From Bacteroidia bacterium (lineage in GTDB: Bacteria > Bacteroidota > Bacteroidia > 2-12-FULL-35-15): a DNA stretch of 64,000 nt. The stretch spans positions 1-64,000 of the forward strand of contig JAURXZ010000016.1 in NCBI GenBank assembly GCA_030654175.1, in the 5' to 3' direction. Numbering within the stretch: the stretch's first letter is position 1; every line of letters starts with the position of its first letter. The position numbers and the translations under genes were made by a program. This document shows, piece after piece, positions 1 through 64,000 of this stretch. Below the pieces are notes generated by a model, which was not told the DNA's origin, did not search any database, and saw only the letters and a program-made list of their open reading frames with translations.

Positions 1-80
1 TTCCCCCATCGCAATTTTTCAAGTTTAGCAATACATTTGGCTTGAGTATTGTAATTTTTGCTTATTTCTAAAATATTCAT
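1..80 (-). CDS. Transposase N-terminus, IS1595/ISXO2-like (partial)
   Basis: An ATG at 80-78 opens a frame with no stop to the window edge. Its 26 complete codons include NTQAKCIAKLEKLRWG. This pattern (a short helix, a Cys, then LE-LRWG) is how the N-terminal zinc-ribbon domain of IS1595-family (ISXO2-like) transposases begins, just before the CPxC metal-binding motif, which would lie outside the window. Only the N-terminus is visible, so intactness and the DDE-type catalytic domain cannot be judged. No Shine-Dalgarno site is visible, as is usual here. Confidence 0.6.
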   Translation of the reverse strand, partial: MNILEISKNYNTQAKCIAKLEKLRWG

Positions 81-206
81 TCTATTTGCTGATTACTAAT
101 AAGTTAAATATAATAAAAATCCTTTATAGGGATAAGTACGAAAAAATTTAACTGATGAAGATATAAATAACGATTATCGCCAGTGATATCTTTGAATGAC
201 ACCCCA
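1..206 (-). mobile_element. End of an IS1595-family insertion sequence (partial)
   Basis: The minus strand starting near 206 reads GGGGTGTCATTCAAAG, which looks like a terminal inverted repeat; IS1595-family ends often begin with G-rich bases. About 125 bp further on, a transposase-like reading frame opens and runs off the window. The neighbouring epimerase stop codon lies only about 4 bp outside this end. The bases between (TAAATTAT, overlapping the stop) could be one copy of an 8-bp target duplication. The other end is outside the window, so neither the terminal repeat nor the duplication can be confirmed. Confidence 0.5.
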
Positions 207-210
207 TAAT

Positions 211-1242
211 TTAAATGCCTTCTTTAAGCATATTTTTACGTTTTTCTATAAGGTAGCCGAATGAATTATTATCACTTTCTTTTATAAAATCATATAACAT
301 ATTTTCAAAATTGTATTCAGGCTTCCAATCAAGTTCACTCTTGGCCTTGCTGATATCATACAAAAAATTATCTATACTATTTTCCTTTTCTGGTTTTTCA
401 ATTATTACAGGTTTCGACTCATCCGCCCAAAACACTTTTGCTATGATTTCAGCTTCTTCTCTTAACGTTAATCTATTACCGGAAGTTATATTATATAAAC
501 CAAGTGCATTTCCATTGTTTATTCCTTTAATAAATGCGGATATAACATCTTTAATATAAATGATATCTCTTCCTTTACTACTGTCTCCCCATACTTCAAT
601 TGGCTTGCAGGCTTTAGCATTATCGATAAATATTTGAAATCCTGTTTTTATTGGTTTTCCCTCTTTAAATATTTCGGTGTGTGGACCAAATCCATAAACA
701 GGAGGCAATCTAAAAATGATCCCTTTAAATCCGTACTGAGCATTATAGTGCAGTACACAATCCTGGGCAGCACTTTCTGAAATGCTGAACATAGCATATT
801 CACCATCGTATTTAATCGCCCTTCCCTCTTCTTCAGTTATAGCTTTATTATTGACCCATAATCCTTGTGTATTTCTGTGAGAACTGGCATAGATTAATTT
901 GCCCACTATATTTTTTCTGCAAAATTCTAGAATATTAATAGTTCCTAAAACATTTACGCTGATGTAATTCTTAGGGTCATAATTTTTTTTACTAACGTTG
1001 GCCGGTTGTGTAGCTGCTAAATGTACAACAGCGTCAAATGGAATTTGCGGTAATTTTGCAAACTCTTCTTGTTTAGTAATATCAACATGAATATAAGGGA
1101 TATTTTTTTTCTTGTAGTAATTATGACCAATATCGCTGACATCAGATGCTGTAATATCAAAACCAAGCTTTGATAATGCATCGATCAGATATGTGCCCAT
1201 AAATCCTCCGGCACCAAAAACAAGGATTTTTTTTTTTTTCAT
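211..1242 (-). CDS. NAD-dependent epimerase/dehydratase (extended SDR)
   Basis: This is a 343-residue nucleotide-sugar-type short-chain dehydrogenase. The Rossmann glycine motif GAGGFMG sits near residues 10-16, and the usual family length of about 310-340 residues fits. The expected YxxxK is not obvious: the region around 'YASSHRN' and 'SISESAAQD' has the Ser but a Ser-rich replacement for the Tyr motif, so the reaction is uncertain. It is the last gene of the polysaccharide locus, 33 bp after a GH43-like propeller gene and downstream of the pse genes. A role on a nucleotide sugar or sugar branch is inferred. An IS1595-like end begins directly after its stop codon, so any further downstream genes were separated from it. 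Confidence 0.75.
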   Translation of the reverse strand: MKKKKILVFGAGGFMGTYLIDALSKLGFDITASDVSDIGHNYYKKKNIPYIHVDITKQEEFAKLPQIPFDAVVHLAATQPANVSKKNYDPKNYISVNVLGTINILEFCRKNIVGKLIYASSHRNTQGLWVNNKAITEEEGRAIKYDGEYAMFSISESAAQDCVLHYNAQYGFKGIIFRLPPVYGFGPHTEIFKEGKPIKTGFQIFIDNAKACKPIEVWGDSSKGRDIIYIKDVISAFIKGINNGNALGLYNITSGNRLTLREEAEIIAKVFWADESKPVIIEKPEKENSIDNFLYDISKAKSELDWKPEYNFENMLYDFIKESDNNSFGYLIEKRKNMLKEGI

Positions 1243-1275
1243 TTTATTTAAAAATTATAAATAATTGGATTCGTT

Positions 1276-2184
1276 CTATTTTCTTAATATAGCATAACCA
1301 AATCCAGCTTTACCGTACCCATTTCCACAATAAAGCATATAAATTTCGTCTTTATGTTTGAAAACATTAGGATAGCATATCATTTCAGAATCCCATCCCG
1401 AAGAAGATAATTCTATTCCAACTTTATCATCCATTCTGGTAAATTGATATCCATCCTTTGATTCTGCATAACCCATGTTGTACCCCCCACTTTCTATTGC
1501 ATAACAATACCACATTCTGTATACTCCATCATCTTTGATAATGCTGGCTCTTGAAACCCTACTTTCTTTATCATTTTTATAAGTAACCGAAACAACTCCC
1601 TCTCTTTTCCAGTGAATTCCGTCAGTAGATTCTGCATATTTTATATTATATCTTGGCAATTCCTCGTTTATCCAATAATCAGCTGAATCATACCACATTC
1701 TCCAAATCCCGTTTTCAATTATAATACATGAAATCACTAAAATGGTGTAAGGTTCCATATCTGTTCTGTCAATAACAGGTGCTTTGGAGTATCTTTCAAA
1801 TGTAGCACCATTATCAGTACTGATAGCTAATCCCGAAACCTCAGCAGCTCTCACTTTGGAACCTTTATTCCATCCCATGATATAGAAATATTTTTTCCCT
1901 TCATGTGTTACAATGCAGGTAGGTGAAATCCCATTATCATCATAACTCCCAAGTTTGCCTATATCTACTATTGGTTTTTCGGATAAATGAAGAATTTTTG
2001 AAGGATCCTTTATGTCAATTTCAATGTATCCGGTTCTTGAAATATTAGATTCATCCCTACCTGAAAAATAGACTCTGAATAAGTCATCCTTAATATGATC
2101 AACTGTAGGAAGCATCGCATGAGTTTTCACCCAATCATATTGTCCATTAGGCTGAAATATTTGCCCCTTTTTTTCCCATCTCAT
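1276..2184 (-). CDS. GH43/GH32-like five-bladed beta-propeller protein, cytoplasmic (copy 1)
   Basis: This 302-residue protein resembles the small glycosidase-like proteins of the GH43/GH32/GH130 propeller fold. It has repeated blade motifs such as MWYDSADYW and MWYCYA, an early 'RVYFSGRDE', and a C-terminal 'GWDSEMICYPNVF' followed by 'GFGYAIL'. It is clearly paralogous to the genes at 28603 and 29577, sharing the WDS-E/D-M and GFG-A-L signatures. It has no signal peptide, so it should act in the cytoplasm, which is odd for a polysaccharide hydrolase. It lies between the PseG-like gene and an epimerase. A transferase, phosphorylase or editing role on a nucleotide- or lipid-linked sugar is possible, but the function is unknown. 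Confidence 0.65.
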   Translation of the reverse strand: MRWEKKGQIFQPNGQYDWVKTHAMLPTVDHIKDDLFRVYFSGRDESNISRTGYIEIDIKDPSKILHLSEKPIVDIGKLGSYDDNGISPTCIVTHEGKKYFYIMGWNKGSKVRAAEVSGLAISTDNGATFERYSKAPVIDRTDMEPYTILVISCIIIENGIWRMWYDSADYWINEELPRYNIKYAESTDGIHWKREGVVSVTYKNDKESRVSRASIIKDDGVYRMWYCYAIESGGYNMGYAESKDGYQFTRMDDKVGIELSSSGWDSEMICYPNVFKHKDEIYMLYCGNGYGKAGFGYAILRK

Positions 2185-2204
2185 AGTACTTTATAAATAG
2201 TTAG

Positions 2205-3194
2205 TTAATTTAAAATTTCTGCTATTATTTCATCCTTGCCTTCCCCTATTTCCATAGAAGCAATGATTGGATTTACAGGAAATAAAAATGATTTATTTTT
2301 TATCATAGAAGCTAGTTTGTGAATGTCTTCAATACCCATAGTAGGTAAAATATCTGCATAAACTTTCATTTGAAGTTCGTTCTGATGAAATCCTATTACT
2401 GGTGTTCCTACTGCCAATGCTTCAAAAAAAGATAGTCCCGGAGAGGCGAATACAACATCACTTTTGTACATAGTTTCACTAACATTGGTCATATTTTTAA
2501 CAATATTGACATTACTTTTGGAAGCCTTGTTTTTTTCTAACACTTCATTTAATTCCTTATTGTGTTCAAAGGCGGAACCTAAAACCAACAGAATATTAAA
2601 TTCTGAATCTATTTGAAGAAGTTCATCCAAAACAAAGGAAGAAATATTAGAAGGATCAGCCCCCCCAAAAATCAACATTATATTTTTAATCACATCGTTT
2701 TGAATTTTTTTCTTCGTTTTGAAATTATAAAATTCAGGCCTTAATATCCAGAATTTAGGACCAAAATATTGCATTTTACCTGTAATAGTATCCTTGTTAA
2801 CAATATTCTTAAAATTGCTTCCAATATCTGCTAAAACTGCGATATCAGCGAAATTATTCGCTTCTGTTAAATTGGTGAAAATAATTAGTTTGGTTTGTAG
2901 TTCCTCTTTAATTTTTTTTGCCAGATCAGGAGAAACATCTAATTTGTCGAAAATGACCCTATCAGGTTTTTCAGTTTTTAAAGCCGCTAAAATTAAGTTA
3001 TCGTCACCATACTGATAAACTTTTTTTCCCGTGGTCTTTAAAAGATCAATTACATTTTCGTTGCTCTTGGTAATAAAAAATATTTCGGCCTGATTATTTG
3101 TTTTAATTGATAAGAATTCAGCCAAAGTCCTGGATTGGTATATGTGTCCCATACCCAAAGTATTGTTGCCATCTGTAATTATTGCAATCTTCAT
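2205..3194 (-). CDS. pseG: PseG-like UDP-sugar hydrolase (pseudaminic acid pathway)
   Basis: This 329-residue GT-B-fold protein resembles UDP-2,4-diacetamido-2,4,6-trideoxy-beta-L-altropyranose hydrolase, which releases UDP before condensation with phosphoenolpyruvate. The N-terminal TDGNNTLGMGHIYQS carries the GMGH motif with the family's catalytic-region His. The C-terminal half has IFGGADPSN and a 'SPGLSFFEALAVGTP' segment that resembles the UDP-binding loop of MurG-like proteins. It follows the PseF gene by 29 bp, in the same order as classical pse operons. A legionaminic acid pathway hydrolase is an alternative, but neighbouring PseB and PseC point to pseudaminic acid. Confidence 0.8.
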   Translation of the reverse strand: MKIAIITDGNNTLGMGHIYQSRTLAEFLSIKTNNQAEIFFITKSNENVIDLLKTTGKKVYQYGDDNLILAALKTEKPDRVIFDKLDVSPDLAKKIKEELQTKLIIFTNLTEANNFADIAVLADIGSNFKNIVNKDTITGKMQYFGPKFWILRPEFYNFKTKKKIQNDVIKNIMLIFGGADPSNISSFVLDELLQIDSEFNILLVLGSAFEHNKELNEVLEKNKASKSNVNIVKNMTNVSETMYKSDVVFASPGLSFFEALAVGTPVIGFHQNELQMKVYADILPTMGIEDIHKLASMIKNKSFLFPVNPIIASMEIGEGKDEIIAEILN

Positions 3195-3223
3195 ATTTAC
3201 TTAATAAATGATTAATACGAACT

Positions 3224-3919
3224 TTATTTTTCGAGTAAAAGTTTATATTTCATTTCGGCTAACTTCCAATCTGTAATTGAATCAATATCTTGAACCGATT
3301 CCTCAGACAAAATAATAGATCCCGTATTATCAGGCCAGACCCAAGCTTTCAAATTATCGGTATTAAACCAATACCATTGTCCAGCATCATGATACACTTT
3401 TTTTAGGTCTTGGGATCTTGAGTTTAGATATTCAGGCCAAACCATTTTAGTTTCACCATTTTCACTTATTTCAAGTCCTCTCCACAAAGGATAACTAAAG
3501 GCCACTGCGGGAAATACACAAGTAAAATTATTTTTTTTTAAAATACTAAGTCCTTCTTCCAATTGATTTATTTGAATCAATGGAGCGGTTGGATAAACAC
3601 AACATGCAAATTGAAATTTTTTCTCTTGTTTTTCTAAATATTTTTTTAACACCTCATCAATAACGTCCATAGTAGTGGCATAATCATCGGAGTTTTCATT
3701 GCTTCGAATAAAAGGAACCTGGGCTCCGTATTGTATTGCAATTTTTGCGATCTCCATATCATCTGTAGAGACCATAACCTCATCAAATAAATTTGATTCT
3801 AAAGCTGCCTGTATGGAATATGCAATAATAGGTTTTCCTAAAAAATTTTTGATATTTTTTTTTGGTATTCGCTTACTACCGCCACGAGCGGGGATGATGG
3901 CTATTGCACTTTTTTTCAT
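3224..3919 (-). CDS. pseF: Pseudaminic acid cytidylyltransferase
   Basis: This 231-residue protein is a CMP-nonulosonate synthetase, which activates the nonulosonic acid with CTP before transfer. The N-terminal IPARGGSKRIPKKNIK (about residues 9-24) is the CTP-binding signature of the CMP-NeuAc synthetase family, and 'VYPTAPLI' and 'DIDSITDW' are further family motifs. The length matches PseF. Its start codon overlaps the stop of the preceding methyltransferase by one base (TAATG), so the two are translationally coupled. The synthase that would make its substrate (PseI/NeuB type) is not in the window. Confidence 0.87.
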   Translation of the reverse strand: MKKSAIAIIPARGGSKRIPKKNIKNFLGKPIIAYSIQAALESNLFDEVMVSTDDMEIAKIAIQYGAQVPFIRSNENSDDYATTMDVIDEVLKKYLEKQEKKFQFACCVYPTAPLIQINQLEEGLSILKKNNFTCVFPAVAFSYPLWRGLEISENGETKMVWPEYLNSRSQDLKKVYHDAGQWYWFNTDNLKAWVWPDNTGSIILSEESVQDIDSITDWKLAEMKYKLLLEK

Positions 3920-4971
3920 TATTTACGCCTAAACAATAATAATTCTGAATTAAAATCGTCTACAGTTCTGTAGCCAAAAGGAATAACATTTCGGTCAACC
4001 AACTCATAATCTGTTAACATAGTTTTGTAATCATCCCCAAGAATAGGAGTTTCAACACCAGCAGAGTCCTTGTCTTTTCTTTTGTTTTTACCTTCCTTCA
4101 TATTGCGCAACAACACCCATTTGGTTTCTAAGCGCGCAACATGTTCAAGGTAATTTTTCACAATATGTGGCTCCATTTCCTGAAAAGAAATAAAGTTCAC
4201 GAATAGATCTACTTTTCCAACAAGTTTTTCAATTTGCCATGAACAGAAGACAGAGGCTTGTGGTAATGAATCAATATTAATAAGAGTCTTTTCCCGTGTT
4301 TGTTCGTAGGTAGCAACATTATTCTTCCCAAGAACATTACTCAAATAAACTTGGGCTACATAACTAGTTGGTGGTATATCTATATCTATGTAACGAAGCT
4401 CCTCGATACCTGAACTTGAAAGAATTTCGCCAAGCGTTCCGAATCCGCCTCCGATTTCCAAAACTGTTTTTGGCACACTCCCATTTAAATGTTTTTTTAA
4501 CATCGCTAAACCTAAAAGGTAATTAAGGGATGATCGGCTATATTTTCTTCCTTCAAATTCAAATTGTTCGATAGGTTCTCCAAAAGAAGATTCAGAGAAT
4601 GTATGAAGATAGGGAAGGTTAGACTGATTATCAGCTGCAACAAGAACACGATAGTCTGAGATAGCAGACATTTTTCCTGTCAAAAATTGTTCAATCGAGA
4701 TTTGTGGTTTTTTCTCCAAAGGAAATTCATTTTTAAACCTGCTGTTTATCCCTTCAATCATTTCCTGAGAGAAACAATTTCCCGGAAAACCATAAGTAGG
4801 AACAAAATAACCAAGTGTAGTTGGCAAGGAACGAAAGCGATCAATACCGAAAGTAGTAAGTTCTTTTACAATTTGCTGAGAAGCCTCGTCCCAAAATCTT
4901 GAAGGTTTGTACAATTCATTCTGGGACAGCATATCTTCGCGTGAACGTGTTAACTCAGGATAGGTATTCAT
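3919..4971 (-). CDS. Putative sugar O-methyltransferase
   Basis: This 350-residue protein matches the pattern of the putative sugar O-methyltransferases found in polysaccharide loci. An N-terminal part with 'RFWDEASQQIV' precedes a class I SAM-binding motif, VLEIGGGFGTLGEIL, near residues 167-181. Late in the protein, 'EMEPHIVKNYLEHVARL' suits the family. It sits between pseC and pseF and overlaps pseF by one base. It therefore probably methylates pseudaminic acid, one of its intermediates, or a sugar next to it. Family recognition is fairly good; the acceptor is inferred only from position. Confidence 0.7.
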   Translation of the reverse strand: MNTYPELTRSREDMLSQNELYKPSRFWDEASQQIVKELTTFGIDRFRSLPTTLGYFVPTYGFPGNCFSQEMIEGINSRFKNEFPLEKKPQISIEQFLTGKMSAISDYRVLVAADNQSNLPYLHTFSESSFGEPIEQFEFEGRKYSRSSLNYLLGLAMLKKHLNGSVPKTVLEIGGGFGTLGEILSSSGIEELRYIDIDIPPTSYVAQVYLSNVLGKNNVATYEQTREKTLINIDSLPQASVFCSWQIEKLVGKVDLFVNFISFQEMEPHIVKNYLEHVARLETKWVLLRNMKEGKNKRKDKDSAGVETPILGDDYKTMLTDYELVDRNVIPFGYRTVDDFNSELLLFRRK

Positions 4972-4998
4972 TTTTATTATGGTTTATAGTTCTTAATT

Positions 4999-6168
4999 CT
5001 ATTTACAACAATATGTTAAAATTTTTTCAATAACATAATCCTGTTCCTTGTCAGTTAGGGTTGGGTACATTGGTAAGCTAATACAGTGTTTATAATAATT
5101 TTCGGCAATGGAAAAATCGCCTTCTTTCGATCCAAATTGCCGATAATACGGCATTAAATGAACAGGGATATAATGTATTTGAGCAAAAACACCACACTCT
5201 CTTAAATGATCGTATAAACCTTTTCTGTCTTCTACCTCAATCACAAACAAATGATGCGCGTTAAAATAGTTACTATCATATTTCTGTATTTTTATTGAAG
5301 TAGCATCAAAAGCTTTTCTATATTTTTTTGCAATTTCATGACGTTTTATGATTCCTTCCTCTGCTCTTTTTAACTGACTATTCGCCAATGCGGCCTGCAT
5401 GTCCGTTATTCGATAATTATATCCAAGATCTTGCATTTCATAATACCATACCCCTTGCTTTTCAGGTTCAGGAAAATCTAATTGCATATTTTCCTTAGTA
5501 ATTCCATGCGTACGAAGTATTAATAATTTTTTATATAGTGTTTCATCATTAGTGGTAATCATGCCGCCTTCTCCAGCAGCAATATGTTTTACGGGGTGAA
5601 ATGAAAAAACCGCAGCATCTGCAAAATTACAATTTCCACAATTTTGCTTAGTGTTTGCTGAATCCATAAAATAACCACCAGGAGAGTGGCAGGCATCTTC
5701 TAAAATCAATAAATCATATTCATGGGCTAACGTTTTTATTTCTTCCAAATTAACCGGATAGCCAGCAAAATCAACAGGGATAATCGCTTTAAAATATCCT
5801 TTTGGATGTGTTTTTAATAATTGTATGATACTATTTATAGAAATCACATAAGTATCTCTATCAATGTCTGCAAAATAAACTTCTGCACCGCAGTATAATG
5901 CTGCATTTGCAGATGCAACAAACGTTATAGGAGATGTTATAATTCTGTCTCCTTTTTTAATACCAAACGCCAATAAAGCTAAATGCAATGCAGCAGTACC
6001 ATTTGAAACTGCAACTGCGAAGTTACAACCTATGTAATTTGCAAAATTCCTTTCAAATTCAGCAATTTTTGGTCCCTGAGTCAAAAAATCCGAATGTAAA
6101 GCCTCTATAACGGCATCTGTATCTTCTTGAGAAATAAATTGTTTTCCGTAAGGTATTGAATAGTTCAT
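4999..6168 (-). CDS. pseC: UDP-4-amino-4,6-dideoxy-N-acetyl-beta-L-altrosamine transaminase
   Basis: This 389-residue protein is a DegT/DnrJ/EryC1/StrS-family PLP aminotransferase. It should transfer an amino group to the 4-keto sugar made by PseB. The pyridoxal lysine lies in SFHPVKHIAAGEGG, the form typical of PseC rather than of VioA-like enzymes. 'SNGTAALHLAL' near residue 60 and 'ILEDACHSPGG' (cofactor Asp) are also present. Its ATG overlaps the pseB stop by one base (TAATG), so the two are coupled. It is distinct from the second aminotransferase of the locus at 31332. Confidence 0.9.
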   Translation of the reverse strand: MNYSIPYGKQFISQEDTDAVIEALHSDFLTQGPKIAEFERNFANYIGCNFAVAVSNGTAALHLALLAFGIKKGDRIITSPITFVASANAALYCGAEVYFADIDRDTYVISINSIIQLLKTHPKGYFKAIIPVDFAGYPVNLEEIKTLAHEYDLLILEDACHSPGGYFMDSANTKQNCGNCNFADAAVFSFHPVKHIAAGEGGMITTNDETLYKKLLILRTHGITKENMQLDFPEPEKQGVWYYEMQDLGYNYRITDMQAALANSQLKRAEEGIIKRHEIAKKYRKAFDATSIKIQKYDSNYFNAHHLFVIEVEDRKGLYDHLRECGVFAQIHYIPVHLMPYYRQFGSKEGDFSIAENYYKHCISLPMYPTLTDKEQDYVIEKILTYCCK

Positions 6169-7184
6169 TATTGTATAAAATCGAAATTAGAATCTACATT
6201 TTCTTTGATCAATTTCCTTAAACTTTCAACAGTCTCCCATTGATCATTACTGCCTGAATTATAGCTAAATTCAATTGGAACATTTTTTGCATTAAAATGT
6301 TTTTTATATTCCTTGATATCAAAAATTGGATTTTGAGGTAAAATTGCATAATATTTACCTAAATCCACTGTATAAAAAGAATCTGAAATGGTTATCATTT
6401 CTTCATGCAATTTTTCTCCCGGTCTTATCCCAACCTCCTCTTGTGCACATTCGGGAGCAATTGCAGTAGCAACATCTATAATTTTGTACGAAGGGATTTT
6501 AGGAACAAAAATTTCGCCCCCCCATGCATTTTCAATAGCATTGAAAACCATTTCGCATCCATCCTCTAATGAAATATTAAAACGTGTCATTCTCTTATCG
6601 GTAATTGGCAATACGCCTTCCTTTCTTTTCTTTAGGAAGAAAGGCATAACTGAACCATTAGATCCCATAACATTTCCGTAACGAACTACCGAAAAAACAA
6701 GATCTCTTTTCCCCCTAATGTTATTGGCTGCAATAAATAATTTATCTGAAGTTAATTTTGTAGCACCATACAAATTTATCGGTGCCGCGGCTTTATCCGT
6801 TGATAAAGCCACAACCTTCTTAACATTGCATTTCACAGCAGCATTGATAACATTTTCTGCCCCTAAAACGTTAGTTTTAACACATTCCATTGGATTAAAT
6901 TCAGCCAAATGTACATGCTTCATCGCTGCAGCATGTATTACAATATCTATTCCTTCAAAAGCACTTATTAAGCGGTTTTCATCTCTAACATCCCCAATAA
7001 AATAACGAATAGCAGGATATTTGCTTTCTGGATATTCCATTGCCATTTGATAATGCTTTTGCTCATCTCTAGATAAAATAACCAATCTTTTTACGTCTGG
7101 AAATTTTTCGAAAATTAATTTAGTAAACATTTTACCAAATGATCCAGTTCCTCCAGTGATTAAAACACTTTTATTATTAAGCAT
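6168..7184 (-). CDS. pseB: UDP-N-acetylglucosamine 4,6-dehydratase (inverting)
   Basis: This 338-residue extended SDR resembles FlaA1/PseB, which converts UDP-GlcNAc to UDP-2-acetamido-2,6-dideoxy-L-arabino-hexos-4-ulose, the first step towards pseudaminic acid. The NADP-binding ITGGTGSFGKMF starts at about residue 8. The active site STDKAAAPINLYGATK has the Tyr-x-x-x-Lys form of the inverting enzymes, unlike the Met form of the dehydratase at 16692. It leads the pse block, and the 468-bp gap upstream holds a possible promoter box. The gene order pseB-pseC then methyltransferase-pseF-pseG supports the call. Confidence 0.92.
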   Translation of the reverse strand: MLNNKSVLITGGTGSFGKMFTKLIFEKFPDVKRLVILSRDEQKHYQMAMEYPESKYPAIRYFIGDVRDENRLISAFEGIDIVIHAAAMKHVHLAEFNPMECVKTNVLGAENVINAAVKCNVKKVVALSTDKAAAPINLYGATKLTSDKLFIAANNIRGKRDLVFSVVRYGNVMGSNGSVMPFFLKKRKEGVLPITDKRMTRFNISLEDGCEMVFNAIENAWGGEIFVPKIPSYKIIDVATAIAPECAQEEVGIRPGEKLHEEMITISDSFYTVDLGKYYAILPQNPIFDIKEYKKHFNAKNVPIEFSYNSGSNDQWETVESLRKLIKENVDSNFDFIQ

Positions 7185-7652
7185 ATATTATAATTTATTC
7201 TTCTGGTTAAATATCTTATTTGATTTTTATTGATAAACAAAATCCGCCTTTGATACAACTCCAGCAATACAACCCCTTTTTGATTTGATTTAAGGCTCCT
7301 TTATTAAATAAGAATTATTTAATAAACTATTAAAAAAAAACTAGCTTCGCTGCTGCCACTCACAAATGTGGTATAATAATAACACCTTTTAAAGTTACAA
7401 AGATAGTTATTAAATTAGTTTTATTGATTTATACTAGATTTTATTAAATTCTGGATGTGTAAAGAAAATCTTGAGGATTTGAAAAAAATAATTTTATGAT
7501 TTTTTTGTGGTTTAGCGGTTGTTATGAGGCATTGCAACAAATAGTTTAAATTTCAAATAAAAAAACAAGTGCTTTTTCAAAAAATGTATTTCATTAAGAT
7601 TTCCCACTTGGAAATCGTTCTAAATGATAAAACATTATTTCACAAAAATGCA
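7185..7652. other. Intergenic gap upstream of pseB
   Basis: This 468-bp AT-rich gap separates the OmpA-like gene from pseB. It holds a TATCTTTG box on the minus strand (7398-7405) and a short GC-richer patch with the hairpin-like CCACTCACAAATGTGG near 7357-7372. The patch begins AGCTTCGCT, as does one near 36077. I see no gene here. Confidence 0.5.
7398..7405 (-). promoter_or_regulatory. Possible -7 box upstream of pseB
   Basis: TATCTTTG on the minus strand matches the Bacteroidota TAnnTTTG -7 element. No TTTG is found at the usual 19-21 bp upstream. If used, the leader to the pseB ATG would be about 200 nt, and the pse block would have a promoter separate from the main locus. Confidence 0.3.
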
Positions 7653-8600
7653 CTATTTTCTCGCCTTTATTTCAACTCTTCTGTTCTTAGCTCTACCCTC
7701 TTCTGTCATATTGGTAGCAATTGGATTTGCCTCACCATAACCGATAGCTGAAATTCGCTTAGCCGGAATACCTTTGGAAATAAAATATCTCTTTACAGAT
7801 CCGGCTCTTCTATTAGATAAGCTGAGATTATAAGTGGAGGAACCGACACTGTCACAATAACCTTCCACTACAAAGTTAAAATCCGTTTGGCTTCTCATTA
7901 ATTTCACAACCTCTTCTAAAGGTTTAAAAGATTCCGTTTTAATTGTAGAACTGTCGAAATTGAAAAATATTAATTTTGCAATTTCATCTATTTTTTTCTC
8001 TTCGTCCGTTTTAACAGGTACAACCGCAGCTAATGCAACCGAATCATTATAAGCCTTAGCTATTGCAACGGTATTTAGTGAATCCAGTCTCTCTAAACCT
8101 TTAATATAATTAGCCAACATTATTATTTCACTATCATTATATTCATCTGAAGAAGGACGGCTTAGAAGGGCGGTTATTTTTTGTTTTTCCTCCGGATCAG
8201 GTTGTAATTCACTGTTTCCTGAAATTCTTTTTTCTATATCTCCAATATATTTAGCAAATTTTGCTATTTCAGGATTTGTATAATAAGTTAAGGAATCACT
8301 TGGCGTATTACCAACAAATGCAGTCGGGTTTTCTAAATGTTTAATATAAGCGGCTAATTTAAGTATTTCATTATTAGTGTATGAATGTGGGGTTTTAATT
8401 AAAAGACCGGCAATTTGTAATCGGTTCTCTTTATCGGACTCTGAAAGATTAGCCAAAGAGACTTTTGATTCTAATTCTTTAACATAATTAGAAATTTTAA
8501 GTACCTCCTCATCCGTATAATGATGTAAAGTATCTGACTGTGAAAAACAAAACAATGAGAATTGTAAAGTAAACAGCACTAAAAAAATTATTTTTTTCAT
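7653..8600 (-). CDS. OmpA-family lipid/peptidoglycan-anchoring protein with four N-terminal repeats
   Basis: This 315-residue secreted protein has a signal peptide (residues 1 to about 20, ending FCFSQ) and a C-terminal OmpA domain (about 208-315) that should bind peptidoglycan in the periplasm. The OmpA part shows 'IFFNFDSSTI', NLSLSNRRAGSVKRY and AKNRRVEI. The N-terminal half carries four copies of a short motif of the form Y-T/N-D/N-x-E-I/V-x-K-x-A-x-Y-I-K-x-L-E, at about residues 28-44, 74-90, 107-123 and 154-170. There is no beta-barrel. It is paralogous to the gene at 8739, which has two copies. Placement beside the Wzz and beta-barrel genes suggests a cell-envelope role in the export apparatus, which is inference. 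Confidence 0.8.
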   Translation of the reverse strand: MKKIIFLVLFTLQFSLFCFSQSDTLHHYTDEEVLKISNYVKELESKVSLANLSESDKENRLQIAGLLIKTPHSYTNNEILKLAAYIKHLENPTAFVGNTPSDSLTYYTNPEIAKFAKYIGDIEKRISGNSELQPDPEEKQKITALLSRPSSDEYNDSEIIMLANYIKGLERLDSLNTVAIAKAYNDSVALAAVVPVKTDEEKKIDEIAKLIFFNFDSSTIKTESFKPLEEVVKLMRSQTDFNFVVEGYCDSVGSSTYNLSLSNRRAGSVKRYFISKGIPAKRISAIGYGEANPIATNMTEEGRAKNRRVEIKARK

Positions 8601-8738
8601 ATAAAAATTATATTTATCAGTATTTTGATATAAATATGTTGTCCAATTTTGTAACCCGCCGGTTTCTTTTATGAAAAAGAAAATTACCGATTTTTATTAA
8701 TTAGAAAATTCAAATTAAAGAAATTAAATTTAAAAAAA

Positions 8739-9473
8739 TTATTTTTTTAATTTAATTTCAACCCTTCTGTTCTTAGCCTTACCTGCTTCCGTTTCGTTTG
8801 TATCAATTGGTTTGGCTTCACCATAACCTATAGAAGAAATTCTTGATGCAGGGATACCTTTTGAAACAAAATAATCCATAACACTCTTGGCTCTTTCTTT
8901 TGATAAATTCAAATTGTATGCAACAGGACCTATGCTATCAGTATGCCCTTCTATTACAAAGGATACATTAGTAAAGCTCTTTAAAACTTTGACTGCTTCA
9001 TCTAAAGGCGGATAAGATTCCTCTTTTAAAGTAGAACTGTCAAAATTAAAAAATATTAATTTTTCGTATTTGTCTATTTGTTTTTGTCCTTCTACAACTA
9101 ATACCTGAGCTTTTGCAATCGAATCATTGTATCTCTTTTTAGCTTCTAAAGCCAACGTATTTAAAGCATCTAACCTTTCTAAATATTTAATATAATTAGC
9201 TATTCTAATTACTTGTTTATCGTTATACGTATGCAACGAATCTCTAATAAGGTCAGAAAGTACAGCCTTTTCCTCAGCACTTTTACTATTATTTACAACA
9301 AAAACATCTGTTGGATGTGTTGCAATATAAAAAGCCGCTTTTTTTTCTAAATTCTTTATATAATCAGCTAATTTTATTACCTCAGGATCAGTATAATGGT
9401 GAAGAGAATCTTGTGAAAAACAAGCCAATGAAAATTGGATTGTGAATACAATTAAAAAAAATATTTTTTTCAT
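8739..9473 (-). CDS. OmpA-family protein with two N-terminal repeats (paralogue)
   Basis: This 244-residue protein has the same plan as its neighbour: a signal peptide ending ACFSQ, then two copies of the Y-T/N-D-x-x-V-I-x-x-A-x-Y-I-K-x-L-E motif (about residues 27-43 and 83-99), then an OmpA domain from about 138. The OmpA domain has 'IFFNFDSSTL', NLSKERAKSVMDYF and AKNRRVEIK. The two genes are 138 bp apart and nearly identical in their OmpA parts, so they arose by tandem duplication with gain or loss of N-terminal repeats. The role is probably structural, in the periplasm next to the polysaccharide exporter. Confidence 0.8.
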   Translation of the reverse strand: MKKIFFLIVFTIQFSLACFSQDSLHHYTDPEVIKLADYIKNLEKKAAFYIATHPTDVFVVNNSKSAEEKAVLSDLIRDSLHTYNDKQVIRIANYIKYLERLDALNTLALEAKKRYNDSIAKAQVLVVEGQKQIDKYEKLIFFNFDSSTLKEESYPPLDEAVKVLKSFTNVSFVIEGHTDSIGPVAYNLNLSKERAKSVMDYFVSKGIPASRISSIGYGEAKPIDTNETEAGKAKNRRVEIKLKK

Positions 9474-9512
9474 TTTAAAATTTTATTTTTGGGGTCTTCT
9501 TTGTGTTAATAA

Positions 9513-9549
9513 GCTAATTTGAAAATTAAAAATCTATTTCCAAATTAGC
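9513..9549 (-). terminator. Weak hairpin between beta-barrel and OmpA genes
   Basis: GCTAATTTG at 9513-9521 pairs exactly with CAAATTAGC at 9541-9549 around a 19-nt loop. It follows the beta-barrel gene on the minus strand. There is no clean U-run, so it is a weak terminator or processing hairpin at best. Confidence 0.3.
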
Positions 9550-9581
9550 CTATTATCATATTTCAAATTATTTAATTAATT

Positions 9582-10343
9582 CTATTTGTTTAGGATATCA
9601 CGCAAATATTTTGCAGCATCCTCCGCCTCCTTGCTTCTCTTGTAAGTACTTGGTACTACTTTAACTTCTTCAACAACTTTCGCAACTTTATCTCCACCTA
9701 TTTTAAATACTATACCAGCAGAAAACTGCAAGTAATTTGTACCATCATACTTTTTTTCGAGCAAAACGAATTTAGCTACAGATTGAAGGTAAATTCCAGC
9801 ATTTTTGAAAGCCCAAATGTTAACACCACCACCAATATTTAAGTTACCAGAATTATCATGGTTGATTCCTTTATGCTGACCATGAGGAAAATCTCTATAA
9901 GTATGACCACCTCCAAGTAAAGCATATGGATCGAACCATTTGGTATCTTCAATACTTTTTGTTAAAAGGCTATATTTCGCATTTAAATCTGTAGACCAAA
10001 AATCATGTGGTCGCAAGGTTGTACTGGAAAGAACGAATTGAATGCTCAGTCCTTTCATTATCCGCTTTTCAGCACTCGCATGAATAGGGTAATAATTTCT
10101 ATCATCAAAAACCTTAAATTCTTTAAGACGTGAATCATCGTCATCAACAATATCAGGTCCAAATTGAACGATCCAAGGAGTTTGAGTTAATTTTGACCAC
10201 ATGGTTGTTTTTTTTGTAACAACAGTATCTTGTCCAGGTTTACCACCAAATTGTAAAAATGGCGTGTCTTGTGCTTGAATATTAGTAAATCCAGCAAAAA
10301 ATAAAAAAGCGGATAAGGTAATTGTGATGTACTTTTTTTTCAT
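9582..10343 (-). CDS. Outer-membrane beta-barrel protein
   Basis: I place the start at the ATG at 10343 because it begins the signal peptide MKKKYITITLSAFLFFAGF (cleavage after IQAQ). The longer upstream frame has no credible leader. The 253-residue product has alternating amphipathic strands ('LSIQFVLSSTTLR', 'YLQFSAGIVFKIGG') and a charged C-terminal tail 'SKEAEDAAKYLRDILNK', so it is probably a small outer-membrane barrel. It lies directly downstream of the Wzz-like gene and upstream of two OmpA proteins, so it may be part of the envelope export complex. I do not recognise a named family. Confidence 0.65.
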   Translation of the reverse strand: MKKKYITITLSAFLFFAGFTNIQAQDTPFLQFGGKPGQDTVVTKKTTMWSKLTQTPWIVQFGPDIVDDDDSRLKEFKVFDDRNYYPIHASAEKRIMKGLSIQFVLSSTTLRPHDFWSTDLNAKYSLLTKSIEDTKWFDPYALLGGGHTYRDFPHGQHKGINHDNSGNLNIGGGVNIWAFKNAGIYLQSVAKFVLLEKKYDGTNYLQFSAGIVFKIGGDKVAKVVEEVKVVPSTYKRSKEAEDAAKYLRDILNK

Positions 10344-10469
10344 CAGATTGTTTATTATATGAATAGATATTTTAAATTTAATAATTACTATGTTTTTAGA
10401 AAGCGCAATATTAAAAATAATATTTAAGAATTGCAAAATAAATGTTTTGATTTGTTGGATCTTATCGTG

Positions 10470-11531
10470 TCAATTTTGTTTTTCGGCTATTTCAATAATC
10501 AATTCAGCATATTTTATTCTTAGGAAAACATACAATCCTGCTAATAGAAAACCAATAATAAATCCAAACACAATACCTCGCAAAGGTGAGATGGTTCCTT
10601 CAGGATTTAAAGGCAGCGTTGGCTGATCAATGATTTGAAGGAAGGGGGTTTGTTGTAATGAAGTAAACTTAGATATTTCTAACTGTTTAACGCCTTCTAA
10701 ATAAATGGAATTGCAAACTTCCACGTTTCTCCTTAACTGAAATTCTACAATCATTCCCTGAGCTTTTACCAATTGAAAATTCGCATCTTTCCATCTTGCA
10801 AGTGCAAATTCGGCATCCCTAAGGGCCAAGGCTATAGAATCCACCCTTTTCTGAATAATATCTAAATTTGTTCTGCCTTTTTCCGTAATGCGGTTAACAT
10901 AAAAACTGGTAACAGCCTCCACTAAATATTGATTGAAATATTTTGAAAACAATTCAGATTTCGAATTTACTGTTAACGTAATTATTCCACTTTTAGATTT
11001 TTCGGTTGTTAAAAAATCTTTCTTAATTTGAGCACAAAACATTTTCAAAACACGATTTTCCTGAATACTCAAATTTCCTTCGGTATTAATAAATCTGAAA
11101 CCTCTAAGAGAATCATCTTTCTCCCATATTTCTTTATAACCAAATAGATCTATATAGTGATTAGCTAGTATATTAGTAGTAGAATCAATTGTAGCTTTTC
11201 TAAACAAGGCAGTTTTTAAAATCGTTTCTGCTTTAACGATTTCAATTAATTTGTCTTCATTGATAACTGAGGAAGAACCGCCTCCCATTAATCCGAACTG
11301 GCTGGCTAATGCCATAGCCCCGGACATGCCATCTCCTTTTGAACTTTCCAGCATCATGGTGCTGGAAGCAATATATTTAGGCTTCGAATTAAGTGAATAT
11401 AGCAAGCCTATTACTGAGGTAATGCAAACAATTATGCTTACAATAAGACATTTTCTTTTTAATTCAGCGAAAAATCCCTTTAGGCCTTTAATAATGTCTA
11501 TTAAACTTATGCCCTCTTCTTCTTGCTCCAT
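10470..11531 (-). CDS. Wzz-like polysaccharide chain-length determinant
   Basis: This 353-residue inner-membrane protein has a cytoplasmic N-terminal stretch, a first transmembrane helix at about 29-49 (VSIIVCITSVIGLLYSL), a long periplasmic coiled region and a second transmembrane helix near 320-340. The second helix is preceded by the family's proline-rich segment (TLPLNPEG). This is the Wzz polysaccharide co-polymerase layout. It has no fused tyrosine-kinase domain, and no separate Wzc-like kinase gene is visible in the window. It should set polymer length together with the Wzy-like polymerase at 23403. The Wza-like exporter gene is upstream across a repeat-filled gap. Confidence 0.85.
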   Translation of the reverse strand: MEQEEEGISLIDIIKGLKGFFAELKRKCLIVSIIVCITSVIGLLYSLNSKPKYIASSTMMLESSKGDGMSGAMALASQFGLMGGGSSSVINEDKLIEIVKAETILKTALFRKATIDSTTNILANHYIDLFGYKEIWEKDDSLRGFRFINTEGNLSIQENRVLKMFCAQIKKDFLTTEKSKSGIITLTVNSKSELFSKYFNQYLVEAVTSFYVNRITEKGRTNLDIIQKRVDSIALALRDAEFALARWKDANFQLVKAQGMIVEFQLRRNVEVCNSIYLEGVKQLEISKFTSLQQTPFLQIIDQPTLPLNPEGTISPLRGIVFGFIIGFLLAGLYVFLRIKYAELIIEIAEKQN

Positions 11532-11565
11532 TTTGGTAACGTGCTTATTTTAATAAATTTAATAT

Positions 11566-11731
11566 TCATTTGGGCGTTTCCCTTTTTCTCCCCCCCTTCC
11601 CCTCTCCATTTGGAGAGGGGAAGGGGGGGGAGAAAGGGCCGGGCTTGGAATTTATCCTGAGCCCTGTCGAAGGGCTTCAATCTTCCCTTCCAAGTATGGA
11701 AGGGAAGGATTTCCGTTGCAATCCCTAACGC
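11566..11731 (+). repeat. Dispersed double-hairpin repeat, copy A
   Basis: In order: left arm TCATTTGGGCGTTTC (11566-11580); a near-perfect long C-rich/G-rich hairpin (about 11580-11638); the central arm start CCGGGCTT, interrupted by a nested short repeat (11647-11672); CAATC; a second hairpin CCCTTCCA/TGGAAGGG; and right arm GGATTTCCGTTGCAATCCC ending TAACGC. The arms match copies at 37890, 41094 and 59884, but the hairpin stems do not. Confidence 0.8.
11647..11672 (+). repeat. Nested short repeat inside copy A
   Basis: GAATTTATCCTGAGCC plus TGTCGAAG interrupts the central arm of repeat copy A. A near-identical segment interrupts the right arm of copy D (59964-59987), and a reverse-oriented relative lies at 11913-11936. 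The core CTTCGACAGGCTC type is widespread in bacterial intergenic DNA. Confidence 0.6.
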
Positions 11732-11912
11732 AGAATCAAAATTAAAGAACATCCATCTGACTTTTATAGGGCTTTTATAAAAACTACAGTCGAACTCAGG
11801 ATAGTCTCGAATTTGAACGAATTTACCTGGTAGATAAGTTGAAATAAATTTGTGCGCGCAGGTCATCCTTAGTCCCGCAATACTGCGGGATATGAGTGTA
11901 AGCCATCGCACA

Positions 11913-11936
11913 CCCTTCGACAAGCTCGGGCTGACA
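11913..11936 (-). repeat. Short CTTCGACAAGCTCGGGCTGACA-type repeat
   Basis: CCCTTCGACAAGCTCGGG followed by CTGACA matches, in reverse, the nested repeats in copies A and D. It is probably another copy of the same short dispersed element. Confidence 0.5.
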
Positions 11937-12075
11937 GCGCACTAGGCTAATTATCCTACCCCTTATTCGCATTAATAATGAATCTCTACAAATTTACGAA
12001 ACTGTCTTTGTTAAATTGATTATTGCTAAATTGCTCAACTGTTTTTATTTGCCTACTGAATACTCCAATGAAGAC

Positions 12076-14442
12076 TTACTTCACAAGCTGAGTAAATATA
12101 AGCCATAGCGTTGCAAGGCCGGTTAATTTGATGGTAAAGCCTTCTATTTGTTTATTCCAGTTTATAGGCTCGCTTTCCTTTTTCTGCCTTTTTTCATTTA
12201 CTATTTTCTGAGGCACCACCACTACAGCTCCTTTAGCAACTTTCGGGTAAAATTTAATAAAAAGAAAGGTCTTTGTTTTTTTTACATAACCACCTGCCTC
12301 TAAAACATAGGCTTTTTTCCTATCCGCTTTTTTGTCAAAGCCTAAACCATAATTTTTCACATAATAGCGAACTGATTTACCACTAGTATACGGTGCACTA
12401 ATTTGCTTCAATGTAGAAATATCAGGATAATTAATTAAGCCGGAAATTTGAATTAACTGATCTACTTTAGGTATGATGATCGCATCTCCTCCTCTTAAGA
12501 TATAATTGTATTTTGAACCGGAATCCTTCATTACATCCTGCAATTTAAAAAACAAAAAGCCTGTTTCGAATTCCGTTCTTGATAACGTTGCTCCTTCCGG
12601 AAAAGCATATTGCGTAAAGCCGCCCGCTCTCTGAATCACATCTGTTACTCTTTCATTTTTATTTAATAGCGGATAAACACCCGGATACATGACTTCACCT
12701 TGCAAAACAATATTTTGTTGTAATTCAAAGTTTGGCTCAGTTCTGACTAGTATTTGATCATATGGTTGAATTATAAAACCTTCTGATGTTTTATCAATTT
12801 TAAAATCATCGGCAACCTGAATTGTTTTTATTATCGTTCTGATAGGGGTTAATACGCCTGAACTTGAAACAAAATCAACTGCCCTGGATATTTCAATACG
12901 ATTTTTTGCAGCTTCCTTTTTCAAACCTCCTGCAAGATATAAAGCATCTTTGAGAGTGATTCCATCTCCGTAAGTATAATCACCGGGGCTTCTTACTGCA
13001 CCGATTACCGAAAATACAAATTCATCTTTGAAATAAGACTTAGAAAATATCTTAATGATATCTAAATTTTGAAGTTTAATATTATTGGGAGAATTAGGAT
13101 TTTCTATCACTTCTTTCAGATTGAAAGGAATGTATTTTTTGGAAAAATCAGGGTTAAGTCGAATTACGTATGCCCTGCTATCAAATACGTCATGTAAAAC
13201 GCCTTCCGCTCTTTTAATAATATCAGAAATCCGATCTCCCGGTTTCATCTCATAATTTCCGGGTAATTTTACCGGACCAATAAGTTCAACAAAGTTACTA
13301 TACCCTTCAGGTATTTTCCTTACCAGCACTTCATCTCCATCCAACAATTCAAAATCTTTTTTAGCTATTGCTAAACTGTCGTAGTTAACATCTATAACGG
13401 TTTCTTCATTGTTTGAAAACCTCTTAATTTGAATTCTTTTCCTGTAGGCCCCTGCATCAAATCCACCTGCATAATTAATTACTGATTCCAGGTTTTCTTT
13501 TTCAATTAGTTCATAACCATGTGGTCTTTTTACCTGGCCGTTAATCTTTACCACTCTGCCTGAAGAAGGAACAAAAATATAATCGTTATTTTCAAGAAAA
13601 AAATCCTGCTTACTGTCCGGATTCATTAAATATTCATATACATCAAGCGTTTTTATGGTTTGCCCCCCCCTTTTTACATATATTTTGCGAACAGAACCGA
13701 TGGTACGTATGCCTCCAACAGTAACCAATGCATTAAATGTTGTATTGATTGCAGGAATAGTAAAGGCACCCGGATTATTTACTTCTCCAACAATATTAAC
13801 AGTGATAACCCTTGAATACGTTAGTGTTATATCAATCTGAGAATTATTCAAATCATACACATTTTTAAATTTGCCTGCGACCAATCCTTTGGCATCTTTG
13901 AAAGTAAGGCCCTTCAAATAAATCCTCCCAACTAGTTTTGGATTAATCGCTCCGTCCTCATCTATCGTAAATGCACCATTAAAATCAGAATACCCCCAAA
14001 TGGCAATACTTATTTCATCTCCAATGCCTAGTATATAGTTATCGGGAGCCTTGAGTTGGTTTGCTTTATCGTAAAATTTGATGTTGTTATTTTTGAAAAA
14101 AGAGTGCCCAAAAATAGTTTCCCGACTGGTATCTTTTACTATAGGAGTATCAATATTTTTCACATTTGAATCAGTACTTTTTTCAGTAGATCTTTGTTTC
14201 TCCCCGGGAATATTTTGCTTTTGTTCTATAATAGTTCTCTCAGCTAACTTTCTTGCCTTAAATTCCGTAATTTTCTCCACTTCTTCCTCTGAAGCTCCCA
14301 TCATTTTTAATTTTTCCGGGCTTGGGATTTCTTCAGGACTAACCGTATTTGTATCAATTGCTGAAGGTAATTGCCTTACCTGGCCAAATGAATTAAAGGA
14401 GAATAGCAATCCAATTAAACAAATAACTAATGAATGTTTCAT
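12076..14442 (-). CDS. Wza-like polysaccharide export protein with SLBB domains
   Basis: This 788-residue envelope protein has a signal peptide (ending NSFGQ), then a polysaccharide export domain near residue 130-220 ('NYILGIGDEISIAIWGYSD', 'GAINPKLVGRIYLKGLT'). Several SLBB-type repeats follow, recognisable by recurring segments such as 'VNIVGEVNNPGAFTI', 'FVELIGPVKLPGNYE', 'FSVIGAVRSPGDYTY' and 'VLQGEVMYPGVYPL'. It ends in a hydrophobic helix (LTGLATLWLIFTQLVK). It should form the periplasm-spanning and outer-membrane channel for the polymer. A TACTTTTG box precedes its start by 18 bp. The length is typical for Bacteroidota versions, which are much longer than E. coli Wza. Confidence 0.88.
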   Translation of the reverse strand: MKHSLVICLIGLLFSFNSFGQVRQLPSAIDTNTVSPEEIPSPEKLKMMGASEEEVEKITEFKARKLAERTIIEQKQNIPGEKQRSTEKSTDSNVKNIDTPIVKDTSRETIFGHSFFKNNNIKFYDKANQLKAPDNYILGIGDEISIAIWGYSDFNGAFTIDEDGAINPKLVGRIYLKGLTFKDAKGLVAGKFKNVYDLNNSQIDITLTYSRVITVNIVGEVNNPGAFTIPAINTTFNALVTVGGIRTIGSVRKIYVKRGGQTIKTLDVYEYLMNPDSKQDFFLENNDYIFVPSSGRVVKINGQVKRPHGYELIEKENLESVINYAGGFDAGAYRKRIQIKRFSNNEETVIDVNYDSLAIAKKDFELLDGDEVLVRKIPEGYSNFVELIGPVKLPGNYEMKPGDRISDIIKRAEGVLHDVFDSRAYVIRLNPDFSKKYIPFNLKEVIENPNSPNNIKLQNLDIIKIFSKSYFKDEFVFSVIGAVRSPGDYTYGDGITLKDALYLAGGLKKEAAKNRIEISRAVDFVSSSGVLTPIRTIIKTIQVADDFKIDKTSEGFIIQPYDQILVRTEPNFELQQNIVLQGEVMYPGVYPLLNKNERVTDVIQRAGGFTQYAFPEGATLSRTEFETGFLFFKLQDVMKDSGSKYNYILRGGDAIIIPKVDQLIQISGLINYPDISTLKQISAPYTSGKSVRYYVKNYGLGFDKKADRKKAYVLEAGGYVKKTKTFLFIKFYPKVAKGAVVVVPQKIVNEKRQKKESEPINWNKQIEGFTIKLTGLATLWLIFTQLVK

Positions 14443-14460
14443 AATGAAATTTTATTTTCG

Positions 14461-14468
14461 CAAAAGTA
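14461..14468 (-). promoter_or_regulatory. Possible -7 box for the Wza-like gene
   Basis: TACTTTTG on the minus strand matches TAnnTTTG and lies 18 bp before the ATG at 14442. A TTTTG about 24 bp further upstream is slightly too far for the ideal -33 spacing. Confidence 0.4.
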
Positions 14469-14570
14469 AGTTTTTAAATTGAATGTTTTGTCCAAAATCT
14501 AAAGGTTTTTAAGCCCTATAATCCCGAATTGGTCTTCGCCACAAGCAATCCGGATAATCACAGGAAATAT

Positions 14571-14611
14571 CATTAATTAACAAGATCTCTCGATAAAACT
14601 CGAGATGACAG
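14571..14611. repeat. Short CTCGATAAAACTCGAGATGACA-type repeat
   Basis: The gap before the Wza-like gene contains TCTCTCGATAAAACTCGAG followed by ATGACAG. This imperfect inverted repeat resembles short dispersed elements seen in many bacterial genomes. No second copy is found in this window. Confidence 0.3.
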
Positions 14612-14647
14612 AATAGATGTAATTTCGATGCATCAGTGGGTTACAAA

Positions 14648-15763
14648 TCAAAATCTATATTTTATTTTTCTGGTTTTTAATGCAAAAAAGAGGTAGGTAA
14701 ACAGCAAAAATAAAAGCCCCATTACAAAAGCCATAATAAAACTGGAGTAATATCTTCCTAACAACAAAAACACCATCACTATAAAAATATTTAAAAAACC
14801 TAGTAAAATACTTGCCTTAACATGGGATAACCCCAAATCAATTAAAATATGATGAGCATGATTTCTGTCAGCAGCAAATGGATTTTGTTTTTTTAACAAT
14901 CTTGAGAAAACAATTCTGGTGGTATCAAATATAGGAATGAACAGAATAGATATAATAAATATGATTCTGTTTTCAGGTTTGAATTGATAATCTATCATTG
15001 TAAACGATTCTATAGTTAAAAACCGAAGAGTCAAAAAGCCTATCAAAAAACCGATTATTAGGGAACCTGAGTCGCCCATAAATATTTTGTTAGTTCCTGA
15101 AGACAAATTATACCTTAAGAAGGCTGCTAATATTCCTATTATACAAATGCAAATCAAAAAGGAAAAATCCCGATTGGTAAAAAAGAATATGACTGCATAT
15201 ACACTACAAATAATAATCCCAATTATTCCTGCCAAGCCATCAATACCATCAATAAGATTATATGCATTAATAATAGCTAACATTAAAATTAAAGCCATAG
15301 GTAAAGAAAGGAAAGGAGAAATTTCATAAATATTGAAAAAGCCATACAAGGAAGTTATTTGCAATTGGGGTATAAACATTATAAAGGAAATGGCAATCAA
15401 TTGACCAATAATCTTAACTTTTGCGGTAGAAATGACCAAATCGTCCTTCAGCCCAACCATAAAAAGTACGGTTAAACCTGCTATTAAATTATTACCTCCA
15501 AAGTGTAATAGAATTGATTGTATCAATGAAACCATTAATATCAAAGTGGTAAAGAATGCAACCCCACCAAAGGATGGGGTCGGAATCATATGAGCACTTC
15601 TTGAATTGACAGGAGTTGACAATTTTTTTGCATTCGTTACCAATATCACTTTAGGTATTAATATGTAGGTTGTGATAAAAGCACCTAAAAAAAGAATTCC
15701 GGTAAATAATAAATAATGTGACAGGAAAACCTGCTCCAATATTTCAGAACTAAAAATATTCAT
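14648..15763 (-). CDS. WecA/MraY-like undecaprenyl-phosphate sugar-1-phosphate transferase
   Basis: This 371-residue polytopic membrane protein has about ten or eleven hydrophobic helices. It carries the family's conserved cytoplasmic motifs: DDLVISTAKVKIIGQ (Asp-Asp for Mg2+), NLIDGIDGLAG, 'FMGDSGSLIIGF', and the C-terminal HAHHIL in DRNHAHHILIDLG. It should move a HexNAc-1-phosphate from UDP to undecaprenyl phosphate, starting a repeat unit. A PglC-type enzyme of the other fold lies directly upstream at 15884, so the locus has two candidate initiating enzymes. A TATCTTTG box is 22 bp before its start. Confidence 0.9.
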   Translation of the reverse strand: MNIFSSEILEQVFLSHYLLFTGILFLGAFITTYILIPKVILVTNAKKLSTPVNSRSAHMIPTPSFGGVAFFTTLILMVSLIQSILLHFGGNNLIAGLTVLFMVGLKDDLVISTAKVKIIGQLIAISFIMFIPQLQITSLYGFFNIYEISPFLSLPMALILMLAIINAYNLIDGIDGLAGIIGIIICSVYAVIFFFTNRDFSFLICICIIGILAAFLRYNLSSGTNKIFMGDSGSLIIGFLIGFLTLRFLTIESFTMIDYQFKPENRIIFIISILFIPIFDTTRIVFSRLLKKQNPFAADRNHAHHILIDLGLSHVKASILLGFLNIFIVMVFLLLGRYYSSFIMAFVMGLLFLLFTYLFFALKTRKIKYRF

Positions 15764-15785
15764 CGTCTTATTTTAAAAATTGATA

Positions 15786-15793
15786 CAAAGATA
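15786..15793 (-). promoter_or_regulatory. Possible -7 box for the WecA-like gene
   Basis: TATCTTTG on the minus strand matches TAnnTTTG, 22 bp before the ATG at 15763. No TTTG is found 19-21 bp upstream, so support is partial. Confidence 0.35.
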
Positions 15794-15883
15794 ATTTTTT
15801 TTTAATAGAATAATAAATTATAAAAGACGCTAAAAGGATATATTTACAGGATGACAGCGGTAATTAATCCGATATATATTGTT

Positions 15884-16558
15884 TTATCTTAATTCTTGAG
15901 GCAATATAGGCAGATCCTTGAATACCTTATAAACTAATTGACTTTTAGGGGAAATAATAACCCAACCTGTAAGAAAAATGAGCATCAAATCGGAATAGAA
16001 ACTCAAGTTTTTTTGATTCCAAAGCTCCAACTCGCCTTTGTAGGGCGATATATGCGATTTGTAAAAATCTTGCAATGACAATTTTGTTTCCGAAAGCAAG
16101 CGCTCTTCATCCCTAAAAACAATTGAACCAATACCAGTCAATCCTGGTTTAATATTATAAATTACAGCTTTTACATGTTCCGGATATGGTTCAAAAGTTT
16201 TATCTACCAAAGGACGAGGGCCAACGATACTCATATCTCCTTTTAAAATATTTATGATTTGAGGCAGCTCGTTTATTTTTGTTTTACGCAAAAAATCGCC
16301 CATTGGTAAAATCCGTGGATCTTTTCGTGTAGTATGTATTCCTGTTCCAATATTGGGACTATTTTTCAGCATTGTGGCAAACTTCCAAATAAAAAACGGT
16401 TTATTTTTATAACCAATGCGTTTCTGAAAATAGAAAATGTAATGTTCACCGGAAAGTAATAATCCAATAGAGATAAGAATAAATAAAGGAGACAAAATGC
16501 CTAAAGCAAGAGCGCTAAAGAAAATATCAAAAAAACGTTTAAAAAAATATTTATACAT
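15884..16558 (-). CDS. PglC/WcaJ-type initiating phosphoglycosyltransferase
   Basis: This 224-residue monotopic phosphoglycosyltransferase has the minimal PglC-like length, without the extra N-terminal helices of WcaJ. It has one N-terminal re-entrant hydrophobic segment ('FFKRFFDIFFSALALG'), the motif KRIGYKNKPFFIWKFATM, GDMSIVGPRPLVDKTFEPYP, and the likely catalytic Asp-Glu in GIGSIVFRDEERLL. It should attach a sugar-1-phosphate to undecaprenyl phosphate at the inner membrane. Placement beside a 4,6-dehydratase (16692) and a reductase-like SDR (17937) resembles QuiNAc-type loci, where a PglC-type enzyme starts with that sugar. Confidence 0.9.
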   Translation of the reverse strand: MYKYFFKRFFDIFFSALALGILSPLFILISIGLLLSGEHYIFYFQKRIGYKNKPFFIWKFATMLKNSPNIGTGIHTTRKDPRILPMGDFLRKTKINELPQIINILKGDMSIVGPRPLVDKTFEPYPEHVKAVIYNIKPGLTGIGSIVFRDEERLLSETKLSLQDFYKSHISPYKGELELWNQKNLSFYSDLMLIFLTGWVIISPKSQLVYKVFKDLPILPQELR

Positions 16559-16691
16559 AAAAAAGTTGGAAGTTTGAACGTTTCATTTCGTTTGTTGAAT
16601 TTTTTAATTATTGACTATATATAGAGCTGAAAGTTATCCTGATTTAAATCGTTAAATATGATTAGTTTTTTTAACTTTCAACAACATTAAT

Positions 16692-17912
16692 TTACATGTT
16701 TGTATCAAGCCCTTTTCCTTTTTCAATATGATGGAAATTGGGCAAATACTCATTCAGGATTTCAACCAAGTCAATTTTAGAGAATTCATCGGACTCAAAA
16801 AGTTTATTTAAACGATTAAATATTTCGTCAATTTCCTTCACATTTCGCTTTTTAGAATTTTTAATGACCCCCAGATTTATGAAACTTTCGGTATCTAGCT
16901 GCTCTTCATCGGTAAAAAATTCTTCGAAGGATTTTTCCCCTGAAGTGTTGGATCCGAAAAAATAGATGGGATAATTTGTCGAATTATCATTTAGACCCAG
17001 AGCTTTCTTTTTGGCTTCCTCTTCTGTTTTACAAATATCGGCTTTTAAGCCTAAACTATTTAGTAAATCAAGTGCAATCTGATCAAAAGGAATCATATCT
17101 TTTGTTTCATCTAATTTCGGGAAGAAAATATCTCCGGATTCACCCATAACACATGCTATCAAACATAATTCGCCAGATTCCTGAGGTGAAACGAAAAATC
17201 TTCGGATACCAAGTGGGCATGACCATGGCTGCCTTTTATTGACTCGTTCGAGAAACCCCAAAGGCAAGCTGCCATTAGAAAAGGCAACATTAGCAAAACG
17301 CGCAGTTTTAATTGGTATTTTGGAAGAATAAGATATGATCAATTCCTCCATCAGCTTTTTACTGGCCCCCATAATGTTTACCGGGTTAGCCGCCTTATCA
17401 GTTGAAACACAAAAAAAATGTTCAGGAGGAAATTCCACTAATAAATCCAACAATTTCCTTGCACGCAATAAATTGTTCTCTATCATTGCTTCAATAGAGA
17501 AAATATCTTTCTCACTTCGTACATGTTTATGAGCAGCAAAATTGGCAACAATATCAAATGGTCCTAATTTCCGAAACAATTTTTCAAAAACATGGTCATT
17601 AAAATTTACAGGATAGGTGATAAAATCTTCAGGAATATGGTACCCATCCGAACTACGTAGATCCCTGACTAATTCTGTTAACCCATTTTCATTTATATCA
17701 ACTACAACAAGTTTTTTAATCCTAAAACGTAAAATAGCTTTAATGAAAGAAGCCCCAATAGTGCCTGCGCCTCCAATTACTAATACTGATCTATTGTTGA
17801 TATGCTCTTGCATTTGAGCATAGTATTTTTGAAGGTCTGGATTTAGTAAACTTTCACTACGCCCGGTAACCTTCTGATTGATAAATTTCTCTAAATTAAA
17901 TTGAAGGTGCAT
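16692..17912 (-). CDS. WbpM-type UDP-GlcNAc 4,6-dehydratase (soluble)
   Basis: This 406-residue polysaccharide biosynthesis SDR has the NAD motif IGGAGTIGASF (about residue 45) and active-site segment STDKAANPVNIMGASKK. Met replaces the usual Tyr of YxxxK, which is the hallmark of the retaining WbpM/PglF group and differs from PseB at 6168. The N-terminal transmembrane domain of WbpM is missing, so this is a short soluble version. It has a C-terminal extension of about 90 residues. It should make UDP-2-acetamido-2,6-dideoxy-4-keto-D-xylo-hexose for QuiNAc, FucNAc or a related sugar, reduced by the next gene. Confidence 0.82.
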   Translation of the reverse strand: MHLQFNLEKFINQKVTGRSESLLNPDLQKYYAQMQEHINNRSVLVIGGAGTIGASFIKAILRFRIKKLVVVDINENGLTELVRDLRSSDGYHIPEDFITYPVNFNDHVFEKLFRKLGPFDIVANFAAHKHVRSEKDIFSIEAMIENNLLRARKLLDLLVEFPPEHFFCVSTDKAANPVNIMGASKKLMEELIISYSSKIPIKTARFANVAFSNGSLPLGFLERVNKRQPWSCPLGIRRFFVSPQESGELCLIACVMGESGDIFFPKLDETKDMIPFDQIALDLLNSLGLKADICKTEEEAKKKALGLNDNSTNYPIYFFGSNTSGEKSFEEFFTDEEQLDTESFINLGVIKNSKKRNVKEIDEIFNRLNKLFESDEFSKIDLVEILNEYLPNFHHIEKGKGLDTNM

Positions 17913-17936
17913 AATTTTTGAATTTGTAAAATGAAT

Positions 17937-18872
17937 CTATAAAAATGAAGAAAAAGTTTTTTTCATCCCTTCAGCGGCAGTGTGTGGCATTTTTTCAATA
18001 CCCAAAGTCTTTTTAAGCTTTTGGTTTGAAACTATGTAGGACTCTGTAAGCTTTTTCAGCCTTTCAGTGTTTAGAGGTAAGCCAAGTTTATCTCCAGTTT
18101 TCGCAATTAGTTTAATCATATTGGGTGAAATATTCCAGATGTGTGCTTTTTTATCCAATGAATCTGCAATTAAACAAATAAGTTCATTTGTAGATAGTGT
18201 TTCATCATCCGCAATCTGGTAGGTTCCGGATTCAATATCTTTTTCGATAAATTCCTGAATTACAAACTGAAGGTTTTGCATCGAAGTGAATGAACGCTTA
18301 TTGTCAAAAGCTCCCAAGGGCCAAGGTAATCCCTTTTTTGTTAATTTATAGAGCAGATTAAGATTACCTTTATTACCAGGTCCATGTATCATACAAGGAC
18401 GTAAGATGTAAACACGCTTTTCGGGTGGTAAGTGCATTGAGAGAATATACTGTTCCGCCTGAAGTTTTGATTTGCCATAGGGTGTTTGAGGATTTGGTAG
18501 CATCTCTTCGGTAAGAATCTCATCACTAATACTATCTGCTACCGCTTTTACTGAACTAAAAAAAATAAATTTAGATGCAGATGATTTTAAAAAATGTTGA
18601 AATATTTTTTTAGTTAACCCGACATTAACATCAAAATATTCTTGTTCTGATGAAGTATTCTTGATATCGTGTGCCTTGCCGGCCAAATGAATGATTATAT
18701 CCACATCAGGAATATTATGAAGACCGTTCCAGTAATAGAACTTATTTGAAGAAATCAGATCATTGTTGTTAAAAACATCTAAGCCAAATAATTGAAATTT
18801 CTTGGAGTAGAAATTATACAAATTGGATCCAACAAAACCATTAATGCCAGTAATTAAGACATTTTTAATCAT
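17937..18872 (-). CDS. WbpV/WreQ-like NAD-dependent 4-ketoreductase/epimerase
   Basis: I start at the ATG at 18872 because it begins the Rossmann strand directly (MIKNVLITGINGFVGSN). This gives 311 residues and an 8-bp overlap with the preceding glycosyltransferase gene. The SDR has the GxxGxxG motif, 'FFSSVKAVADSI' and 'TPYGKSKLQAE' (YxxxK). It resembles the UDP-4-keto-sugar reductases/epimerases (WbpV, WreQ) that act after a WbpM-type dehydratase to give UDP-QuiNAc or UDP-FucNAc. Its neighbours, dehydratase at 16692 and PglC-type enzyme at 15884, support that. Confidence 0.8.
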   Translation of the reverse strand: MIKNVLITGINGFVGSNLYNFYSKKFQLFGLDVFNNNDLISSNKFYYWNGLHNIPDVDIIIHLAGKAHDIKNTSSEQEYFDVNVGLTKKIFQHFLKSSASKFIFFSSVKAVADSISDEILTEEMLPNPQTPYGKSKLQAEQYILSMHLPPEKRVYILRPCMIHGPGNKGNLNLLYKLTKKGLPWPLGAFDNKRSFTSMQNLQFVIQEFIEKDIESGTYQIADDETLSTNELICLIADSLDKKAHIWNISPNMIKLIAKTGDKLGLPLNTERLKKLTESYIVSNQKLKKTLGIEKMPHTAAEGMKKTFSSFL

Positions 18873-19983
18873 ACAGTTCAAAAGTTTTTTCAATTACCAT
18901 GGAGAGGGAAAATTCTTTCATGGCTTTGATGCGTGAAGCTTTCCCCATTTTTTCTATTATTGCGGGGTTTTCTATTAAATAAATCATTTTTTCAGCCAAT
19001 ATCGTTGAATTACCAACAGGTACAAGAAAACCATTGATTCCCTCATCAACACAGTCTTTACATCCAATGGTATCTGTTGTGATAATGGGTAAACCCATAG
19101 CGGCAGCTTCGATTAATGATTTTGGCAAACCTTCTCGGTATGAGGGGAATACCATCACATCCGAATCCTGCAACAATTCTAATATATCGTTTCTATGACC
19201 CAACCATTCAATATTTGCTCCTTGTAATTCGTTTTTAAGCTCATCTTCCTTAAAGGATGCTGGATTTTCTTTATCGATATCCCCAACTAATATGAACCTA
19301 GTATTAGGATAATTAATAGAAACCACTTTCGAAGCTATAATAAATTCGGATATACCCTTATCTTTTAACATACGAGCAGTCAAAATGAAACTGACTACGT
19401 TTCTACTTCTTCTTTCGCTGAAATTGAATTTATCTAAATCAATACCTGCGCCTTTAATAAGGCAAAATTTATTTCCAACGTCAAAATTTAATTTTTGAAA
19501 AAGTTTTAGATCATCCGGGTTTTGAAATATAAAAGAAAAACCTCTTTTGTTGAAAGCGAATTTCATTAATGTGTTTATTATCTTTTGTGTTTGGGTTTTT
19601 CGGTCCGCAGTGAAGTTATATCCCAATCCGCTAATTGCATTAATAACTTTATTGATTTTAACAAATCTTGTTGCAATTGAGCTATAAATAGACATTTTTA
19701 ATGTCACATTATGAATGACTGTTGGTTTTACCTTTTTTAATGTCTTAATTAGCTTAATTATGGAAAAAAATTCATTAAGCGGATTGGTTCCAGATCTTTT
19801 AATTTTCAAATCAAACAATTCGAAACCTAAATCTTCCAACTCTTTAAACCTTCCTGTATTGGTGGTTGCAATTACAACATCATATCCTCTCTTTTTTGCC
19901 TCTAGCGCTAGGGGCAACCGATGAGAGATAAAAAACCAATCAACATTGACAACATAAATGACTTTTTTCTTAGTGAGTCTCAT
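18865..19983 (-). CDS. GT4-family glycosyltransferase (PglA-like)
   Basis: This 372-residue GT-B enzyme begins 'VIYVVNVDWFFISHRLPLA', typical of the PglA/WbpX-like group of GT4 enzymes that add HexNAc to lipid-linked 2,4-diamino or 6-deoxy sugars. The EX7E motif is EGLPKSLIE, followed by AAAMGLPIITTD in the nucleotide-binding domain. It should act on the cytoplasmic face, probably adding the second sugar to the lipid-linked sugar made by its downstream neighbours. A strong terminator-like hairpin lies just upstream (20081-20108). Confidence 0.87.
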   Translation of the reverse strand: MRLTKKKVIYVVNVDWFFISHRLPLALEAKKRGYDVVIATTNTGRFKELEDLGFELFDLKIKRSGTNPLNEFFSIIKLIKTLKKVKPTVIHNVTLKMSIYSSIATRFVKINKVINAISGLGYNFTADRKTQTQKIINTLMKFAFNKRGFSFIFQNPDDLKLFQKLNFDVGNKFCLIKGAGIDLDKFNFSERRSRNVVSFILTARMLKDKGISEFIIASKVVSINYPNTRFILVGDIDKENPASFKEDELKNELQGANIEWLGHRNDILELLQDSDVMVFPSYREGLPKSLIEAAAMGLPIITTDTIGCKDCVDEGINGFLVPVGNSTILAEKMIYLIENPAIIEKMGKASRIKAMKEFSLSMVIEKTFELYD

Positions 19984-20080
19984 TTAAAATTAAAAATTCT
20001 AATATGTTCATTTAGGGTTCTCTCAAAATGTGATACTATAGGAAAACAACATAGACAGAAGATGAAACAAAAAAAACAGA

Positions 20081-20108
20081 TTTTCTCCTCGTTAAAAAGA
20101 GGAGAAAA
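20081..20108 (-). terminator. Intrinsic-terminator-like hairpin inside the locus
   Basis: A perfect 10-bp stem (TTTTCTCCTC with GAGGAGAAAA) encloses an 8-nt loop. On the minus strand it is followed within a few bases by a run of eight T (TCTGTTTTTTTTG). It lies in the 235-bp gap between two co-directional glycosyltransferase genes, so it could stop or attenuate locus transcription unless antitermination acts. Confidence 0.6.
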
Positions 20109-20218
20109 CTTTGCGAAACTATTTATTTTTAGTTTATAACTGCCAAACTGTTTGCTTTTATATTCCACTTTCAAAATTATCACATTTATAAAACACTTTC
20201 AATGCAATCGGTATCAAT

Positions 20219-21382
20219 CTACAGCTTCTCGAAAAATAAAACTATTTTTTTGCTGAACTCCAAATAATTAAGTTCGTTTTCAGCTATTCGCCTTCCATTT
20301 TGTCCAACCTCATCCGCCTTGTGTTTGCTATTAAAAACTTCTTCCATCTTCGAACTGAGGGCTGCGACCGAATAGTCTTTTGCAAAAAAAGAACTAATAT
20401 CATTCTCGAAATACTTCCCAATGTCTCCAACATTCATTGTAATAATTGGTCTGCCAGAAGCAGCATACTCTCCAACCTTATTAGGGAACCTGCTTACGTC
20501 TTGTAAATTATTTTCATCCAATGGAATTAAAAGCGCGAATGAATTGCAATACAAATTAATTAGTTCTGAATATTTGATATCAGAAAATATTTTTACTCGT
20601 TCCTGAAGGTTACTTTCAGCAATAATTTTGATAATTTCATTATGATATATATTACCTTTATCTCTTTTAAAATTTAATACCAAAATTAATTCGCTATCAT
20701 TTTTATCAGACATTTTAACGAATGCTTTTAATACCATGATGGCAGCATCAAAATAGCCTATACCACAATATAGAAAGTGTTTTTCTATTTTGTTTTTTTG
20801 ATAGACAGAGATTGCATCTGCATCGGAAAGTGCAGGAACAATAAATGTTTTTTTTTTGTATTTACTTAGTTTATTACTTATAAATTCACTAATAGGAAGA
20901 AATGAATCACACAAAAGTGGTATTAAATTTATTTTAAATAATTCATTGATATCACGAATCAATGAAAAAAATGAAATATTTTTCAAGGGAACCGGAATTC
21001 GCCACTCGTTAATTATTAATGCTAATTTATAACCTGTTAATCGAGAGAAAAGGATATAAATTAAAAGCAACGGAAATCTACCGTATGATAATGAAATAAT
21101 AGAGACATTAGGTTGGTTTGGTGAAAAATTAGTCTTCAATAATTTTCTCAAATATATTAAATTCCTAATAAAGTTTCTGTTGGGGAAAAGTACATAAGGA
21201 ATTCCTTCAACGCTCTTATTATAAGTAATACAATTCACAGCATTTGTGCCTAAAGGCGAATTAACTATAGTTACATTGCAATTCGAGGCAATTAATCCTT
21301 TTGAAATTAGTTCGTTTTTTGAATTTGAAGCTGATATCTCTAATGGATAATTCCCCGTTGTACCAATCAATAAGACATTCAT
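20219..21382 (-). CDS. Glycosyltransferase, GT4-like
   Basis: I use the ATG at 21382 rather than the GTG one codon earlier; both overlap the end of the acetyltransferase gene. The 387-residue protein has a GT-B layout, with an N-terminal 'NVLLIGTTGNYPLE' and a C-terminal 'NKVGEYAASGRPIITMN' segment that replaces the classical EX7E region. It has hydrophobic stretches near residues 100-125 that probably touch the membrane. Donor and acceptor are unknown. It lies in a block of coupled glycosyltransferase and acetyltransferase genes, pointing to a role in repeat-unit assembly. Confidence 0.75.
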   Translation of the reverse strand: MNVLLIGTTGNYPLEISASNSKNELISKGLIASNCNVTIVNSPLGTNAVNCITYNKSVEGIPYVLFPNRNFIRNLIYLRKLLKTNFSPNQPNVSIISLSYGRFPLLLIYILFSRLTGYKLALIINEWRIPVPLKNISFFSLIRDINELFKINLIPLLCDSFLPISEFISNKLSKYKKKTFIVPALSDADAISVYQKNKIEKHFLYCGIGYFDAAIMVLKAFVKMSDKNDSELILVLNFKRDKGNIYHNEIIKIIAESNLQERVKIFSDIKYSELINLYCNSFALLIPLDENNLQDVSRFPNKVGEYAASGRPIITMNVGDIGKYFENDISSFFAKDYSVAALSSKMEEVFNSKHKADEVGQNGRRIAENELNYLEFSKKIVLFFEKL

Positions 21383-21384
21383 CA

Positions 21385-21969
21385 CTATAAATATTTTATA
21401 ATTTTACAGGGATTACCAGCCGCAATAACGTTTGCAGGGATATCTTTAACAACAACACTATTTGCACCGATAACACTATTTGTGCCAATTGTAACGCCTT
21501 TTAAAACAACAGAATTAACACCAAGCCAAACATTATCTTCAATTCTTACTGCTTTGGGTATACCGGAACGTGGATCATTTAAATGCCAGTCTGAATCAGT
21601 AATTAAAGTATTTGCCCCGCAACGAACATTATTCCCTAAATAAATCTCCTTAAAGCAACCGATTACTGTACCACTAAAGCCACAATTATTCCCAATGCTA
21701 ATTTTTGAATTTGGTAGATGTGTTGAAATAATACATGGTCTATTTATTCCAATCATATTGGATCTAGAAGACGAATTGAATCTACATTTTTCACCAATTA
21801 TAATTGATTTTCTACCTGATTGATTAACTATACGAATAACCCCATCAAAAAGATTTTTTTTACCAATTTTCACACCACTCATTACTAAAATCAAATAAGA
21901 TAAAGGTGTTGATAATGAAAGCCTCGCGTATCGAGAAAATCTAGTTAAAAGAAACATTAATTTTATCAT
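21385..21969 (-). CDS. WbbJ/LacA-like hexapeptide acetyltransferase
   Basis: This 194-residue left-handed beta-helix acyltransferase has isoleucine-rich hexapeptide repeats ('IGNNCGFSGTVIG', 'LGNNVRCGANTLI', 'IEDNVWLGVNSVVL'), the family loop 'DSDWHLNDPRSGI' with the likely catalytic His, and 'VVVKDIPANVIAAGNPCKII' at the C-terminus. It should O- or N-acetylate a sugar in the cytoplasm using acetyl-CoA. It is coupled to the glycosyltransferase that follows, so it probably decorates the same repeat unit. Confidence 0.87.
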   Translation of the reverse strand: MIKLMFLLTRFSRYARLSLSTPLSYLILVMSGVKIGKKNLFDGVIRIVNQSGRKSIIIGEKCRFNSSSRSNMIGINRPCIISTHLPNSKISIGNNCGFSGTVIGCFKEIYLGNNVRCGANTLITDSDWHLNDPRSGIPKAVRIEDNVWLGVNSVVLKGVTIGTNSVIGANSVVVKDIPANVIAAGNPCKIIKYL

Positions 21970-22074
21970 ATACTTTGATTGAAAAAAATGAGGCTTTTAA
22001 AAATATTTAAAGTCAATATTTTCATTTATATATTAAAAAACCTCCTTAAAGGTAATAAAACTCATAACTTTAAA

Positions 22075-23343
22075 CTATTCTTTTTTATTTATTATTGTAC
22101 TATAGGCACTCAAAAGCGCTTTACAGTTTTTTGTTTTATCGTGCCTTTCAGTGGCTGCTTTTTTTGCATTTTCAGATAATCTTAAGGCTAAAGAATCATC
22201 CATAAAAATTTGTTCGATTTTGTCGCTTAACATTATTGGTTCATTACAATTATAGAGCAAACCTGTGTTACCATGATCCACATAATCAGCAACTCCTCCA
22301 ACTAAGGCGGCTACAGATGGTGTTCCGACCATCTGAGCCTCCGCTAAAGCAGTTGGACTATTCTCTATCATTGAAGGGATAACAAAAACATGTGTTTTTT
22401 TAAGTTGTTCCACAATCTCTTCCGGATTCAAATACCCTGTGAATACAACATGATTCTGAAGTTTAAAGCGTTTAATTAATCTCCTAATATATTTCTGATA
22501 CCCGCTAAATGCGAGCCTCTCATATAATGTTTGGCGTTTGATCATATTCTTACCAGCAACATATAAACAGATATTGGGATATTTTAAAACTAGTAAACTA
22601 AGAGCTTCAAGTAATTTGTGCAATCCTTTAATCGGGTAATGAGCCTGAGTGGTAAATAAACTATGGCGCTTAACTTTTGCAAGTTCCCATTTCTGAGAGT
22701 AAAAAACTTCGTTTAAATTATTATTACATTTAAAATATTGTAAGTCTTTATTATGCTGTAATGCAACGACTTCATCCCATCTTGTCCTGCCAAAAACATT
22801 TTTAATTTTCTTTAGCACAAAAATCTCATTTTCCCCTCGAGCTTTATATCGATATTTTCTCTCTATTATTCCATCAAATAAAATATTATCACGAAAGGTT
22901 CTATTCCTTAACAACTCGATTATGGGGATTCCGGCAAAGAAATGCTTATGAATCTCACTTGTTAATCCATGTAATGTGGCAATAATAGGAGTGTTGATTT
23001 TAACATCCAACAAGGATCTACTTAAAAAAAATTCTATCCCCTGAACATCGATAATATCAGGTTTAAAACTTTCAATTTCTTTACTTAGGTATTTCCAAAG
23101 GTTAGGGTCATATTTAAAAACACCATTTGTGCTGGGTAAAAGAGTGTATTTTATGCGATCATCGCTAAATGACAATACTTCATTAAGGTTATATACCGAA
23201 ACAATATCTATTGCTTCAACCGAACCTGAATATTGTAACTGTTCCAGCATTGCTGGAACCCATCCTCCAGAACCTTGGTCCTCCTTATTAAGTTGTTTTG
23301 CTACTTTTGGAAGTAATTGGCTCGTTAGCCACATTATTCGCAT
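22075..23343 (-). CDS. Glycosyltransferase, GT4 family
   Basis: This 422-residue GT-B enzyme begins 'MRIMWLTSQLLPKV' and has the C-terminal donor-binding motif ENSPTALAE (EX7E) followed by AQMVGTPSVAALVGGVADYV. It should transfer a sugar from a nucleotide donor to the growing lipid-linked unit. It lies 59 bp after the polymerase gene. The linkage made cannot be read from the sequence. Confidence 0.85.
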   Translation of the reverse strand: MRIMWLTSQLLPKVAKQLNKEDQGSGGWVPAMLEQLQYSGSVEAIDIVSVYNLNEVLSFSDDRIKYTLLPSTNGVFKYDPNLWKYLSKEIESFKPDIIDVQGIEFFLSRSLLDVKINTPIIATLHGLTSEIHKHFFAGIPIIELLRNRTFRDNILFDGIIERKYRYKARGENEIFVLKKIKNVFGRTRWDEVVALQHNKDLQYFKCNNNLNEVFYSQKWELAKVKRHSLFTTQAHYPIKGLHKLLEALSLLVLKYPNICLYVAGKNMIKRQTLYERLAFSGYQKYIRRLIKRFKLQNHVVFTGYLNPEEIVEQLKKTHVFVIPSMIENSPTALAEAQMVGTPSVAALVGGVADYVDHGNTGLLYNCNEPIMLSDKIEQIFMDDSLALRLSENAKKAATERHDKTKNCKALLSAYSTIINKKE

Positions 23344-23402
23344 AAAACAATGTTTTACTAATTAATTGATCTAAATAATTATAATGCTAATAAAACGGAA
23401 TT

Positions 23403-24785
23403 TTATACTGACTTGAAGGCTGATATGCATTCGGTTTTACTGTTCAAAAATTTTTGATTTTGCCAGATCCGCTTTGTTTCAAAAATAGCCTGGTAACTAA
23501 TAAATAATTGTGTAACAAATATTATGCTAGTAAAAGCATGCCCTGTCATATTTGTAATTATCAATACAAGGAGAGGGAGGTAACCTAATATCCCTAACTT
23601 ATTCTCTACTCCTTTAATAAATATGCTTTTGAGAAACTTATAAGCGTATACAAAAGTTGTGATGATAATTAATGCTCCAACAATACCCCATGATAGTACA
23701 ACTTCAATTAGGCCATTGTGAGCAACCTCCTTTATATCTAAAATTAAGTAGTTTGCCGTACTGCCCAACCCCCAAAGCAGATACCTCATATTTGATAACA
23801 ATATATTTAAATATGCTTCCCAATAAAAAAATCTATTATTTGAGATATCTCCGCTTCGAGGATTAATAACACGCTCCCAGGCTCCATAAAACAGTTTGCC
23901 AATAATGCTATCAGGTATAAGATTAATCAAAACAAATAAGATTAAGAAACCAAATAAAATCATTACAACAGCCTTTCGGGTATTTTTTGATTTTAAACTT
24001 GTAATTATAAAAAATAGTATACAAAAAGCAAGTACCAAAACAAAAGACCTTGATTGGGTTAAAAGACCAAACATTATAAGAAATAAAATTATTGTGATCG
24101 CCTTCAAAGAGTAAAGCTTATTAATTATCATCAGAACAAGAAAATTTGAAAATGCCAGTGAAAAATTTAACGATGCGAGATCTGCATCGAATCCACCCAC
24201 TCCACTAAATCTATCCGTATCTCCAATTACAATTTTATCGCCAAATAATAAACCTAAAAAACCTGTTAGCAAGCACCCCAAAGTAAAAAATATTACCAAA
24301 TGGAAATACCAATTTTTGTCGTTTAAATTTTTTTCAAAAACAATCAATAAAACTATTATTATTAAAGAAAACTTGAACCCGGCAACAATGTTGCTTATAT
24401 TTCCTATTTGACCATACGTTAAAAAAGAATAAATAATGATTAATGATACTAAAAAAAAATATTTCTTTCTTATCAGTATTGTTCCAAAGGCAAAGCATCT
24501 AATAAAAACAATTATCAGAAAAATATTAAGTAAAGTAATATCGCTATCTGGTAATGTAAGAAGCCTTTGGTTTGGTAATAAAAAAACAAATATATAAATC
24601 AGTTGATTAATATTCAGGAATAACGTAATCAAAGTCAATAATCCGGCACCAAAATAGCTTAAAATTGGATTATTCAATGCAAAATAGAATATTAGTTCCA
24701 AGGTCGCACATAATAGAACAATTTGAAGACCTGATTTATCTAAAGATAAACTTTTTTTGATATCATTTTTGTTTACACTATTCAC
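23403..24785 (-). CDS. Wzy/WaaL-like O-antigen polymerase or ligase
   Basis: This 460-residue protein has about eleven hydrophobic helices and one larger loop containing NRFFYWEAYLNIL and, further on, 'EVAHNGLIEVVLSWGIVG'. The H-N-x-x-L-x-x-x-x-x-x-G layout is typical of the O-antigen ligase/polymerase domain. As it sits beside the flippase in a Wzx-type locus, polymerase is the likelier role. The start is a GTG at 24785 that overlaps the previous gene by 8 bp; no in-frame ATG occurs before the first helix. Confidence 0.82.
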   Translation of the reverse strand: MNSVNKNDIKKSLSLDKSGLQIVLLCATLELIFYFALNNPILSYFGAGLLTLITLFLNINQLIYIFVFLLPNQRLLTLPDSDITLLNIFLIIVFIRCFAFGTILIRKKYFFLVSLIIIYSFLTYGQIGNISNIVAGFKFSLIIIVLLIVFEKNLNDKNWYFHLVIFFTLGCLLTGFLGLLFGDKIVIGDTDRFSGVGGFDADLASLNFSLAFSNFLVLMIINKLYSLKAITIILFLIMFGLLTQSRSFVLVLAFCILFFIITSLKSKNTRKAVVMILFGFLILFVLINLIPDSIIGKLFYGAWERVINPRSGDISNNRFFYWEAYLNILLSNMRYLLWGLGSTANYLILDIKEVAHNGLIEVVLSWGIVGALIIITTFVYAYKFLKSIFIKGVENKLGILGYLPLLVLIITNMTGHAFTSIIFVTQLFISYQAIFETKRIWQNQKFLNSKTECISAFKSV

Positions 24786-25731
24786 GATTAAACCATTTGT
24801 ATTTAATCAAAAACTTCATATACATGAATAATGTTTTTATTTCTTTTTTTCCAGTTCTTCTAAAATGATTTTTTAACGTTTTGTAGATATCTCTATTTTC
24901 TAATTCGATTTCTTCATCGAAGTCAAATTCATTGCTTGTATCTATCTCTTGCAGCGAAAATATGTTATTCTCCGGCAAACTGCCGCCATGTATTCCACTT
25001 CCATCATGACCAAAATTGCGGACTTTTGAAATAGCAGGAAAAACACAAACCATATTATTTTTTATAAGGGTCATATTAATCAAAGCATCCCCAATCATAC
25101 GGTTAAAAATCACCATTTTTAATAAAGACGGGAAATAATGACCCGCAAATTTTTCTACTTTTCTAACATTTCTAAACTCAGACAAAAAAGCCTGAACAAT
25201 TTTAACATTTTTTTCAACACTGTAATCTAAATCCGGCAACCTATCTCTCCAAATCCCATAGCCCCAACCACTCTGACCTTTCCATAAGTAAACATTTTTT
25301 TTATAATTAGATGGCATTTTAACTGGATAATTATAGCCATTTATTGCAAAAACATCTTTTCTATCGTTATATAGGTATAATCCTTTATTTATATAATCTA
25401 GGAAATTTGGAGAAAAAATATTATCATCCTCTGAAACAATATATCGGTCAAATTTTTGAAATATTTCTTTGGTTGCATCTTCAAAGTTTTTTATAACGCC
25501 AAAATTTTCACTCCTTTTAATAATATTAATAGTTTTAAACCCTGTTATCTTGTCCAAATATCCATTAATCTTTTTATAGCCATCCCAATGCGAATCTTTT
25601 AAAGGAAAGTCCAAAGCAATAAATAAATCTGTTTTATCGGAATAAGTACAAACTGATAGGGATTCTATACAGCGTATAAAATGTTCATAACGATTCAGAG
25701 TAATTATAAGAACTGGGGCAAAATTATTCAT
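24778..25731 (-). CDS. GT-A glycosyltransferase (GT2/GnT-I-like)
   Basis: This 317-residue protein opens 'VLIITLNRYEHFIRCIESL', a GT-A Rossmann start, and has IVSEDDNIFSPNFL near residue 95, an acidic metal/nucleotide site in place of the classical DXD. 'WKGQSGWGYGIWRDR' is a conserved feature of this group of polysaccharide-locus enzymes. It overlaps the flippase gene upstream and the polymerase gene downstream by 8 bp each, so the three are probably translated together. Donor and acceptor are unknown. Confidence 0.8.
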   Translation of the reverse strand: MNNFAPVLIITLNRYEHFIRCIESLSVCTYSDKTDLFIALDFPLKDSHWDGYKKINGYLDKITGFKTINIIKRSENFGVIKNFEDATKEIFQKFDRYIVSEDDNIFSPNFLDYINKGLYLYNDRKDVFAINGYNYPVKMPSNYKKNVYLWKGQSGWGYGIWRDRLPDLDYSVEKNVKIVQAFLSEFRNVRKVEKFAGHYFPSLLKMVIFNRMIGDALINMTLIKNNMVCVFPAISKVRNFGHDGSGIHGGSLPENNIFSLQEIDTSNEFDFDEEIELENRDIYKTLKNHFRRTGKKEIKTLFMYMKFLIKYKWFNRE

Positions 25732-27262
25732 GAATCCTGTGCTTTCTTATGTTTTGAATAAAGCTACTTATTATTGAACCAATTAATTCCCTTTCCTTTG
25801 TATTTATTCCAACAATATAAACTGCAATAAAAAACCAAATAACAGAAACTATTGATAGAAATAGAAAACGAGTAATGTTATCAGGGTATAAATTGCGTAT
25901 AAAAAACAGCGGAGAAACCAGTATGACAACATATACTATTTTTAAATATGCTATTTTCATAAAAGTTTTTACATCAAAATTGATAAGTTTTTTTAATATT
26001 ATTTGCGACACAATTACATTAATAAAAGTTGAAACAATATAAACTATTAAAATTGAGAATGATGGATACCCATATTTAAAAAATAAATATGCAATTGGAA
26101 GACTCAATAAAGAAATGGTACTTCCAATTATCTGAAAATATTTAATTTTTCCAACCGCCTGAATAACTGTTGGTATACCAGCTCCTAAGCAATTGACAAG
26201 GGCATTTATTATCATAAGTTGGCAAAAAATGGAAGTATATTCTGGTACATTTTTCAACCATAGTTTTAAAATAAAATCAGTTTCAAGTAGAAGCGGCAAT
26301 GCAGGTAATAACATAAGAAAAAAGGAATATTTGGATATATAACAAACGATCTGCATCGTTCTGTCGGTGTTGCCGCTACTGTAACTTTTTGTTATTTGGG
26401 GTATTGCAGCTTGTCCTAAGTTTTTAGAAAATACCAATACAATACTATTGATGGAATTCGCTAAACCAAATGAGGCATTCAAGATAGTCCCGAAAAATAA
26501 ATTTATAATTAATGCTGCTCCTTGAACTTGTCCAACGGATGCGCTTCCACCCAACAACATCCAACCAGAAAATCTGAGCATCTCCGTATACTTACTTTTC
26601 TCATGTTGAAAATTCCATAATACAATGGCAGTAAATTTCCTGTAACAATATAACATATACAGAATGGCTGGTATAGCCATTGATACAGCCATTAATAATG
26701 CATAAATTCTAAGCCTGTTCCCTAAATAATAAAACAAGATAATTGCAATAGCTAATCTCAATATAACTGAGACAATTTCGATGATAGCAGACACAGTAAA
26801 CTTTTCGTGAGCAGCAATCAATGCTTGATATGGACTACTAAATATTGAAAAAATTATTGCTAAAACTGAAAAATGGAACACAAACATTGCATCACCAAGC
26901 CGTTCTATAGGTATATTGAGTTTGTTGTAAATATAATAACGTCCAAACGTCTCCGCAAATATAAATAAAACCAGGGCGAAAATAATATGAAGAATTATGC
27001 CTATATTAAAAACCTTATTAGCACTATTCAAATTTTCTCTCCCTATTTCAAACGCCAAATAACGAAAAGTCGTAGAAACTAAGGCAGGAGTTAATATATT
27101 TGCCATTATCACAATGCCACCAACCACACTATATAGTCCAAAATCGGAAACTCCCAGACTCTGTAATACAATACGCGATGTAAATAAACTTATTATAGAG
27201 GTAATACCTAATTTTATATATAATATGCCGCTATTTTTTACTATTTTAGTATTGTCTTTCAT
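25724..27262 (-). CDS. Wzx-like flippase (MOP superfamily)
   Basis: This 512-residue membrane protein has about twelve to fourteen hydrophobic helices and starts 'NSGILYIKLGITSIISLFTSRIVLQSLG', the usual first helix of polysaccharide flippases. It should move the undecaprenyl-linked repeat unit across the inner membrane. Together with a Wzy-like and a Wzz-like protein it marks the locus as Wzx/Wzy-dependent. It overlaps the next glycosyltransferase gene by 8 bp. Confidence 0.9.
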   Translation of the reverse strand: MKDNTKIVKNSGILYIKLGITSIISLFTSRIVLQSLGVSDFGLYSVVGGIVIMANILTPALVSTTFRYLAFEIGRENLNSANKVFNIGIILHIIFALVLFIFAETFGRYYIYNKLNIPIERLGDAMFVFHFSVLAIIFSIFSSPYQALIAAHEKFTVSAIIEIVSVILRLAIAIILFYYLGNRLRIYALLMAVSMAIPAILYMLYCYRKFTAIVLWNFQHEKSKYTEMLRFSGWMLLGGSASVGQVQGAALIINLFFGTILNASFGLANSINSIVLVFSKNLGQAAIPQITKSYSSGNTDRTMQIVCYISKYSFFLMLLPALPLLLETDFILKLWLKNVPEYTSIFCQLMIINALVNCLGAGIPTVIQAVGKIKYFQIIGSTISLLSLPIAYLFFKYGYPSFSILIVYIVSTFINVIVSQIILKKLINFDVKTFMKIAYLKIVYVVILVSPLFFIRNLYPDNITRFLFLSIVSVIWFFIAVYIVGINTKERELIGSIISSFIQNIRKHRIHE

Positions 27263-27324
27263 CTATTTTTTGATACTTCCCACATATAATAAGTATAACT
27301 AAATAGTTGACAGAATATTTATGT

Positions 27325-28071
27325 TTACTTGGGGCCCTTTTCGCACAACAAAAAAATACTGGAGCATAAATCGGGATATTGCTGACCTAACTCATAACAT
27401 CCTTCCAAATATTCTGGCGAAATAATGTCAGTCCCTAACAATTTATCCCATTGGAAATTTGCCAGAGCTTTAAAGAAGATGCCGGAACGATACACGACAT
27501 TTAATCCTGCAGCCTTTGCGTCTCTTTCCAAAGTATCCAAGGTGTAGGTTATATTGTGTCCGTGTTCCTTTTCAGCTGGAGTTATTGCAGAATTATGAGA
27601 AATTAACCCCATTTTTACAGCAATTTGTCTTGATGGCGCATTAGCATTAGGACAAACCAAGAAGAATCTTCCTTTGTCAGATAGCCATTCATCATTGATT
27701 CTTTTCAATACAGCAACCGGATTATCAATATGTTCCAACACATGAGTTAAAACAATATTATCGTATTTGGCGGGTAGTATCGCTTTTTCAAAAAGAGAAT
27801 TTACAAATTTCACCTTAGTTCCAAATTCATTTTTTGCAATGGTAATTGCTTCGTCAGAAGCCTCTACACAAGTAATATCATTGAAATAAGGTAAAAATCT
27901 TCGGGTAAAATCGCCTTTAAAACTTCCTAATTCCAGAAAGTTTCCTTCTTTAAAAAAAGGAGTAAATGATTTTAGCATAAAAGGATGCATTACATCAAAA
28001 TCGAAGCTATATGCGTATTTATGATCTTTGGTATCCCTTAATTCTTTGTTGTAATTTCTTTGAATTGTCAT
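27325..28071 (-). CDS. SAM-dependent methyltransferase
   Basis: This 248-residue class I methyltransferase has the SAM motif FLELGSFKGDFTRRFL (about residues 44-59), 'VTCVEASDEAI'-like motif II and 'IVLTHVLEHIDNPVAVLKRI' downstream. These type 11/23 methyltransferases in polysaccharide loci may cap or decorate sugars. The C-terminal 'LCSSIFLLCEKG' closes the fold. The acceptor is unknown. It lies between the flippase gene and a GNAT gene. Confidence 0.8.
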   Translation of the reverse strand: MTIQRNYNKELRDTKDHKYAYSFDFDVMHPFMLKSFTPFFKEGNFLELGSFKGDFTRRFLPYFNDITCVEASDEAITIAKNEFGTKVKFVNSLFEKAILPAKYDNIVLTHVLEHIDNPVAVLKRINDEWLSDKGRFFLVCPNANAPSRQIAVKMGLISHNSAITPAEKEHGHNITYTLDTLERDAKAAGLNVVYRSGIFFKALANFQWDKLLGTDIISPEYLEGCYELGQQYPDLCSSIFLLCEKGPK

Positions 28072-28140
28072 GAAAATATGTTTTAATAATTTTAAAATTC
28101 TTTCCTTTTTGAATTTATGAGATAATAAGCATGTTAATCA

Positions 28141-28563
28141 TTATTTAATTTCAAGTTTCATTAAATCTAAATCACCATTAAAATCATACTTTATAAAATT
28201 ATTTTTATTGTATAAACCAATCGCAGGAACATTTTTTTTATGAACTTCTAGTTTGATTTCTTTAAAATTATTTTGTTTAACGTATTCAATACAATTGCGT
28301 GTTAGTTTTGTCGAAATCCTCAAGCCCATATATTTTTTCAATATACTTACATTGGTGATAAAGGCAGAATGGGTTGTAGCATTCATATAGACTGCAACCA
28401 AACCCACAAGAATGCTTTCTGACCATGCTTCAAATGTAATTGACCGATTCTCTATTTTTTTTGCATACTCCTCAATACTAACTCTTTCAACTAAAGGTGG
28501 AAAAAAATTATCATTGCATTCTTTTAAATGCAAGCAAATTTCCTGCTCTGTAGCTGTTTTCAT
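28141..28563 (-). CDS. GNAT-family N-acetyltransferase
   Basis: I start at the ATG at 28563; the longer frame would need a TTG. The 140-residue GNAT fold shows 'GLVAVYMNATTHSAFITNVSI', then an acetyl-CoA loop in 'KYMGLRISTKLTRNCIEYV' (a degenerate Q/RxxGxG/A), and 'LEVHKKNVPAIGLYNKNNFIKY' at the C-terminus. By position, close to a VioA-like aminotransferase, it may acetylate the new 4-amino group. It is also the only GNAT in the window and so the only local candidate for the missing PseH step, but it lies 21 kb from the pse block. Confidence 0.75.
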   Translation of the reverse strand: MKTATEQEICLHLKECNDNFFPPLVERVSIEEYAKKIENRSITFEAWSESILVGLVAVYMNATTHSAFITNVSILKKYMGLRISTKLTRNCIEYVKQNNFKEIKLEVHKKNVPAIGLYNKNNFIKYDFNGDLDLMKLEIK

Positions 28564-28602
28564 TTTATATCTTATCTTATTTGTTTCCAAAAAAACAATT
28601 GA

Positions 28603-29568
28603 TTAATTTTTATCACTTTCTAAAACTGCAATTCCAAATCCAAAACGTCCAAATTCATTGCCATTATATAATAGATACACTTTATCATTGCAGTGAAAAA
28701 TATGTGGGTAGCACATCATATCAGAATCCCAGCTTCCTTCAGTAATGTCAATTCCTGAATTTGCATCATCTCTTGTCCAGCTAGTTAAATCATCTGAATA
28801 TGCGTAACCAATGCGGTATCCACGATCTTTGTCTTTTCTAAAACCGGTTGATTGCCTGTAACAAAAATACATGTGGTATCGGTTATTCAGGAATATAACA
28901 GTAGGCAAAGCCTGGCACTCATCAACATTAAGTTTATCAGAAATTATTTGCTTCCCATCCTTGATCCATTCAATACCATCATTAGATGTAGCATGTGCAA
29001 TTTTGTAAACACGAGCAGGGGAATTATCGATAGTGTTTTCTATCCATCTTTCTCCATAAATATACCACATATGATACGTATTGTTAAAATTACAAACAAA
29101 GGAATCCCCTACCAGAAAAGGTTCGTGAAGGGATGAAGATAATACAGGTCCATCACTAACTTTTTGAAAAGTTAAACCATTATCATTACTGATAGCTAAT
29201 CCTGTTGATGTTTCGACAGAAACAGAAACTCTTCGGCTCCAACCGCATGTGTAGGCAAGTATTCTGCCATTATCTTTTAAAATATTGATAGGAAAAATTC
29301 CATGTTCATCAAAACAACCTAATCCACCTAACTTAATTACAGTATTATCAGCAACCCTGATTACCTTTTTGAAACTTTTATCCATATCAACAAATGAAAT
29401 ATGGCTTAAATATTTTCCGTTTTTTTCGTCTTTCTCGCGTGTCGAAAAATAAATCCTTACAAAATCGTCAAACACCAACGTTTGCGGAGATTGAGCAAAT
29501 TCAACACAATTGTTAGCTAACTTATATTTTATAGGATCAAATATATTTCCTAGTTTTTTCCACTTCAT
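28603..29568 (-). CDS. GH43/GH32-like propeller protein, cytoplasmic (copy 2)
   Basis: This 321-residue paralogue of the genes at 29577 and 1276 has the same plan: start 'KWKKLGNIFDP', 'FVRIYFSTRE', 'GCFDEHGIFPINIL', 'YHMWYIYGERWIEN', 'YHMYFCYRQS' and the C-terminal 'SWDSDMMCYPHIF' and 'FGFGIAVLE'. There is no signal peptide. Repeated Y-H-M-x-F/Y blades and conserved Asp/Glu residues fit the five-bladed glycosidase-like fold. The gene follows copy 3 by 8 bp, so the two are co-expressed. Function is unknown; action on an intracellular glycan precursor is inferred from location. Confidence 0.65.
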   Translation of the reverse strand: MKWKKLGNIFDPIKYKLANNCVEFAQSPQTLVFDDFVRIYFSTREKDEKNGKYLSHISFVDMDKSFKKVIRVADNTVIKLGGLGCFDEHGIFPINILKDNGRILAYTCGWSRRVSVSVETSTGLAISNDNGLTFQKVSDGPVLSSSLHEPFLVGDSFVCNFNNTYHMWYIYGERWIENTIDNSPARVYKIAHATSNDGIEWIKDGKQIISDKLNVDECQALPTVIFLNNRYHMYFCYRQSTGFRKDKDRGYRIGYAYSDDLTSWTRDDANSGIDITEGSWDSDMMCYPHIFHCNDKVYLLYNGNEFGRFGFGIAVLESDKN

Positions 29569-29576
29569 CGTACGCT

Positions 29577-30542
29577 CTAATTATTTGTAAGGCTTTCGAG
29601 TTGTGCTAAACCAAAACCAAATCTACCAACATGATTTCCTAAATAAAACATATATAATTTTTTATCCAATTCGAAAACATGTGGGTAGCTTATCATTTCA
29701 GAATCCCAACCCTCTTTTGAAACATCTATACCAACCTTAGAGTCATCTCTAAACCAGTTTATCAAATCCTCAGAAGAAGCATATCCGATACGGTAACCTT
29801 TATCTTTACCTCTGAAATTTAAGCTATATCTATAGCAAAAAAACATATGATATTTATTTTCATAGAAGAAAACATCTGGACTTGCCTGCGCTTCATTTTC
29901 TTCCAGTTTGTTTTCAATAAGATCTTTATCTGCTTTTACCCAATTGATACCATCGGTTGAAGCAGCCATACGGATTTTATACACGGGTTCTGGCTTTCCA
30001 TCATTCTCAATCCATTTTCTTCCGGCTATGTAAAATAAATACCATGAATTATTAAATTTTCTGATTTTAGGCCCACTCAAAATAAATGGTTCGTTAATAC
30101 TATAAGAAATGACAGGTCCCAGTCCTAATTTCGTAAATGTTTCACCATTATCATAACTTTTTGCAAGCCCAATCGCTACGTTAAAAGGAACAGATTCGCA
30201 TCTTGTCCAACCACCATAATATGCGAGAATATCATTTCCATCCCTTATAATGGACGCAGGATAGGTACCAAATTCATCAAAAGTTCCCCGTGCACCTAAT
30301 TTTAAAATTGGCTGATCGGATATGTTTACTATTTCGAATAAGTTTTCCCTGTTGAAGTCAACAAAAGCTGAATAGCTAACATATTGTCCGTTTTCATCGG
30401 GTAGCGGCCTGCATGCAAAATAAACTCTAATAAATTTATCAAATATCAAAACAGAAGGTGCTTGCGCAAATTCATTGAGCCAACTTTTACCTTTCACATC
30501 CGAAGGATTAAAAACCCTTCCTAGTTTTTTCCACGTAAACAT
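29577..30542 (-). CDS. GH43/GH32-like propeller protein, cytoplasmic (copy 3)
   Basis: I start at the ATG at 30542; the longer frame begins with TTG. The 321-residue protein is the closest relative of the copy at 28603 ('TWKKLGRVFNPSD', 'FIRVYFACRP', 'GTFDEFGTYPASII', 'KYHMFFCYRYS', 'GWDSEMISYPHVF', 'GFGLAQLE'). No secretion signal is present. Its acidic residues in FDEFG and WDSEM are shared by all three paralogues and are candidates for catalysis. It lies downstream of the WbqC and aminotransferase genes. Confidence 0.65.
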   Translation of the reverse strand: MFTWKKLGRVFNPSDVKGKSWLNEFAQAPSVLIFDKFIRVYFACRPLPDENGQYVSYSAFVDFNRENLFEIVNISDQPILKLGARGTFDEFGTYPASIIRDGNDILAYYGGWTRCESVPFNVAIGLAKSYDNGETFTKLGLGPVISYSINEPFILSGPKIRKFNNSWYLFYIAGRKWIENDGKPEPVYKIRMAASTDGINWVKADKDLIENKLEENEAQASPDVFFYENKYHMFFCYRYSLNFRGKDKGYRIGYASSEDLINWFRDDSKVGIDVSKEGWDSEMISYPHVFELDKKLYMFYLGNHVGRFGFGLAQLESLTNN

Positions 30543-30630
30543 TTTATTCAAATTAATTTAATTGTAACTCCGATAAATTTTTCAACTCATTCATTTCTGC
30601 ATTTTTGTATGAATCAAAGTTTGAAATTTC

Positions 30631-31335
30631 CTATACTAAAGTAAAAGAAGATTCTAAGTGTTTTTTTATTTCCTCTACTGAGTTAAACATCATTACATCT
30701 ATGATAGATAAAAAGGGGACAAAATCATTATTAAATTGATTGTATTTGATATCACTTGTCTTTAAAAAAAATAAATTTATTCCCTCTTTTTTAAAATCAT
30801 CTTTATTATAAAGTTCGGTTCCTCCGATGGGATTAATATAAGAATCAGCATTTCGAGTTTTACATATCACTACAACTTTATTTTCTGCTTTTAATTGATG
30901 ATCTATTGGAATGGTAGATGATATTATTAAAGAAGTTGAAATGCCTAAATATTCTTTAATTACATTTATAGAATTAAAAATAAATTTGAATAAATTCATT
31001 TCTTCAAATAAAAAACAATTTTCAAATTTCGGATAAACAGTGTTAAAATAGGGGGATTTCCTATACGACTCAATTATTCTATTCAACATTTTTTTTCTTT
31101 CGGTCGGCCATATTTCAGCTAGATACCTTTCTTTGACGTCCAGGTAATCTGAATCTTTTTTTAAAGGAAGTGTGATAAATGCATCTTTGCCATTCACCAA
31201 AATTCTGTTTCTATTGATCCATCCTTTTTTTGTGAATTCTATGTTATCATAAATAACAAATTCATCAACCGCATTCATTAATTGAAAATATCCAATGTAA
31301 GGAAAAAGATAAGGTTGCATGATAGCTAGTTTCAT
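30631..31335 (-). CDS. WbqC-family protein
   Basis: This 234-residue protein starts 'MKLAIMQPYLFPYIGYFQLM', the signature of the WbqC-like family, and has 'GWINRNRI' and 'ITLPLKKDS'. In O-antigen loci wbqC is found next to vioA and has been linked to N-acylation (glycyl-type) of 4-amino-4,6-dideoxysugars; this role is family knowledge, not proven here. Its ATG overlaps the aminotransferase stop by 4 bp (ATGA), so the two are coupled, which supports a shared 4-amino-sugar pathway. Confidence 0.85.
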   Translation of the reverse strand: MKLAIMQPYLFPYIGYFQLMNAVDEFVIYDNIEFTKKGWINRNRILVNGKDAFITLPLKKDSDYLDVKERYLAEIWPTERKKMLNRIIESYRKSPYFNTVYPKFENCFLFEEMNLFKFIFNSINVIKEYLGISTSLIISSTIPIDHQLKAENKVVVICKTRNADSYINPIGGTELYNKDDFKKEGINLFFLKTSDIKYNQFNNDFVPFLSIIDVMMFNSVEEIKKHLESSFTLV

Positions 31336-32459
31336 ACAAATCTGTTCTTAAAGCTATTACAAATTTTCAAAATAATTTCTTCCTCTAAATCAGGGTAAAT
31401 TGGCAAGCATAGTATTTCTTCTGTTATTCTCTCAGCAATCGGCATCTTGCCAGGTTGAGAAGATTCTAATCCCCGATAGGTTGCAAATTGACTTATTAAA
31501 GGATGAAAATATTTTCTTGCGAAAATATTTTGTTTTACTAATTCTTCATAAACCTCGTCTCTTGATTTACCGTAAATAGCTTTAGAAATTACAATTGGGA
31601 AATATGAATAACAATGTTTCACATGATCCATATCGTCCATATAAGATAAACCATCAATTCCATTAAGTTTTTCGCGATAGAGTTCTGCTATTTTTTTTCT
31701 ATTTTCAATTATTCCATCAATATATTTTAATTGCAATAAGCCCATAGCAGCTTGAACTTCATTCATTTTCGCGTTGATACCAGGCGAAACAACCTGACCA
31801 TTTACAAATCCAAAATTTTTCAAATTATCAATTCGGTCTTTAGTTGCTTTATCATGACATACTATGGCTCCACCTTCGAAAGTGTTATAAACTTTAGTTG
31901 CATGAAAACTCATAACCGAAAGGTCGCCATAGTTTAAAACCGGAATGCCTTTAATATCAACACCAAAAGTATGGCAAGCATCGTAAATTACTTTTAAGCC
32001 ATAGGTGTCAGCTATCTCTTTAATTCTGTCAACATTACAGGGATTTCCATAAACATGAACTGGTAGAATAGCAGTAGTTTTTGGAGTTATAGCCGCTTCA
32101 ATTTTTTCAGGATCAATATTAAATGTATTCGGTTCAATATCTACAAATACGGGTTTAATATTATTCCACCACAGTGAATGAGTAGTAGCTACGAAACTAT
32201 ATGGGGTAGTAATAACTTCACCGGTAATGCGTAATTCTTGCAATGCAGTTACAAGGGCCAATGTGCCATTAGAAAAGAGAGAAATATACTTAACACCCAA
32301 ATATTCGCAAAGTGCTTTTTCTAAATCCTGGTGGAATTTCCCGTTGTTGGTAATCCATTTGCTGTCCCAAATATCTTTTAAATACACCTGAAATTCTTCC
32401 AAAGGAGGGAGAAAAGGCTGCGTGACTAAAATGGGGGAGGGATTCTTGCTCATTTTCAT
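31332..32459 (-). CDS. VioA-like sugar 4-aminotransferase (DegT/DnrJ family)
   Basis: This 375-residue PLP enzyme has the pyridoxal-lysine segment SFHATKVYNTFEGG, typical of VioA-like dTDP-4-keto-6-deoxyglucose 4-transaminases and unlike PseC (HPVKHIAAGEGG). 'LFSNGTLALVTAL' and 'VIYDACHTFGVD' bind the cofactor. It should make dTDP-Qui4N (viosamine) or a related sugar from an RmlA/RmlB product; neither rml gene is in the window. The WbqC gene follows with a 4-bp overlap. Confidence 0.85.
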   Translation of the reverse strand: MKMSKNPSPILVTQPFLPPLEEFQVYLKDIWDSKWITNNGKFHQDLEKALCEYLGVKYISLFSNGTLALVTALQELRITGEVITTPYSFVATTHSLWWNNIKPVFVDIEPNTFNIDPEKIEAAITPKTTAILPVHVYGNPCNVDRIKEIADTYGLKVIYDACHTFGVDIKGIPVLNYGDLSVMSFHATKVYNTFEGGAIVCHDKATKDRIDNLKNFGFVNGQVVSPGINAKMNEVQAAMGLLQLKYIDGIIENRKKIAELYREKLNGIDGLSYMDDMDHVKHCYSYFPIVISKAIYGKSRDEVYEELVKQNIFARKYFHPLISQFATYRGLESSQPGKMPIAERITEEILCLPIYPDLEEEIILKICNSFKNRFV

Positions 32460-32673
32460 TTTAAATTTTAATTTTTAAAGAAAAAATGTTTTGTATTTCG
32501 ATTTTCTTAATCAAAGAGAATAATTACAAGGTTAATCTTTTCTTTGGAACAGTATTATCATTAATTGCACAGGGGGATTTCTTAAAAATAGAAATATTAC
32601 ACCTACATATGATTTTTGAAGGCCGAAATGATCGCACCAACTTTTGAATATAAAGTCTAAAACAATATTTAAT

Positions 32674-33345
32674 TTAAGGTTTTTGCGCCTCAATAACAAG
32701 GGTTCCAACTAACCTTACTCCTTCCTCTTTTATTAATCTTTTATCAGTACCCTCAGCACCAAATTCTACTTTTCTAATGTTTATAAAACCTTTTATTTCT
32801 AAAGCTTTGGATAATAGCTCTTCATCCCAAACTGAATGATGTAACCAATTTTGAGTTAAATCGCCAATTGCTTCAGCTTTATATTTATACTCTGGAATCG
32901 ATATTTTTCCATTGTAAAAATCAATAGCATATTTTAGATCTGGAACATTTATCCTAAGCCAACACTTTGGTTTTAGAACTCTAAATATTTCACCTAATAA
33001 TTGAAAAGCATGATTTGGGTATAAATGCTCTAGTGTATGTCCAGAATAAACGCCATCAACAACATTACTTGGGCAATTCAGAGGATACCTTAGGTCTGTT
33101 TCAATTTCCGGCTTTCTATATTGAGAATATTTCTTCCAAAATTTTAACCTGAAAATATAAAAATCTATATGTGTCCAACCATCCATATAGTTCGCTCCAA
33201 CTCCTATATCCAACAATAATGGTAATTTCGTGGGAGTTATTTTACTTTTGCGTTTTTTAAAATGACGACCCGCCCAACCTGTTATTTCGAAATATAGTTG
33301 GCGTGAAAATTTAGGTTCTTGAAAGTTCGGATAAATTTCATTCAT
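32674..33345 (-). CDS. SAM-dependent methyltransferase (type 11)
   Basis: This 223-residue class I methyltransferase has LLDIGVGANYMDGWTHID as its SAM loop and 'DGVYSGHTLEHLYPNHA' as the motif IV/post-IV region with 'LGEIFRVLKPKCWLRINVPDL'. It resembles methyltransferases that occur among glycosyltransferase genes in surface-polysaccharide loci. The acceptor is unknown. It is separated from both neighbours by gaps of more than 200 bp, so it may be transcribed less tightly with them. Confidence 0.75.
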   Translation of the reverse strand: MNEIYPNFQEPKFSRQLYFEITGWAGRHFKKRKSKITPTKLPLLLDIGVGANYMDGWTHIDFYIFRLKFWKKYSQYRKPEIETDLRYPLNCPSNVVDGVYSGHTLEHLYPNHAFQLLGEIFRVLKPKCWLRINVPDLKYAIDFYNGKISIPEYKYKAEAIGDLTQNWLHHSVWDEELLSKALEIKGFINIRKVEFGAEGTDKRLIKEEGVRLVGTLVIEAQKP

Positions 33346-33663
33346 TTTTCTTTAGTTTTATTTTTTTTACAAACCAGCCCAAAACCAACACAATTAATAT
33401 GATTGTTCGACTTTTTTTAATTAAATTCAAAATAATCTTATAGTAATCCTAACATGCAATTCATTCAACGAAAATAGTACTTTTAAAGGATATTTTTTAA
33501 AATATATTTTAAAAACCGCAAACAAGATAGAACCGCTAATTTTTTTTACCAATGAAGATAAATTGGCTAAAACAATTGATATTCCACCCCATACACATTT
33601 AAACCTGTTTCAAAAAGGGTTTTATTTCTTCCTATTAGTTTTAAAACATTTACAATAAATGAA
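33346..33663. other. Gene-free AT-rich gap
   Basis: This 318-bp stretch between the epimerase and methyltransferase genes contains only AT-rich sequence (for example TTTTAAAATATATTTTAAAA-like tracts). I see no gene, promoter consensus or clear repeat. Confidence 0.5.
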
Positions 33664-34641
33664 TCAGTCCTTCAAATTATCTCTGTACCATTTTACTGCT
33701 TCTTTAAGTCCATCCTTAATTGAAAATTCAGGCTGATAACCTAACATTTTTTTTGCTTTATCAATGGATGCTAATGAATGAGGAATATCTCCAGCTCTAT
33801 TTGGTCCATACATTATTGGAATATCAGCTATTTTTGGATCATAAACAGCTAAAAACTGTTTAAGGTAAGCAACTAACTCATTTAATGAAGTGCTCTCTCC
33901 AAATGCAGTATTGTAAACTGTGTTAACGGCATTAGGATTTTGAGTGGTAATAGCTAAAAGATTCATTTGAATTACATTATCTATATATGTAAAATCACGT
34001 GAATAGTTTCCGTCTCCATTAATAATTGGACTTTCATGATTCATCAATTGAATCACAAACTTCGGAATTACCGCAGCATATGCTCCATTAGGATCTTGTT
34101 TACGTCCAAAAACATTAAAATAACGTAAGCCTATACTTTCTAACCCATAAGTCTTGCTAAAGATTTCTGCATACAATTCATTTACATACTTGGTGATTGC
34201 ATAAGGCGATAACGGTTTTCCTATTTTGTCTTCAACTTTTGGCAAAGTTTCAGAGTCTCCATAAGTGGAAGAACTTGCAGCATAAACAAAACGTTTAACT
34301 TTTGCATCCCGTGCGGCTACTAACATATTTAGAAAACCGGAAATGTTAACCGCATTAGTTGTTATGGGATCAAAGATAGAACGAGGAACAGAACCTAACG
34401 CTGCCAGGTGCAATACATAATCAACTCCTATGGTTGCATTATTACAGTCCGCTATATTACGAATATCGCCAACAATCAAAGTAAAATTGGGATTGGCTAA
34501 AAGCTGTTGAATATTTTCTTTCCTACCCGTAGAAAAATCATCCAAACATATAACCCTATTATTGTTTTTCAATAATGCTTCACAAGAATTAGAGCCTATA
34601 AAACCGGCACCTCCTGTGACAAGTATTTTTTTATTTTTCAA
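33664..34641 (-). CDS. WbpP/TviC-like UDP-HexNAc(A) 4-epimerase
   Basis: This 325-residue extended SDR has ILVTGGAGFIGSN at residues 6-18, 'YAASSSTYGDSE' and SPYAITKY with the catalytic Tyr-x-x-x-Lys, and 'GLRYFNVFGRKQDPNGAYAAVIPKF', which is characteristic of the WbpP/TviC group. With the dehydrogenase gene 54 bp upstream it should convert UDP-GlcNAc or UDP-GlcNAcA to the galacto form, giving UDP-GalNAcA. It is the second enzyme of the locus after the antiterminator. Confidence 0.88.
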   Translation of the reverse strand: MKNKKILVTGGAGFIGSNSCEALLKNNNRVICLDDFSTGRKENIQQLLANPNFTLIVGDIRNIADCNNATIGVDYVLHLAALGSVPRSIFDPITTNAVNISGFLNMLVAARDAKVKRFVYAASSSTYGDSETLPKVEDKIGKPLSPYAITKYVNELYAEIFSKTYGLESIGLRYFNVFGRKQDPNGAYAAVIPKFVIQLMNHESPIINGDGNYSRDFTYIDNVIQMNLLAITTQNPNAVNTVYNTAFGESTSLNELVAYLKQFLAVYDPKIADIPIMYGPNRAGDIPHSLASIDKAKKMLGYQPEFSIKDGLKEAVKWYRDNLKD

Positions 34642-34694
34642 ATATCCCCCTTAATTCCCTTATAAAAGGGACACTTATTCTATCAGAGCTATTA

Positions 34695-35984
34695 TTACAA
34701 ACTCCAATATGTTAAATTTTTAATTTTATTTTTCAAAATTCCTTTTACATCAACAAGTATACCTCCTTCTGAAAGTATTGATTTAAAATAAGATTCATCT
34801 AAAGTCAAATATTCTTTATGATTCACTGCAACTATGACAGCATCATATCCTTTCCCTACATTTTCTGTTAATTCAAAACCGTACTCGTGCATTAATTCTT
34901 CTGATGAAGCATGTGGGTCTGTAATATCAACTTCTACTCTAAAAGATTTAAATTCTTTTATTACGTCAGCAATTTTTGAATTACGAATGTCACTGACATT
35001 TTCTTTGAAGGTAGTACCCATTACCAATACACGCGATGTTGACAAATTCTTTTTCGCAGCAATAATTTTTTTAACTGTTTGTTTTGCTATGTAAAATCCC
35101 ATCGAATCATTCACATAACGACCTGAATTAATTATACGTGCATGATACCCTAATTGCTCGGCTTTATAGGTTAAGTAATAAGGGTCAACACCTATGCAAT
35201 GTCCTCCTACAAGTCCTGGAGAAAATTTCAAAAAATTCCATTTTGTTCCCGCAGCTTCCAAAACATCATAAGTATTAATTCCCATACGATTGAAAATAAT
35301 TGACAATTCATTCACCAATGCAATATTTACATCACGTTGAGTATTTTCAATAATTTTGGCAGCTTCAGCAACTTTGATGGATGGCGCTTTGTGAACACCA
35401 GGCTCTATAATTATTTTATAAATGTTTGCAATTGTTTCTAAAGATTCAGTGGAACATCCAGAAACTATTTTTAATATTTTAGTAATTGTATGTTCTTTAT
35501 CGCCCGGATTAATACGTTCGGGAGAATAACCAACTTTAAAATCAGTTTTAAATTTTAAATCAGATACCTCTTCCAAAACTGGAATACAGTCGTCTTCGGT
35601 GCAGCCCGGATATACGGTAGATTCGTATACAACGTAATCGCCTTTTTTTAGCGCTTTTCCAACGGAGCGTGATGCAGCAAGCAATATTTTTAAATCAGGC
35701 CGATTATGTTCATCAACGGGAGTTGGCACTGCAATAATAAAAAAGTTTGCATGTTTTAATACTTCTATTGAAGCAGTAAATTCAATATCACAGCCTTCAA
35801 AATCTTTTGCTTCTATTTCATGCGAAGGATCGCTATTGTTTTGCATTAACTTAATTCGTTCTTCATTAATGTCGAAACCAATAACTTTCACTTTTTTGGC
35901 AAACGCTAAAGCAATGGGCAACCCTACATATCCGAGACCGATTACGGCAACTGTTGATTCCTTTTTAAGTATTTTATTATACAT
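34695..35984 (-). CDS. UDP-HexNAc C6-dehydrogenase (WbpO/TviB-like)
   Basis: This 429-residue nucleotide-sugar dehydrogenase has VAVIGLGYVGLPIALAFAKK for NAD binding, 'EVSDLKFKTDFKVGYSPERINPGD', and the catalytic cysteine in GLVGGHCIGVDPYYLTYKA. It oxidises C6 of UDP-GlcNAc or UDP-GalNAc twice to the uronic acid. WbpO/TviB-type is chosen over Ugd because of the adjacent WbpP-like epimerase and typical motifs. It is the first enzyme gene after the UpxY-like antiterminator, across a 384-bp leader. Confidence 0.88.
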   Translation of the reverse strand: MYNKILKKESTVAVIGLGYVGLPIALAFAKKVKVIGFDINEERIKLMQNNSDPSHEIEAKDFEGCDIEFTASIEVLKHANFFIIAVPTPVDEHNRPDLKILLAASRSVGKALKKGDYVVYESTVYPGCTEDDCIPVLEEVSDLKFKTDFKVGYSPERINPGDKEHTITKILKIVSGCSTESLETIANIYKIIIEPGVHKAPSIKVAEAAKIIENTQRDVNIALVNELSIIFNRMGINTYDVLEAAGTKWNFLKFSPGLVGGHCIGVDPYYLTYKAEQLGYHARIINSGRYVNDSMGFYIAKQTVKKIIAAKKNLSTSRVLVMGTTFKENVSDIRNSKIADVIKEFKSFRVEVDITDPHASSEELMHEYGFELTENVGKGYDAVIVAVNHKEYLTLDESYFKSILSEGGILVDVKGILKNKIKNLTYWSL

Positions 35985-36368
35985 TATTGGAGGGCAAGGG
36001 AAATTATTTTAGCTTAAATATATCACTTAAAGTTCATGAAATGTAATTTTGACTATTAGTATTTTATTCGTAAATTACACAGCTTCGCTAACGTCAGCCC
36101 CATGTTTGGTCTGCTTTAAATCCACCTTAGGAACGCGAATATAGCAATTTGCCTACTATATCACGTGTTTTTTATAAAAAAACCATTAAAATTATCGGTT
36201 CACAACCAAATAACTTTTAATCCTTACTAATTAACGTCATTACAGCCTACCTTCAAAACTTATCAGTTTGATATTGTAGGATTACTTAAATTCAATATTC
36301 AAAAACTGACAACTAAACAAAAGCAATAAATAATACAATAAACTTATAAAATTACCATCAGGCAATAT
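35985..36368. other. Gap between UpxY-like gene and first enzyme gene
   Basis: The 384-bp gap holds AT-rich sequence, plus a GC-richer patch near 36077-36110 (AGCTTCGCTAACGTCAGCCC followed by CATGTTTGG). That patch begins like the one near 7340 upstream of pseB. A leader where an antiterminator could act is plausible but not shown. Confidence 0.4.
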
Positions 36369-36923
36369 CTAAAATACTTTATTTGAAGTAATATGTTGAA
36401 TCTTTTTTTTCACAAACGTCAGCGGCACATTCACAGCCATCTTACTCCCCACTGCTTCAATCTCCACAATTATCCTATGTTTCCCTTGAATACTAACAGA
36501 TTGCCCAATTAAACCGGTAAAAGGCCCCTTTATCACTTCTACTTCTTCTCCCTTTTCAAATGTCTTATTTTCTAACAATGTAAATTGTTCTGAGTCATTC
36601 ATTAAAATTTTTAAATTTTCAATTTCATGATCTCTTATTATTGCAGGTTTTCCTAAAAATCTCAGAATTCCAGAAGTGCCTTGAATTGCCAGTGCATTAA
36701 ACAATTCATCATAGTTTGTATTTACAAACACATACGATGAAATCAAGGGAGTAACTATTTTCTTTTTACGGTCGCTCCACTCTCTAACGCTTGTAACTAA
36801 TGGCAAATATGCATTAAAGCCATTTAAAGCAAGTCGTTCAAAAACCTTTTTTTCGGCTCTTGGCTTGGTATAAATCGCATACCAATTAGTAGGATATTGA
36901 CTATTGTTATTAGGGGAATTCAA
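36369..36923 (-). CDS. UpxY-like transcription antiterminator (NusG family)
   Basis: This 184-residue NusG-like protein has an N-terminal NGN domain starting NWYAIYTKPRAEKKVF and a C-terminal KOW-like segment 'FEKGEEVEVIKGPFTGLIGQ'. In Bacteroidota, UpxY proteins are first in capsule operons and let RNA polymerase read through early termination. It heads the locus in the same orientation, matching that. The only usable start is a TTG at 36923; an in-frame TAA lies 15 codons upstream and no ATG occurs between. The weak start may limit its level. Confidence 0.87.
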   Translation of the reverse strand: MNSPNNNSQYPTNWYAIYTKPRAEKKVFERLALNGFNAYLPLVTSVREWSDRKKKIVTPLISSYVFVNTNYDELFNALAIQGTSGILRFLGKPAIIRDHEIENLKILMNDSEQFTLLENKTFEKGEEVEVIKGPFTGLIGQSVSIQGKHRIIVEIEAVGSKMAVNVPLTFVKKKIQHITSNKVF

Positions 36924-37007
36924 GTGAGTAAAATTAATCTTTATTGATACTATAAATTTTTTAGGACATTATAAATCAATTTTCGTACTAAAAAAACTGA
37001 TTTATTT

Positions 37008-37379
37008 TTAAGAAATAGAATAACCCGAGGGCGGACCACGCTTTCCATTAGCGAAAAATGCTTGAAAATAAGGAGTTTCGGTATGAATGAAAAGAGATTG
37101 GTGCTCAGTGTTATTTAATCTCTGAAAGGATTCATTACCAGCACAAAAAAAAGCAGACTTGACACCTTTCCTGTTTCTTTTCTTTTGTTTATGAGGGATT
37201 CCATCTGAGGAGTCCTGAATAAAAGTTCGAATATTATCTTCAGAAATTGCAACTAAAGAGTTTTCAATTGCATTACTTACAGATAACAGCTTTCCGGAAT
37301 GTATTTGCTTTTTCTCAACAAAATTATGAGCATTCGAAACAAAAAGCAGTAAAACAAACAGGTTAAAAAAAAATTTCAT
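37008..37379 (-). CDS. Small secreted hypothetical protein with C-terminal RGPPSG
   Basis: I start at the ATG at 37379, which begins a signal-like helix MKFFFNLFVLLLFVSNAHNF; the longer frame adds no recognisable segment. The 123-residue product has a basic middle part (KQKKRNRKGVK) and ends 'ANGKRGPPSGYSIS'. I do not recognise a family, though short Bacteroidota proteins ending in RGPPS are familiar as uncharacterised genes. It lies between the UpxY-like gene and a small lipoprotein gene on the same strand. Function unknown. Confidence 0.5.
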   Translation of the reverse strand: MKFFFNLFVLLLFVSNAHNFVEKKQIHSGKLLSVSNAIENSLVAISEDNIRTFIQDSSDGIPHKQKKRNRKGVKSAFFCAGNESFQRLNNTEHQSLFIHTETPYFQAFFANGKRGPPSGYSIS

Positions 37380-37494
37380 ACCAACAATCTTAACAAATTT
37401 CAATATCCGACTGTAAAGATGTCGAAAAATTATCAAAAATAAAAATCAGAACTAAAATAAAAAATTGCAATAACACTCTTTATCATTTTTAATT

Positions 37495-37734
37495 TTATCC
37501 GCCAGGCGGTTTCCTTCTTCCAAACAAATGATATCTATTATTACCTAATTGCCGTTTATAGGCCCTGTTCCCCTTTTTGATCACTTTTTTATCGGCATCC
37601 ATTTGCATTTTGTTTGGCTTTGTTTTCATTTTCAAATAAGGATTGTAAGGGCCCTTGCTTCTGCAGGAATCCAAAATACTTACTATAAAAATAAACGTAA
37701 AGGCAATAAATGTTACTTTAAAAAATCTATACAT
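37495..37734 (-). CDS. Small basic lipoprotein, hypothetical
   Basis: I start at the ATG at 37734, which opens a lipoprotein signal: MYRFFKVTFIAFTFIFIVSILDSC, with Cys24 as the likely acylation site. The mature part is about 55 residues, very basic, and ends 'FGRRKPPGG'. A TATCTTTG promoter box ends 4 bp before the ATG, so the transcript could be leaderless. No family is recognised. Function unknown. Confidence 0.5.
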   Translation of the reverse strand: MYRFFKVTFIAFTFIFIVSILDSCRSKGPYNPYLKMKTKPNKMQMDADKKVIKKGNRAYKRQLGNNRYHLFGRRKPPGG

Positions 37735-37738
37735 AAAA

Positions 37739-37746
37739 CAAAGATA
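37739..37746 (-). promoter_or_regulatory. -7 box directly before the small lipoprotein gene
   Basis: TATCTTTG on the minus strand (TAnnTTTG type) ends 4 bp before the ATG at 37734. The same spacing is seen at recR. No TTTG is found at the -33 position. Confidence 0.4.
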
Positions 37747-37889
37747 AATACAACCTACATTTAGCTTCCTTTTGTTTTGTAAATTTGTTAACCCGTTTTT
37801 CAACATATCAAAACTGCTTTATGATTGGACCTGATGAATTTTGACTGAAATTTTTAGAAAAAATAATCATGTCTTTAACGGTTAATCAT

Positions 37890-38002
37890 GCGTTAGGGAT
37901 TGCAGCGTAAATCCTTCCCTATCGCCAATTGGGCGGTAGGGAAGATTGAAGCGGAAAGCCCGGTCACTTTCTTTTTTCAAAGAAAGTGAAACGCCCAAAT
38001 GA
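37890..38002 (-). repeat. Dispersed double-hairpin repeat, copy B
   Basis: This is the reverse orientation of copy A, and the cleanest copy. On the minus strand: TCATTTGGGCGTTT; a hairpin TCACTTTC/GAAAGTGA; the central arm GGGCTTTCCGCTTCAATC; a hairpin on TTCCCTA/TAGGGAA; and GGATTTACGCTGCAATCCC ending TAACGC. The hairpins differ entirely from those of copies A, C and D. Its end overlaps the apparent GTG start of the next gene. Confidence 0.85.
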
Positions 38003-38069
38003 ATTAGATGATAAATTATTCCCTGCAGAACATATATCAAATATTAACAAAAGCAAAACTGAAACTTCA

Positions 38070-39470
38070 TTGAATAATAACTCTCCTACATCATTAATCA
38101 AGCAAAATTTACTTTATTTAAACGTATTATTTGCATTTTTTATTGTTTCGTGCAATAGCAGCAAACTTCCGGAAGTAATCACCTATTCAGAGCATATTGC
38201 ACCTATCATTTATAAGAACTGCACTTCCTGCCATCGTCCCGGGGAGGCTGGTCCCTTTAATTTATTAACTTTTCAAGATGCCGTGTCGCGTTCAAATCTG
38301 ATCAAATTTGTGACTCAAACACGTTATATGCCTCCCTGGCCTGCCGATGCAACTTATTCACACTTTGTTGATGAAAAAGTTTTAAATGAAGGTGAAATTG
38401 CAATGATCGGAACATGGGTTGACAATGGTTGTCCGGTTGGAGATTCTACAAAAGCAGCTAAACTACCGGATTTTCCCGTTGGTTCACAATTAGGAAAACC
38501 TGATCTCATAATTAAATTAAGAGATATTTATAAAATAAAAGGAAATGGGAAAGACTTATTTTTATTGATGCGAGTGCCTTATCAGATACCAAATGATACA
38601 TTTATAAGCGCTATAGAAATTGTTCCTGATAACCGTAAACTCGTCCACCATGTTAATGCACAACTATTAAGCTATGATTTTGATAAAAAGAAAGATGTGT
38701 TTAAAGGTAATACTGTTGTTGACTTAGAAACAATACCGGATAAATTAAAAGCTTATGTAGCAATTGATTTACCTAACGATGATGGACTAACCTATCCAAC
38801 ACTTACACAATCGGTTGCTAATTATTTACCGGGTGTTACGCCTCCTATATATCCCAATGGAATTGGTGGTTTTAAAATGACTCGTAAAGGCGCTGTTTTT
38901 TTGAAAGATATACATTATGGGCCTTCAAGAGTGGATACGAGTGATCAAACCACGTTTAATGTGTTTTACGCAAAACAAGCTCCAAGTCGTCCTACACAAG
39001 AGTTTCAGATGGGAACATTTGGTATTTCACCAACAGTGCCCGCTTTAGTGATTCCTCCGGACACGGTAATGACATTTCATTCGGATTACACTCTTCCTTT
39101 TGATATTTCTATCCTGACAATAAATCCACACATGCATTTGTTGGGGAAGCAATTTTTAGCATTTGCTATAACTCAACAAGGCGACACGATCCCCTTGATA
39201 CGAATTAACAAATGGGATTTTCGCTGGCAATATTTTTATACATATAAAAAAATGTTAAAAATTCCACGTGGCGCAACTATCCATATTGAAGGGGTATATG
39301 ATAATACCCGTCAAAACCCAAACAATCCATTTAGCCCTCCACGCTTAGTTGCCGAAAGAGAAGGTAGCATGCGCACAAGTGATGAAATGTTTCAATTTAT
39401 TATAACTTACTTGCCTTATCGGCTGGGGGATGAAAATATAAGCCTTGAAAATTCCGTTATAAGAAAGTAA
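38070..39470 (+). CDS. Cytochrome c/copper type II monooxygenase-like lipoprotein
   Basis: This is a predicted outer-envelope lipoprotein. From a TTG at 38070 it has a 27-residue signal with hydrophobic core NLLYLNVLFAFFIVSC and Cys28 as lipobox cysteine. An upstream GTG (37986) lies inside repeat B and would give an unnaturally long leader, so I prefer the TTG, with doubt. A haem c site CTSCH (about residue 51-55) with 'RYMPPWPAD' is followed by a domain with 'HHVNAQLL' and 'INPHMHLLGKQF', the His-x-His pattern of copper type II ascorbate-dependent monooxygenases (PHM-like). The oxidised substrate is unknown. Confidence 0.75.
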   Translation: MNNNSPTSLIKQNLLYLNVLFAFFIVSCNSSKLPEVITYSEHIAPIIYKNCTSCHRPGEAGPFNLLTFQDAVSRSNLIKFVTQTRYMPPWPADATYSHFVDEKVLNEGEIAMIGTWVDNGCPVGDSTKAAKLPDFPVGSQLGKPDLIIKLRDIYKIKGNGKDLFLLMRVPYQIPNDTFISAIEIVPDNRKLVHHVNAQLLSYDFDKKKDVFKGNTVVDLETIPDKLKAYVAIDLPNDDGLTYPTLTQSVANYLPGVTPPIYPNGIGGFKMTRKGAVFLKDIHYGPSRVDTSDQTTFNVFYAKQAPSRPTQEFQMGTFGISPTVPALVIPPDTVMTFHSDYTLPFDISILTINPHMHLLGKQFLAFAITQQGDTIPLIRINKWDFRWQYFYTYKKMLKIPRGATIHIEGVYDNTRQNPNNPFSPPRLVAEREGSMRTSDEMFQFIITYLPYRLGDENISLENSVIRK

Positions 39471-39783
39471 TGAATATTGACCCCTTTGAAATTTTTTTTT
39501 GACACGAATTGCACGATTTTTTTTTGAAAATATAATTGAGAATAAGAATATTAAATTAGTGAAATTAGTATCAAATAGAGTTTCATGGGAGGGCAGAGTG
39601 GACTAAATATTGGGAAACTCCCACAAAAAACACAAATTTTTCTTTTGCTCATACCATTCAACAAACTTTTACGCGAGAAGGATCTTTATTTATTTAACAT
39701 TTTTAAACACTTTCCAAGGAGCGGAAACTTTGAATTCAAAAATAGTTTCCTTAGTTTTGTTATGAATTAAAAAATCTAAATAA
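39471..39783. other. Intergenic gap with promoter
   Basis: This 313-bp gap between the monooxygenase and metallophosphoesterase genes contains T-rich sequence with GACACGAATTGCACGA near 39500, resembling short dispersed repeats. A good promoter sits at its right end (39729-39759). A 61-codon open frame here (39585-39770) has no family features and I do not call it a gene. Confidence 0.5.
39729..39759 (+). promoter_or_regulatory. Bacteroidota-type promoter for the metallophosphoesterase gene
   Basis: TTTG at 39729-39732, a 19-bp spacer, then TAGTTTTG at 39752-39759. This matches the Bacteroidota TTTG-N19-TAnnTTTG consensus exactly and lies 24 bp before the ATG at 39784. It is the best promoter match in the window. 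Confidence 0.75.
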
Positions 39784-41037
39784 ATGCCATTAAGTATCCG
39801 CGTTTTCATTATAGGCTTGTTATTACTGCTTGTTGATTGGTATTTTTATCAAGCAATTATCACTGTATTAAAAGAAAGTTCAGCATTTAGAAAATCTGCT
39901 TCTGCCTATATTTACTGGGGATTTACAATCTTTACGTTTTTGCTTTTTTTAACCCCGTCTTTCATTTCCCTAGCCGATTGGCCTAAATACATTCGTGTGT
40001 ATTTATTTGCATTAGTAATAATGGTGGCTGTTTCAAAAATAATTGGTTCGTTGTTTCTGGCAACTGACGATATAATTCGTTTGTTTCGTTGGATCGGGAG
40101 CTATTTTACTACTAAAACAGAAGTTGTAGTTGAAAATGCACATAGTATTTCCCGTTTGAAATTTTTAAGTCAAATTGCTCTTGGAATGACAGCTTTACCA
40201 CTTGCCGGCTTCATATACGGAATGGTGAGAGGAGCCTTCGATTATAAGGTACACCCGATTAAAGTAACTTTGCCCAATCTTCCGTCTTCCTTTAATGGCT
40301 TGAAAATAATACAAATTTCAGATATTCATTCCGGAAGTTTTGTTTCTACTGCTCATTTAGAAGAAGCTGTAAAAATTATTGAGAGAGAAAAACCTGATCT
40401 TATATTTTTTACCGGAGATCTGGTGAATGACCGGGCATCTGAAACCGATCTGTATATTGAAGTATTGAGTAAAATTAAGGCGCCCCTTGGTGTTTTCAGC
40501 ACTCTTGGCAATCATGATTATGGTGATTATGTTACCTGGGGCAGCCCGGAAGCAAAGGCCGAAAATTTAAATAATTTAAAAAATGTGCATGCACAAGTAG
40601 GTTGGAAATTATTAATGAACGAACATATTCCTATCAAAATAGGAGAAGATGAAATAGCCATAATTGGTATTGAAAATTGGGGGGGGAGTTTTCATTTTCC
40701 AAAATATGGGGATTTGAAAAAAGCCCATTCAGGGACTGAAAAATATCCTGTTAAATTGCTGCTATCACATGATCCTTCTCATTGGGATCTACAAGTTAAA
40801 GAGGATTACAAAGACATTGATATTACCTTCAGCGGCCATACTCATGGCGGTCAGTTTGGCATTGAAATACCAGGGTTTAGGTGGAGTCCTTCACAGTATG
40901 CCTATAAACAATGGGCGGGTTTATATTCTCACCAGGATCAACATTTATACGTAAACCGTGGTCTCGGCTTTTTGGGGTATCCGGGACGAGTAGGTATATC
41001 GCCTGAAATAACTGTTATGGAGCTTTACAATTCTTAA
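39784..41037 (+). CDS. Membrane-anchored metallophosphoesterase (YkuE/YaeI-like)
   Basis: This 417-residue protein has four N-terminal hydrophobic segments (about residues 5-25, 38-58, 70-90 and 140-160), then a calcineurin-like phosphoesterase domain. All metal-ligand blocks are present: IQISDIHSGSF, FFTGDLVND, TLGNHDYGDY and SGHTHGGQFG. It should hydrolyse a phosphoester in or at the membrane (relatives cleave UDP-diacylglucosamine or lipids); the true substrate is unknown. A consensus promoter lies just upstream. Confidence 0.88.
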   Translation: MPLSIRVFIIGLLLLLVDWYFYQAIITVLKESSAFRKSASAYIYWGFTIFTFLLFLTPSFISLADWPKYIRVYLFALVIMVAVSKIIGSLFLATDDIIRLFRWIGSYFTTKTEVVVENAHSISRLKFLSQIALGMTALPLAGFIYGMVRGAFDYKVHPIKVTLPNLPSSFNGLKIIQISDIHSGSFVSTAHLEEAVKIIEREKPDLIFFTGDLVNDRASETDLYIEVLSKIKAPLGVFSTLGNHDYGDYVTWGSPEAKAENLNNLKNVHAQVGWKLLMNEHIPIKIGEDEIAIIGIENWGGSFHFPKYGDLKKAHSGTEKYPVKLLLSHDPSHWDLQVKEDYKDIDITFSGHTHGGQFGIEIPGFRWSPSQYAYKQWAGLYSHQDQHLYVNRGLGFLGYPGRVGISPEITVMELYNS

Positions 41038-41093
41038 ATTTTTGAATTGCAAAATTATTGGTAAAAGCATAATATTTGTAACTGTTCAGGTTA

Positions 41094-41181
41094 TTAGGGC
41101 ATGCCCCTGCGGGTCGGGCTTTCCGCTTCAATCTTCTCCGAAGAAAAATCGGAGAAGGATTTCCGCTGCAATCCCTCATGC
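41094..41181 (+). repeat. Dispersed double-hairpin repeat, copy C
   Basis: The left arm reads TTAGGGCATGCCCCTGCGGG with only a short hairpin, unlike copies A, B and D. The central arm GGGCTTTCCGCTTCAATC is exact. The second hairpin is TTCTCCGA with TCGGAGAA, and the right arm GGATTTCCGCTGCAATCCC ends CATGC instead of TAACGC. The gap before the DNA repair gene contains nothing else recognisable. Confidence 0.8.
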
Positions 41182-41282
41182 AAACAATATGAAATTACGG
41201 GCCTTTCAGCGAAGAAGAAAACGATTGTTTAAATAAATGAAAGACTGAAATTCTAAAAATAAACAAACCAAATTATTGTTCA

Positions 41283-42368
41283 ATGGCAGATGCACTAAAA
41301 GAAATGTTTAATAAGAAATTCTATGAGCAATTTGCACAAGAATTTAATAAGGTCGAAAAAAATTTTCATCCAGAAAAGTTTGTAAAAGATGTTACAAAAA
41401 ATATAGACCAATACTCCCTGAATGAGCGACTGCGTAATACTTCCAACGCATTAAAAAGACATTTACCTTCTGATTATAAAAAATCTATTGAATTACTTTA
41501 CAAAGTAATTCCGAATATCAAACGAGATTACACTTCTTTAGTTTTTCCTGATTTTGTTGGCCTTTATGGACATAATGACTTTAACAGTTCAATGGAAGCA
41601 TTGAAACATTTCACCCAATTTGGTTCATCTGAATTTGCTATACGTGAATTTTTAAAACGAGATTTTAATAAAACTATTAAAGTGATGAATGGTTGGGCGG
41701 AAGATAAAAATCATCATATAAGGCGCTTGGCTTCTGAAGGTTGCAGGCCACGTTTACCATGGTCGTTCAAGCTGGATGAAGTAATTAAAAACCCAAAGGT
41801 TACCCTATCTATCCTTGAAAAATTAAATGCTGATGAAGAACTATATGTCAGAAAATCAGTCGCAAACCATTTGAATGATATTTCAAAAGATAATACTGAT
41901 TGGATGCTTAAAATTTTAAACGGTTGGGATAAAAACAATGCGAATACCTATTGGATAATCAAACACGCCAGCCGGACACTTATAAAAAAAGGAAATATTC
42001 AATCGCTTTCTCTCTTTGATTTCGAAAAAAATGCAAAAGTGAATGTTGCTGAATTCAAGCTGAATAAATCAAAATTAAAATTGGGAGAAGTCTTGCAATT
42101 TGACTTTGATGTTATTTCAGAAAAGTCAAAATCACAAAAATTAGTTATTGATTTTGCCGTTCATTATGTTAAAAAATCAGGGGAACGATCAGCTAAAGTT
42201 TTTAAATTAAAAGAGATTGATCTAAAACCAAAACAAACTATTTCAATCTCTAAGAAACATCGTTTTCAGGACTTTTCAACACGGAAGCATTATTCCGGAA
42301 AACATATAATTGAGATACTTATTAATGGAGTATCTGTTCACAAAAAACAATTTGAACTTGTTGCATAA
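41283..42368 (+). CDS. DNA alkylation repair protein (HEAT-repeat, AlkC/AlkD-like)
   Basis: This 361-residue all-helical protein with HEAT-like repeats resembles DNA alkylation repair enzymes ('HIRRLASEGCRPRLPWS', 'LYVRKSVANHLNDISKDN'), which bind and excise alkylated bases without base flipping. The C-terminal third ('NVAEFKLNKSKLKLGEVLQFDF') is a beta-rich extension after the helical part, as found in AlkC-type proteins. No neighbour suggests a wider repair operon. Sequence support for the family is good; the specific lesion is unknown. Confidence 0.8.
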   Translation: MADALKEMFNKKFYEQFAQEFNKVEKNFHPEKFVKDVTKNIDQYSLNERLRNTSNALKRHLPSDYKKSIELLYKVIPNIKRDYTSLVFPDFVGLYGHNDFNSSMEALKHFTQFGSSEFAIREFLKRDFNKTIKVMNGWAEDKNHHIRRLASEGCRPRLPWSFKLDEVIKNPKVTLSILEKLNADEELYVRKSVANHLNDISKDNTDWMLKILNGWDKNNANTYWIIKHASRTLIKKGNIQSLSLFDFEKNAKVNVAEFKLNKSKLKLGEVLQFDFDVISEKSKSQKLVIDFAVHYVKKSGERSAKVFKLKEIDLKPKQTISISKKHRFQDFSTRKHYSGKHIIEILINGVSVHKKQFELVA

Positions 42369-42419
42369 GCACTTTTTTTCAACAAAAAAATAATTAGTAA
42401 ATATTTCTCCTTTTCCATT

Positions 42420-42470
42420 TTAACACAGAGTTCACAGTGTTAAATGAGTTTCACAGAGTTTAAATCCCAT
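42420..42470. repeat. Short CACAGAGTT-type tandem sequence
   Basis: AACACAGAGTTCACAGTG followed by TTTCACAGAGTTT forms an imperfect direct repeat of a short motif common in bacterial intergenic DNA. It is not long enough to define an element. Confidence 0.3.
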
Positions 42471-42544
42471 TTTTTGCCTTTTTTATTTATTTGGAAGCCA
42501 TTTAATAGTATTCTCCTATTTTTACGTCTTCAAATATTAATGAC

Positions 42545-43552
42545 GTGAAATCAAAATTTTTCCAAATATTTCAATACTTTATTTTACTAACCATTGGTTT
42601 AGGTCTATCCTGGCTGTTTTTCAAAGGCCTCAATTTTGATGATCTCAAACAGGTGATCAGTACAGGAAATTTTTATTGGTGTTACCTTGTGCTACTTGTA
42701 TCCATACTGGTTTATGTTTTCAGAGTATTACGATGGCAAATGCTCATAAAATCGATAGGCTACCAAACAAAATTCAGAAATGCTTTTGCTGCATTATCTA
42801 TTGGGTATTTTGTAAATTTTGCAGTACCTCGTTTGGGGGAAATTACACGATGCTTATCAGTAAAAAAACAGGATCAGATTCCTTTTATGCAATTACTCGG
42901 GACGGTAATTATTGAACGGGTAATTGATATTATTTGTTTGCTAATTGTACTATTACTCACAATAATATTGCAGTTTAACCAAATCATCGATTTCTTTACG
43001 ATAAATGTTTTTAACCCCATATACAATGGTATTATCAGCAAAATTATAGCTGGCAACAGTATAGTTTTAATTGCAGTTGTAGCTGCACTATTAATTACAT
43101 CAATTCTATTTTATTACTTCCGAAAAACGATCCTCCAAAAAACTCCACAATTTATTTTACAATTCATACATGGCTTAAAGGAAGGATTAACAAGCGTTTC
43201 CAAACTTAAACAAAAAAAACTTTTTATTCTTTATACTTTTTTAATTTGGCTGTGTTATTATCTTATGACCTATTTCTGGTTTTTTGTTTTCGAAGAAACA
43301 TCAATTTTAACCTTGGGGGCTTGTCTCACTATTTTAAGTATTGGAACAATAGGTCGCTCTGTCCCTATTCAAGGAGGAGGAATGGGAGCGTATCATTTTT
43401 TAGTAGGACAAGTTGTGCTTCTTTATGGAGTTACGGGGGTAGTTGGCAAAACGTTAGCCACACTTATTCATGCAGGACAAACAGTTTTCACTTTCGCAAT
43501 GGGCCTGGTAGGCTTGGTTATTTTCTTTGTGGGGTATTGGAGAAGGAAGTAA
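42545..43552 (+). CDS. Lysylphosphatidylglycerol synthase TM-like / flippase-like membrane protein
   Basis: This 335-residue protein has about eight hydrophobic helices and resembles the UPF0104/AglD/MprF-type membrane domain ('YWCYLVLLVSILVYVFRVLRWQML', 'NAFAALSIGYFVNFAVPRLGE', 'PIQGGGMGAYHFLVGQ'). Such proteins are thought to move or modify lipid-linked compounds; the substrate is unknown. The start is GTG at 42545, as ATG at 42540 runs into a stop after one codon. A strong bidirectional terminator follows. Confidence 0.82.
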   Translation: MKSKFFQIFQYFILLTIGLGLSWLFFKGLNFDDLKQVISTGNFYWCYLVLLVSILVYVFRVLRWQMLIKSIGYQTKFRNAFAALSIGYFVNFAVPRLGEITRCLSVKKQDQIPFMQLLGTVIIERVIDIICLLIVLLLTIILQFNQIIDFFTINVFNPIYNGIISKIIAGNSIVLIAVVAALLITSILFYYFRKTILQKTPQFILQFIHGLKEGLTSVSKLKQKKLFILYTFLIWLCYYLMTYFWFFVFEETSILTLGACLTILSIGTIGRSVPIQGGGMGAYHFLVGQVVLLYGVTGVVGKTLATLIHAGQTVFTFAMGLVGLVIFFVGYWRRK

Positions 43553-43585
43553 ATGAAACAATTCTATTATTAAAAGATAAAAAAA

Positions 43586-43608
43586 ATCCCCGATGAAAGA
43601 TCGGGGAT
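43586..43608 (+). terminator. Bidirectional terminator
   Basis: ATCCCCGAT and ATCGGGGAT form a perfect 9-bp stem around a 5-nt loop, flanked by A-rich and T-rich runs on the two sides. It lies between the convergent genes ending at 43552 and 43621, so it can serve both. Confidence 0.85.
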
Positions 43609-43620
43609 TTTTCTATATTT

Positions 43621-44079
43621 TTATTCTGGAGTTTTTACAGAATCCAATGCTTCTTGCATTTGATTAGATAATGAATCTAAACCTTGTTCCATACCTTTTT
43701 GGAATGTTTCCATAAACTGATCTCCTAAACCTGATTTTTCAAATTCAGTTTGAGCCTTTTTAACACCAATTACAGTACTAACAGCTAAACTGGAAGCAAT
43801 CAAACCAATTACCAAACCGGCAATAGCCAAACCTTTTTTTCCACCACCTTTATTTGCTTTCATAAGTCCAAGGATACTGAATACCAATCCTAGTAAACTT
43901 ACAATAAGCCAAAAACCAGACAATCCCATTCCTCCGCCAAATGCAGCAGAGAAAACTGCAGCAGCAGAAATTGGCATCCATAAAACTAATGCTACAAGAG
44001 ATACTACGAATCCGGCAACTCCTAAACCTTTTCCAGCCTTAGTTGGCGTGTTTGAATTTTGTGTGTTTGTTTCTTCCAT
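43621..44079 (-). CDS. DUF4190-like membrane protein
   Basis: This 152-residue protein has three hydrophobic segments ('GVAGFVVSLVALVLW', 'FWLIVSLLGLVFSILGLM', 'GLAIAGLVIGLIASSLAV') in the arrangement of the small DUF4190-type domain, followed by a charged C-terminal tail ('EKGMEQGLDSLSNQMQEALDS', soluble helix). Function is unknown. It precedes two other membrane-associated minus-strand genes. Confidence 0.65.
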   Translation of the reverse strand: MEETNTQNSNTPTKAGKGLGVAGFVVSLVALVLWMPISAAAVFSAAFGGGMGLSGFWLIVSLLGLVFSILGLMKANKGGGKKGLAIAGLVIGLIASSLAVSTVIGVKKAQTEFEKSGLGDQFMETFQKGMEQGLDSLSNQMQEALDSVKTPE

Positions 44080-44222
44080 GTTGTTAATTTTTTTTTGATT
44101 TTATGTTTGATTATTATTATGAAAAGCAAATAAACACAAAAATATTTGTCACTGAAATTTATTTTTTTATATTTTATCAACAATTTACTGATACTGAATC
44201 ATTTAAAAGAAATCATGGATTT

Positions 44223-44663
44223 TTATTTCATGAATTTTAAATTAACAGCATATAAAAGAATAAAACTTGCCGTAAGAAAAATTCCAGCCCAACTGATAGC
44301 CATATCAAACATTAGCATAGGAGCAAACAACAATCCTAAATTAGATAAAGCATAAAAATGAAATCCTATTTTTTTTAATTTCCACATAAAAAAAACACCC
44401 ACCAAAGAACACATTGCAAATGCAAATGTTACTAAATAGTACCCCCACCCGGCTTGTAGCAACATTATTGTTTCTTCCATAAGAGTTTCGTCATAATTGG
44501 GAGAATTTTTCAAAAACTCAATCATTAAATCAGAAAATAATGGTGTGATCAATGCCGACAAACTCCCTAATCCGCCAGAAATAAAACTTAATATACATAA
44601 TACGGTTAAAAAAGTGGGACGTTTTTGAACGCCATTTTCATTTGTTATTTCTTCTGTTTCCAT
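44223..44663 (-). CDS. Hypothetical membrane protein
   Basis: This 146-residue protein has about four hydrophobic helices ('FLTVLCILSFISGGLGSL', 'YYLVTFAFAMCSLVGVFFMW', 'FYALSNLGLLFAPMLMFD', 'AGIFLTASFILLYAV'). I do not recognise a family. Its ATG lies 18 bp after the stop of the M61 peptidase gene on the same strand, so it may be co-expressed with it. Confidence 0.6.
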   Translation of the reverse strand: METEEITNENGVQKRPTFLTVLCILSFISGGLGSLSALITPLFSDLMIEFLKNSPNYDETLMEETIMLLQAGWGYYLVTFAFAMCSLVGVFFMWKLKKIGFHFYALSNLGLLFAPMLMFDMAISWAGIFLTASFILLYAVNLKFMK

Positions 44664-44681
44664 TTTAATTTTTGAGCTATT

Positions 44682-46463
44682 TTATGAAAGTAATTTGTTA
44701 TTACTCCATTTATTAAAATTATTAATTTGATTTTCGCTAACAGATGCCATTTTTCTCATTCCAGCTATTTTATAGTAGCTATTAGGCTGAGGAATTATTT
44801 CCATTTGATTAATAAGCCCATTACTGGAAATGGTCAATGATGAGGGTTTACTACCAAAATAATTACACCAATCGGAAAAATTAGTTCCGGATGAATCTGT
44901 TTTTATTTGAATATTATTTATGGCAATAATCTCATCGCTTATTGAAATACCTGCAATGTCGGCAACGGAATTTGGATAAAGAGCAGTTATTTTACAGGCA
45001 CCATTTACTTCCGCCACTTTAATGCCAATGCTATGTTCATGAAATTTGGCTGAAGGGCCAAGTATTAATTCACAACCGATAAATGCCATTGCATCACGCA
45101 ATATAGGCTCATAATCTGATGCACTGTTAATATAATTATTATAAATCAAATCATAGGAGCTGTTTGCAAAATGCTCCACAATCCCTTTATAATCATTACC
45201 TGAATAACCTTTACCCTTTAAGGCAAACTCCTTATATAAATAACGCATCACGTCATCTAAGGAATGCTGGTTGTTTGAATGTTCCCGAATGAAAATATCC
45301 GTAACAAAAGCCAATAAAAAACCCTCATCATAAATAGACGTTTTACGATTTGGAACCCCGGAAGTATATCCATCCAGCCAGGTATCGAATGAGGCATCAG
45401 CAACAGAAAGATTAAACCGACCGAAATTATCAAAATGTTTCTGCAAACGCTCAGCAAAGGTCTGAAAGTATTGCTGTTCATTAAACACACCCGAACGCAA
45501 TAAAATATAATCGCCATAATAGGTAGTGATACCCTCACAAACATATCCAAGCTTTGAATAATTCTCTTTTGCATAATCATAAGGTTGCATTTCAACCGGA
45601 CGAATGGTTTTAATGTTCCATGCATGAAATAATTCGTGGGAGCTTACGCCTAATAAATCTTCATATAAATCACCCTTCATTAAATTACAACCAGGTCCAA
45701 GAGCAATAACAGTAGAGGTTGTGTGCTCCACACCATGGTAGGTTCTGAAAGGAAGTATCTGAAATAAAAAGTGATATTTTTTGCTCGGAAAATCATTCAT
45801 AATAAGCAACTGCTCATTTATAAATTTCATAAAATCACTTGTAAGCTTTGCCCAATCTGGTTTGCATTCCCCCTGAAACCAAAAATTAAATTCAACCCCA
45901 AAACAAACGAATTTATTATGTTGAAGGGAATTGCTTGCTATATAAGGAGAATCTGCAAGTTCATGAAAGTCCTGAAAAACAAAAGAGCTCCTTCCTGTTT
46001 GATTTTCTTCTTTCTCATTTGGTACAATAGTGGATTGTGTATGTCCGCAAGCTATCTTATAGTCAATTGGTAATTGTAAAATTAATTCACAGGTTTCATC
46101 CATCCTGCTTGGTATGTAAACACAACAATTTACAGGATTCATATATAGTTGCGAACTATCTAAAAACGTGGATCCGGCATTAAGTTCGGCTGCGTAATAA
46201 TTATATCTGATATGAATTGATGAAACACCCGTTGTTTGTACTTTCCAGCTATCCTTTGTGATTTTTTCGAATTTTAAATCTTTTCCCCCTTCATCAAAAG
46301 CGGCCCATTTTTGAATATTTTTTGCAAAATTTCCAAGCTCATAACGCCCCGGACGCCATGCGGGCAATTGAATCACTGTTTCATCCTGATTTATTTTATC
46401 CGCAATAAATTCAATATCAATGTAATGATTGTTAGGTTTAGAATAGGAAATAATATATTTCAT
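44682..46463 (-). CDS. M61-family metallopeptidase with PDZ domain
   Basis: This 593-residue glycyl-aminopeptidase-like M61 protein has the N-terminal beta domain ('IQLPAWRPGRYELGNFAKNI') and catalytic SSHELFHAWNIKTIRP with the HEXXH zinc site (HELFH) near residue 278. The C-terminal PDZ region includes 'GACKITALYPNSVADIAGI'. There is no signal peptide, as is common for this family in Bacteroidota. It should hydrolyse peptides, probably near glycine. The lpdA gene is divergent across a 200-bp gap. Confidence 0.87.
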   Translation of the reverse strand: MKYIISYSKPNNHYIDIEFIADKINQDETVIQLPAWRPGRYELGNFAKNIQKWAAFDEGGKDLKFEKITKDSWKVQTTGVSSIHIRYNYYAAELNAGSTFLDSSQLYMNPVNCCVYIPSRMDETCELILQLPIDYKIACGHTQSTIVPNEKEENQTGRSSFVFQDFHELADSPYIASNSLQHNKFVCFGVEFNFWFQGECKPDWAKLTSDFMKFINEQLLIMNDFPSKKYHFLFQILPFRTYHGVEHTTSTVIALGPGCNLMKGDLYEDLLGVSSHELFHAWNIKTIRPVEMQPYDYAKENYSKLGYVCEGITTYYGDYILLRSGVFNEQQYFQTFAERLQKHFDNFGRFNLSVADASFDTWLDGYTSGVPNRKTSIYDEGFLLAFVTDIFIREHSNNQHSLDDVMRYLYKEFALKGKGYSGNDYKGIVEHFANSSYDLIYNNYINSASDYEPILRDAMAFIGCELILGPSAKFHEHSIGIKVAEVNGACKITALYPNSVADIAGISISDEIIAINNIQIKTDSSGTNFSDWCNYFGSKPSSLTISSNGLINQMEIIPQPNSYYKIAGMRKMASVSENQINNFNKWSNNKLLS

Positions 46464-46566
46464 AATTTACGGATAAGGAATTTCTGCGAAATTACGGAAT
46501 TCAACGCTTAGAAAGTACAGTTTCACAAAATCGCAAAATTCCTAGATTAGCGCCAAAATATTTTGT

Positions 46567-46574
46567 TACTTTCG
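46567..46574 (+). promoter_or_regulatory. Possible -7 box for lpdA
   Basis: TACTTTCG is a one-base variant of TAnnTTTG and lies 90 bp before the lpdA ATG at 46664. No TTTG is found at the correct upstream distance. Confidence 0.35.
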
Positions 46575-46663
46575 CATATTACATATAAAGGTTGATCATA
46601 AAACCAGATTCAATATTAAAATAAGATATTGAAAAGATAAAATTGAACATAAAAAAACAAAAC

Positions 46664-48049
46664 ATGAATTACGATTTAATAGTTATAGGAAGTGGTCCTG
46701 GCGGGTATGTTGCGGCTATCAGAGCTGCACAATTGGGACTAAAAACAGCCATTGTTGAACGTGAAAATTTGGGTGGCATCTGTTTAAACTGGGGCTGCAT
46801 TCCTACCAAAGCATTATTAAAAAGTGCTCAGGTATTTGAATATCTGAATCATGCTGCGGATTATGGTATTAAAGTAAACGGTGGCGAAGCCGATTTTGGG
46901 GCTGTAGTTAAACGTAGTCGCGATGTTGCAGATGGTATGAGCAAAGGCATTTCATTTTTAATGAAGAAAAATAAAATTGATGTTATCACTGGGACAGGAA
47001 AAATAAAAGCAGGAAAAAAAGTTGAAGTTACTGCTGATGGTAAAGCAACAATTTACGAAGCGAAACATATTATACTTGCTGTTGGCGCTCGTTCAAGAGC
47101 ATTACCAAACTTACAACAAGATGGAAAAAAAATAATCGGTTACCGTGAAGCCATGACATTGCCTAAAATGCCAAAATCAATGGTAGTAGTTGGTTCAGGA
47201 GCGATTGGAAGTGAGTTTGCATACTTCTACGCAACCATGGGAACAAAAGTAACGTTAGTTGAATTCCTTCCAAGCGTTGTCCCTGTTGAAGATGCAGAAG
47301 TATCGAAACAACTGGAACGTTCATTCAAAAAAGCAGGAATTAATGTGATGACAGAAGCAAGTGTTGAAAGTGTTGATACAAAAGGGGATAATTGCAAAGT
47401 GAAAATTAAAACAAAAAAGGGAGAAGAAATTATTGAATGTGATATCGTCCTTTCTGCTGTTGGCATTCAAGCGAACTTAGAGAATTTAGGATTGGAAGAT
47501 GTTGGCATTGCAACGGATAAAGGAAAAATTTTAACAAACCCATTCTACCAAACAAATATGCCAGGCTATTATGCAATTGGCGATTGTGTTGGCGGACAAG
47601 CATTAGCGCATGTTGCATCGGCAGAAGGAATTATTTGTGTTGAAAAAATTGCAGGTCATTCTCCTGAAGCCTTGGATTACAATAATATTCCGGGCTGCAC
47701 GTATTGCCAACCAGAAATTGCTTCTGTTGGATATACAGAAGCAAAAGCTAAAGAGGCCGGTTACGAAATAAAAGTGGGTAAATTTCCATTCTCCGCAAGT
47801 GGTAAAGCCAGTGCCGCAGGTGCGAAAGACGGTTTTGTGAAATTAATTTTTGATGCAAAATATGGTGAATTATTAGGCGCACATATGATTGGCGCTAATG
47901 TTACTGAAATGATCGCTGAAATAGTTGTTGCTCGAAAATTAGAAATTACAGGACACGAACTTATTAAAACAGTTCATCCTCATCCAACGATGAGTGAAGC
48001 TATTATGGAAGCTGCCGCTGCTGCTTATGACGAGGTGATACACATGTAA
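46664..48049 (+). CDS. lpdA: Dihydrolipoyl dehydrogenase (E3)
   Basis: I start at the ATG at 46664 (MNYDLIVIGSGPGGYVAA) because the longer frame begins with TTG and adds only KK-rich residues. The 461-residue flavoprotein reoxidises the lipoyl arm of 2-oxo-acid dehydrogenase complexes with NAD. It has the FAD motif GSGPGGYVA, redox cysteines in GGICLNWGCIPTKALL, an NAD motif VVGSGAIGSEFA, 'YAIGDCVGG', and the C-terminal catalytic His-Glu in 'VHPHPTMSEAIMEA'. No E1 or E2 gene is nearby. A strong terminator follows. Confidence 0.95.
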   Translation: MNYDLIVIGSGPGGYVAAIRAAQLGLKTAIVERENLGGICLNWGCIPTKALLKSAQVFEYLNHAADYGIKVNGGEADFGAVVKRSRDVADGMSKGISFLMKKNKIDVITGTGKIKAGKKVEVTADGKATIYEAKHIILAVGARSRALPNLQQDGKKIIGYREAMTLPKMPKSMVVVGSGAIGSEFAYFYATMGTKVTLVEFLPSVVPVEDAEVSKQLERSFKKAGINVMTEASVESVDTKGDNCKVKIKTKKGEEIIECDIVLSAVGIQANLENLGLEDVGIATDKGKILTNPFYQTNMPGYYAIGDCVGGQALAHVASAEGIICVEKIAGHSPEALDYNNIPGCTYCQPEIASVGYTEAKAKEAGYEIKVGKFPFSASGKASAAGAKDGFVKLIFDAKYGELLGAHMIGANVTEMIAEIVVARKLEITGHELIKTVHPHPTMSEAIMEAAAAAYDEVIHM

Positions 48050-48075
48050 TTTCAGAATTTTACTTATTTAAAAAT

Positions 48076-48105
48076 AAAAAGTCCAACATTAGTGTTGGAC
48101 TTTTT
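48076..48105 (+). terminator. lpdA terminator
   Basis: AAAAAGTCCAACA and TGTTGGACTTTTT form a perfect stem around the loop TTAG, with further T residues after it. It lies 27 bp after the lpdA stop codon. Confidence 0.88.
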
Positions 48106-48213
48106 TTATAGATTCATCCACTGTTAACCATTGTAGAAATGTTAAAAGAAATGAACTAAACATGCAGTTAGATTATGGTTTGACTCTATCCCCTCCATAA
48201 CGAAACTTCTCTT

Positions 48214-50064
48214 TTAAAATTTAATTCCAATGATACAAACATCATCAACCTGCTCTAAATTGCCTTGCCACGTCCTGAAAACATTATTTAATTTCTCTTT
48301 TTGATCCTTCATATCTTCATCAACATTAGAAAGAAGTAGATTGGCCAGCTGTTTATATTTATATTTTTTTCCAGCAGGTCCACCAAATTGATCTGCGAAG
48401 CCATCTGTAAAAAAATATAAATTATCCCCGGTTTTTAACTCAATATCATAAAGGCTAAAACTTTCAGAACTGTACCCCTTACCCACAGGCATTTTATCAG
48501 CATTAAGCTTGATCAGCTCTTTATCACGGATAAGAAGAGGACAATTATTTGATGAAGCATAACTTATTTTATTTTTATTAAACTTTATTAAAGTCGCATC
48601 CATCCCATCCTGTCCGCCATCTAGGTTTTGAATCAAACGATCTCGAACATGATTTAATACTTGATCGGGATTAGCTATATTTTTTTCATTAATTGCTTCA
48701 TTCAAAAAAGAAATATTTAATAAACTCATAAAAGCGCCCGGCACGCCATGACCGGTAGAATCACAGCAAGCAAGAAAAAAATCGTCCCCTTTTTTTGTTG
48801 CCCAATAAAAATCACCACTAACAATGTCTTTAGGCTTAAATAGAACAAAATATTTTTTTAAGTTATCATTCAACAATTCTTCATGAGCCAAAAGCGCATA
48901 TTGAATACGCTTTGCATAATTAATTGAATCAAGAATTTCTTTGTTCTTTATTTCAATCAGATCATATGCAGATTTTAGTTCTACATTTTTCAACCTTTCA
49001 ATTTCTGCCTCTTTTTCTCGCAGGACCTCAGTATGCAAATTATTAATTTTATTTTCAATTTCGTTTTCATGCGTATCAATAGTTATCTTAACATACTTTT
49101 CGTTATAAATAAGAGCTTGTTGAAAGTCAGACATTGATTTATAAATTGAAGCAAGATCACGGTATATTTTTGAAAGCCTTGATAATAGGTTAGTGTCGAT
49201 CGCTTTTTGCTCTGCTTTTTTAAGGTGAATAATTGCATTTTCGTTTTGCCCAATTTCACAAAACAATTCAGCAATATCAATATGGCTTGATAAAGCAAAT
49301 TGCTTCAGATCAAGAGCTTCACGTATTTCTAATCCCTTAGATAAATAATCTAAAGCCTCAACGTATTTTTTTTGCTTTTTATAAATGGCTCCAATGTCAT
49401 TTAAAGCACGACTTTGCCCAATAGTACTCTTCTCCGATTTCAGAACATCAAGTGCTTTAAAGCCCATGATAATAGCTTCATCATATTTTTCCTGAATCGA
49501 ATATATGTTTGAAAGGCCTGAAAATATTCGACCGATCCAAAGAGAATCATCACTTATAATGGCACGGGAAATACCGGTTTTGTAGTACTTTTCTGATTCA
49601 ATATATTTCTTTAAATCCTTATAAACAGTACCTAAAACATAAAAAGCCATTGTTCTGTCAATGATATCATCAGCATTTTTTTCGTAATAGCTAATCCCTC
49701 TCAATGAATTTGATAAAGCCGATTCTGACTTGCCCAAACTATTGAATACTATTCCAATTGTCAGGTATGAATTTGCAATCCATTTTTCATTTTTCAGTTC
49801 TTTAAACAGTAGATTCGAATCTTGTAATTGTGATAGGGCTAAATTAGAATCATGCTTTAAAATAAAAGACCCCATCCCTAAATTTAAAAGGCATTGAGCT
49901 TCCCCAAATTTATAATTAATAGATTTAGATCTCTTTAAAGCTTCAGAGCATTCCTTATACAAATCAACACCATTTACAGGTACGCCACGGGTATTCCAAA
50001 CTAATTTATTGGTATCATCTATGCTCTTAATTAATTCAATTTGGTTTGGATCCATGGAGTTCAT
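48214..50064 (-). CDS. TPR-repeat SpoIIE/PP2C-type phosphatase
   Basis: This 616-residue protein has about eight TPR-like helical repeats in the first half ('LCLNLGMGSFIL', 'YEKNADDIIDRTMAFYVLGTVYKDLKKY', 'RALNDIGAIYKKQKKYVEALDYL'), a coiled coil near 340-390 ('NNLHTEVLREKEAEIERLKNVELK'), and a C-terminal PPM/SpoIIE domain. Metal-ligand motifs are GDFYWATKKGDDFFLACCDSTGHGVPGAFMS and 'LYFFTDGFADQFGG'. It probably dephosphorylates an anti-sigma antagonist or other signalling protein. No signal peptide or membrane helix is seen, so it is cytoplasmic, unlike many relatives. Confidence 0.85.
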   Translation of the reverse strand: MNSMDPNQIELIKSIDDTNKLVWNTRGVPVNGVDLYKECSEALKRSKSINYKFGEAQCLLNLGMGSFILKHDSNLALSQLQDSNLLFKELKNEKWIANSYLTIGIVFNSLGKSESALSNSLRGISYYEKNADDIIDRTMAFYVLGTVYKDLKKYIESEKYYKTGISRAIISDDSLWIGRIFSGLSNIYSIQEKYDEAIIMGFKALDVLKSEKSTIGQSRALNDIGAIYKKQKKYVEALDYLSKGLEIREALDLKQFALSSHIDIAELFCEIGQNENAIIHLKKAEQKAIDTNLLSRLSKIYRDLASIYKSMSDFQQALIYNEKYVKITIDTHENEIENKINNLHTEVLREKEAEIERLKNVELKSAYDLIEIKNKEILDSINYAKRIQYALLAHEELLNDNLKKYFVLFKPKDIVSGDFYWATKKGDDFFLACCDSTGHGVPGAFMSLLNISFLNEAINEKNIANPDQVLNHVRDRLIQNLDGGQDGMDATLIKFNKNKISYASSNNCPLLIRDKELIKLNADKMPVGKGYSSESFSLYDIELKTGDNLYFFTDGFADQFGGPAGKKYKYKQLANLLLSNVDEDMKDQKEKLNNVFRTWQGNLEQVDDVCIIGIKF

Positions 50065-50130
50065 TTTATAAGAAATTTATAAAGAATAAAAAATCAGTGA
50101 AACAATAAATTTTTTTTTAAGCAAAACTCA

Positions 50131-51381
50131 TTACTTTTTTCTGATCGCAGCCATATAAAAGCCATCAAAACCTTCACTCGGTAATACTTTCCTGTCCTCT
50201 ATAAATTCAAAATTATTTTTATTCTTAATTAAAAAAGCCTCAACCTGCTGTTGGTTTTCACTTGGCAAAATACTGCAAGTGGCATATACCATAATACCTC
50301 CGGACTTAAGCATTTGAGAATAATTACAAATAATTTCCTGTTGCGTTTTTTTAATTTGATCAATAAAATCTAAATTCAATTTCCATTTTGCATCCGGATT
50401 TCTGCGAATAACACCTAATCCGGAGCAAGGCACATCAAGTAATAATCTATCCGCACTGTTTTTAAATTTTGAAATGGAAGCAGCATTGATCAACTGCGTT
50501 TTTATTATCCTCACTCCTGCCCTATCGGAACGTCTTTTTAGCTCAGTTAATTTGCGTTCTTCCACATCCATCGAAATAATTTCACCCTTATTCTGCATCA
50601 TAGCGGCCATGTGTAAAGATTTCCCTCCGGCACCTGCACATGCATCTATCACCTTCATACCTTCTTTCAATTGTAAAAATGGAGCAATTAATTGCGAAGA
50701 AGCATCTTGTATTTCAAATAACCCTTCTTTGTATTCATTGAGCTGGTGAAGGTTCTGTCGTTTTGAAAGCACAAAGGCGCCTTTCTTTATGGTTTCAAAT
50801 AAGGGAGAGGTGTTATTCAATGTTTCAAGCCCAATCCCTTGCGTAAGTAATTTATTTTTTAATTCTTCTGATGATGTTTTAAGAGTATTTACACGTAATA
50901 CTACCTGCGCCTCTGTATTCAATGCATGCAGCTCATTTCCCCAAACAGCTTCTCCCAACTCTCGTCCACCAAGTTCATCCAACCAATCAGGAATTGATTC
51001 ACGATACTTACGGATCAATTTTACTTGTTCTGCATTCTTTACTATTTGATTTTTGTCGATACCGGAAAACTCTTCCCAATCAGGCAAATCAAGACCTTTC
51101 AGTATTTGCCAGGTGGCAAAAAGTTTATAAAAATACTCAGTGCCAATTGCTTCTTCAACATTAACTTTTCCGGCCCCTGACGGACAAAATGATTCGGAAA
51201 TATAACGCCACCATCGTACCATCTCATAGGTAGTTTCAGCAATAAAGCGCCTGTCGCGTGAGCCCCATCGGGGATTTTGTTTCAGAATTTGCTCCACTGC
51301 TTTATCCGCGTAAACCCGTTCAACAAAAATTTGTTGCAGGGTTCCTGCTATGGCTTGTACAAGGGTCCGGTGAAGTTTCAT
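50131..51381 (-). CDS. RsmB/NOP2-family RNA (cytosine-5) methyltransferase
   Basis: I start at the ATG at 51381 (MKLHRTLVQAIAGTLQQIF); the longer frame has no domain before it. The 416-residue protein has an N-terminal NusB-like helical region and a C-terminal SAM domain with 'VIDACAGAGGKSLHMAAM'. Both catalytic-type cysteines of the family are present, in LLDVPCSGLGVIRRNPD (motif IV) and VYATCSILPSENQQQV (motif VI). It should methylate C5 of a cytosine in rRNA; RsmB is the likely but unproven type. It is divergent from recR. Confidence 0.87.
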   Translation of the reverse strand: MKLHRTLVQAIAGTLQQIFVERVYADKAVEQILKQNPRWGSRDRRFIAETTYEMVRWWRYISESFCPSGAGKVNVEEAIGTEYFYKLFATWQILKGLDLPDWEEFSGIDKNQIVKNAEQVKLIRKYRESIPDWLDELGGRELGEAVWGNELHALNTEAQVVLRVNTLKTSSEELKNKLLTQGIGLETLNNTSPLFETIKKGAFVLSKRQNLHQLNEYKEGLFEIQDASSQLIAPFLQLKEGMKVIDACAGAGGKSLHMAAMMQNKGEIISMDVEERKLTELKRRSDRAGVRIIKTQLINAASISKFKNSADRLLLDVPCSGLGVIRRNPDAKWKLNLDFIDQIKKTQQEIICNYSQMLKSGGIMVYATCSILPSENQQQVEAFLIKNKNNFEFIEDRKVLPSEGFDGFYMAAIRKK

Positions 51382-51548
51382 TTTACAACTAATTACTATT
51401 CTACAAATTACTAAATTGTACGAATGTACGAATCTGTATGTTAAAAGCAGCAAACACAGATTCGTAATTCGTTTTTTTTTATTCTTAATTTGTGGAATAG
51501 GATTTCGTAGAAATTATTAACCTTATTTAAATTTCAATAAAAAAATCG

Positions 51549-51556
51549 TATTTTTG
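51549..51556 (+). promoter_or_regulatory. -7 box directly before recR
   Basis: TATTTTTG matches TAnnTTTG and ends 4 bp before the recR ATG at 51561. Transcription from it would begin at or beside the start codon, giving a leaderless message. No TTTG is found at the -33 distance. Confidence 0.4.
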
Positions 51557-51560
51557 AAAT

Positions 51561-52181
51561 ATGAATTTTTCGTCAAAATTAATTGAAGAAGCTGTTAACG
51601 AATTCAGTAAGCTGCCAGGGGTTGGCAAACGTACCGCATTGCGCTTTGTATTGCATTTGATGAAGCAGAACAAAAATGATGTGGAACAATTTGGTAACGC
51701 CTTTATAAAATTACGTACCGAACTTCGTTATTGCGAAAAATGTCATAATGTTTCCGACAAAATTTTATGTGAAGTATGTGCTAATCCTCACCGCGACCAT
51801 ACTACAGTTTGCATTGTGGAAGACATCCGCGATTTTATGGCCATTGAAAACACACAACAATATAGAGGGGCATACCACATTTTAGGCGGTATCATCTCTC
51901 CTATGGATGGCATTGGACCGAGCGATTTGAATATTGAAACACTTGTAAAGAAAGCGGCCGATGGCGAGATCAAAGAAGTGATAATGGCATTGAGTACTAC
52001 AATGGAAGGTGACACTACAAATTTTTATATCTATAAAAGATTGAAAGAATTTAACCTGACAATAAGTACTATTGCACGCGGTATTTCAATTGGTGACGAA
52101 TTAGAATACGCTGATGAGATTACTCTTGGCCGTTCTATCATTAATCGGATTTTGTATGAAAATTCATTGTCAGTTAAATGA
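51561..52181 (+). CDS. recR: Recombination protein RecR
   Basis: This 206-residue protein is the RecFOR-pathway component that clamps DNA and helps load RecA at gaps. It has the helix-hairpin-helix [18 protein letters not shown] near residue 20, a C4 zinc finger in [16 protein letters not shown], and a Toprim domain starting '[16 protein letters not shown]' with '[19 protein letters not shown]'. The length is standard. The stop codon TGA is immediately fused to the first inverted repeat of the four-helix-bundle cassette. Confidence 0.95.
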
Positions 52182-52243
52182 TGTGCTGATTAGCTGATGT
52201 GCTAATGTGCTGATTAATTTTAGATATGATGATGTGCTGATTG
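52180..52243 (+). repeat. Left inverted repeat of the four-helix-bundle cassette
   Basis: Repeated GATGTGCTGATT-type units (GATGTGCTGATTAGC, TGATGTGCTAATGTGCTG, GATGATGTGCTGATTGC) begin in the recR stop codon. The reverse complement matches the right repeat at 52674-52733. The units vary at the junctions, as in an array made of one 12-bp word. Confidence 0.8.
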
Positions 52244-52293
52244 CTTTTAAATGAAGATGTATAAGAATTGATAAACTGATATAATTAAATCTT

Positions 52294-52671
52294 ATGATTG
52301 AAGATAATACTGAGAATGAGAAAAAGAACCTGATTGTAGATTTAGCATTCAAATTCTCATTAGATATCGTAGTTTATACAGAACAATTAGAACAATTAAA
52401 AAAATACAATTTATCAAATCAGTTATTCAGAAGCGGAACAAGTATTGGAGCTAACGTAAACGAATCACAACATGCTGAAAGTAAAGCTGATTTCATTCAT
52501 AAGCTTAAAATATCAGCTAAAGAAGCAGAAGAAACAAAATACTGGTTACTACTTTGTCAACATTCAAAAAATTACCCTAACTGTGATAATCTGCTAAAAC
52601 AAATTGAAAGTATCATAAAAGTTCTAAGTAAAATAATCTCCTCAACAAAAAATCACAGAGTAAACACATAA
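52294..52671 (+). CDS. Four-helix-bundle protein (23S rRNA IVP family)
   Basis: This 125-residue protein belongs to the four-helix-bundle family first seen in proteins coded by intervening sequences of 23S rRNA. The hallmark 'NQLFRSGTSIGANVNESQHA' sits near residues 42-61, followed by 'ADFIHKLKISAKEAEETKYWL'. Length is typical (about 120). Related proteins (Avd) accompany diversity-generating retroelements, but no reverse transcriptase is present here. The gene lies between inverted arrays of GATGTGCTGATT. Biological role is unknown; RNA or nucleic-acid binding is suggested by the family's positive surface. Confidence 0.85.
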   Translation: MIEDNTENEKKNLIVDLAFKFSLDIVVYTEQLEQLKKYNLSNQLFRSGTSIGANVNESQHAESKADFIHKLKISAKEAEETKYWLLLCQHSKNYPNCDNLLKQIESIIKVLSKIISSTKNHRVNT

Positions 52672-52673
52672 AA

Positions 52674-52733
52674 GAATCAGCACATCAGAAATCAGCACAT
52701 CAGCACATCAGCACATCAACTAATCAGCACATC
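52674..52733 (-). repeat. Right inverted repeat of the four-helix-bundle cassette
   Basis: AATCAGCACATC words are repeated five times in tandem, with minor spacers. They are the reverse complement of the left array at 52180-52243. The array stops 2 bp before the TTG start of the glycosyltransferase gene. Confidence 0.8.
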
Positions 52734-52735
52734 CT

Positions 52736-54697
52736 TTGAAATTATCAGTAATCATTGTCAATTACAACGTTCAACATTTTTTAGAGCAATGCTTGCATTC
52801 TGTTTTAAAAGCTGCAAAGAATGTTAGTACCGAAATTTTTGTTGTTGATAATAATTCTGTGGATGGCTCTATAGCGATGCTGAAATCCCGCTTTGGTGGG
52901 AATGAAATTCAATTAATAGAAAACAAAAAAAACACCGGCTTTTCATACGCAAACAATCAAGCAATCAAAATTGCAAAAGGTGAATATATATTGCTCTTGA
53001 ATCCTGACACTGTAGTAGAAGAGGATACTTTCGAAAAAGTTATTGCATTTATGGATTCCCACCCTGATGCAGGAGGATTGGGTGTGAAAATGCTGGATGG
53101 AAGAGCAAATTTTTTACCAGAATCAAAACGAGGATTGCCAACTCCATCGGTTGCCTTTTACAAAATGATCGGCCTCTCTAAAATTTTTCCTAAATCAAAA
53201 ACATTTGGAAAATATCATCTTGGTTTTTTAGATGATGATAAGATCCATGAAATAGAAATACTAGCAGGTGCATTTATGCTATTGCGCAAAACCACATTGG
53301 ATAAAGTGGGGATGCTGGACGAAACATTTTTTATGTATGGCGAAGATATTGATCTATCCTACCGGATTATTTTGGGCGGCTATAAAAATTATTATTTCCC
53401 TGAAACGCGAATTATCCATTATAAAGGGGAAAGCACGAAGAAAAGCAGTGTAAACTATGTATTTGTTTTTTACAGGGCGATGGTAATTTTTGCACAGAAA
53501 CATTTTTCACAAAACAATGCAAAATTATTTTCGGTGTTAATTAATTTTGCAATATACCTGCGTGCCGGAGTAGCAATAACAATTCGATTTTTAAAATCCA
53601 TTGCTTTACCTGCTTTTGATTTTGTATTAATAATGATTGGATTGTTATTCATTAAAAACCAATATGGAAAAAATATTCAATTTATTGAAGGTGGTTCTTA
53701 CTCCGATTCACTTGTTAATATAGCCTTCACGGCATATATCCTTATCTGGATGTTTGCAGTTTATCTCAGCGGAGGCTATGATAAACCGGTAAGATTATTC
53801 CAGATCTTACGAGGCGTGATAATAGGAACTGGAATAATTTTGATTGGGTACTCTTTATTACCTGAAGCCTATCGTTTTTCACGTGCCTTGATCCTATTTG
53901 GAATGGGATGGGTAGTATTATCCTATTTAATTTCACGCTTAGCGCTTCATTTCATTGGCCTGAAGGCGTTCAACCTTAATCCTGATAAAAGTAAACGCAT
54001 CATAATAATAGGTAAACAAGAAGAGTTTGAACGCGTAAACGGACTACTAAAACAAACAAGTATCAACTCTAGTTTTCTAGGTTTTGTTAGTGCAGATGAT
54101 ACTGGAAATGGTCACCCCGATTATGTTGGAAACATTAACCAGATAGAAGAGGTAATTGAGATCTATAAGATTAATGAAGTTATTTTTTGCTCCCGCGATA
54201 TTTCATCTCAAGGCATAATTGATTATATGTACACCCTTGTTTCGGCTGATGTTGATTTTAAGATAGCACCTCCAGAAAGCTTGTCTATCATAGGGAGCAA
54301 CTCTATTGACACTGCCGGGGATCTATACATTATTGATGTTAATTCCATCAGTAAATCAAAAAACAAACGCAACAAACGCTTGTTTGATATACTCACAAGC
54401 CTTTTGTTTATAAGCATCTCACCAATTTTAATTTTATTTCAATATTCTAAAACTGGTTTTATCAAAAATATTTTTTCTGTTCTTTTCAATTTTAAATCAT
54501 GGGTAGGATATGGTAAGGATGCCCACGAGCACTTACCTAAGTTAAAACCATCAGCGCTTTCTCCTACTGATGCCATAAAAAAAATAAATGTTTCATCCGA
54601 CTGGCGAAACCGTCTGCATTTGGCATATTCAAAGGATTATAAAATTGAAAATGATATGAATATTGTTTGGAAATGCTTGAGGATGTTAGGAAATTGA
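52736..54697 (+). CDS. GT2 glycosyltransferase fused to a membrane/Rossmann domain
   Basis: This 653-residue protein starts with a GT2 domain (about 1-270: 'SVIIVNYNVQHFLEQCLHSVL', 'LLLNPDTVVEEDTF', 'FFMYGEDIDLSYRI'). Several hydrophobic helices follow (about 270-410), then a Rossmann-like CoA-binding-type domain ('KRIIIIGKQEEFERVNGLL', about 418-540), and a final segment starting 'KRLFDILTSLLFISISPIL', the first helix of bacterial sugar transferases. The catalytic half of that last domain is absent. Start is TTG at 52736, forced because an in-frame stop lies 5 codons upstream and the first strand needs KLSVIIV. Similar fusions are known in Bacteroidota. Confidence 0.8.
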   Translation: MKLSVIIVNYNVQHFLEQCLHSVLKAAKNVSTEIFVVDNNSVDGSIAMLKSRFGGNEIQLIENKKNTGFSYANNQAIKIAKGEYILLLNPDTVVEEDTFEKVIAFMDSHPDAGGLGVKMLDGRANFLPESKRGLPTPSVAFYKMIGLSKIFPKSKTFGKYHLGFLDDDKIHEIEILAGAFMLLRKTTLDKVGMLDETFFMYGEDIDLSYRIILGGYKNYYFPETRIIHYKGESTKKSSVNYVFVFYRAMVIFAQKHFSQNNAKLFSVLINFAIYLRAGVAITIRFLKSIALPAFDFVLIMIGLLFIKNQYGKNIQFIEGGSYSDSLVNIAFTAYILIWMFAVYLSGGYDKPVRLFQILRGVIIGTGIILIGYSLLPEAYRFSRALILFGMGWVVLSYLISRLALHFIGLKAFNLNPDKSKRIIIIGKQEEFERVNGLLKQTSINSSFLGFVSADDTGNGHPDYVGNINQIEEVIEIYKINEVIFCSRDISSQGIIDYMYTLVSADVDFKIAPPESLSIIGSNSIDTAGDLYIIDVNSISKSKNKRNKRLFDILTSLLFISISPILILFQYSKTGFIKNIFSVLFNFKSWVGYGKDAHEHLPKLKPSALSPTDAIKKINVSSDWRNRLHLAYSKDYKIENDMNIVWKCLRMLGN

Positions 54698-54990
54698 TGA
54701 TTCATTTATCCAGGATAGAGCCATAGATACATTAATATTGATTTTTTTATTATTTATCAATGATTTCTTTATTGGTTTATAATGATAGATTTTATACCTT
54801 TATATAAAATAGTTAAAAGGTTACAATACTTCCTTAGCTTGTTCTTCAGGTTTATAAAGCTCATCAAATTAATGGTCAATAATATCCGAGAACGTCTAAA
54901 AAGCAATTTACCTTATTATTTTATGCTTCTTTCCGTTTAGAAGACAGTACTATTATTTAATTCATTTTTTTCGACTTTATTTAACTCGTA

Positions 54991-55833
54991 ATGCAAAAAA
55001 AGTTTTTTCTTATTTCATTAATAATTTTAGGAATATTTAACAGTACCGTTTCTCAAGAAATTTGTGATTGTCCGGGCCAAAACACTTTAGGAAAAGGCAG
55101 TTTTTATTTTTCATGGGGATACAACAAAGACTGGTTCTCAAAAAGTGACCTTCATTTTAAAAATACGTCTGGCGAATATAATCCGGTTACAGGGAATTAT
55201 GATTCCTACGATTTTACAGTATATGGGGCCAAGGCAAAAGACCGTCCGGGATTTAAAGACATTTTAAGAACTGATCTTACAATTCCGCAATATGTTTATC
55301 GTTTAGGATATTACTTTAACGACAAACGAGATCTGGGTATTGAAATAAATTTTGACCATACCAAATATGTGATGGTAGATTATCAAACCCTTCGTGTAAA
55401 AGGCACTATACGGGGGCAGGCTATTGATACGGATACACTGGTGAGTCCTAAGGATTTTTTAAAATTTGAACATACCGATGGTGCCAATTTTTTAATGTTC
55501 AATGGGATAAAACGTCAACGGTTTTTAGTTTCGGCAAACAAAAAATATTGGTTAAGCGGAATCATTAAATTAGGGGCAGGTATTGTGATCCCCAAAACAG
55601 ATGTAACCCTTTTTGGTGAGCGGTTGAATAATCGTTTTCATATTGCCGGATACGTTACCGGAGTTGAAACCGGTCTTCGTTTAGATGCATTCAAATACGT
55701 TTTTATTGAGTATACCGCCAAAGGCACCTATGCAAATTATTTAAATGTATTGGTAAAGGGTGCAGGTAGGGCCAATCATTCTTTCTGGACGTTTGAAAAC
55801 ATCCTGACTTTAGGGATACAATTTCCACTTTAA
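54991..55833 (+). CDS. Putative outer-membrane beta-barrel protein
   Basis: This 280-residue secreted protein has a signal peptide (MQKKFFLISLIILGIFNSTVSQ) and alternating beta-strand segments ending in 'ENILTLGIQFPL', with the final aromatic/hydrophobic residue typical of barrel proteins. 'YFNDKRDLGIEINFDHTKYVMVDYQ' and similar strands suit a barrel of about ten strands. I do not recognise a family. It stands alone between the fusion glycosyltransferase and a strong terminator. Confidence 0.65.
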   Translation: MQKKFFLISLIILGIFNSTVSQEICDCPGQNTLGKGSFYFSWGYNKDWFSKSDLHFKNTSGEYNPVTGNYDSYDFTVYGAKAKDRPGFKDILRTDLTIPQYVYRLGYYFNDKRDLGIEINFDHTKYVMVDYQTLRVKGTIRGQAIDTDTLVSPKDFLKFEHTDGANFLMFNGIKRQRFLVSANKKYWLSGIIKLGAGIVIPKTDVTLFGERLNNRFHIAGYVTGVETGLRLDAFKYVFIEYTAKGTYANYLNVLVKGAGRANHSFWTFENILTLGIQFPL

Positions 55834-55896
55834 AGTATTGATTAAAATATTTTTACATTTTAAAATTCTCCGAAAGCATATATATCAAGATGGCTC

Positions 55897-55941
55897 AAAA
55901 CACAAACAGCCCTTCCGAATTGGAAGGGCTGTTTGTGTTTT
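55897..55941 (+). terminator. Long bidirectional terminator
   Basis: AAAACACAAACAGCCCTTCC pairs perfectly with its complement at 55922-55941 around the loop GAATT, a 20-bp stem ending in T/A runs. It separates two convergent genes. Confidence 0.88.
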
Positions 55942-55987
55942 ATTTTCGATTGTAAATTTTTAAATTATTTAGACTTGTTATCTGAAA

Positions 55988-56431
55988 TTACTTACTCAGC
56001 AATTCTTTTACAACTATAGAAATAATTTTGCCATCAGCTTTACCTGCTAATTGCTTAGAAGCAACTCCCATCACCTTACCCATATCAGCAGGTGATGATG
56101 CACCAACAGATGAAATGATCTTAGCTATTTCCGATTTTATTTCTTCTTCGCTCATTTGTTTTGGTAAGTAGGCCTCAATAACTCCGGCTTGAAACAATTC
56201 CACATCGGCAAGATCTTTGCGACTTTGTGTTACATATATTTCAGCTGTTTCCTTGCGTTGCTTCACCATTTTTTGCAATGCCTTTACTTCAGTATCGTCA
56301 TTATAGCCTTCCGGAGAAGTTTTTAATAATAATATAGCAGATTTTACCGCACGCAGCGCCTCTAACCTTGCTGCATCCTTTGCTAACATTGCTGTTTTGA
56401 TATCCGAGTTTATTTTTTCTTCTAATGCCAT
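55988..56431 (-). CDS. YqeY-like GatB/Yqey-domain protein
   Basis: This 147-residue protein has the YqeY signature: 'LEEKINSDIKTAMLAKDAARLEALRAVKSAI', 'VELFQAGVIEAYLPKQMSEEEIKSEI' and C-terminal 'DMGKVMGVASKQLAGKADGKIIS'. The family shares its helical domain with the tail of GatB/GatE and may contact tRNA. It lies between the outer-membrane protein gene and the nucleoside kinase gene. Function is not firmly known. Confidence 0.9.
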   Translation of the reverse strand: MALEEKINSDIKTAMLAKDAARLEALRAVKSAILLLKTSPEGYNDDTEVKALQKMVKQRKETAEIYVTQSRKDLADVELFQAGVIEAYLPKQMSEEEIKSEIAKIISSVGASSPADMGKVMGVASKQLAGKADGKIISIVVKELLSK

Positions 56432-56509
56432 ATTAAATAAGTTTAAAGTTTGAAAGTGTAGATGTTAGAATATATCTAATATCCAATAATCTAATATCCT
56501 ATATCTGTT

Positions 56510-57136
56510 TTAAAACAACCCGTTTATCTCAGCATCAATTTTGTTAATGATTAGCCCCAGATCTTCCTGTTTTTCAAGGAAATTATTATTGTCCACATCA
56601 ATTATCAAAAGCTTCGCACCAGGATGCTCTTGCTCGTAAGAACTGATGAAAGCTTCGTAACGTTCATTCAAACGTTTTAAATAATCTAAACGAATAGCAT
56701 TTTCGTAATCGCGCCCACGCTTTTGAATCTGATTTACCAAAGTAGGAACAGAAGCACGTAAATATATCAGTAGATCGGGAGGCGTAATAAATGACTCCAT
56801 CAATTTGAACAACGCAAAATAATTTTCAAAATCACGCGTGGTCATTAATCCCATAGCATGGAGGTTGGGAGCAAAAATATACGCATCCTCATAAATAGTT
56901 CTATCCTGAATAACGGTTTTCCCATTATTGCGAATTTGCTGAACTTGCCCGAAACGACTATTTAAAAAGTATACCTGCAAATTAAAGGACCATCGTTGCA
57001 TGTCTTCATAAAAATCATTTAAATACGGATTATCATCTGCATCTTCAAAATGAGACTCCCATTTATAATGTTTTGATAAAAGAGTAGTAAGCGTAGTTTT
57101 ACCCGATCCGATGTTACCTGCTATAGCTATATGCAT
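56510..57136 (-). CDS. Deoxynucleoside kinase
   Basis: This 208-residue enzyme of the dCK/dGK-type family starts with the P-loop IAGNIGSGKTTLTTLLSKHY and has 'VIQDRTIYEDAYIFA' (the DRS-like motif), 'LIYLRASVPTLVNQIQKRGRDYE' (LID region with RGR) and 'RYEAFISSYEQEHPG'. It should phosphorylate a deoxynucleoside in the salvage pathway. The specific base is not readable. Confidence 0.87.
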   Translation of the reverse strand: MHIAIAGNIGSGKTTLTTLLSKHYKWESHFEDADDNPYLNDFYEDMQRWSFNLQVYFLNSRFGQVQQIRNNGKTVIQDRTIYEDAYIFAPNLHAMGLMTTRDFENYFALFKLMESFITPPDLLIYLRASVPTLVNQIQKRGRDYENAIRLDYLKRLNERYEAFISSYEQEHPGAKLLIIDVDNNNFLEKQEDLGLIINKIDAEINGLF

Positions 57137-57396
57137 AATTTAAAGAATAATTTTTAAAGAAGTTTGATTGTAAAATGTATTGTTTTAAGAGGTCCTAACA
57201 AAAGAAATCAACCTCTCCGAAAAAACGTAAACGAAAATACAAAAACTACTATGTTAGTCCGGCAAAAAAATGAAAATTGTGGATAAGTTTTTTTGAAAAG
57301 TTTAAGCTTTTTTTACAAGGCTGATTTCATCGGCTCTTAAAGCGGGCAGGAAATAATAGATCCGGTATCCCCCCTCGTTAATTGGGATAAATAAGA

Positions 57397-58209
57397 TTAT
57401 TGAGCCGTATTTATAGAAATTGCTTTAGGAGTTTGAAGGAATAAAACACCCATTTCCAATCTGAAATTTTGAAATTCGGCTGAAGGCGTTTCAAACTCAA
57501 GCTCTTCTGTAGTTTTTGTATTATATGCTTTTATTTTATGATCAGAAATATAATAAACCAGATCGCCCATTGGCTGAAAACTCTTTACCATTTTTATTGG
57601 TATGGTCTTGTAATAAGTGCCATAAATATCAAAAATTAAAATTCCGGATGAAGGATTATTGAGATAAACTTTATTATCGTATTCCATTAAATAATTGGGC
57701 TGCATATCTATATTCAGCAATAAATTCAAATTTCCGGTTTGTTGTATTTTACCTAGTGTTTGATCTAAGCGCACAAGTTCCAGGTTCTGCTGATCATATA
57801 GCCACAAGCCACTATTGTGAGAGGAGCATACCAGTTGAGTTTGTTGAAATCCAATTTTATCAAGGCTCACCGACTCGCCATTTAAGCTCAATGTATTATC
57901 TAAAAAAACAATTTGCGAGAAATTTTTATAAAACACCAACAGTCGAAGCATATTGGAAGCATCAACAAAATCTATATTGCCAAAATTTTTATTACTGTAT
58001 TTATAAAGTAATTTACCTTTTTTATCATATTTAGTAAGCTCATTTGCCCTTACCACATAAACATTGCCTTGATTATCGGTAGTGAAAAAATCAGCCTGAA
58101 CATCAATATTAGCAACGATGTTAAAATTGATTTGCGCAAAAGAGTTAAAATGTAATAGGTATAATGCAATATGTAAGATCACAGTTGGAAGCAAAAATTT
58201 CAATTTCAT
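57397..58209 (-). CDS. Secreted beta-propeller-like hypothetical protein
   Basis: This 270-residue protein has a signal peptide ending NSFAQ and repeats of the form 'NVYVVRANELTKYDKKGKLLYKY', 'GLWLYDQQNLELVRLDQ' and 'GILIFDIYGTYYKTIPI', which suggest a propeller of short strands. No active-site signature is visible. Its ATG lies 55 bp after the stop of the GH3 gene on the same strand. Function unknown. Confidence 0.65.
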   Translation of the reverse strand: MKLKFLLPTVILHIALYLLHFNSFAQINFNIVANIDVQADFFTTDNQGNVYVVRANELTKYDKKGKLLYKYSNKNFGNIDFVDASNMLRLLVFYKNFSQIVFLDNTLSLNGESVSLDKIGFQQTQLVCSSHNSGLWLYDQQNLELVRLDQTLGKIQQTGNLNLLLNIDMQPNYLMEYDNKVYLNNPSSGILIFDIYGTYYKTIPIKMVKSFQPMGDLVYYISDHKIKAYNTKTTEELEFETPSAEFQNFRLEMGVLFLQTPKAISINTAQ

Positions 58210-58264
58210 AATCCGATTTTCAAATATTACTAATTACTTATTACCTAAAGATAATGTTCAATTA

Positions 58265-59776
58265 TTAAATTAACTGTAATATTTCCTCCACATGCTTTCT
58301 TTCATTTGATAAACGAGGTACTTTATGCTGGCCGCCCAATTTATTTTTTGATTCAAACCATTTGTAAAAAGTATCCTTGGGAAGAGATCTGACAATGGGC
58401 TGCTTCAATATCAAATTTCGATAACGTTTCGCTTCATAGTCCGAATTGATCGATTTCAATGCATTATCAAGCATTTCTGTGAAATATTCGATGGTGCTTG
58501 GTTGTGTTTCAAATTCAATGAGCCACTCATGTGCACCATTTTCATTACCCTGCATATAAACAGGAGCTGCAGTATATTCTTTTATTTGCGCTCCCGATTT
58601 TTCACAGGCAATACTCAAAGCCTTATCAGCATTATCAACAATTATTTCTTCACCAAAGGCATTCATAAAATGCTTTGTGCGCCCTGTAATTTTAAAACGA
58701 AATGGATCAAGCGATGTAAATTGAATCGTATCACCAAGCATATAACGCCACAAACCGGCATTGGTGGAAATCACAAGCGCGTAAGTTTCGCCTGTTGAAA
58801 CCTCATATAGAGATAATGTTTTTGATTCTGTACCCCCCAATTCACTTATTGGCATAAACTCGTAATAGATCCCATAATCCAGCATCAGCAATAATTCATT
58901 TGAATTGCGTTGATCCTGAATTCCAAAAAAACCTTCCGAAGCATTATATAACTCCAGGTAATTCATATCAGCCTTATTGAATATCGTTTTAAATTGCTCT
59001 TTATAGGGGCTAAAGTTTACTCCTCCGTGAAAATATACTTCCAGGTCCGGCCAAACCTCTCCAATGGACTTTTTACCGGTAATTTCCAGCACACGTTTCA
59101 TAATCAACAACATCCAGGAAGGCACCCCGGCAAGACTTATAATATTCTCATCAATAATGGCATTGGATAATTTCTCCACTTTTTCATCCCATTTATCCAT
59201 TAAGGCAATTGATAGATCAGGAGATCGAAAAAATTCAGCCCACATGGGTAAATTATTCATTACAATGGCTGATAGGTCACCATTCTGCGATTCATAACTT
59301 CCAAAACTATCGGTTTCTAAGCTTCCTCCCAGCCCTAAATTTTTTCCTGTAAATAACTGTGTTTCCGGATAAAGCGAACAATAAATTGATATCATGTCGC
59401 GCCCTCCGTTGTAATGGCATTCATCCAATGACTCTTTACTTACCGGGATAAATTTGCTCTTATCGTTGGTGGTCCCTGATGATTTCGCAAACCATTTTAT
59501 TTCAGAATTCCACAAAATATTTTGCTCCCCTCTGCGAACCCTGTCAATAAAAGGTTTCATTGTATCGTAATCTTGTATCGGGACAATGGACTTAAATTGT
59601 TCGTGATTTTGTATGCTTTTATAATCATGGAAACGGCCCCAATCAGTATCTTTCGCTGATGTGATCAATTTACGCAAACATTCATCCTGCACATCATTCG
59701 GATACTTCATAAAAAGTTCGATCTGATGCATTCGCTTCTTCATCCACCAACTGGCTATTGAATTTAGTATGGTCAT
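58265..59776 (-). CDS. GH3-family (auxin-responsive-promoter-like) adenylate-forming protein
   Basis: I start at the ATG at 59776 (MTILNSIASWWMKKRMHQIE), because the longer frame runs through repeat copy D and has no domain. The 503-residue protein belongs to the GH3/JAR1 superfamily: 'WFAKSSGTTNDKSKFIPVS' (adenylate-forming P-loop), 'ELYNASEGFFGIQD', 'RYMLGDTIQF' and 'FKITGRTKHFMNAFGEE'. Plant members conjugate amino acids to hormones; bacterial members activate unknown acids. No partner gene is visible. Acyl-amino-acid synthesis is a guess from the family. Confidence 0.87.
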   Translation of the reverse strand: MTILNSIASWWMKKRMHQIELFMKYPNDVQDECLRKLITSAKDTDWGRFHDYKSIQNHEQFKSIVPIQDYDTMKPFIDRVRRGEQNILWNSEIKWFAKSSGTTNDKSKFIPVSKESLDECHYNGGRDMISIYCSLYPETQLFTGKNLGLGGSLETDSFGSYESQNGDLSAIVMNNLPMWAEFFRSPDLSIALMDKWDEKVEKLSNAIIDENIISLAGVPSWMLLIMKRVLEITGKKSIGEVWPDLEVYFHGGVNFSPYKEQFKTIFNKADMNYLELYNASEGFFGIQDQRNSNELLLMLDYGIYYEFMPISELGGTESKTLSLYEVSTGETYALVISTNAGLWRYMLGDTIQFTSLDPFRFKITGRTKHFMNAFGEEIIVDNADKALSIACEKSGAQIKEYTAAPVYMQGNENGAHEWLIEFETQPSTIEYFTEMLDNALKSINSDYEAKRYRNLILKQPIVRSLPKDTFYKWFESKNKLGGQHKVPRLSNERKHVEEILQLI

Positions 59777-59883
59777 AGGTCCAATTTCTGATTTGGGATT
59801 TTTGCTTTTCGGATTTGCTGAATTATCTAATGGTTGGTAATATTTGCTGATAAAGGTAAATAAAAATAATTTGTCTAAAACTT

Positions 59884-60001
59884 TCATTGGGGCGCTCCCC
59901 TTCCTAAAAAAGAAGGGGAAGGCTTTCCGTTTCAATCTTTTCTAAAAAGAAAAGGATTTACGCAGAATTTATCCAGAGCCAGTCGAAGCAATCCCTAACG
60001 T
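59884..60001 (+). repeat. Dispersed double-hairpin repeat, copy D
   Basis: The left arm is TCATTGGGGCG, followed by hairpin TCCCCTTC/GAAGGGGA, the central arm AGGCTTTCCGTTTCAATC, hairpin TTTTCT/AGAAAA, and the right arm GGATTTACGC. A nested repeat (59964-59987) then interrupts the arm before GCAATCCCTAACG. Orientation is as in copy A. Confidence 0.8.
59964..59987 (+). repeat. Nested short repeat inside copy D
   Basis: AGAATTTATCCAGAGCC followed by AGTCGAAG splits the right arm of copy D, where copy B has only a T. It closely matches the insert in copy A. Confidence 0.6.
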
Positions 60002-60144
60002 ACATATTCAATGAACGTGGATTTACCAGCGTTTATCAGGCTCCAACCAAAATTACTAATTCATCTAAAGTCATTACCATTTTACAATAAAAATATCATA
60101 CCAGTTGAAATGAAATTATTTTCAAATAAATTAATTAGATAATG

Positions 60145-60152
60145 TACTTTTG
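60145..60152 (+). promoter_or_regulatory. -7 box for the deoxyhypusine-synthase-like gene
   Basis: TACTTTTG matches TAnnTTTG, 29 bp before the ATG at 60182. A TTTC 21 bp upstream could serve as a weak -33 element. Confidence 0.5.
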
Positions 60153-60181
60153 CATTTTAAAATAAAAAACCTAAAACAATT

Positions 60182-61156
60182 ATGAGCAAAGGACCTATTT
60201 CTAATTTTATTGAAAAGCACTATAAACACTTTAACTCTGCTGCTTTAGTGGATGCTGCAAAAGGATATGAAGCACACCTTACCGAAGGGGGTAAAATGAT
60301 GATCACTCTTGCAGGTGCTATGAGTACTGCTGAATTGGGGAAATCATTAGCTGAAATGATCCGTCAGGGTAAAGTTGATATTATCTCTTGTACAGGAGCG
60401 AATCTGGAAGAAGATATCATGAATCTGGTAGCCCATTCACATTATAAGCGTGTTCCTAATTACCGTGATCTTTCTCCTCAGGATGAATGGGATCTGTTAG
60501 AGAACCATTACAATCGCGTTACAGATACCTGTATCCCTGAAGAAGAAGCATTTCGCAGGTTGCAAAAACACATTCATAAAATATGGAAAGATGCTGATGA
60601 TAAAGGCGAACGCTTTTTTCCGCATGAATATATGTACAAAATATTGTTGAGCGGTGAGTTGAAGCAATATTATGAAATAGATCCAAAAGATTCATGGATG
60701 CTGGCAGCAGCTGAAATGAATTTACCAATGGTGGTACCAGGTTGGGAAGATTCCACTATGGGAAATATTTTCTCCTCTTATGTGATCAAAAATGAAATAA
60801 AAGCTTCGACAATGAAATCAGGTATTGAATACATGGTTTGGTTGGCGGACTGGTATCCGAAAAATTCAAGCGGTAAAGGCATTGGTTTCTTCCAGGTAGG
60901 CGGTGGTATTGCAGGAGATTTCCCGATATGTGTTGTTCCAATGCTTTATCAGGATATGGAAATGACAAACATTCCTTTCTGGAGCTATTTTTGCCAAATA
61001 TCTGATTCAACAACCAGTTATGGTTCTTATTCCGGAGCAGTACCAAATGAAAAAATTACCTGGGGAAAATTAGATATTCATACACCTAAATTTATTGTGG
61101 AATCAGACGCTACTATTGTTGTGCCATTAATGTTCGCCTGGATCCTGGGGTGGTAA
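60182..61156 (+). CDS. Deoxyhypusine-synthase-family protein (bacterial, homospermidine-synthase-like)
   Basis: This 324-residue protein resembles deoxyhypusine synthase: 'LTEGGKMMITLAGAMSTAELGKSLAEMI', 'DIISCTGANLEEDIM', 'GFFQVGGGIAGDFP', and 'SYSGAVPNEKITWGKL', which keeps the Lys of the WGK catalytic segment. The eukaryotic/archaeal enzyme moves the spermidine aminobutyl group to eIF5A; bacteria lack eIF5A. A polyamine reaction such as homospermidine formation is therefore likelier. An isolated gene with its own promoter and a strong terminator. Confidence 0.87.
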   Translation: MSKGPISNFIEKHYKHFNSAALVDAAKGYEAHLTEGGKMMITLAGAMSTAELGKSLAEMIRQGKVDIISCTGANLEEDIMNLVAHSHYKRVPNYRDLSPQDEWDLLENHYNRVTDTCIPEEEAFRRLQKHIHKIWKDADDKGERFFPHEYMYKILLSGELKQYYEIDPKDSWMLAAAEMNLPMVVPGWEDSTMGNIFSSYVIKNEIKASTMKSGIEYMVWLADWYPKNSSGKGIGFFQVGGGIAGDFPICVVPMLYQDMEMTNIPFWSYFCQISDSTTSYGSYSGAVPNEKITWGKLDIHTPKFIVESDATIVVPLMFAWILGW

Positions 61157-61194
61157 GATATTAATGATTAGTTATTGAGTTATTGAAATTTGGG

Positions 61195-61231
61195 ATAAAC
61201 GAAGATCTTTTTAGTGAAGATCTTCGTTTAT
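61195..61231 (+). terminator. Terminator after the deoxyhypusine-synthase-like gene
   Basis: A perfect 15-bp stem (ATAAACGAAGATCTT with AAGATCTTCGTTTAT) around a 7-nt loop is followed by a T-run. It lies 39 bp after the stop codon. Confidence 0.88.
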
Positions 61232-61382
61232 TTTTTTGAACTACTTTATTTTCAGTGTTTTTAAACTCAGAAAATTAACATTTATTTGATTTTTGATTGC
61301 ATTAATTAAAATTAACCTGAAAATTATTAGGTTCTTTTAGAAAAAATTTATAATTTAGCATAAAGATTCAGTTTTATTTATT

Positions 61383-61418
61383 GCTTAACGCAACATTTAT
61401 TTTTTTTTATCGTTAAGC
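61383..61418. promoter_or_regulatory. Inverted repeat upstream of the sigma-factor gene
   Basis: GCTTAACG at 61383-61390 and CGTTAAGC at 61411-61418 form a perfect 8-bp inverted repeat around a 20-bp AT-rich spacer. It could be an operator or a hairpin; no known regulator site is recognised. Confidence 0.35.
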
Positions 61419-61540
61419 TAAAATATTTCAAATTTATTATTCATCCGGTTTTGATTTACACTGTAACAAAACCATTAATATAAGGAGACCCCGATATAGC
61501 GTACACTCTACTTTTTTATAATTAATCCACAATAAAAAAA

Positions 61541-61545
61541 GGAGG
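61541..61545 (+). promoter_or_regulatory. Strong Shine-Dalgarno site of the sigma-factor gene
   Basis: AAAAAAAGGAGGTACCTA precedes the ATG at 61552, with GGAGG ending 6 bp before it. This is a near-perfect anti-SD match, whereas the other genes of the window lack such a site, as is usual for Bacteroidota. Confidence 0.8.
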
Positions 61546-61551
61546 TACCTA

Positions 61552-62154
61552 ATGATTATTAAGCAGGTTATTGACGACCAAGAACTAATTAATCGATATA
61601 TCGCTGGTGATGAGACCGCACTTTCCACATTAATCCTACGCCATAAACGCAGAATATTCAGTTACATAATGCATACGTTGAAAGACAAAGCATTATCTGA
61701 AGATATTTTTCAGGATACGTTCATAAAAGTGATCAAAACCCTAAAAAAAGGACAATACAATGAAGAAGGCAAATTTTTGCCCTGGGTTCTGCGGATCGCT
61801 CATAATTTGATCATTGATACCTTCAGGCACGATAAGCGTATGCCGACCATTAGCGGTGGCACCAATGGTGATGGAGAAGATTTCGACATTTTCAGTGTTT
61901 TAGGAGAACATGACCGTACCATTGAGCAGGAGATCATTCAGGGGCAGATCAGGAAGGATATCAGGAAACTTGTAGAATGTTTACCGTCCGAACAAAGGGA
62001 AGTATTGATGATGCGTCATTATTATGACATGAGTTTCAAAGAAATATCGGAACAAACCAATGTTAGTATCAACACAGCCTTGGGGCGTATGAGATATGCA
62101 CTGATAAACCTTCGTAAGATGATAGAAGAAAAGGAAATAGTGGTTTCTTATTAG
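61552..62154 (+). CDS. RNA polymerase sigma factor, ECF-type (sigma-70 family)
   Basis: This 200-residue sigma factor has region 2 ('LINRYIAGDETALSTLILRHKRRIFSYI' with 'SEDIFQDTFIKVIKTL' and 'FLPWVLRIAHNLIIDTFRH') and region 4 ('CLPSEQREVLMMRHYYDMSFKEISEQTNVSINTALGRMRYAL'). The extended linker between them ('ISGGTNGDGEDFDIFSVLGEHDR') is longer than in simple ECF factors. No anti-sigma gene is adjacent. The unusually strong Shine-Dalgarno site and long leader suggest special expression. A hairpin terminator follows. Confidence 0.9.
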   Translation: MIIKQVIDDQELINRYIAGDETALSTLILRHKRRIFSYIMHTLKDKALSEDIFQDTFIKVIKTLKKGQYNEEGKFLPWVLRIAHNLIIDTFRHDKRMPTISGGTNGDGEDFDIFSVLGEHDRTIEQEIIQGQIRKDIRKLVECLPSEQREVLMMRHYYDMSFKEISEQTNVSINTALGRMRYALINLRKMIEEKEIVVSY

Positions 62155-62184
62155 ATTTCACCCTATTTTTGAAGTTAAATATAG

Positions 62185-62211
62185 TATCCCAACAATAAAT
62201 TTGTTGGGATA
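62185..62211 (+). terminator. Terminator after the sigma-factor gene
   Basis: TATCCCAACAA pairs with TTGTTGGGATA around a 5-nt loop, an 11-bp stem followed by a long T-run. It lies 30 bp after the sigma-factor stop. Confidence 0.85.
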
Positions 62212-62279
62212 TTTTTTTTTCATACAATAAACTAAAAACCCTGCCGTTAAATATCAATTATAAACCAAATAAACCCTGA

Positions 62280-62468
62280 ATGGCCAAAATCTCTACTAAA
62301 AAAAACATTGCATCTTTTAACACAAAAATGAATAAAGAAGTTGATAACAGTAAAGAATTCCCTTATGAACCGGGAAATAATGTTATCGATAATATTCTAA
62401 ATTATTCAAAAGCATTGAGCATCCGTAAATCAAAAAGTATGGAGCATTTTGAATTGGTGTTAAATTAA
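62280..62468 (+). CDS. Small conserved-looking protein downstream of the sigma-factor gene
   Basis: This 62-residue basic protein has no signal peptide or membrane helix. Its C-terminal part 'NVIDNILNYSKALSIRKSKSMEHFELVLN' has the look of a short conserved Bacteroidota protein: a helix with N-x-x-x-Y-S-K-A-L followed by E-x-x-E-x-x-L-N. It begins 126 bp after the sigma factor, beyond a terminator, so it has its own transcription or depends on readthrough. It is bounded by a strong terminator. Function unknown. Confidence 0.6.
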   Translation: MAKISTKKNIASFNTKMNKEVDNSKEFPYEPGNNVIDNILNYSKALSIRKSKSMEHFELVLN

Positions 62469-62493
62469 GGTTAAACAAACATGCAAGAGTATT

Positions 62494-62530
62494 AAAAAAC
62501 GTTCTGTGAGAAGCTCACAGAACGTTTTTT
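62494..62530 (+). terminator. Bidirectional terminator
   Basis: AAAAAACGTTCTGTGAG pairs with CTCACAGAACGTTTTTT around the 3-nt loop AAG, with T-rich tails. It lies between the small gene and the convergent patatin-like gene. Confidence 0.88.
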
Positions 62531-64000
62531 TTATTTGAGGAGTTCCACAATGCGTTTGATAGCATCTTGATTTTCGGGAAGGAAAACAGAAGCGAAAACT
62601 TTCTTTTTCTCTTTATTAGTAAGATGCCAACTCAAGGAGATATGATCGTTTTTTTCGTTCCTTAATTGAAGATCGATAAATTCAATTTTTGATTTGCACC
62701 AGATATCCGCCATTTGGATCAGGGCATTCTGGTTGTAATCCTGCACATCAAAAAGATTGCCATAAAAGCTGCCCATTGGCCGGGTTAAGGCCTGCATCAA
62801 GGTTTGAGATGGATTTTCTTCAATAGGGCTGTTTTTATGCTTATCGCGTATTTGAATTATCACTATTCCACTTGTATTTTCAGCGATCCAATCATTAAAC
62901 GTTTTAATAAAACGCAGGGTGGTTTCCAACCCAAAATTATCGCGCAAACCTGCATCCATTATTTCAATGCGGGGCTCACTTGGTAATGAAACCACCGGAG
63001 AAATATATGGGAAAGTAGCACTCATTCGCAAAACACTGCTGAATACGATTTTGGATGCATCCTGTTCTTCAAAAAAGCGGGAATATTCAATAGCATCAAA
63101 AAGTTTATTATAACTGGTTTTATTAGTACGTGTGTTTTGAGTAAGAAATGAAATAGGTTGTGCTGATATCATTAATTTCCTTCCATCGTTTACTATTGAA
63201 GGAGAAAATATCATCATAGGAATAGCTGAGTTGGCCTCATCCAATTGATAATCTGATAATCTCTTATTAAACGCTTTATCTGTATTTTCTTCTAATCTAT
63301 GTTCAAACGCATAAGCTCGGTCTTTCGGATATCTGTTCCCATCAAGAGTAAAACTTTGCATAGGGAATAACCATTCGCTGGTTGCTATTTTAAATGCAAT
63401 AGGATTTAAAACATCATTTGAGATATTGGTTAAATACTTTTTGTGGTAATAATTTTTAATTTTATTATTTTGTTTTTGTAAATAGAGTTCGCGTAAATAA
63501 GAAGCGCCTATCATTCCACCTGACGAACCGGTAATTAATTGAGTTTGTTGCAAAAGCCTGCCATTTAAAATACTATCGGCATATTGCAAAGTATAAAACG
63601 TCCATAATGATGACCTCAGTCCTCCCCCACTTGTATTAACAAAAACCAGCTTAGGTTTTTTGAGCGGGTCATTTAATGAAGTGTTTTTTTGTTTCCATTT
63701 ATTTAAAATGCCTAACATATTTACAACATCCTTATCAAACAACTCATAGTCTTTGTCAATTTTTTTGAAATTATCGTAACTATAATCTGCTTTTTTGGTG
63801 TTATAATTCAAGCCATAAGCATGATCAACAGTCAGCAAATCAATTTTATGAACAAAATTAAATAAAAATAAAAACAAGATAAAAACAGGGATAGACCAGC
63901 CGCCCCACCATCGGTAGAAGGAACTGAATAACATACTAAACGTAGTAAAAAGCAAAAAAATACTTGCACCGGCTGGAATTTCAAATGTATTTATTTCACC
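62531..64000 (-). CDS. Patatin-like phospholipase with membrane N-terminus (partial, 5' end outside window)
   Basis: The frame stays open to the window edge (residues GEINTFEIPAGASIF precede the first TTG at 63955), so the true start is further upstream. The visible 489 codons have a hydrophobic helix (WSIPVFILFLFLFNFVHKI) and then a patatin fold: 'VFVNTSGGGLRSSLW' (oxyanion loop), nucleophile Ser in GSSGGMIGASY (GxSxG), and catalytic Asp in IMDAGLRDNFG. Bacterial relatives hydrolyse membrane lipids. The substrate is unknown. Confidence 0.85.
   Translation of the reverse strand, partial: GEINTFEIPAGASIFLLFTTFSMLFSSFYRWWGGWSIPVFILFLFLFNFVHKIDLLTVDHAYGLNYNTKKADYSYDNFKKIDKDYELFDKDVVNMLGILNKWKQKNTSLNDPLKKPKLVFVNTSGGGLRSSLWTFYTLQYADSILNGRLLQQTQLITGSSGGMIGASYLRELYLQKQNNKIKNYYHKKYLTNISNDVLNPIAFKIATSEWLFPMQSFTLDGNRYPKDRAYAFEHRLEENTDKAFNKRLSDYQLDEANSAIPMMIFSPSIVNDGRKLMISAQPISFLTQNTRTNKTSYNKLFDAIEYSRFFEEQDASKIVFSSVLRMSATFPYISPVVSLPSEPRIEIMDAGLRDNFGLETTLRFIKTFNDWIAENTSGIVIIQIRDKHKNSPIEENPSQTLMQALTRPMGSFYGNLFDVQDYNQNALIQMADIWCKSKIEFIDLQLRNEKNDHISLSWHLTNKEKKKVFASVFLPENQDAIKRIVELLK

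Follow-up and report, generated by a model that had tools for sequence, protein, structure and literature searches.

Paired cytoplasmic five-bladed propeller proteins form the fixed middle of a mobile six-gene cassette for a putative aminoacylated surface sugar

What would proteins with a glycosidase fold and no secretion signal do inside a gene cluster for sugar synthesis? The question is raised by a 64,000-nucleotide stretch of DNA from a Bacteroidia bacterium (contig JAURXZ010000016.1, positions 1 to 64,000; hereafter the window), in which three related propeller genes lie on the reverse strand. Propeller A (28603-29568, minus strand) encodes 321 aa from an ATG start, and propeller B (29577-30542, minus strand) encodes 321 aa from a conserved ATG at 30542, the mechanically called ORF beginning 9 bases further upstream at a TTG. 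Propeller C (1276-2184, minus strand; 302 aa) is a single-copy relative located in a pse operon. A and B share 49% identity and A and C 36%, and a search of the whole 5.1-Mb Bacteroidota genome of the window revealed A, B and C as the only family members. An earlier note on this DNA had described three signal-less five-bladed propellers, which was borne out by the ORFs, by an AlphaFold2 model of B and by a crude Kyte-Doolittle scan, in which no signal- or membrane-type hydrophobic stretch was detected in A, B, C or 138 clustered relatives. The family, whose proteins are named 'glycosylase', 'hypothetical protein' or 'exo-alpha-sialidase' in database records, is real, conserved and biosynthetic, and the note's placing of the propellers in a biosynthetic locus, probably not as polymer hydrolases, is supported by the results presented here.

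A and B are located between the WbqC and VioA genes on one side and the GNAT and methyltransferase genes on the other. The former encode a WbqC-family protein (30631-31335, minus strand; PF08889) and a VioA-type DegT aminotransferase (31332-32459, minus strand) assigned to 4-amino-4,6-dideoxyhexose synthesis, with a DesI model score of 309 bits that lies below the cut-off of 650. The latter encode a GNAT N-acyltransferase (28141-28590, minus strand), homologous to the GNAT of E. coli O121 (26% identity over 95 aa), and a class I SAM methyltransferase (27325-28071, minus strand), which is among the most conserved members of the cassette.

A query alignment built from six members of the family, run against genome_contigs (84,980 species), revealed at least 568 relatives, and the best 80 of these loci were retained. 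As these were picked solely by similarity to B, the selection favours the cassette, and polysaccharide genes cluster anyway. The cassette order was VioA-WbqC-propB-propA-GNAT-methyltransferase. Among these best 80 of at least 568, some of them cut by contig ends, propeller A was present in 79, WbqC and the methyltransferase each in 74, VioA in 69 and GNAT in 68 (E 1e-8, at least 50% coverage). The sole locus without propeller A (which follows B in 79/80) stops at a contig edge, and in two loci (L029, L058) the methyltransferase is missing despite room for it. Under a stricter coverage rule the complete order was found in 39/80 loci, with nine others missing only VioA and nine only GNAT. The gap between B and A was at most 27 bases in 79/79 loci, large negative values reflecting upstream start choice, and the B proteins of the 80 loci were 66-87% identical to that of the window.

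According to record titles, the carriers belong to Bacteroidota, several Pseudomonadota classes, Anaerolineales, Planctomycetota, Omnitrophota and Nitrospira, and further to Armatimonadetes, Patescibacteria, Campylobacteraceae and Clostridium; since MAGs make up most of these records, single cases may be contamination. On Rhizobium plasmids the cassette forms a stand-alone island with one GT2. To our knowledge no product structure has been reported for any cassette carrier, and a paper on the A/B propeller pair or on WbqC activity was not found in the literature searched, which left most subscription journals outside its scope. Flagellin-like genes were present in 6/80 loci (L042, L059, L072, L081, L085 and L094), and PMC9650423 reports seven such genes between fliA and fliC in Dickeya zeae WH1. 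A protein in L095 that had been considered as FliD was dismissed on reading the protein itself. Together, A and B form an obligate pair that occupies the constant centre of a mobile cassette.

Phylogenetic analysis of 177 family members resolved the B (82 members) and A (81 members) proteins as two monophyletic groups (support 0.85 and 0.996, respectively) that are sisters to one another, while 14 single-copy relatives, C included, fell outside both clades. Across the 47 loci that carry all six genes, mean pairwise identity was 0.73 for B, 0.73 for the methyltransferase, 0.68 for A, 0.57 for WbqC, 0.55 for VioA and 0.42 for GNAT, and the distance matrices of A and B correlated with r 0.90, the highest of all cassette pairs. 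This degree of conservation suggests a strong constraint on A and B, as expected for an enzyme core.

The Pfam matches of A, B and C were partial and weak: GH32N scored above its cut-off in all three, GH130 above its cut-off in B only, and GH43 below its cut-off in B and C. GINT1_N (PF24793) matched B at 27.3 versus a cut-off of 27.0, with no match listed for A or C and none listed in a whole-genome search of the window's genome (G000). The AlphaFold2 model of B (pLDDT 94.4) is a confident five-bladed propeller that matched five-bladed GH folds over its whole length. Its closest solved structures, at 8-17% identity, were BT_0996 (the best match, Z 28.1, 16% identity; a member of GH137), GH159, GH130, GH43, GH32 and GH117, with many GH43, GH32 and GH117 chains at Z 24-27; GH130 phosphorylases and a mannoside synthase were among the fold neighbours. 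The GT108 entry 6Q50 was absent among the 50 structure matches listed, and no conclusion is drawn from this absence.

Some propellers outside the A/B/C family deserve mention. In polysaccharide loci of Bacteroidota (L159:1166-2791 and L160:1630-3240), GINT1_N propellers are fused to a formyltransferase-like domain, which was detected in two of the five long proteins scanned, once above and once just below the Pfam cut-off. One family is rich in stand-alone GINT1_N proteins that carry a hydrophobic stretch at the N-terminus. A distantly related 453-residue propeller (L111:8913-10274) has a lipoprotein-like start and may be exported, unlike the A/B/C family. A 352-residue protein of Moumouvirus australiensis has a similar fold (BFVD A0A2P1EMR3, TM 0.62), and PMC10117803 describes this virus as making bacterial-type sugars. 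A phage or viral origin of the propellers was considered and rejected: the phages collection yielded no relative and viral_contigs none that was confirmed, and the BFVD structure matches were generic propellers only.

The acidic positions that the note had reported as common to the three proteins were confirmed, the shared pattern being FDE/YDD-G and WDS-E/D-M, which reads FDEHG and WDSDM in A, FDEFG and WDSEM in B, and YDDNG and WDSEM in C. All B (82/82) and A (81/81) proteins have D89, as do 13/14 single-copy relatives; at residue 90, E is found in nearly every A and B protein and D or E in 12/14 single-copy relatives. D280, R265 and D267 are invariant across the 177 aligned members, and R39, R45 and R238 are nearly so. 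When residues were placed by the strand topology of the predicted B model, and not by model coordinates, the loop face (the active-site face of GH propellers) held polar or aromatic residues fixed in A and B at 18 of its 152 positions, versus 16 of 134 in strands and 0 of 35 on the opposite face.

In enzymes of the GH43, GH32 and GH117 type, the catalytic Asp directly precedes a conserved Pro of the inner strand (Asp-Pro). A search for this acid was run over all five blades, so that register is irrelevant, and none was present in B, where positions 28, 94, 157, 221 and 286 hold A/G, Y, G, S and Y (82/82). Among the 14 single-copy relatives none was acidic at 28, 94, 221 or 286, nor was any at 157 among the 13 shown. 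The exception is A, in which a lineage-specific Asp157 (B numbering; 81/81) is followed by G, A, S or P, versus Gly157 in 82/82 B proteins. The invariant GH130 acid is D142 of BT3780 according to PMC4599007, and its equivalent is not kept: residue 221 is S in 82/82 B, L in 81/81 A, and R, T, K, C or S in the 14 single-copy relatives (R in 9/14), a placement that depends on HMM alignment within a repetitive fold. Judged from these alignments, the acids common to A, B and C are distinct from the canonical GH catalytic acids, and polymer hydrolysis by A/B is unlikely.

The predicted structure of the WbqC protein (pLDDT 92) most closely resembled BshC (Z 14.2, rmsd 3.3, 225/234 residues; next chain 7.2), the ligase believed to couple cysteine to glucosaminyl-malate when bacillithiol is made. 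Foldseek alone matched the two at E 0.0067, and a profile search of PDB chains revealed no BshC sequence match to WbqC. An ATP-grasp protein occupies the WbqC slot in two loci (L024:8752-9966 and L026:8768-9967), and WbqC adjoins an AMP-binding enzyme in L101. The BshC-like fold, the ATP-grasp substitution and the AMP-binding neighbour lead us to regard WbqC as probably an amino-acid:amino-sugar ligase. A 27% relative of the ATP-grasp protein adjoins PseI in the window's own genome (L155:862-1995).

Loci in E. coli bear on what these neighbours can accomplish. E. coli O121, whose O-antigen we take to be identical to that of S. dysenteriae D7, carries rmlBA-DegT-WbqC-GNAT and no propeller, and E. 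coli O123 carries DegT, WbqC, a PLP-like protein, GNAT and MaoC. The corresponding sugars are given in PMC10609480 as N-acetylglycyl-Qui4N for S. dysenteriae D7 and 3-hydroxybutyryl-D-alanyl-Qui4N for E. coli O123. Since such VioA-WbqC-GNAT loci exist without a propeller, amination, ligation and acylation would need none, and the propellers would add a further step. The O123 gene between WbqC and GNAT was considered as a propeller and rejected, being unrelated and PLP-enzyme-like by eye; recorded as a 'hypothetical protein' in E. coli O123/O186 (L098:10751-11725), it may provide or synthesize the D-alanyl group. We also considered a cyclase that would form oxoprolyl side chains, an idea drawn from the O-antigen acyl groups in PMC10609480, and set it aside as having no evidence of its own.

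The genes that follow the cassette hint at the stage at which A and B act. Directly after the methyltransferase, a GtrB-type GT2 was found in 15 of the 52 loci with room, 22 of the 23 members of this GT2 cluster having 2 TM segments, and GtrA was present in 13/80 loci (best 80 of at least 568). In GtrAB systems, sugars are carried singly on undecaprenyl phosphate. As a GtrB module requires a single completed NDP-monosaccharide, A and B would be expected to act earlier, suggesting that their step belongs to donor synthesis.

Propeller C adjoins pse genes (2205-7184, minus strand) encoding a PseG-like protein, PseF, a NanM-type methyltransferase, PseC and PseB; with 133.8 bits, the PseG-like protein (2205-3194) falls short of the 153.55 required for PseG. 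The start of another contig of the same genome encodes PseI together with an ATP-grasp protein and a hexapeptide acyltransferase. A join of contigs C21 and C27 into one pse operon was unproven and not adopted: their ends do not overlap, and a 28-base stretch lies near both ends, but on the same strand. Separately, the 24-base ATCCTTTATAGGGATAAGTACGAA occurs near the start of four contigs (window 119-142; G000 C27:120-143, C34:726-749 and C32:119-142), one copy having 1 mismatch, with two further sites at 2 mismatches, and may be a repeat or invertible site where the assembly breaks.

Several single-copy relatives adjoin WbqC, an aminotransferase, a hexapeptide acyltransferase and a methyltransferase (FkbM, TylF or class I), all from other families. 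A full-length propeller was present in 12 of 395 Bacteroidota genomes (a partial match in G070, with a 464-residue frame, having been dropped before this count), and WbqC lay within 5 kb in at least 6 of the 12. The chance estimate for WbqC near the propeller in 6/12, about 5e-9, assumes even gene spacing and is too optimistic since polysaccharide genes cluster. In L105-L107 a lone propeller lies among GT2 genes, with no aminotransferase or ligase within about 10 kb. The note placed each propeller beside a different sugar-specific module; a picture of three equivalent copies, each tied to its own sugar, is not supported. A and B are an obligate pair in a mobile cassette, and C belongs to a looser single-copy set and would, within the pse operon, carry out the related step with a precursor of an amino sugar as its substrate.

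The reading that we put forward, at a probability of roughly 0.45, has A and B as enzymes of the cytoplasm, probably acting together as a pair, that tailor a rare surface sugar while it is still nucleotide-bound, within a cassette for aminoacylated sugars. VioA would yield dTDP-4-amino-4,6-dideoxyglucose, the BshC-like WbqC would ligate an amino acid to the sugar amine, GNAT would acylate the ligated amino acid and the methyltransferase would methylate the product, in a presumed pathway order. A and B would introduce a further change in this NDP-sugar, their putative substrate, with D89/E90 and D280 as candidates for acid-base chemistry and R39, R45, R238 and others possibly holding the phosphates. 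Since the ligase and acyltransferase vary or are replaced, and A/B are constant, the propellers may act on the sugar ring and not on the aminoacyl chain. Group transfer is our first guess for the reaction and polymer hydrolysis the least likely. A more far-reaching version, which we offer only tentatively, would make A/B a new class of sugar-nucleotide tailoring enzyme, in which a glycosidase fold was recruited intracellularly to act on the nucleotide of an aminoacylated 4-amino-4,6-dideoxyhexose with acid-base residues unlike those of known glycosidase families, A (Asp157) being catalytic and B essential, and the six-gene cassette spreading between phyla to decorate O-antigens and flagellins.

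Tailoring of the sugar nucleotide has to be weighed against the possibility that A and B are glycosyltransferases that move the cassette sugar from the nucleotide to an acceptor, relying on a cluster of arginines plus a single acid where a hydrolase has two. Transferase chemistry, as suggested in the note, or tailoring chemistry is compatible with our data, and a real precedent for a propeller glycosyltransferase exists in GT108, the five-bladed, GH130-like propellers of Leishmania that PMC8476585 and PMC8950772 describe as dual glycosyltransferase-phosphorylases. The phosphorylases and mannoside synthase among the fold neighbours and the conserved arginines (R39, R45, R238) fit such an activity, and the setting of L105-L107, among GT2 genes only, fits a transferase better than tailoring; the absence of the methyltransferase from L029 and L058 also speaks against tailoring. 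However, the GH130-type acid is not kept at its aligned place, many loci already have a GtrB-type GT directly after the cassette, and the Rhizobium island has its own GT2. Moreover, the acceptors should differ between O-antigens and flagellins, yet B remains as similar across loci as noted above. We consider a GT108-like role rather unlikely.

Less probable still is that the pair is catalytically dead and holds the NDP-sugar, or the ligase and acyltransferase, to channel substrate. Such a role would suit the lack of an Asp-Pro acid in any blade of B, the adjoining ligase and acyltransferase genes, and the joining of the sister family GINT1_N to a formyltransferase-like domain; it is at odds with polar and charged residues fixed over 82 B, 81 A and mostly also the 14 single-copy relatives, with the concentration of fixed residues on the loop face versus none opposite, and with an Asp157 fixed in A only. 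The note's further idea of hydrolytic editing or quality control of activated sugars or lipid-linked repeats could draw on a GH fold, a cytoplasmic location and conserved acids, but the usual glycosidase acid position is empty in B and the single-copy relatives, and obligate pairing within a defined donor cassette is hard to reconcile with it; 'editing enzyme' found no evidence, and we regard it as very improbable. Sugar-nucleotide tailoring is thus favoured over both a GT108-like transferase and a binding role.

Surface sugars bearing amino acids or acyl groups are common antigens, but few of the enzymes responsible for attaching these groups have been assigned. Given how highly this compact and mobile cassette is conserved across many phyla, a single biochemical reconstitution would account for many loci for polysaccharides and flagellins; it would also give WbqC, a large family, a function in BshC-like ligation, and show whether a glycosidase fold can perform a different reaction inside the cell.

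Compared with known systems, the cassette shares gene content with E. coli O121 and O123, whose DegT proteins are 53% and 58% identical and WbqC proteins 39% and 40%, respectively, the GNAT being homologous for O121. In contrast, neither has a propeller or a cassette methyltransferase in the stretch examined, and O123 has the PLP-like protein and MaoC instead. The assembly of bacillithiol and mycothiol (BshC, MshD) likewise combines an amino sugar, ligation of an amino acid and acylation by a GNAT. The cassette shares this logic, and the WbqC model resembles BshC, although WbqC is without a BshC sequence match and the cassette product would be a polymer or flagellin sugar and not a thiol. With regard to the propellers themselves, GH130 (beta-mannoside phosphorylases and hydrolases) and GT108 (mannosyltransferase-phosphorylases) resemble them as five-bladed folds over the full length (GH130 chains at Z 25-27) and in weak HMM similarity, but the HMM alignment to GH130 is shifted by two blades and the gene context of A/B is donor synthesis. 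GH137 (BT_0996), GH159, GH43, GH32 and GH117 belong to the same fold class as B, whereas B and the single-copy relatives lack the Asp-Pro acid and a signal peptide and lie in a biosynthetic locus. Finally, GINT1_N propellers also occur without secretion signal in polysaccharide-type loci, but their bacterial members keep an invariant Ala-Asp-Pro (8/8 aligned) that A, B and C do not.

Follow-up and report, generated by a model that had tools for sequence, protein, structure and literature searches.

Flavo-1 (Rfam RF01705) is a catalogued repeat family of the Bacteroidota that was first described by Weinberg et al. 2010 (PMC2864571) and is filed by Rfam as an sRNA gene; Rfam and the published papers still treat it as a small RNA. 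In the transcriptome of Flavobacterium psychrophilum, Flavo-1 matches lie in both sense and antisense, many of them outside transcribed regions, some coinciding with 5' transcribed regions, and they gave no clue to a function (PMC9723704). A literature search that covered few subscription papers found no publication handling Flavo-1 as a mobile repeat. A second described system is that of the RAYT transposases, of which subclass 2.6 is restricted to Bacteroidetes and flanked by atypical structures that are copied elsewhere in the genome (PMC6006769).

The window analyzed here is a stretch of 64,000 nucleotides (contig JAURXZ010000016.1, positions 1 to 64,000) from the 5.1-Mb genome of an uncultured member of the Bacteroidota whose closest public relatives are environmental MAGs. 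An earlier note on this stretch had described four copies of a dispersed repeat with conserved arms and variable hairpins, for which it could recall no named family. All four copies are present where it placed them, and they are members of Flavo-1, so that the family does have a name: in an Rfam scan the copies at 41094 and 37890 score 66.4 and 53.3 bits against a gathering cutoff of 42 bits. The same note held that a match to a described repeat family would remove the novelty, which is the case for the family itself; what is new relative to Rfam is the extended structure, comprising the closing stem P1 and the second hairpin HP2, and the exchange of hairpins between copies.

Results

The full unit is a three-way junction of about 110 nt, made up of the closing stem P1, the stem P2 formed by two conserved arms, a hairpin HP1 carried on P2, and a second hairpin HP2; the Rfam model, by comparison, spans P2 and HP1 only. 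Read on the strand GGGATTG...GCCC, its parts follow in the order leader TTTCATTGATAATGCT, P1 GCGTT, A, arm A GGGATTGCAGCGTAAATCC, HP1, arm B GATTGAAGCGGAAAGCCC, G, HP2, P1' AACGC and end CCAAATGAA, the leader being only weakly conserved in the copy profiles. The elements of the window and their parts are as follows.

37890 to 38002, plus strand: complete Flavo-1 element (RF01705 match of 53.3 bits at 37880-37969; three-way junction in RNA and DNA folds)
37890 to 37894, plus strand: 5' strand of P1, GCGTT, pairing with 37990-37994 (P1 covaries from GCGTT/AACGC to GCGTG/CACGC)
37896 to 37914, plus strand: arm A, the 5' strand of P2, GGGATTGCAGCGTAAATCC (arm parse, covariation, mismatch recount)
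37915 to 37943, plus strand: hairpin HP1, TTCCCTATCGCCAATTGGGCGGTAGGGAA, where the sister species G017 has TTTCCTACCATTCTTCAGAGAAGAACGGTAGGAAA
37944 to 37961, plus strand: arm B, the 3' strand of P2, GATTGAAGCGGAAAGCCC (arm search, parse, covariation)
37964 to 37989, plus strand: hairpin HP2, TCACTTTCTTT..AAAGAAAGTGA (fold; outside the Rfam model)
37990 to 37994, plus strand: 3' strand of P1, AACGC, followed by the element end CCCAAATGA (flank profile, fold)
41094 to 41183, minus strand: Flavo-1 element of the GCRTGA / CAYGCC closing-stem subfamily, with a short HP2 (RF01705 match of 66.4 bits; DNA fold gives the junction)
41134 to 41156, minus strand: HP1 of copy 41094, TTCTCCGATTTTTCTTCGGAGAA (sequence parse)
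11566 to 11731, minus strand: Flavo-1 element with a captured palindrome in HP2 and a dispersed insert in arm B (27 bits at 11675-11715, below the cutoff)
11580 to 11638, minus strand: HP2 of copy 11566, built of a separate CCTCTCC..GGAGAGG palindrome family (palindrome search)
11647 to 11673, no strand assigned: inserted dispersed sequence GAATTTATCCTGAGCCCTGTCGAAGG within arm B (like inserts in the arms of L108, L139 and L020)
11683 to 11706, minus strand: HP1 of copy 11566, TTCCCTTCCATACTTGGAAGGGAA (sequence inspection)
59884 to 60003, minus strand: degenerate Flavo-1 element with a dispersed insert in arm A (sequence, fold)
59938 to 59953, minus strand: HP1 of copy 59884, of the majority class TTTTCT..AGAAAA (sequence inspection)

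A third arm named in the earlier note, TCATTTGGGCGTTT, corresponds to the distal half of P1 plus the element end; it had been called absent from copy 41094, which in fact carries a divergent, still-pairing version (GGGCATGC / GCATGA). This copy has syntenic elements in G017 (L236) and in a public MAG (L221). In copies 11566 and 59884 one arm is damaged by a dispersed sequence, GAATTTATCC(T/A)GAGCC..GTCGAAG, and because of these arm insertions the former falls below the RF01705 cutoff and the latter gives no RF01705 match at E values up to 0.5. A dispersed sequence, CCTTCGACA..GCTCAGGATAAATT, has entered Flavo-1 arms near one common point, after GGGATT or its partner, at window positions 11647-11673 and 59963-59988 and in L020, L108, L139 and L308. 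The motif ACTGTTCAG (window 41080-41089) recurs beside Flavo-1 copies and appears as CTGAACAGT on the opposite side in G017 L264. MicroRNA matches at 11568-11650 were set aside as chance, caused by the long palindrome.

The genome-wide arm search that the earlier note had proposed returned about 140 sites. The arm GGGCTTTCCGCTTCAATC has 30 exact sites in the genome and 139 with up to two mismatches, the second arm has 140 with up to three, and reversed-pattern controls of both searches gave none, an abundance far above chance. RF01705 itself matches at least 134 times, with 130 matches above the gathering cutoff and nearly all spanning the full 76-position model; this count is a lower bound because 150 of 1322 candidates were scored. 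From 143 candidate copies that were extracted, 119 could be fully parsed.

P1 is a short closing stem, GCGTT/AACGC. The P2 arms pair in register as GGG/CCC, A·G, TT/AA, G·A, a variable pair, A·G, GC/GC, G·A, a variable pair, A·G and AATC/GATT, which places five mismatches, A·G or G·A, at spacings of 2-3 bp. The strict parse presupposes some of those bases, so the mismatches were recounted on 133 loosely detected copies, 130-133 of which have them. For copy 37890, an RNA fold yields a three-way junction of P1, HP1 and HP2 (z -5.8); with DNA parameters, P2 is closed as well, around the single mismatches (z -8.1), and under these parameters the complementary strand folds less stably (-25.5 vs -32.1 kcal/mol). 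In some genus-mates (L165, L167, L173, L177 and others) a second type of Flavo-1 occurs whose outer P2 pairs are flipped (CCGATTG..AAAGCGG) and whose 3' module differs.

Compensatory changes support the pairing of P1, P2 and HP1. The central P2 pair (pair 9) is GC in 70 copies, AT in 42 and GT in 4, the next (pair 10) is CG in 110 and TA in 6, and the inner pair of P1 is TA in 112 and GC in 6. In HP1, pairing is 94-100% Watson-Crick, and four of the six outer pairs have 19-33 double-change cells. All of this covariation exceeds that of shuffled pairing, in shuffles that leave the relatedness of the copies in place. The earlier claim that both strands of a stem change together is borne out here and in orthologues of the sister species, as is its suggestion of conserved folding; its description of the stems as unrelated and free of sequence does not hold. 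About five classes recur among the HP1 stems, led by TTTTCTGTTTAGAAAA in 36 of the 119 parsed copies and including TTCTCCGATTTTTATCGGAGAA, TTTTTGTTCTTCACAAAAA and TTCCCTTCCGC..GCGGAAGGGAA, and the outer 6 nt of HP1 are 96% pyrimidine on the 5' side and 97% purine on the 3' side; the 5' side of HP2 is 90% pyrimidine. Arm type is independent of HP1 class (p 0.44) and of HP2 class (p 0.51), and the parts of the element behave as if they reassort. G·T pairs outnumber A·C pairs by 18:4 in HP1 and the arms (p 0.004), and by 20:7 when HP2 is added (p 0.02). This asymmetry suggests that the folding entity is this strand rather than double-stranded DNA generally, with moderate support since related stems are non-independent.

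Hairpins turn over in place between sister species, and both HP1 and HP2 differ as paired units among copies as well as among orthologous loci. G017, whose proteins at the window locus are 95% identical and which has 38 Flavo-1 matches, shares about 20 loci with common flanks, mostly 84-96% identical; its assembly is 83% complete and fragmented into 790 contigs, and the changes seen between orthologues are unpolarized. Elements are the same in both species at E023, E049 and L029/L279. At E032, E086 and L084/L265 the non-conserved leader is recognizably the same and HP1 is wholly different (e.g., TTCCCTGCCGCCAATAGGCGGTAGGGAA vs TTTTCTGTTTAGAAAA), and the HP1 class also differs at E037 and E082. 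In copy 37890 compensatory changes preserve the outer HP1 stem and the inner one has been replaced, and at E032, E060, E086 and E126 the two arms change jointly (AACG/AGTG vs AGCG/AGCG). At E093 (L128 vs L271) the flanks match and the element between them is inverted, and at E074 our genome has a palindrome where the HP2 loop stands in G017. For two copies of our genome, E062 and E118, the syntenic site in G017 lacks an element, and the exact element ends are unreadable there because the flanking intergenic DNA differs too. An unselected G017 sample spanned three sites of our genome, one filled and two lacking the element, the latter not being clean empty sites.

Palindromes of foreign origin contribute to this turnover; their capture supports the earlier idea of hairpin replacement, as does the exchange of HP1 as a whole paired unit at syntenic loci. 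The palindrome ACCTCACCCC..CCTCTCC-NNNN-GGAGAGG..GGGGTGAGGT (window 11580-11638; L377-L391) is an independent dispersed repeat with 22 sites in the genome, and it has entered HP2 in several copies: 8 of the 22 sites lie inside Flavo-1 HP2, which makes up about 0.08% of the genome. Sites outside Flavo-1 lie near the 3' ends of genes.

The abundance of Flavo-1 is patchy, from 0 to 67 matches in 35 genus-mates, many of which have none, to the 134 found here, and it is absent from 14 of 14 control genomes. Copies are almost all intergenic, 131 of 133 lying clear of any ORF of at least 90 aa, and by simple ORF calling convergent sites exceed divergent ones (36:17). The annotated plasmid and phage collections gave no Flavo-1 match, and carriage by either was rejected on that result; four IMG/VR contigs have the arm, two of them with a complete-looking element. 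Among neighboring copies separated by less than 4 kb, 19 pairs are oppositely oriented and 3 share one orientation, where random placement gives about 6 of each, a bias that disappears beyond 4 kb. The p-value for our genome is optimistic because the pattern was noticed during the analysis; other genomes are the fairer test, and among the matches listed for them the ratio is 15:5 (pooled p 7e-5). Inverted neighbors enclose one to four genes, as at window 37880-41186, L333-L349 and G004 C203, C356, C177, C19 and C396. A composite transposon was rejected as the source of these pairs: the gene enclosed by the window pair is present throughout the genus, and regions inside other pairs keep part of their synteny in the sister species, so these regions have not recently moved. 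Local duplication was likewise rejected, since the neighbors checked by inspection have different hairpin classes.

A search for target-site duplication gave no direct repeat at a fixed offset that clearly exceeded shuffled pairing, and no two copies are identical over their full length. The inverted ends TTTCATT..AAATGAA and GCGTT..AACGC are short, only the latter being strongly conserved in the flank profile.

Discussion

We consider that Flavo-1 in this genome is probably not an RNA gene but a DNA repeat of about 110 bp, intergenic, non-autonomous and proliferating, that is recognized by its fold. A trans-acting protein would recognize the P1/P2 scaffold, most likely in single-stranded DNA that becomes exposed during replication, and would copy or move the element by transposition. 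The hairpin tips would serve as paired spacers only; because they need only to pair, they would drift with compensation and be replaced, whether by ectopic conversion, template switching or the insertion of palindromes. It is conceivable, and we propose it tentatively, that these copies represent an uncharacterized structure-guided class of mobile DNA, in which an enzyme recognizes a mismatch-zipper three-way junction. The terminal hairpins would then be modules that can be exchanged and that were captured from palindromes elsewhere, and inverted pairs of copies would build up around short blocks of genes.

The established assignment would instead make the copies structured regulatory RNAs, either sRNAs or cis elements, whose transcript binds a partner and whose copies form a regulon. 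The wobble-pair asymmetry favoring one folded strand, the junction in the RNA fold of the window copy, and the F. psychrophilum matches at 5' transcribed regions (PMC9723704) are all in keeping with such RNAs, which we nevertheless think rather improbable given that a single genus holds anywhere from 0 to over 130 copies, that F. psychrophilum matches occur in sense and antisense with many outside transcribed regions (PMC9723704), and that one element has opposite orientations at the same site in the two sister species. Moreover, orientation relative to genes in tandem contexts is unbiased (40:38), which, judged from gene positions, argues against an sRNA-gene function for most copies. A transcription terminator or leader was rejected on the same absence of preference.

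As the protein that moves the copies in the reading we favor, Y1/RAYT transposases were the prime suspect because subclass 2.6, confined to Bacteroidetes, is flanked by atypical structures that are copied elsewhere (PMC6006769). Flavo-1 also resembles a mismatched single-stranded hairpin substrate, and the failure to find target-site duplication fits such an agent. Against this, none of the 20 Y1/RAYT loci that we scanned in six genomes has a Flavo-1 copy within its flanks of about 1.4 kb, and the only locus to hold one (L354) has it at a distance of 2.4 kb from its Y1 gene, in line with chance at this copy density. Copy number does not track these genes either: no Y1 match was found in five Flavo-1 genomes with 27, 8, 8, 5 and 3 copies; the high-copy genome G044 has no Y1 match. 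The RAYT of our genome in L353 has a hairpin structure of its own that is unrelated to Flavo-1, and we regard action of subclass 2.6 on Flavo-1 as quite unlikely. As carriers, IS200-type Y1 transposases were rejected because they do not lie beside copies and do not follow copy number. That RAYT-like gene, with its nested inverted repeat (GTAGGCGCTAAGCTG..) at L353:1183-1362 beside a Y1 gene at 1556-1768, is probably a true REP-RAYT pair. It is very unlikely that these are old fixed repeats whose hairpins change only through template switching (quasi-palindrome correction), free of selection and mobility, since this would produce the perfect stems, compensated changes and orthologous tip replacement that we observe but should also erase the five P2 mismatches, and copy number varies widely between close relatives.

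If Flavo-1 is a proliferating structured repeat, this would explain why no function was found for it and would correct its sRNA annotations. Orthologous copies with swapped, compensated hairpins form a natural series on how perfect palindromes arise, move and persist in genomes.

Among known systems, integron attC sites fold as a single strand in which the arms are conserved, mismatches are retained and the hairpin tips vary. Flavo-1 has the same features on its folded strand; its copies differ in being dispersed singly in intergenic DNA rather than in gene-cassette arrays, and attC core sites are not known to stand in the order seen in Flavo-1. An attC array of same-orientation sites was rejected, neighbors within 4 kb being mostly inverted (19:3). 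Like MITEs, Flavo-1 is small, non-coding and intergenic; its inverted ends are short, with strong conservation of GCGTT..AACGC only, and neither a target-site duplication nor a parent transposon was found for it. The REP/REPIN elements of RAYTs share with it a short structured intergenic form, high copy number, patchy occurrence among relatives, a mismatched stem and no obvious target duplication, whereas Flavo-1 is much longer, forms a three-way junction and has no RAYT gene beside its copies; in the flank profile its foot is GCGTTA/AACGCC, with no GTAG, in place of the REP/RAYT tetranucleotide GT[AG]G. With Flavo-1 RF01705 the repeats share the sequence family itself, in 130 copies above the cutoff, and to the Rfam model our analysis adds P1 and HP2, the behavior of a dispersed repeat, and hairpins that are exchanged.
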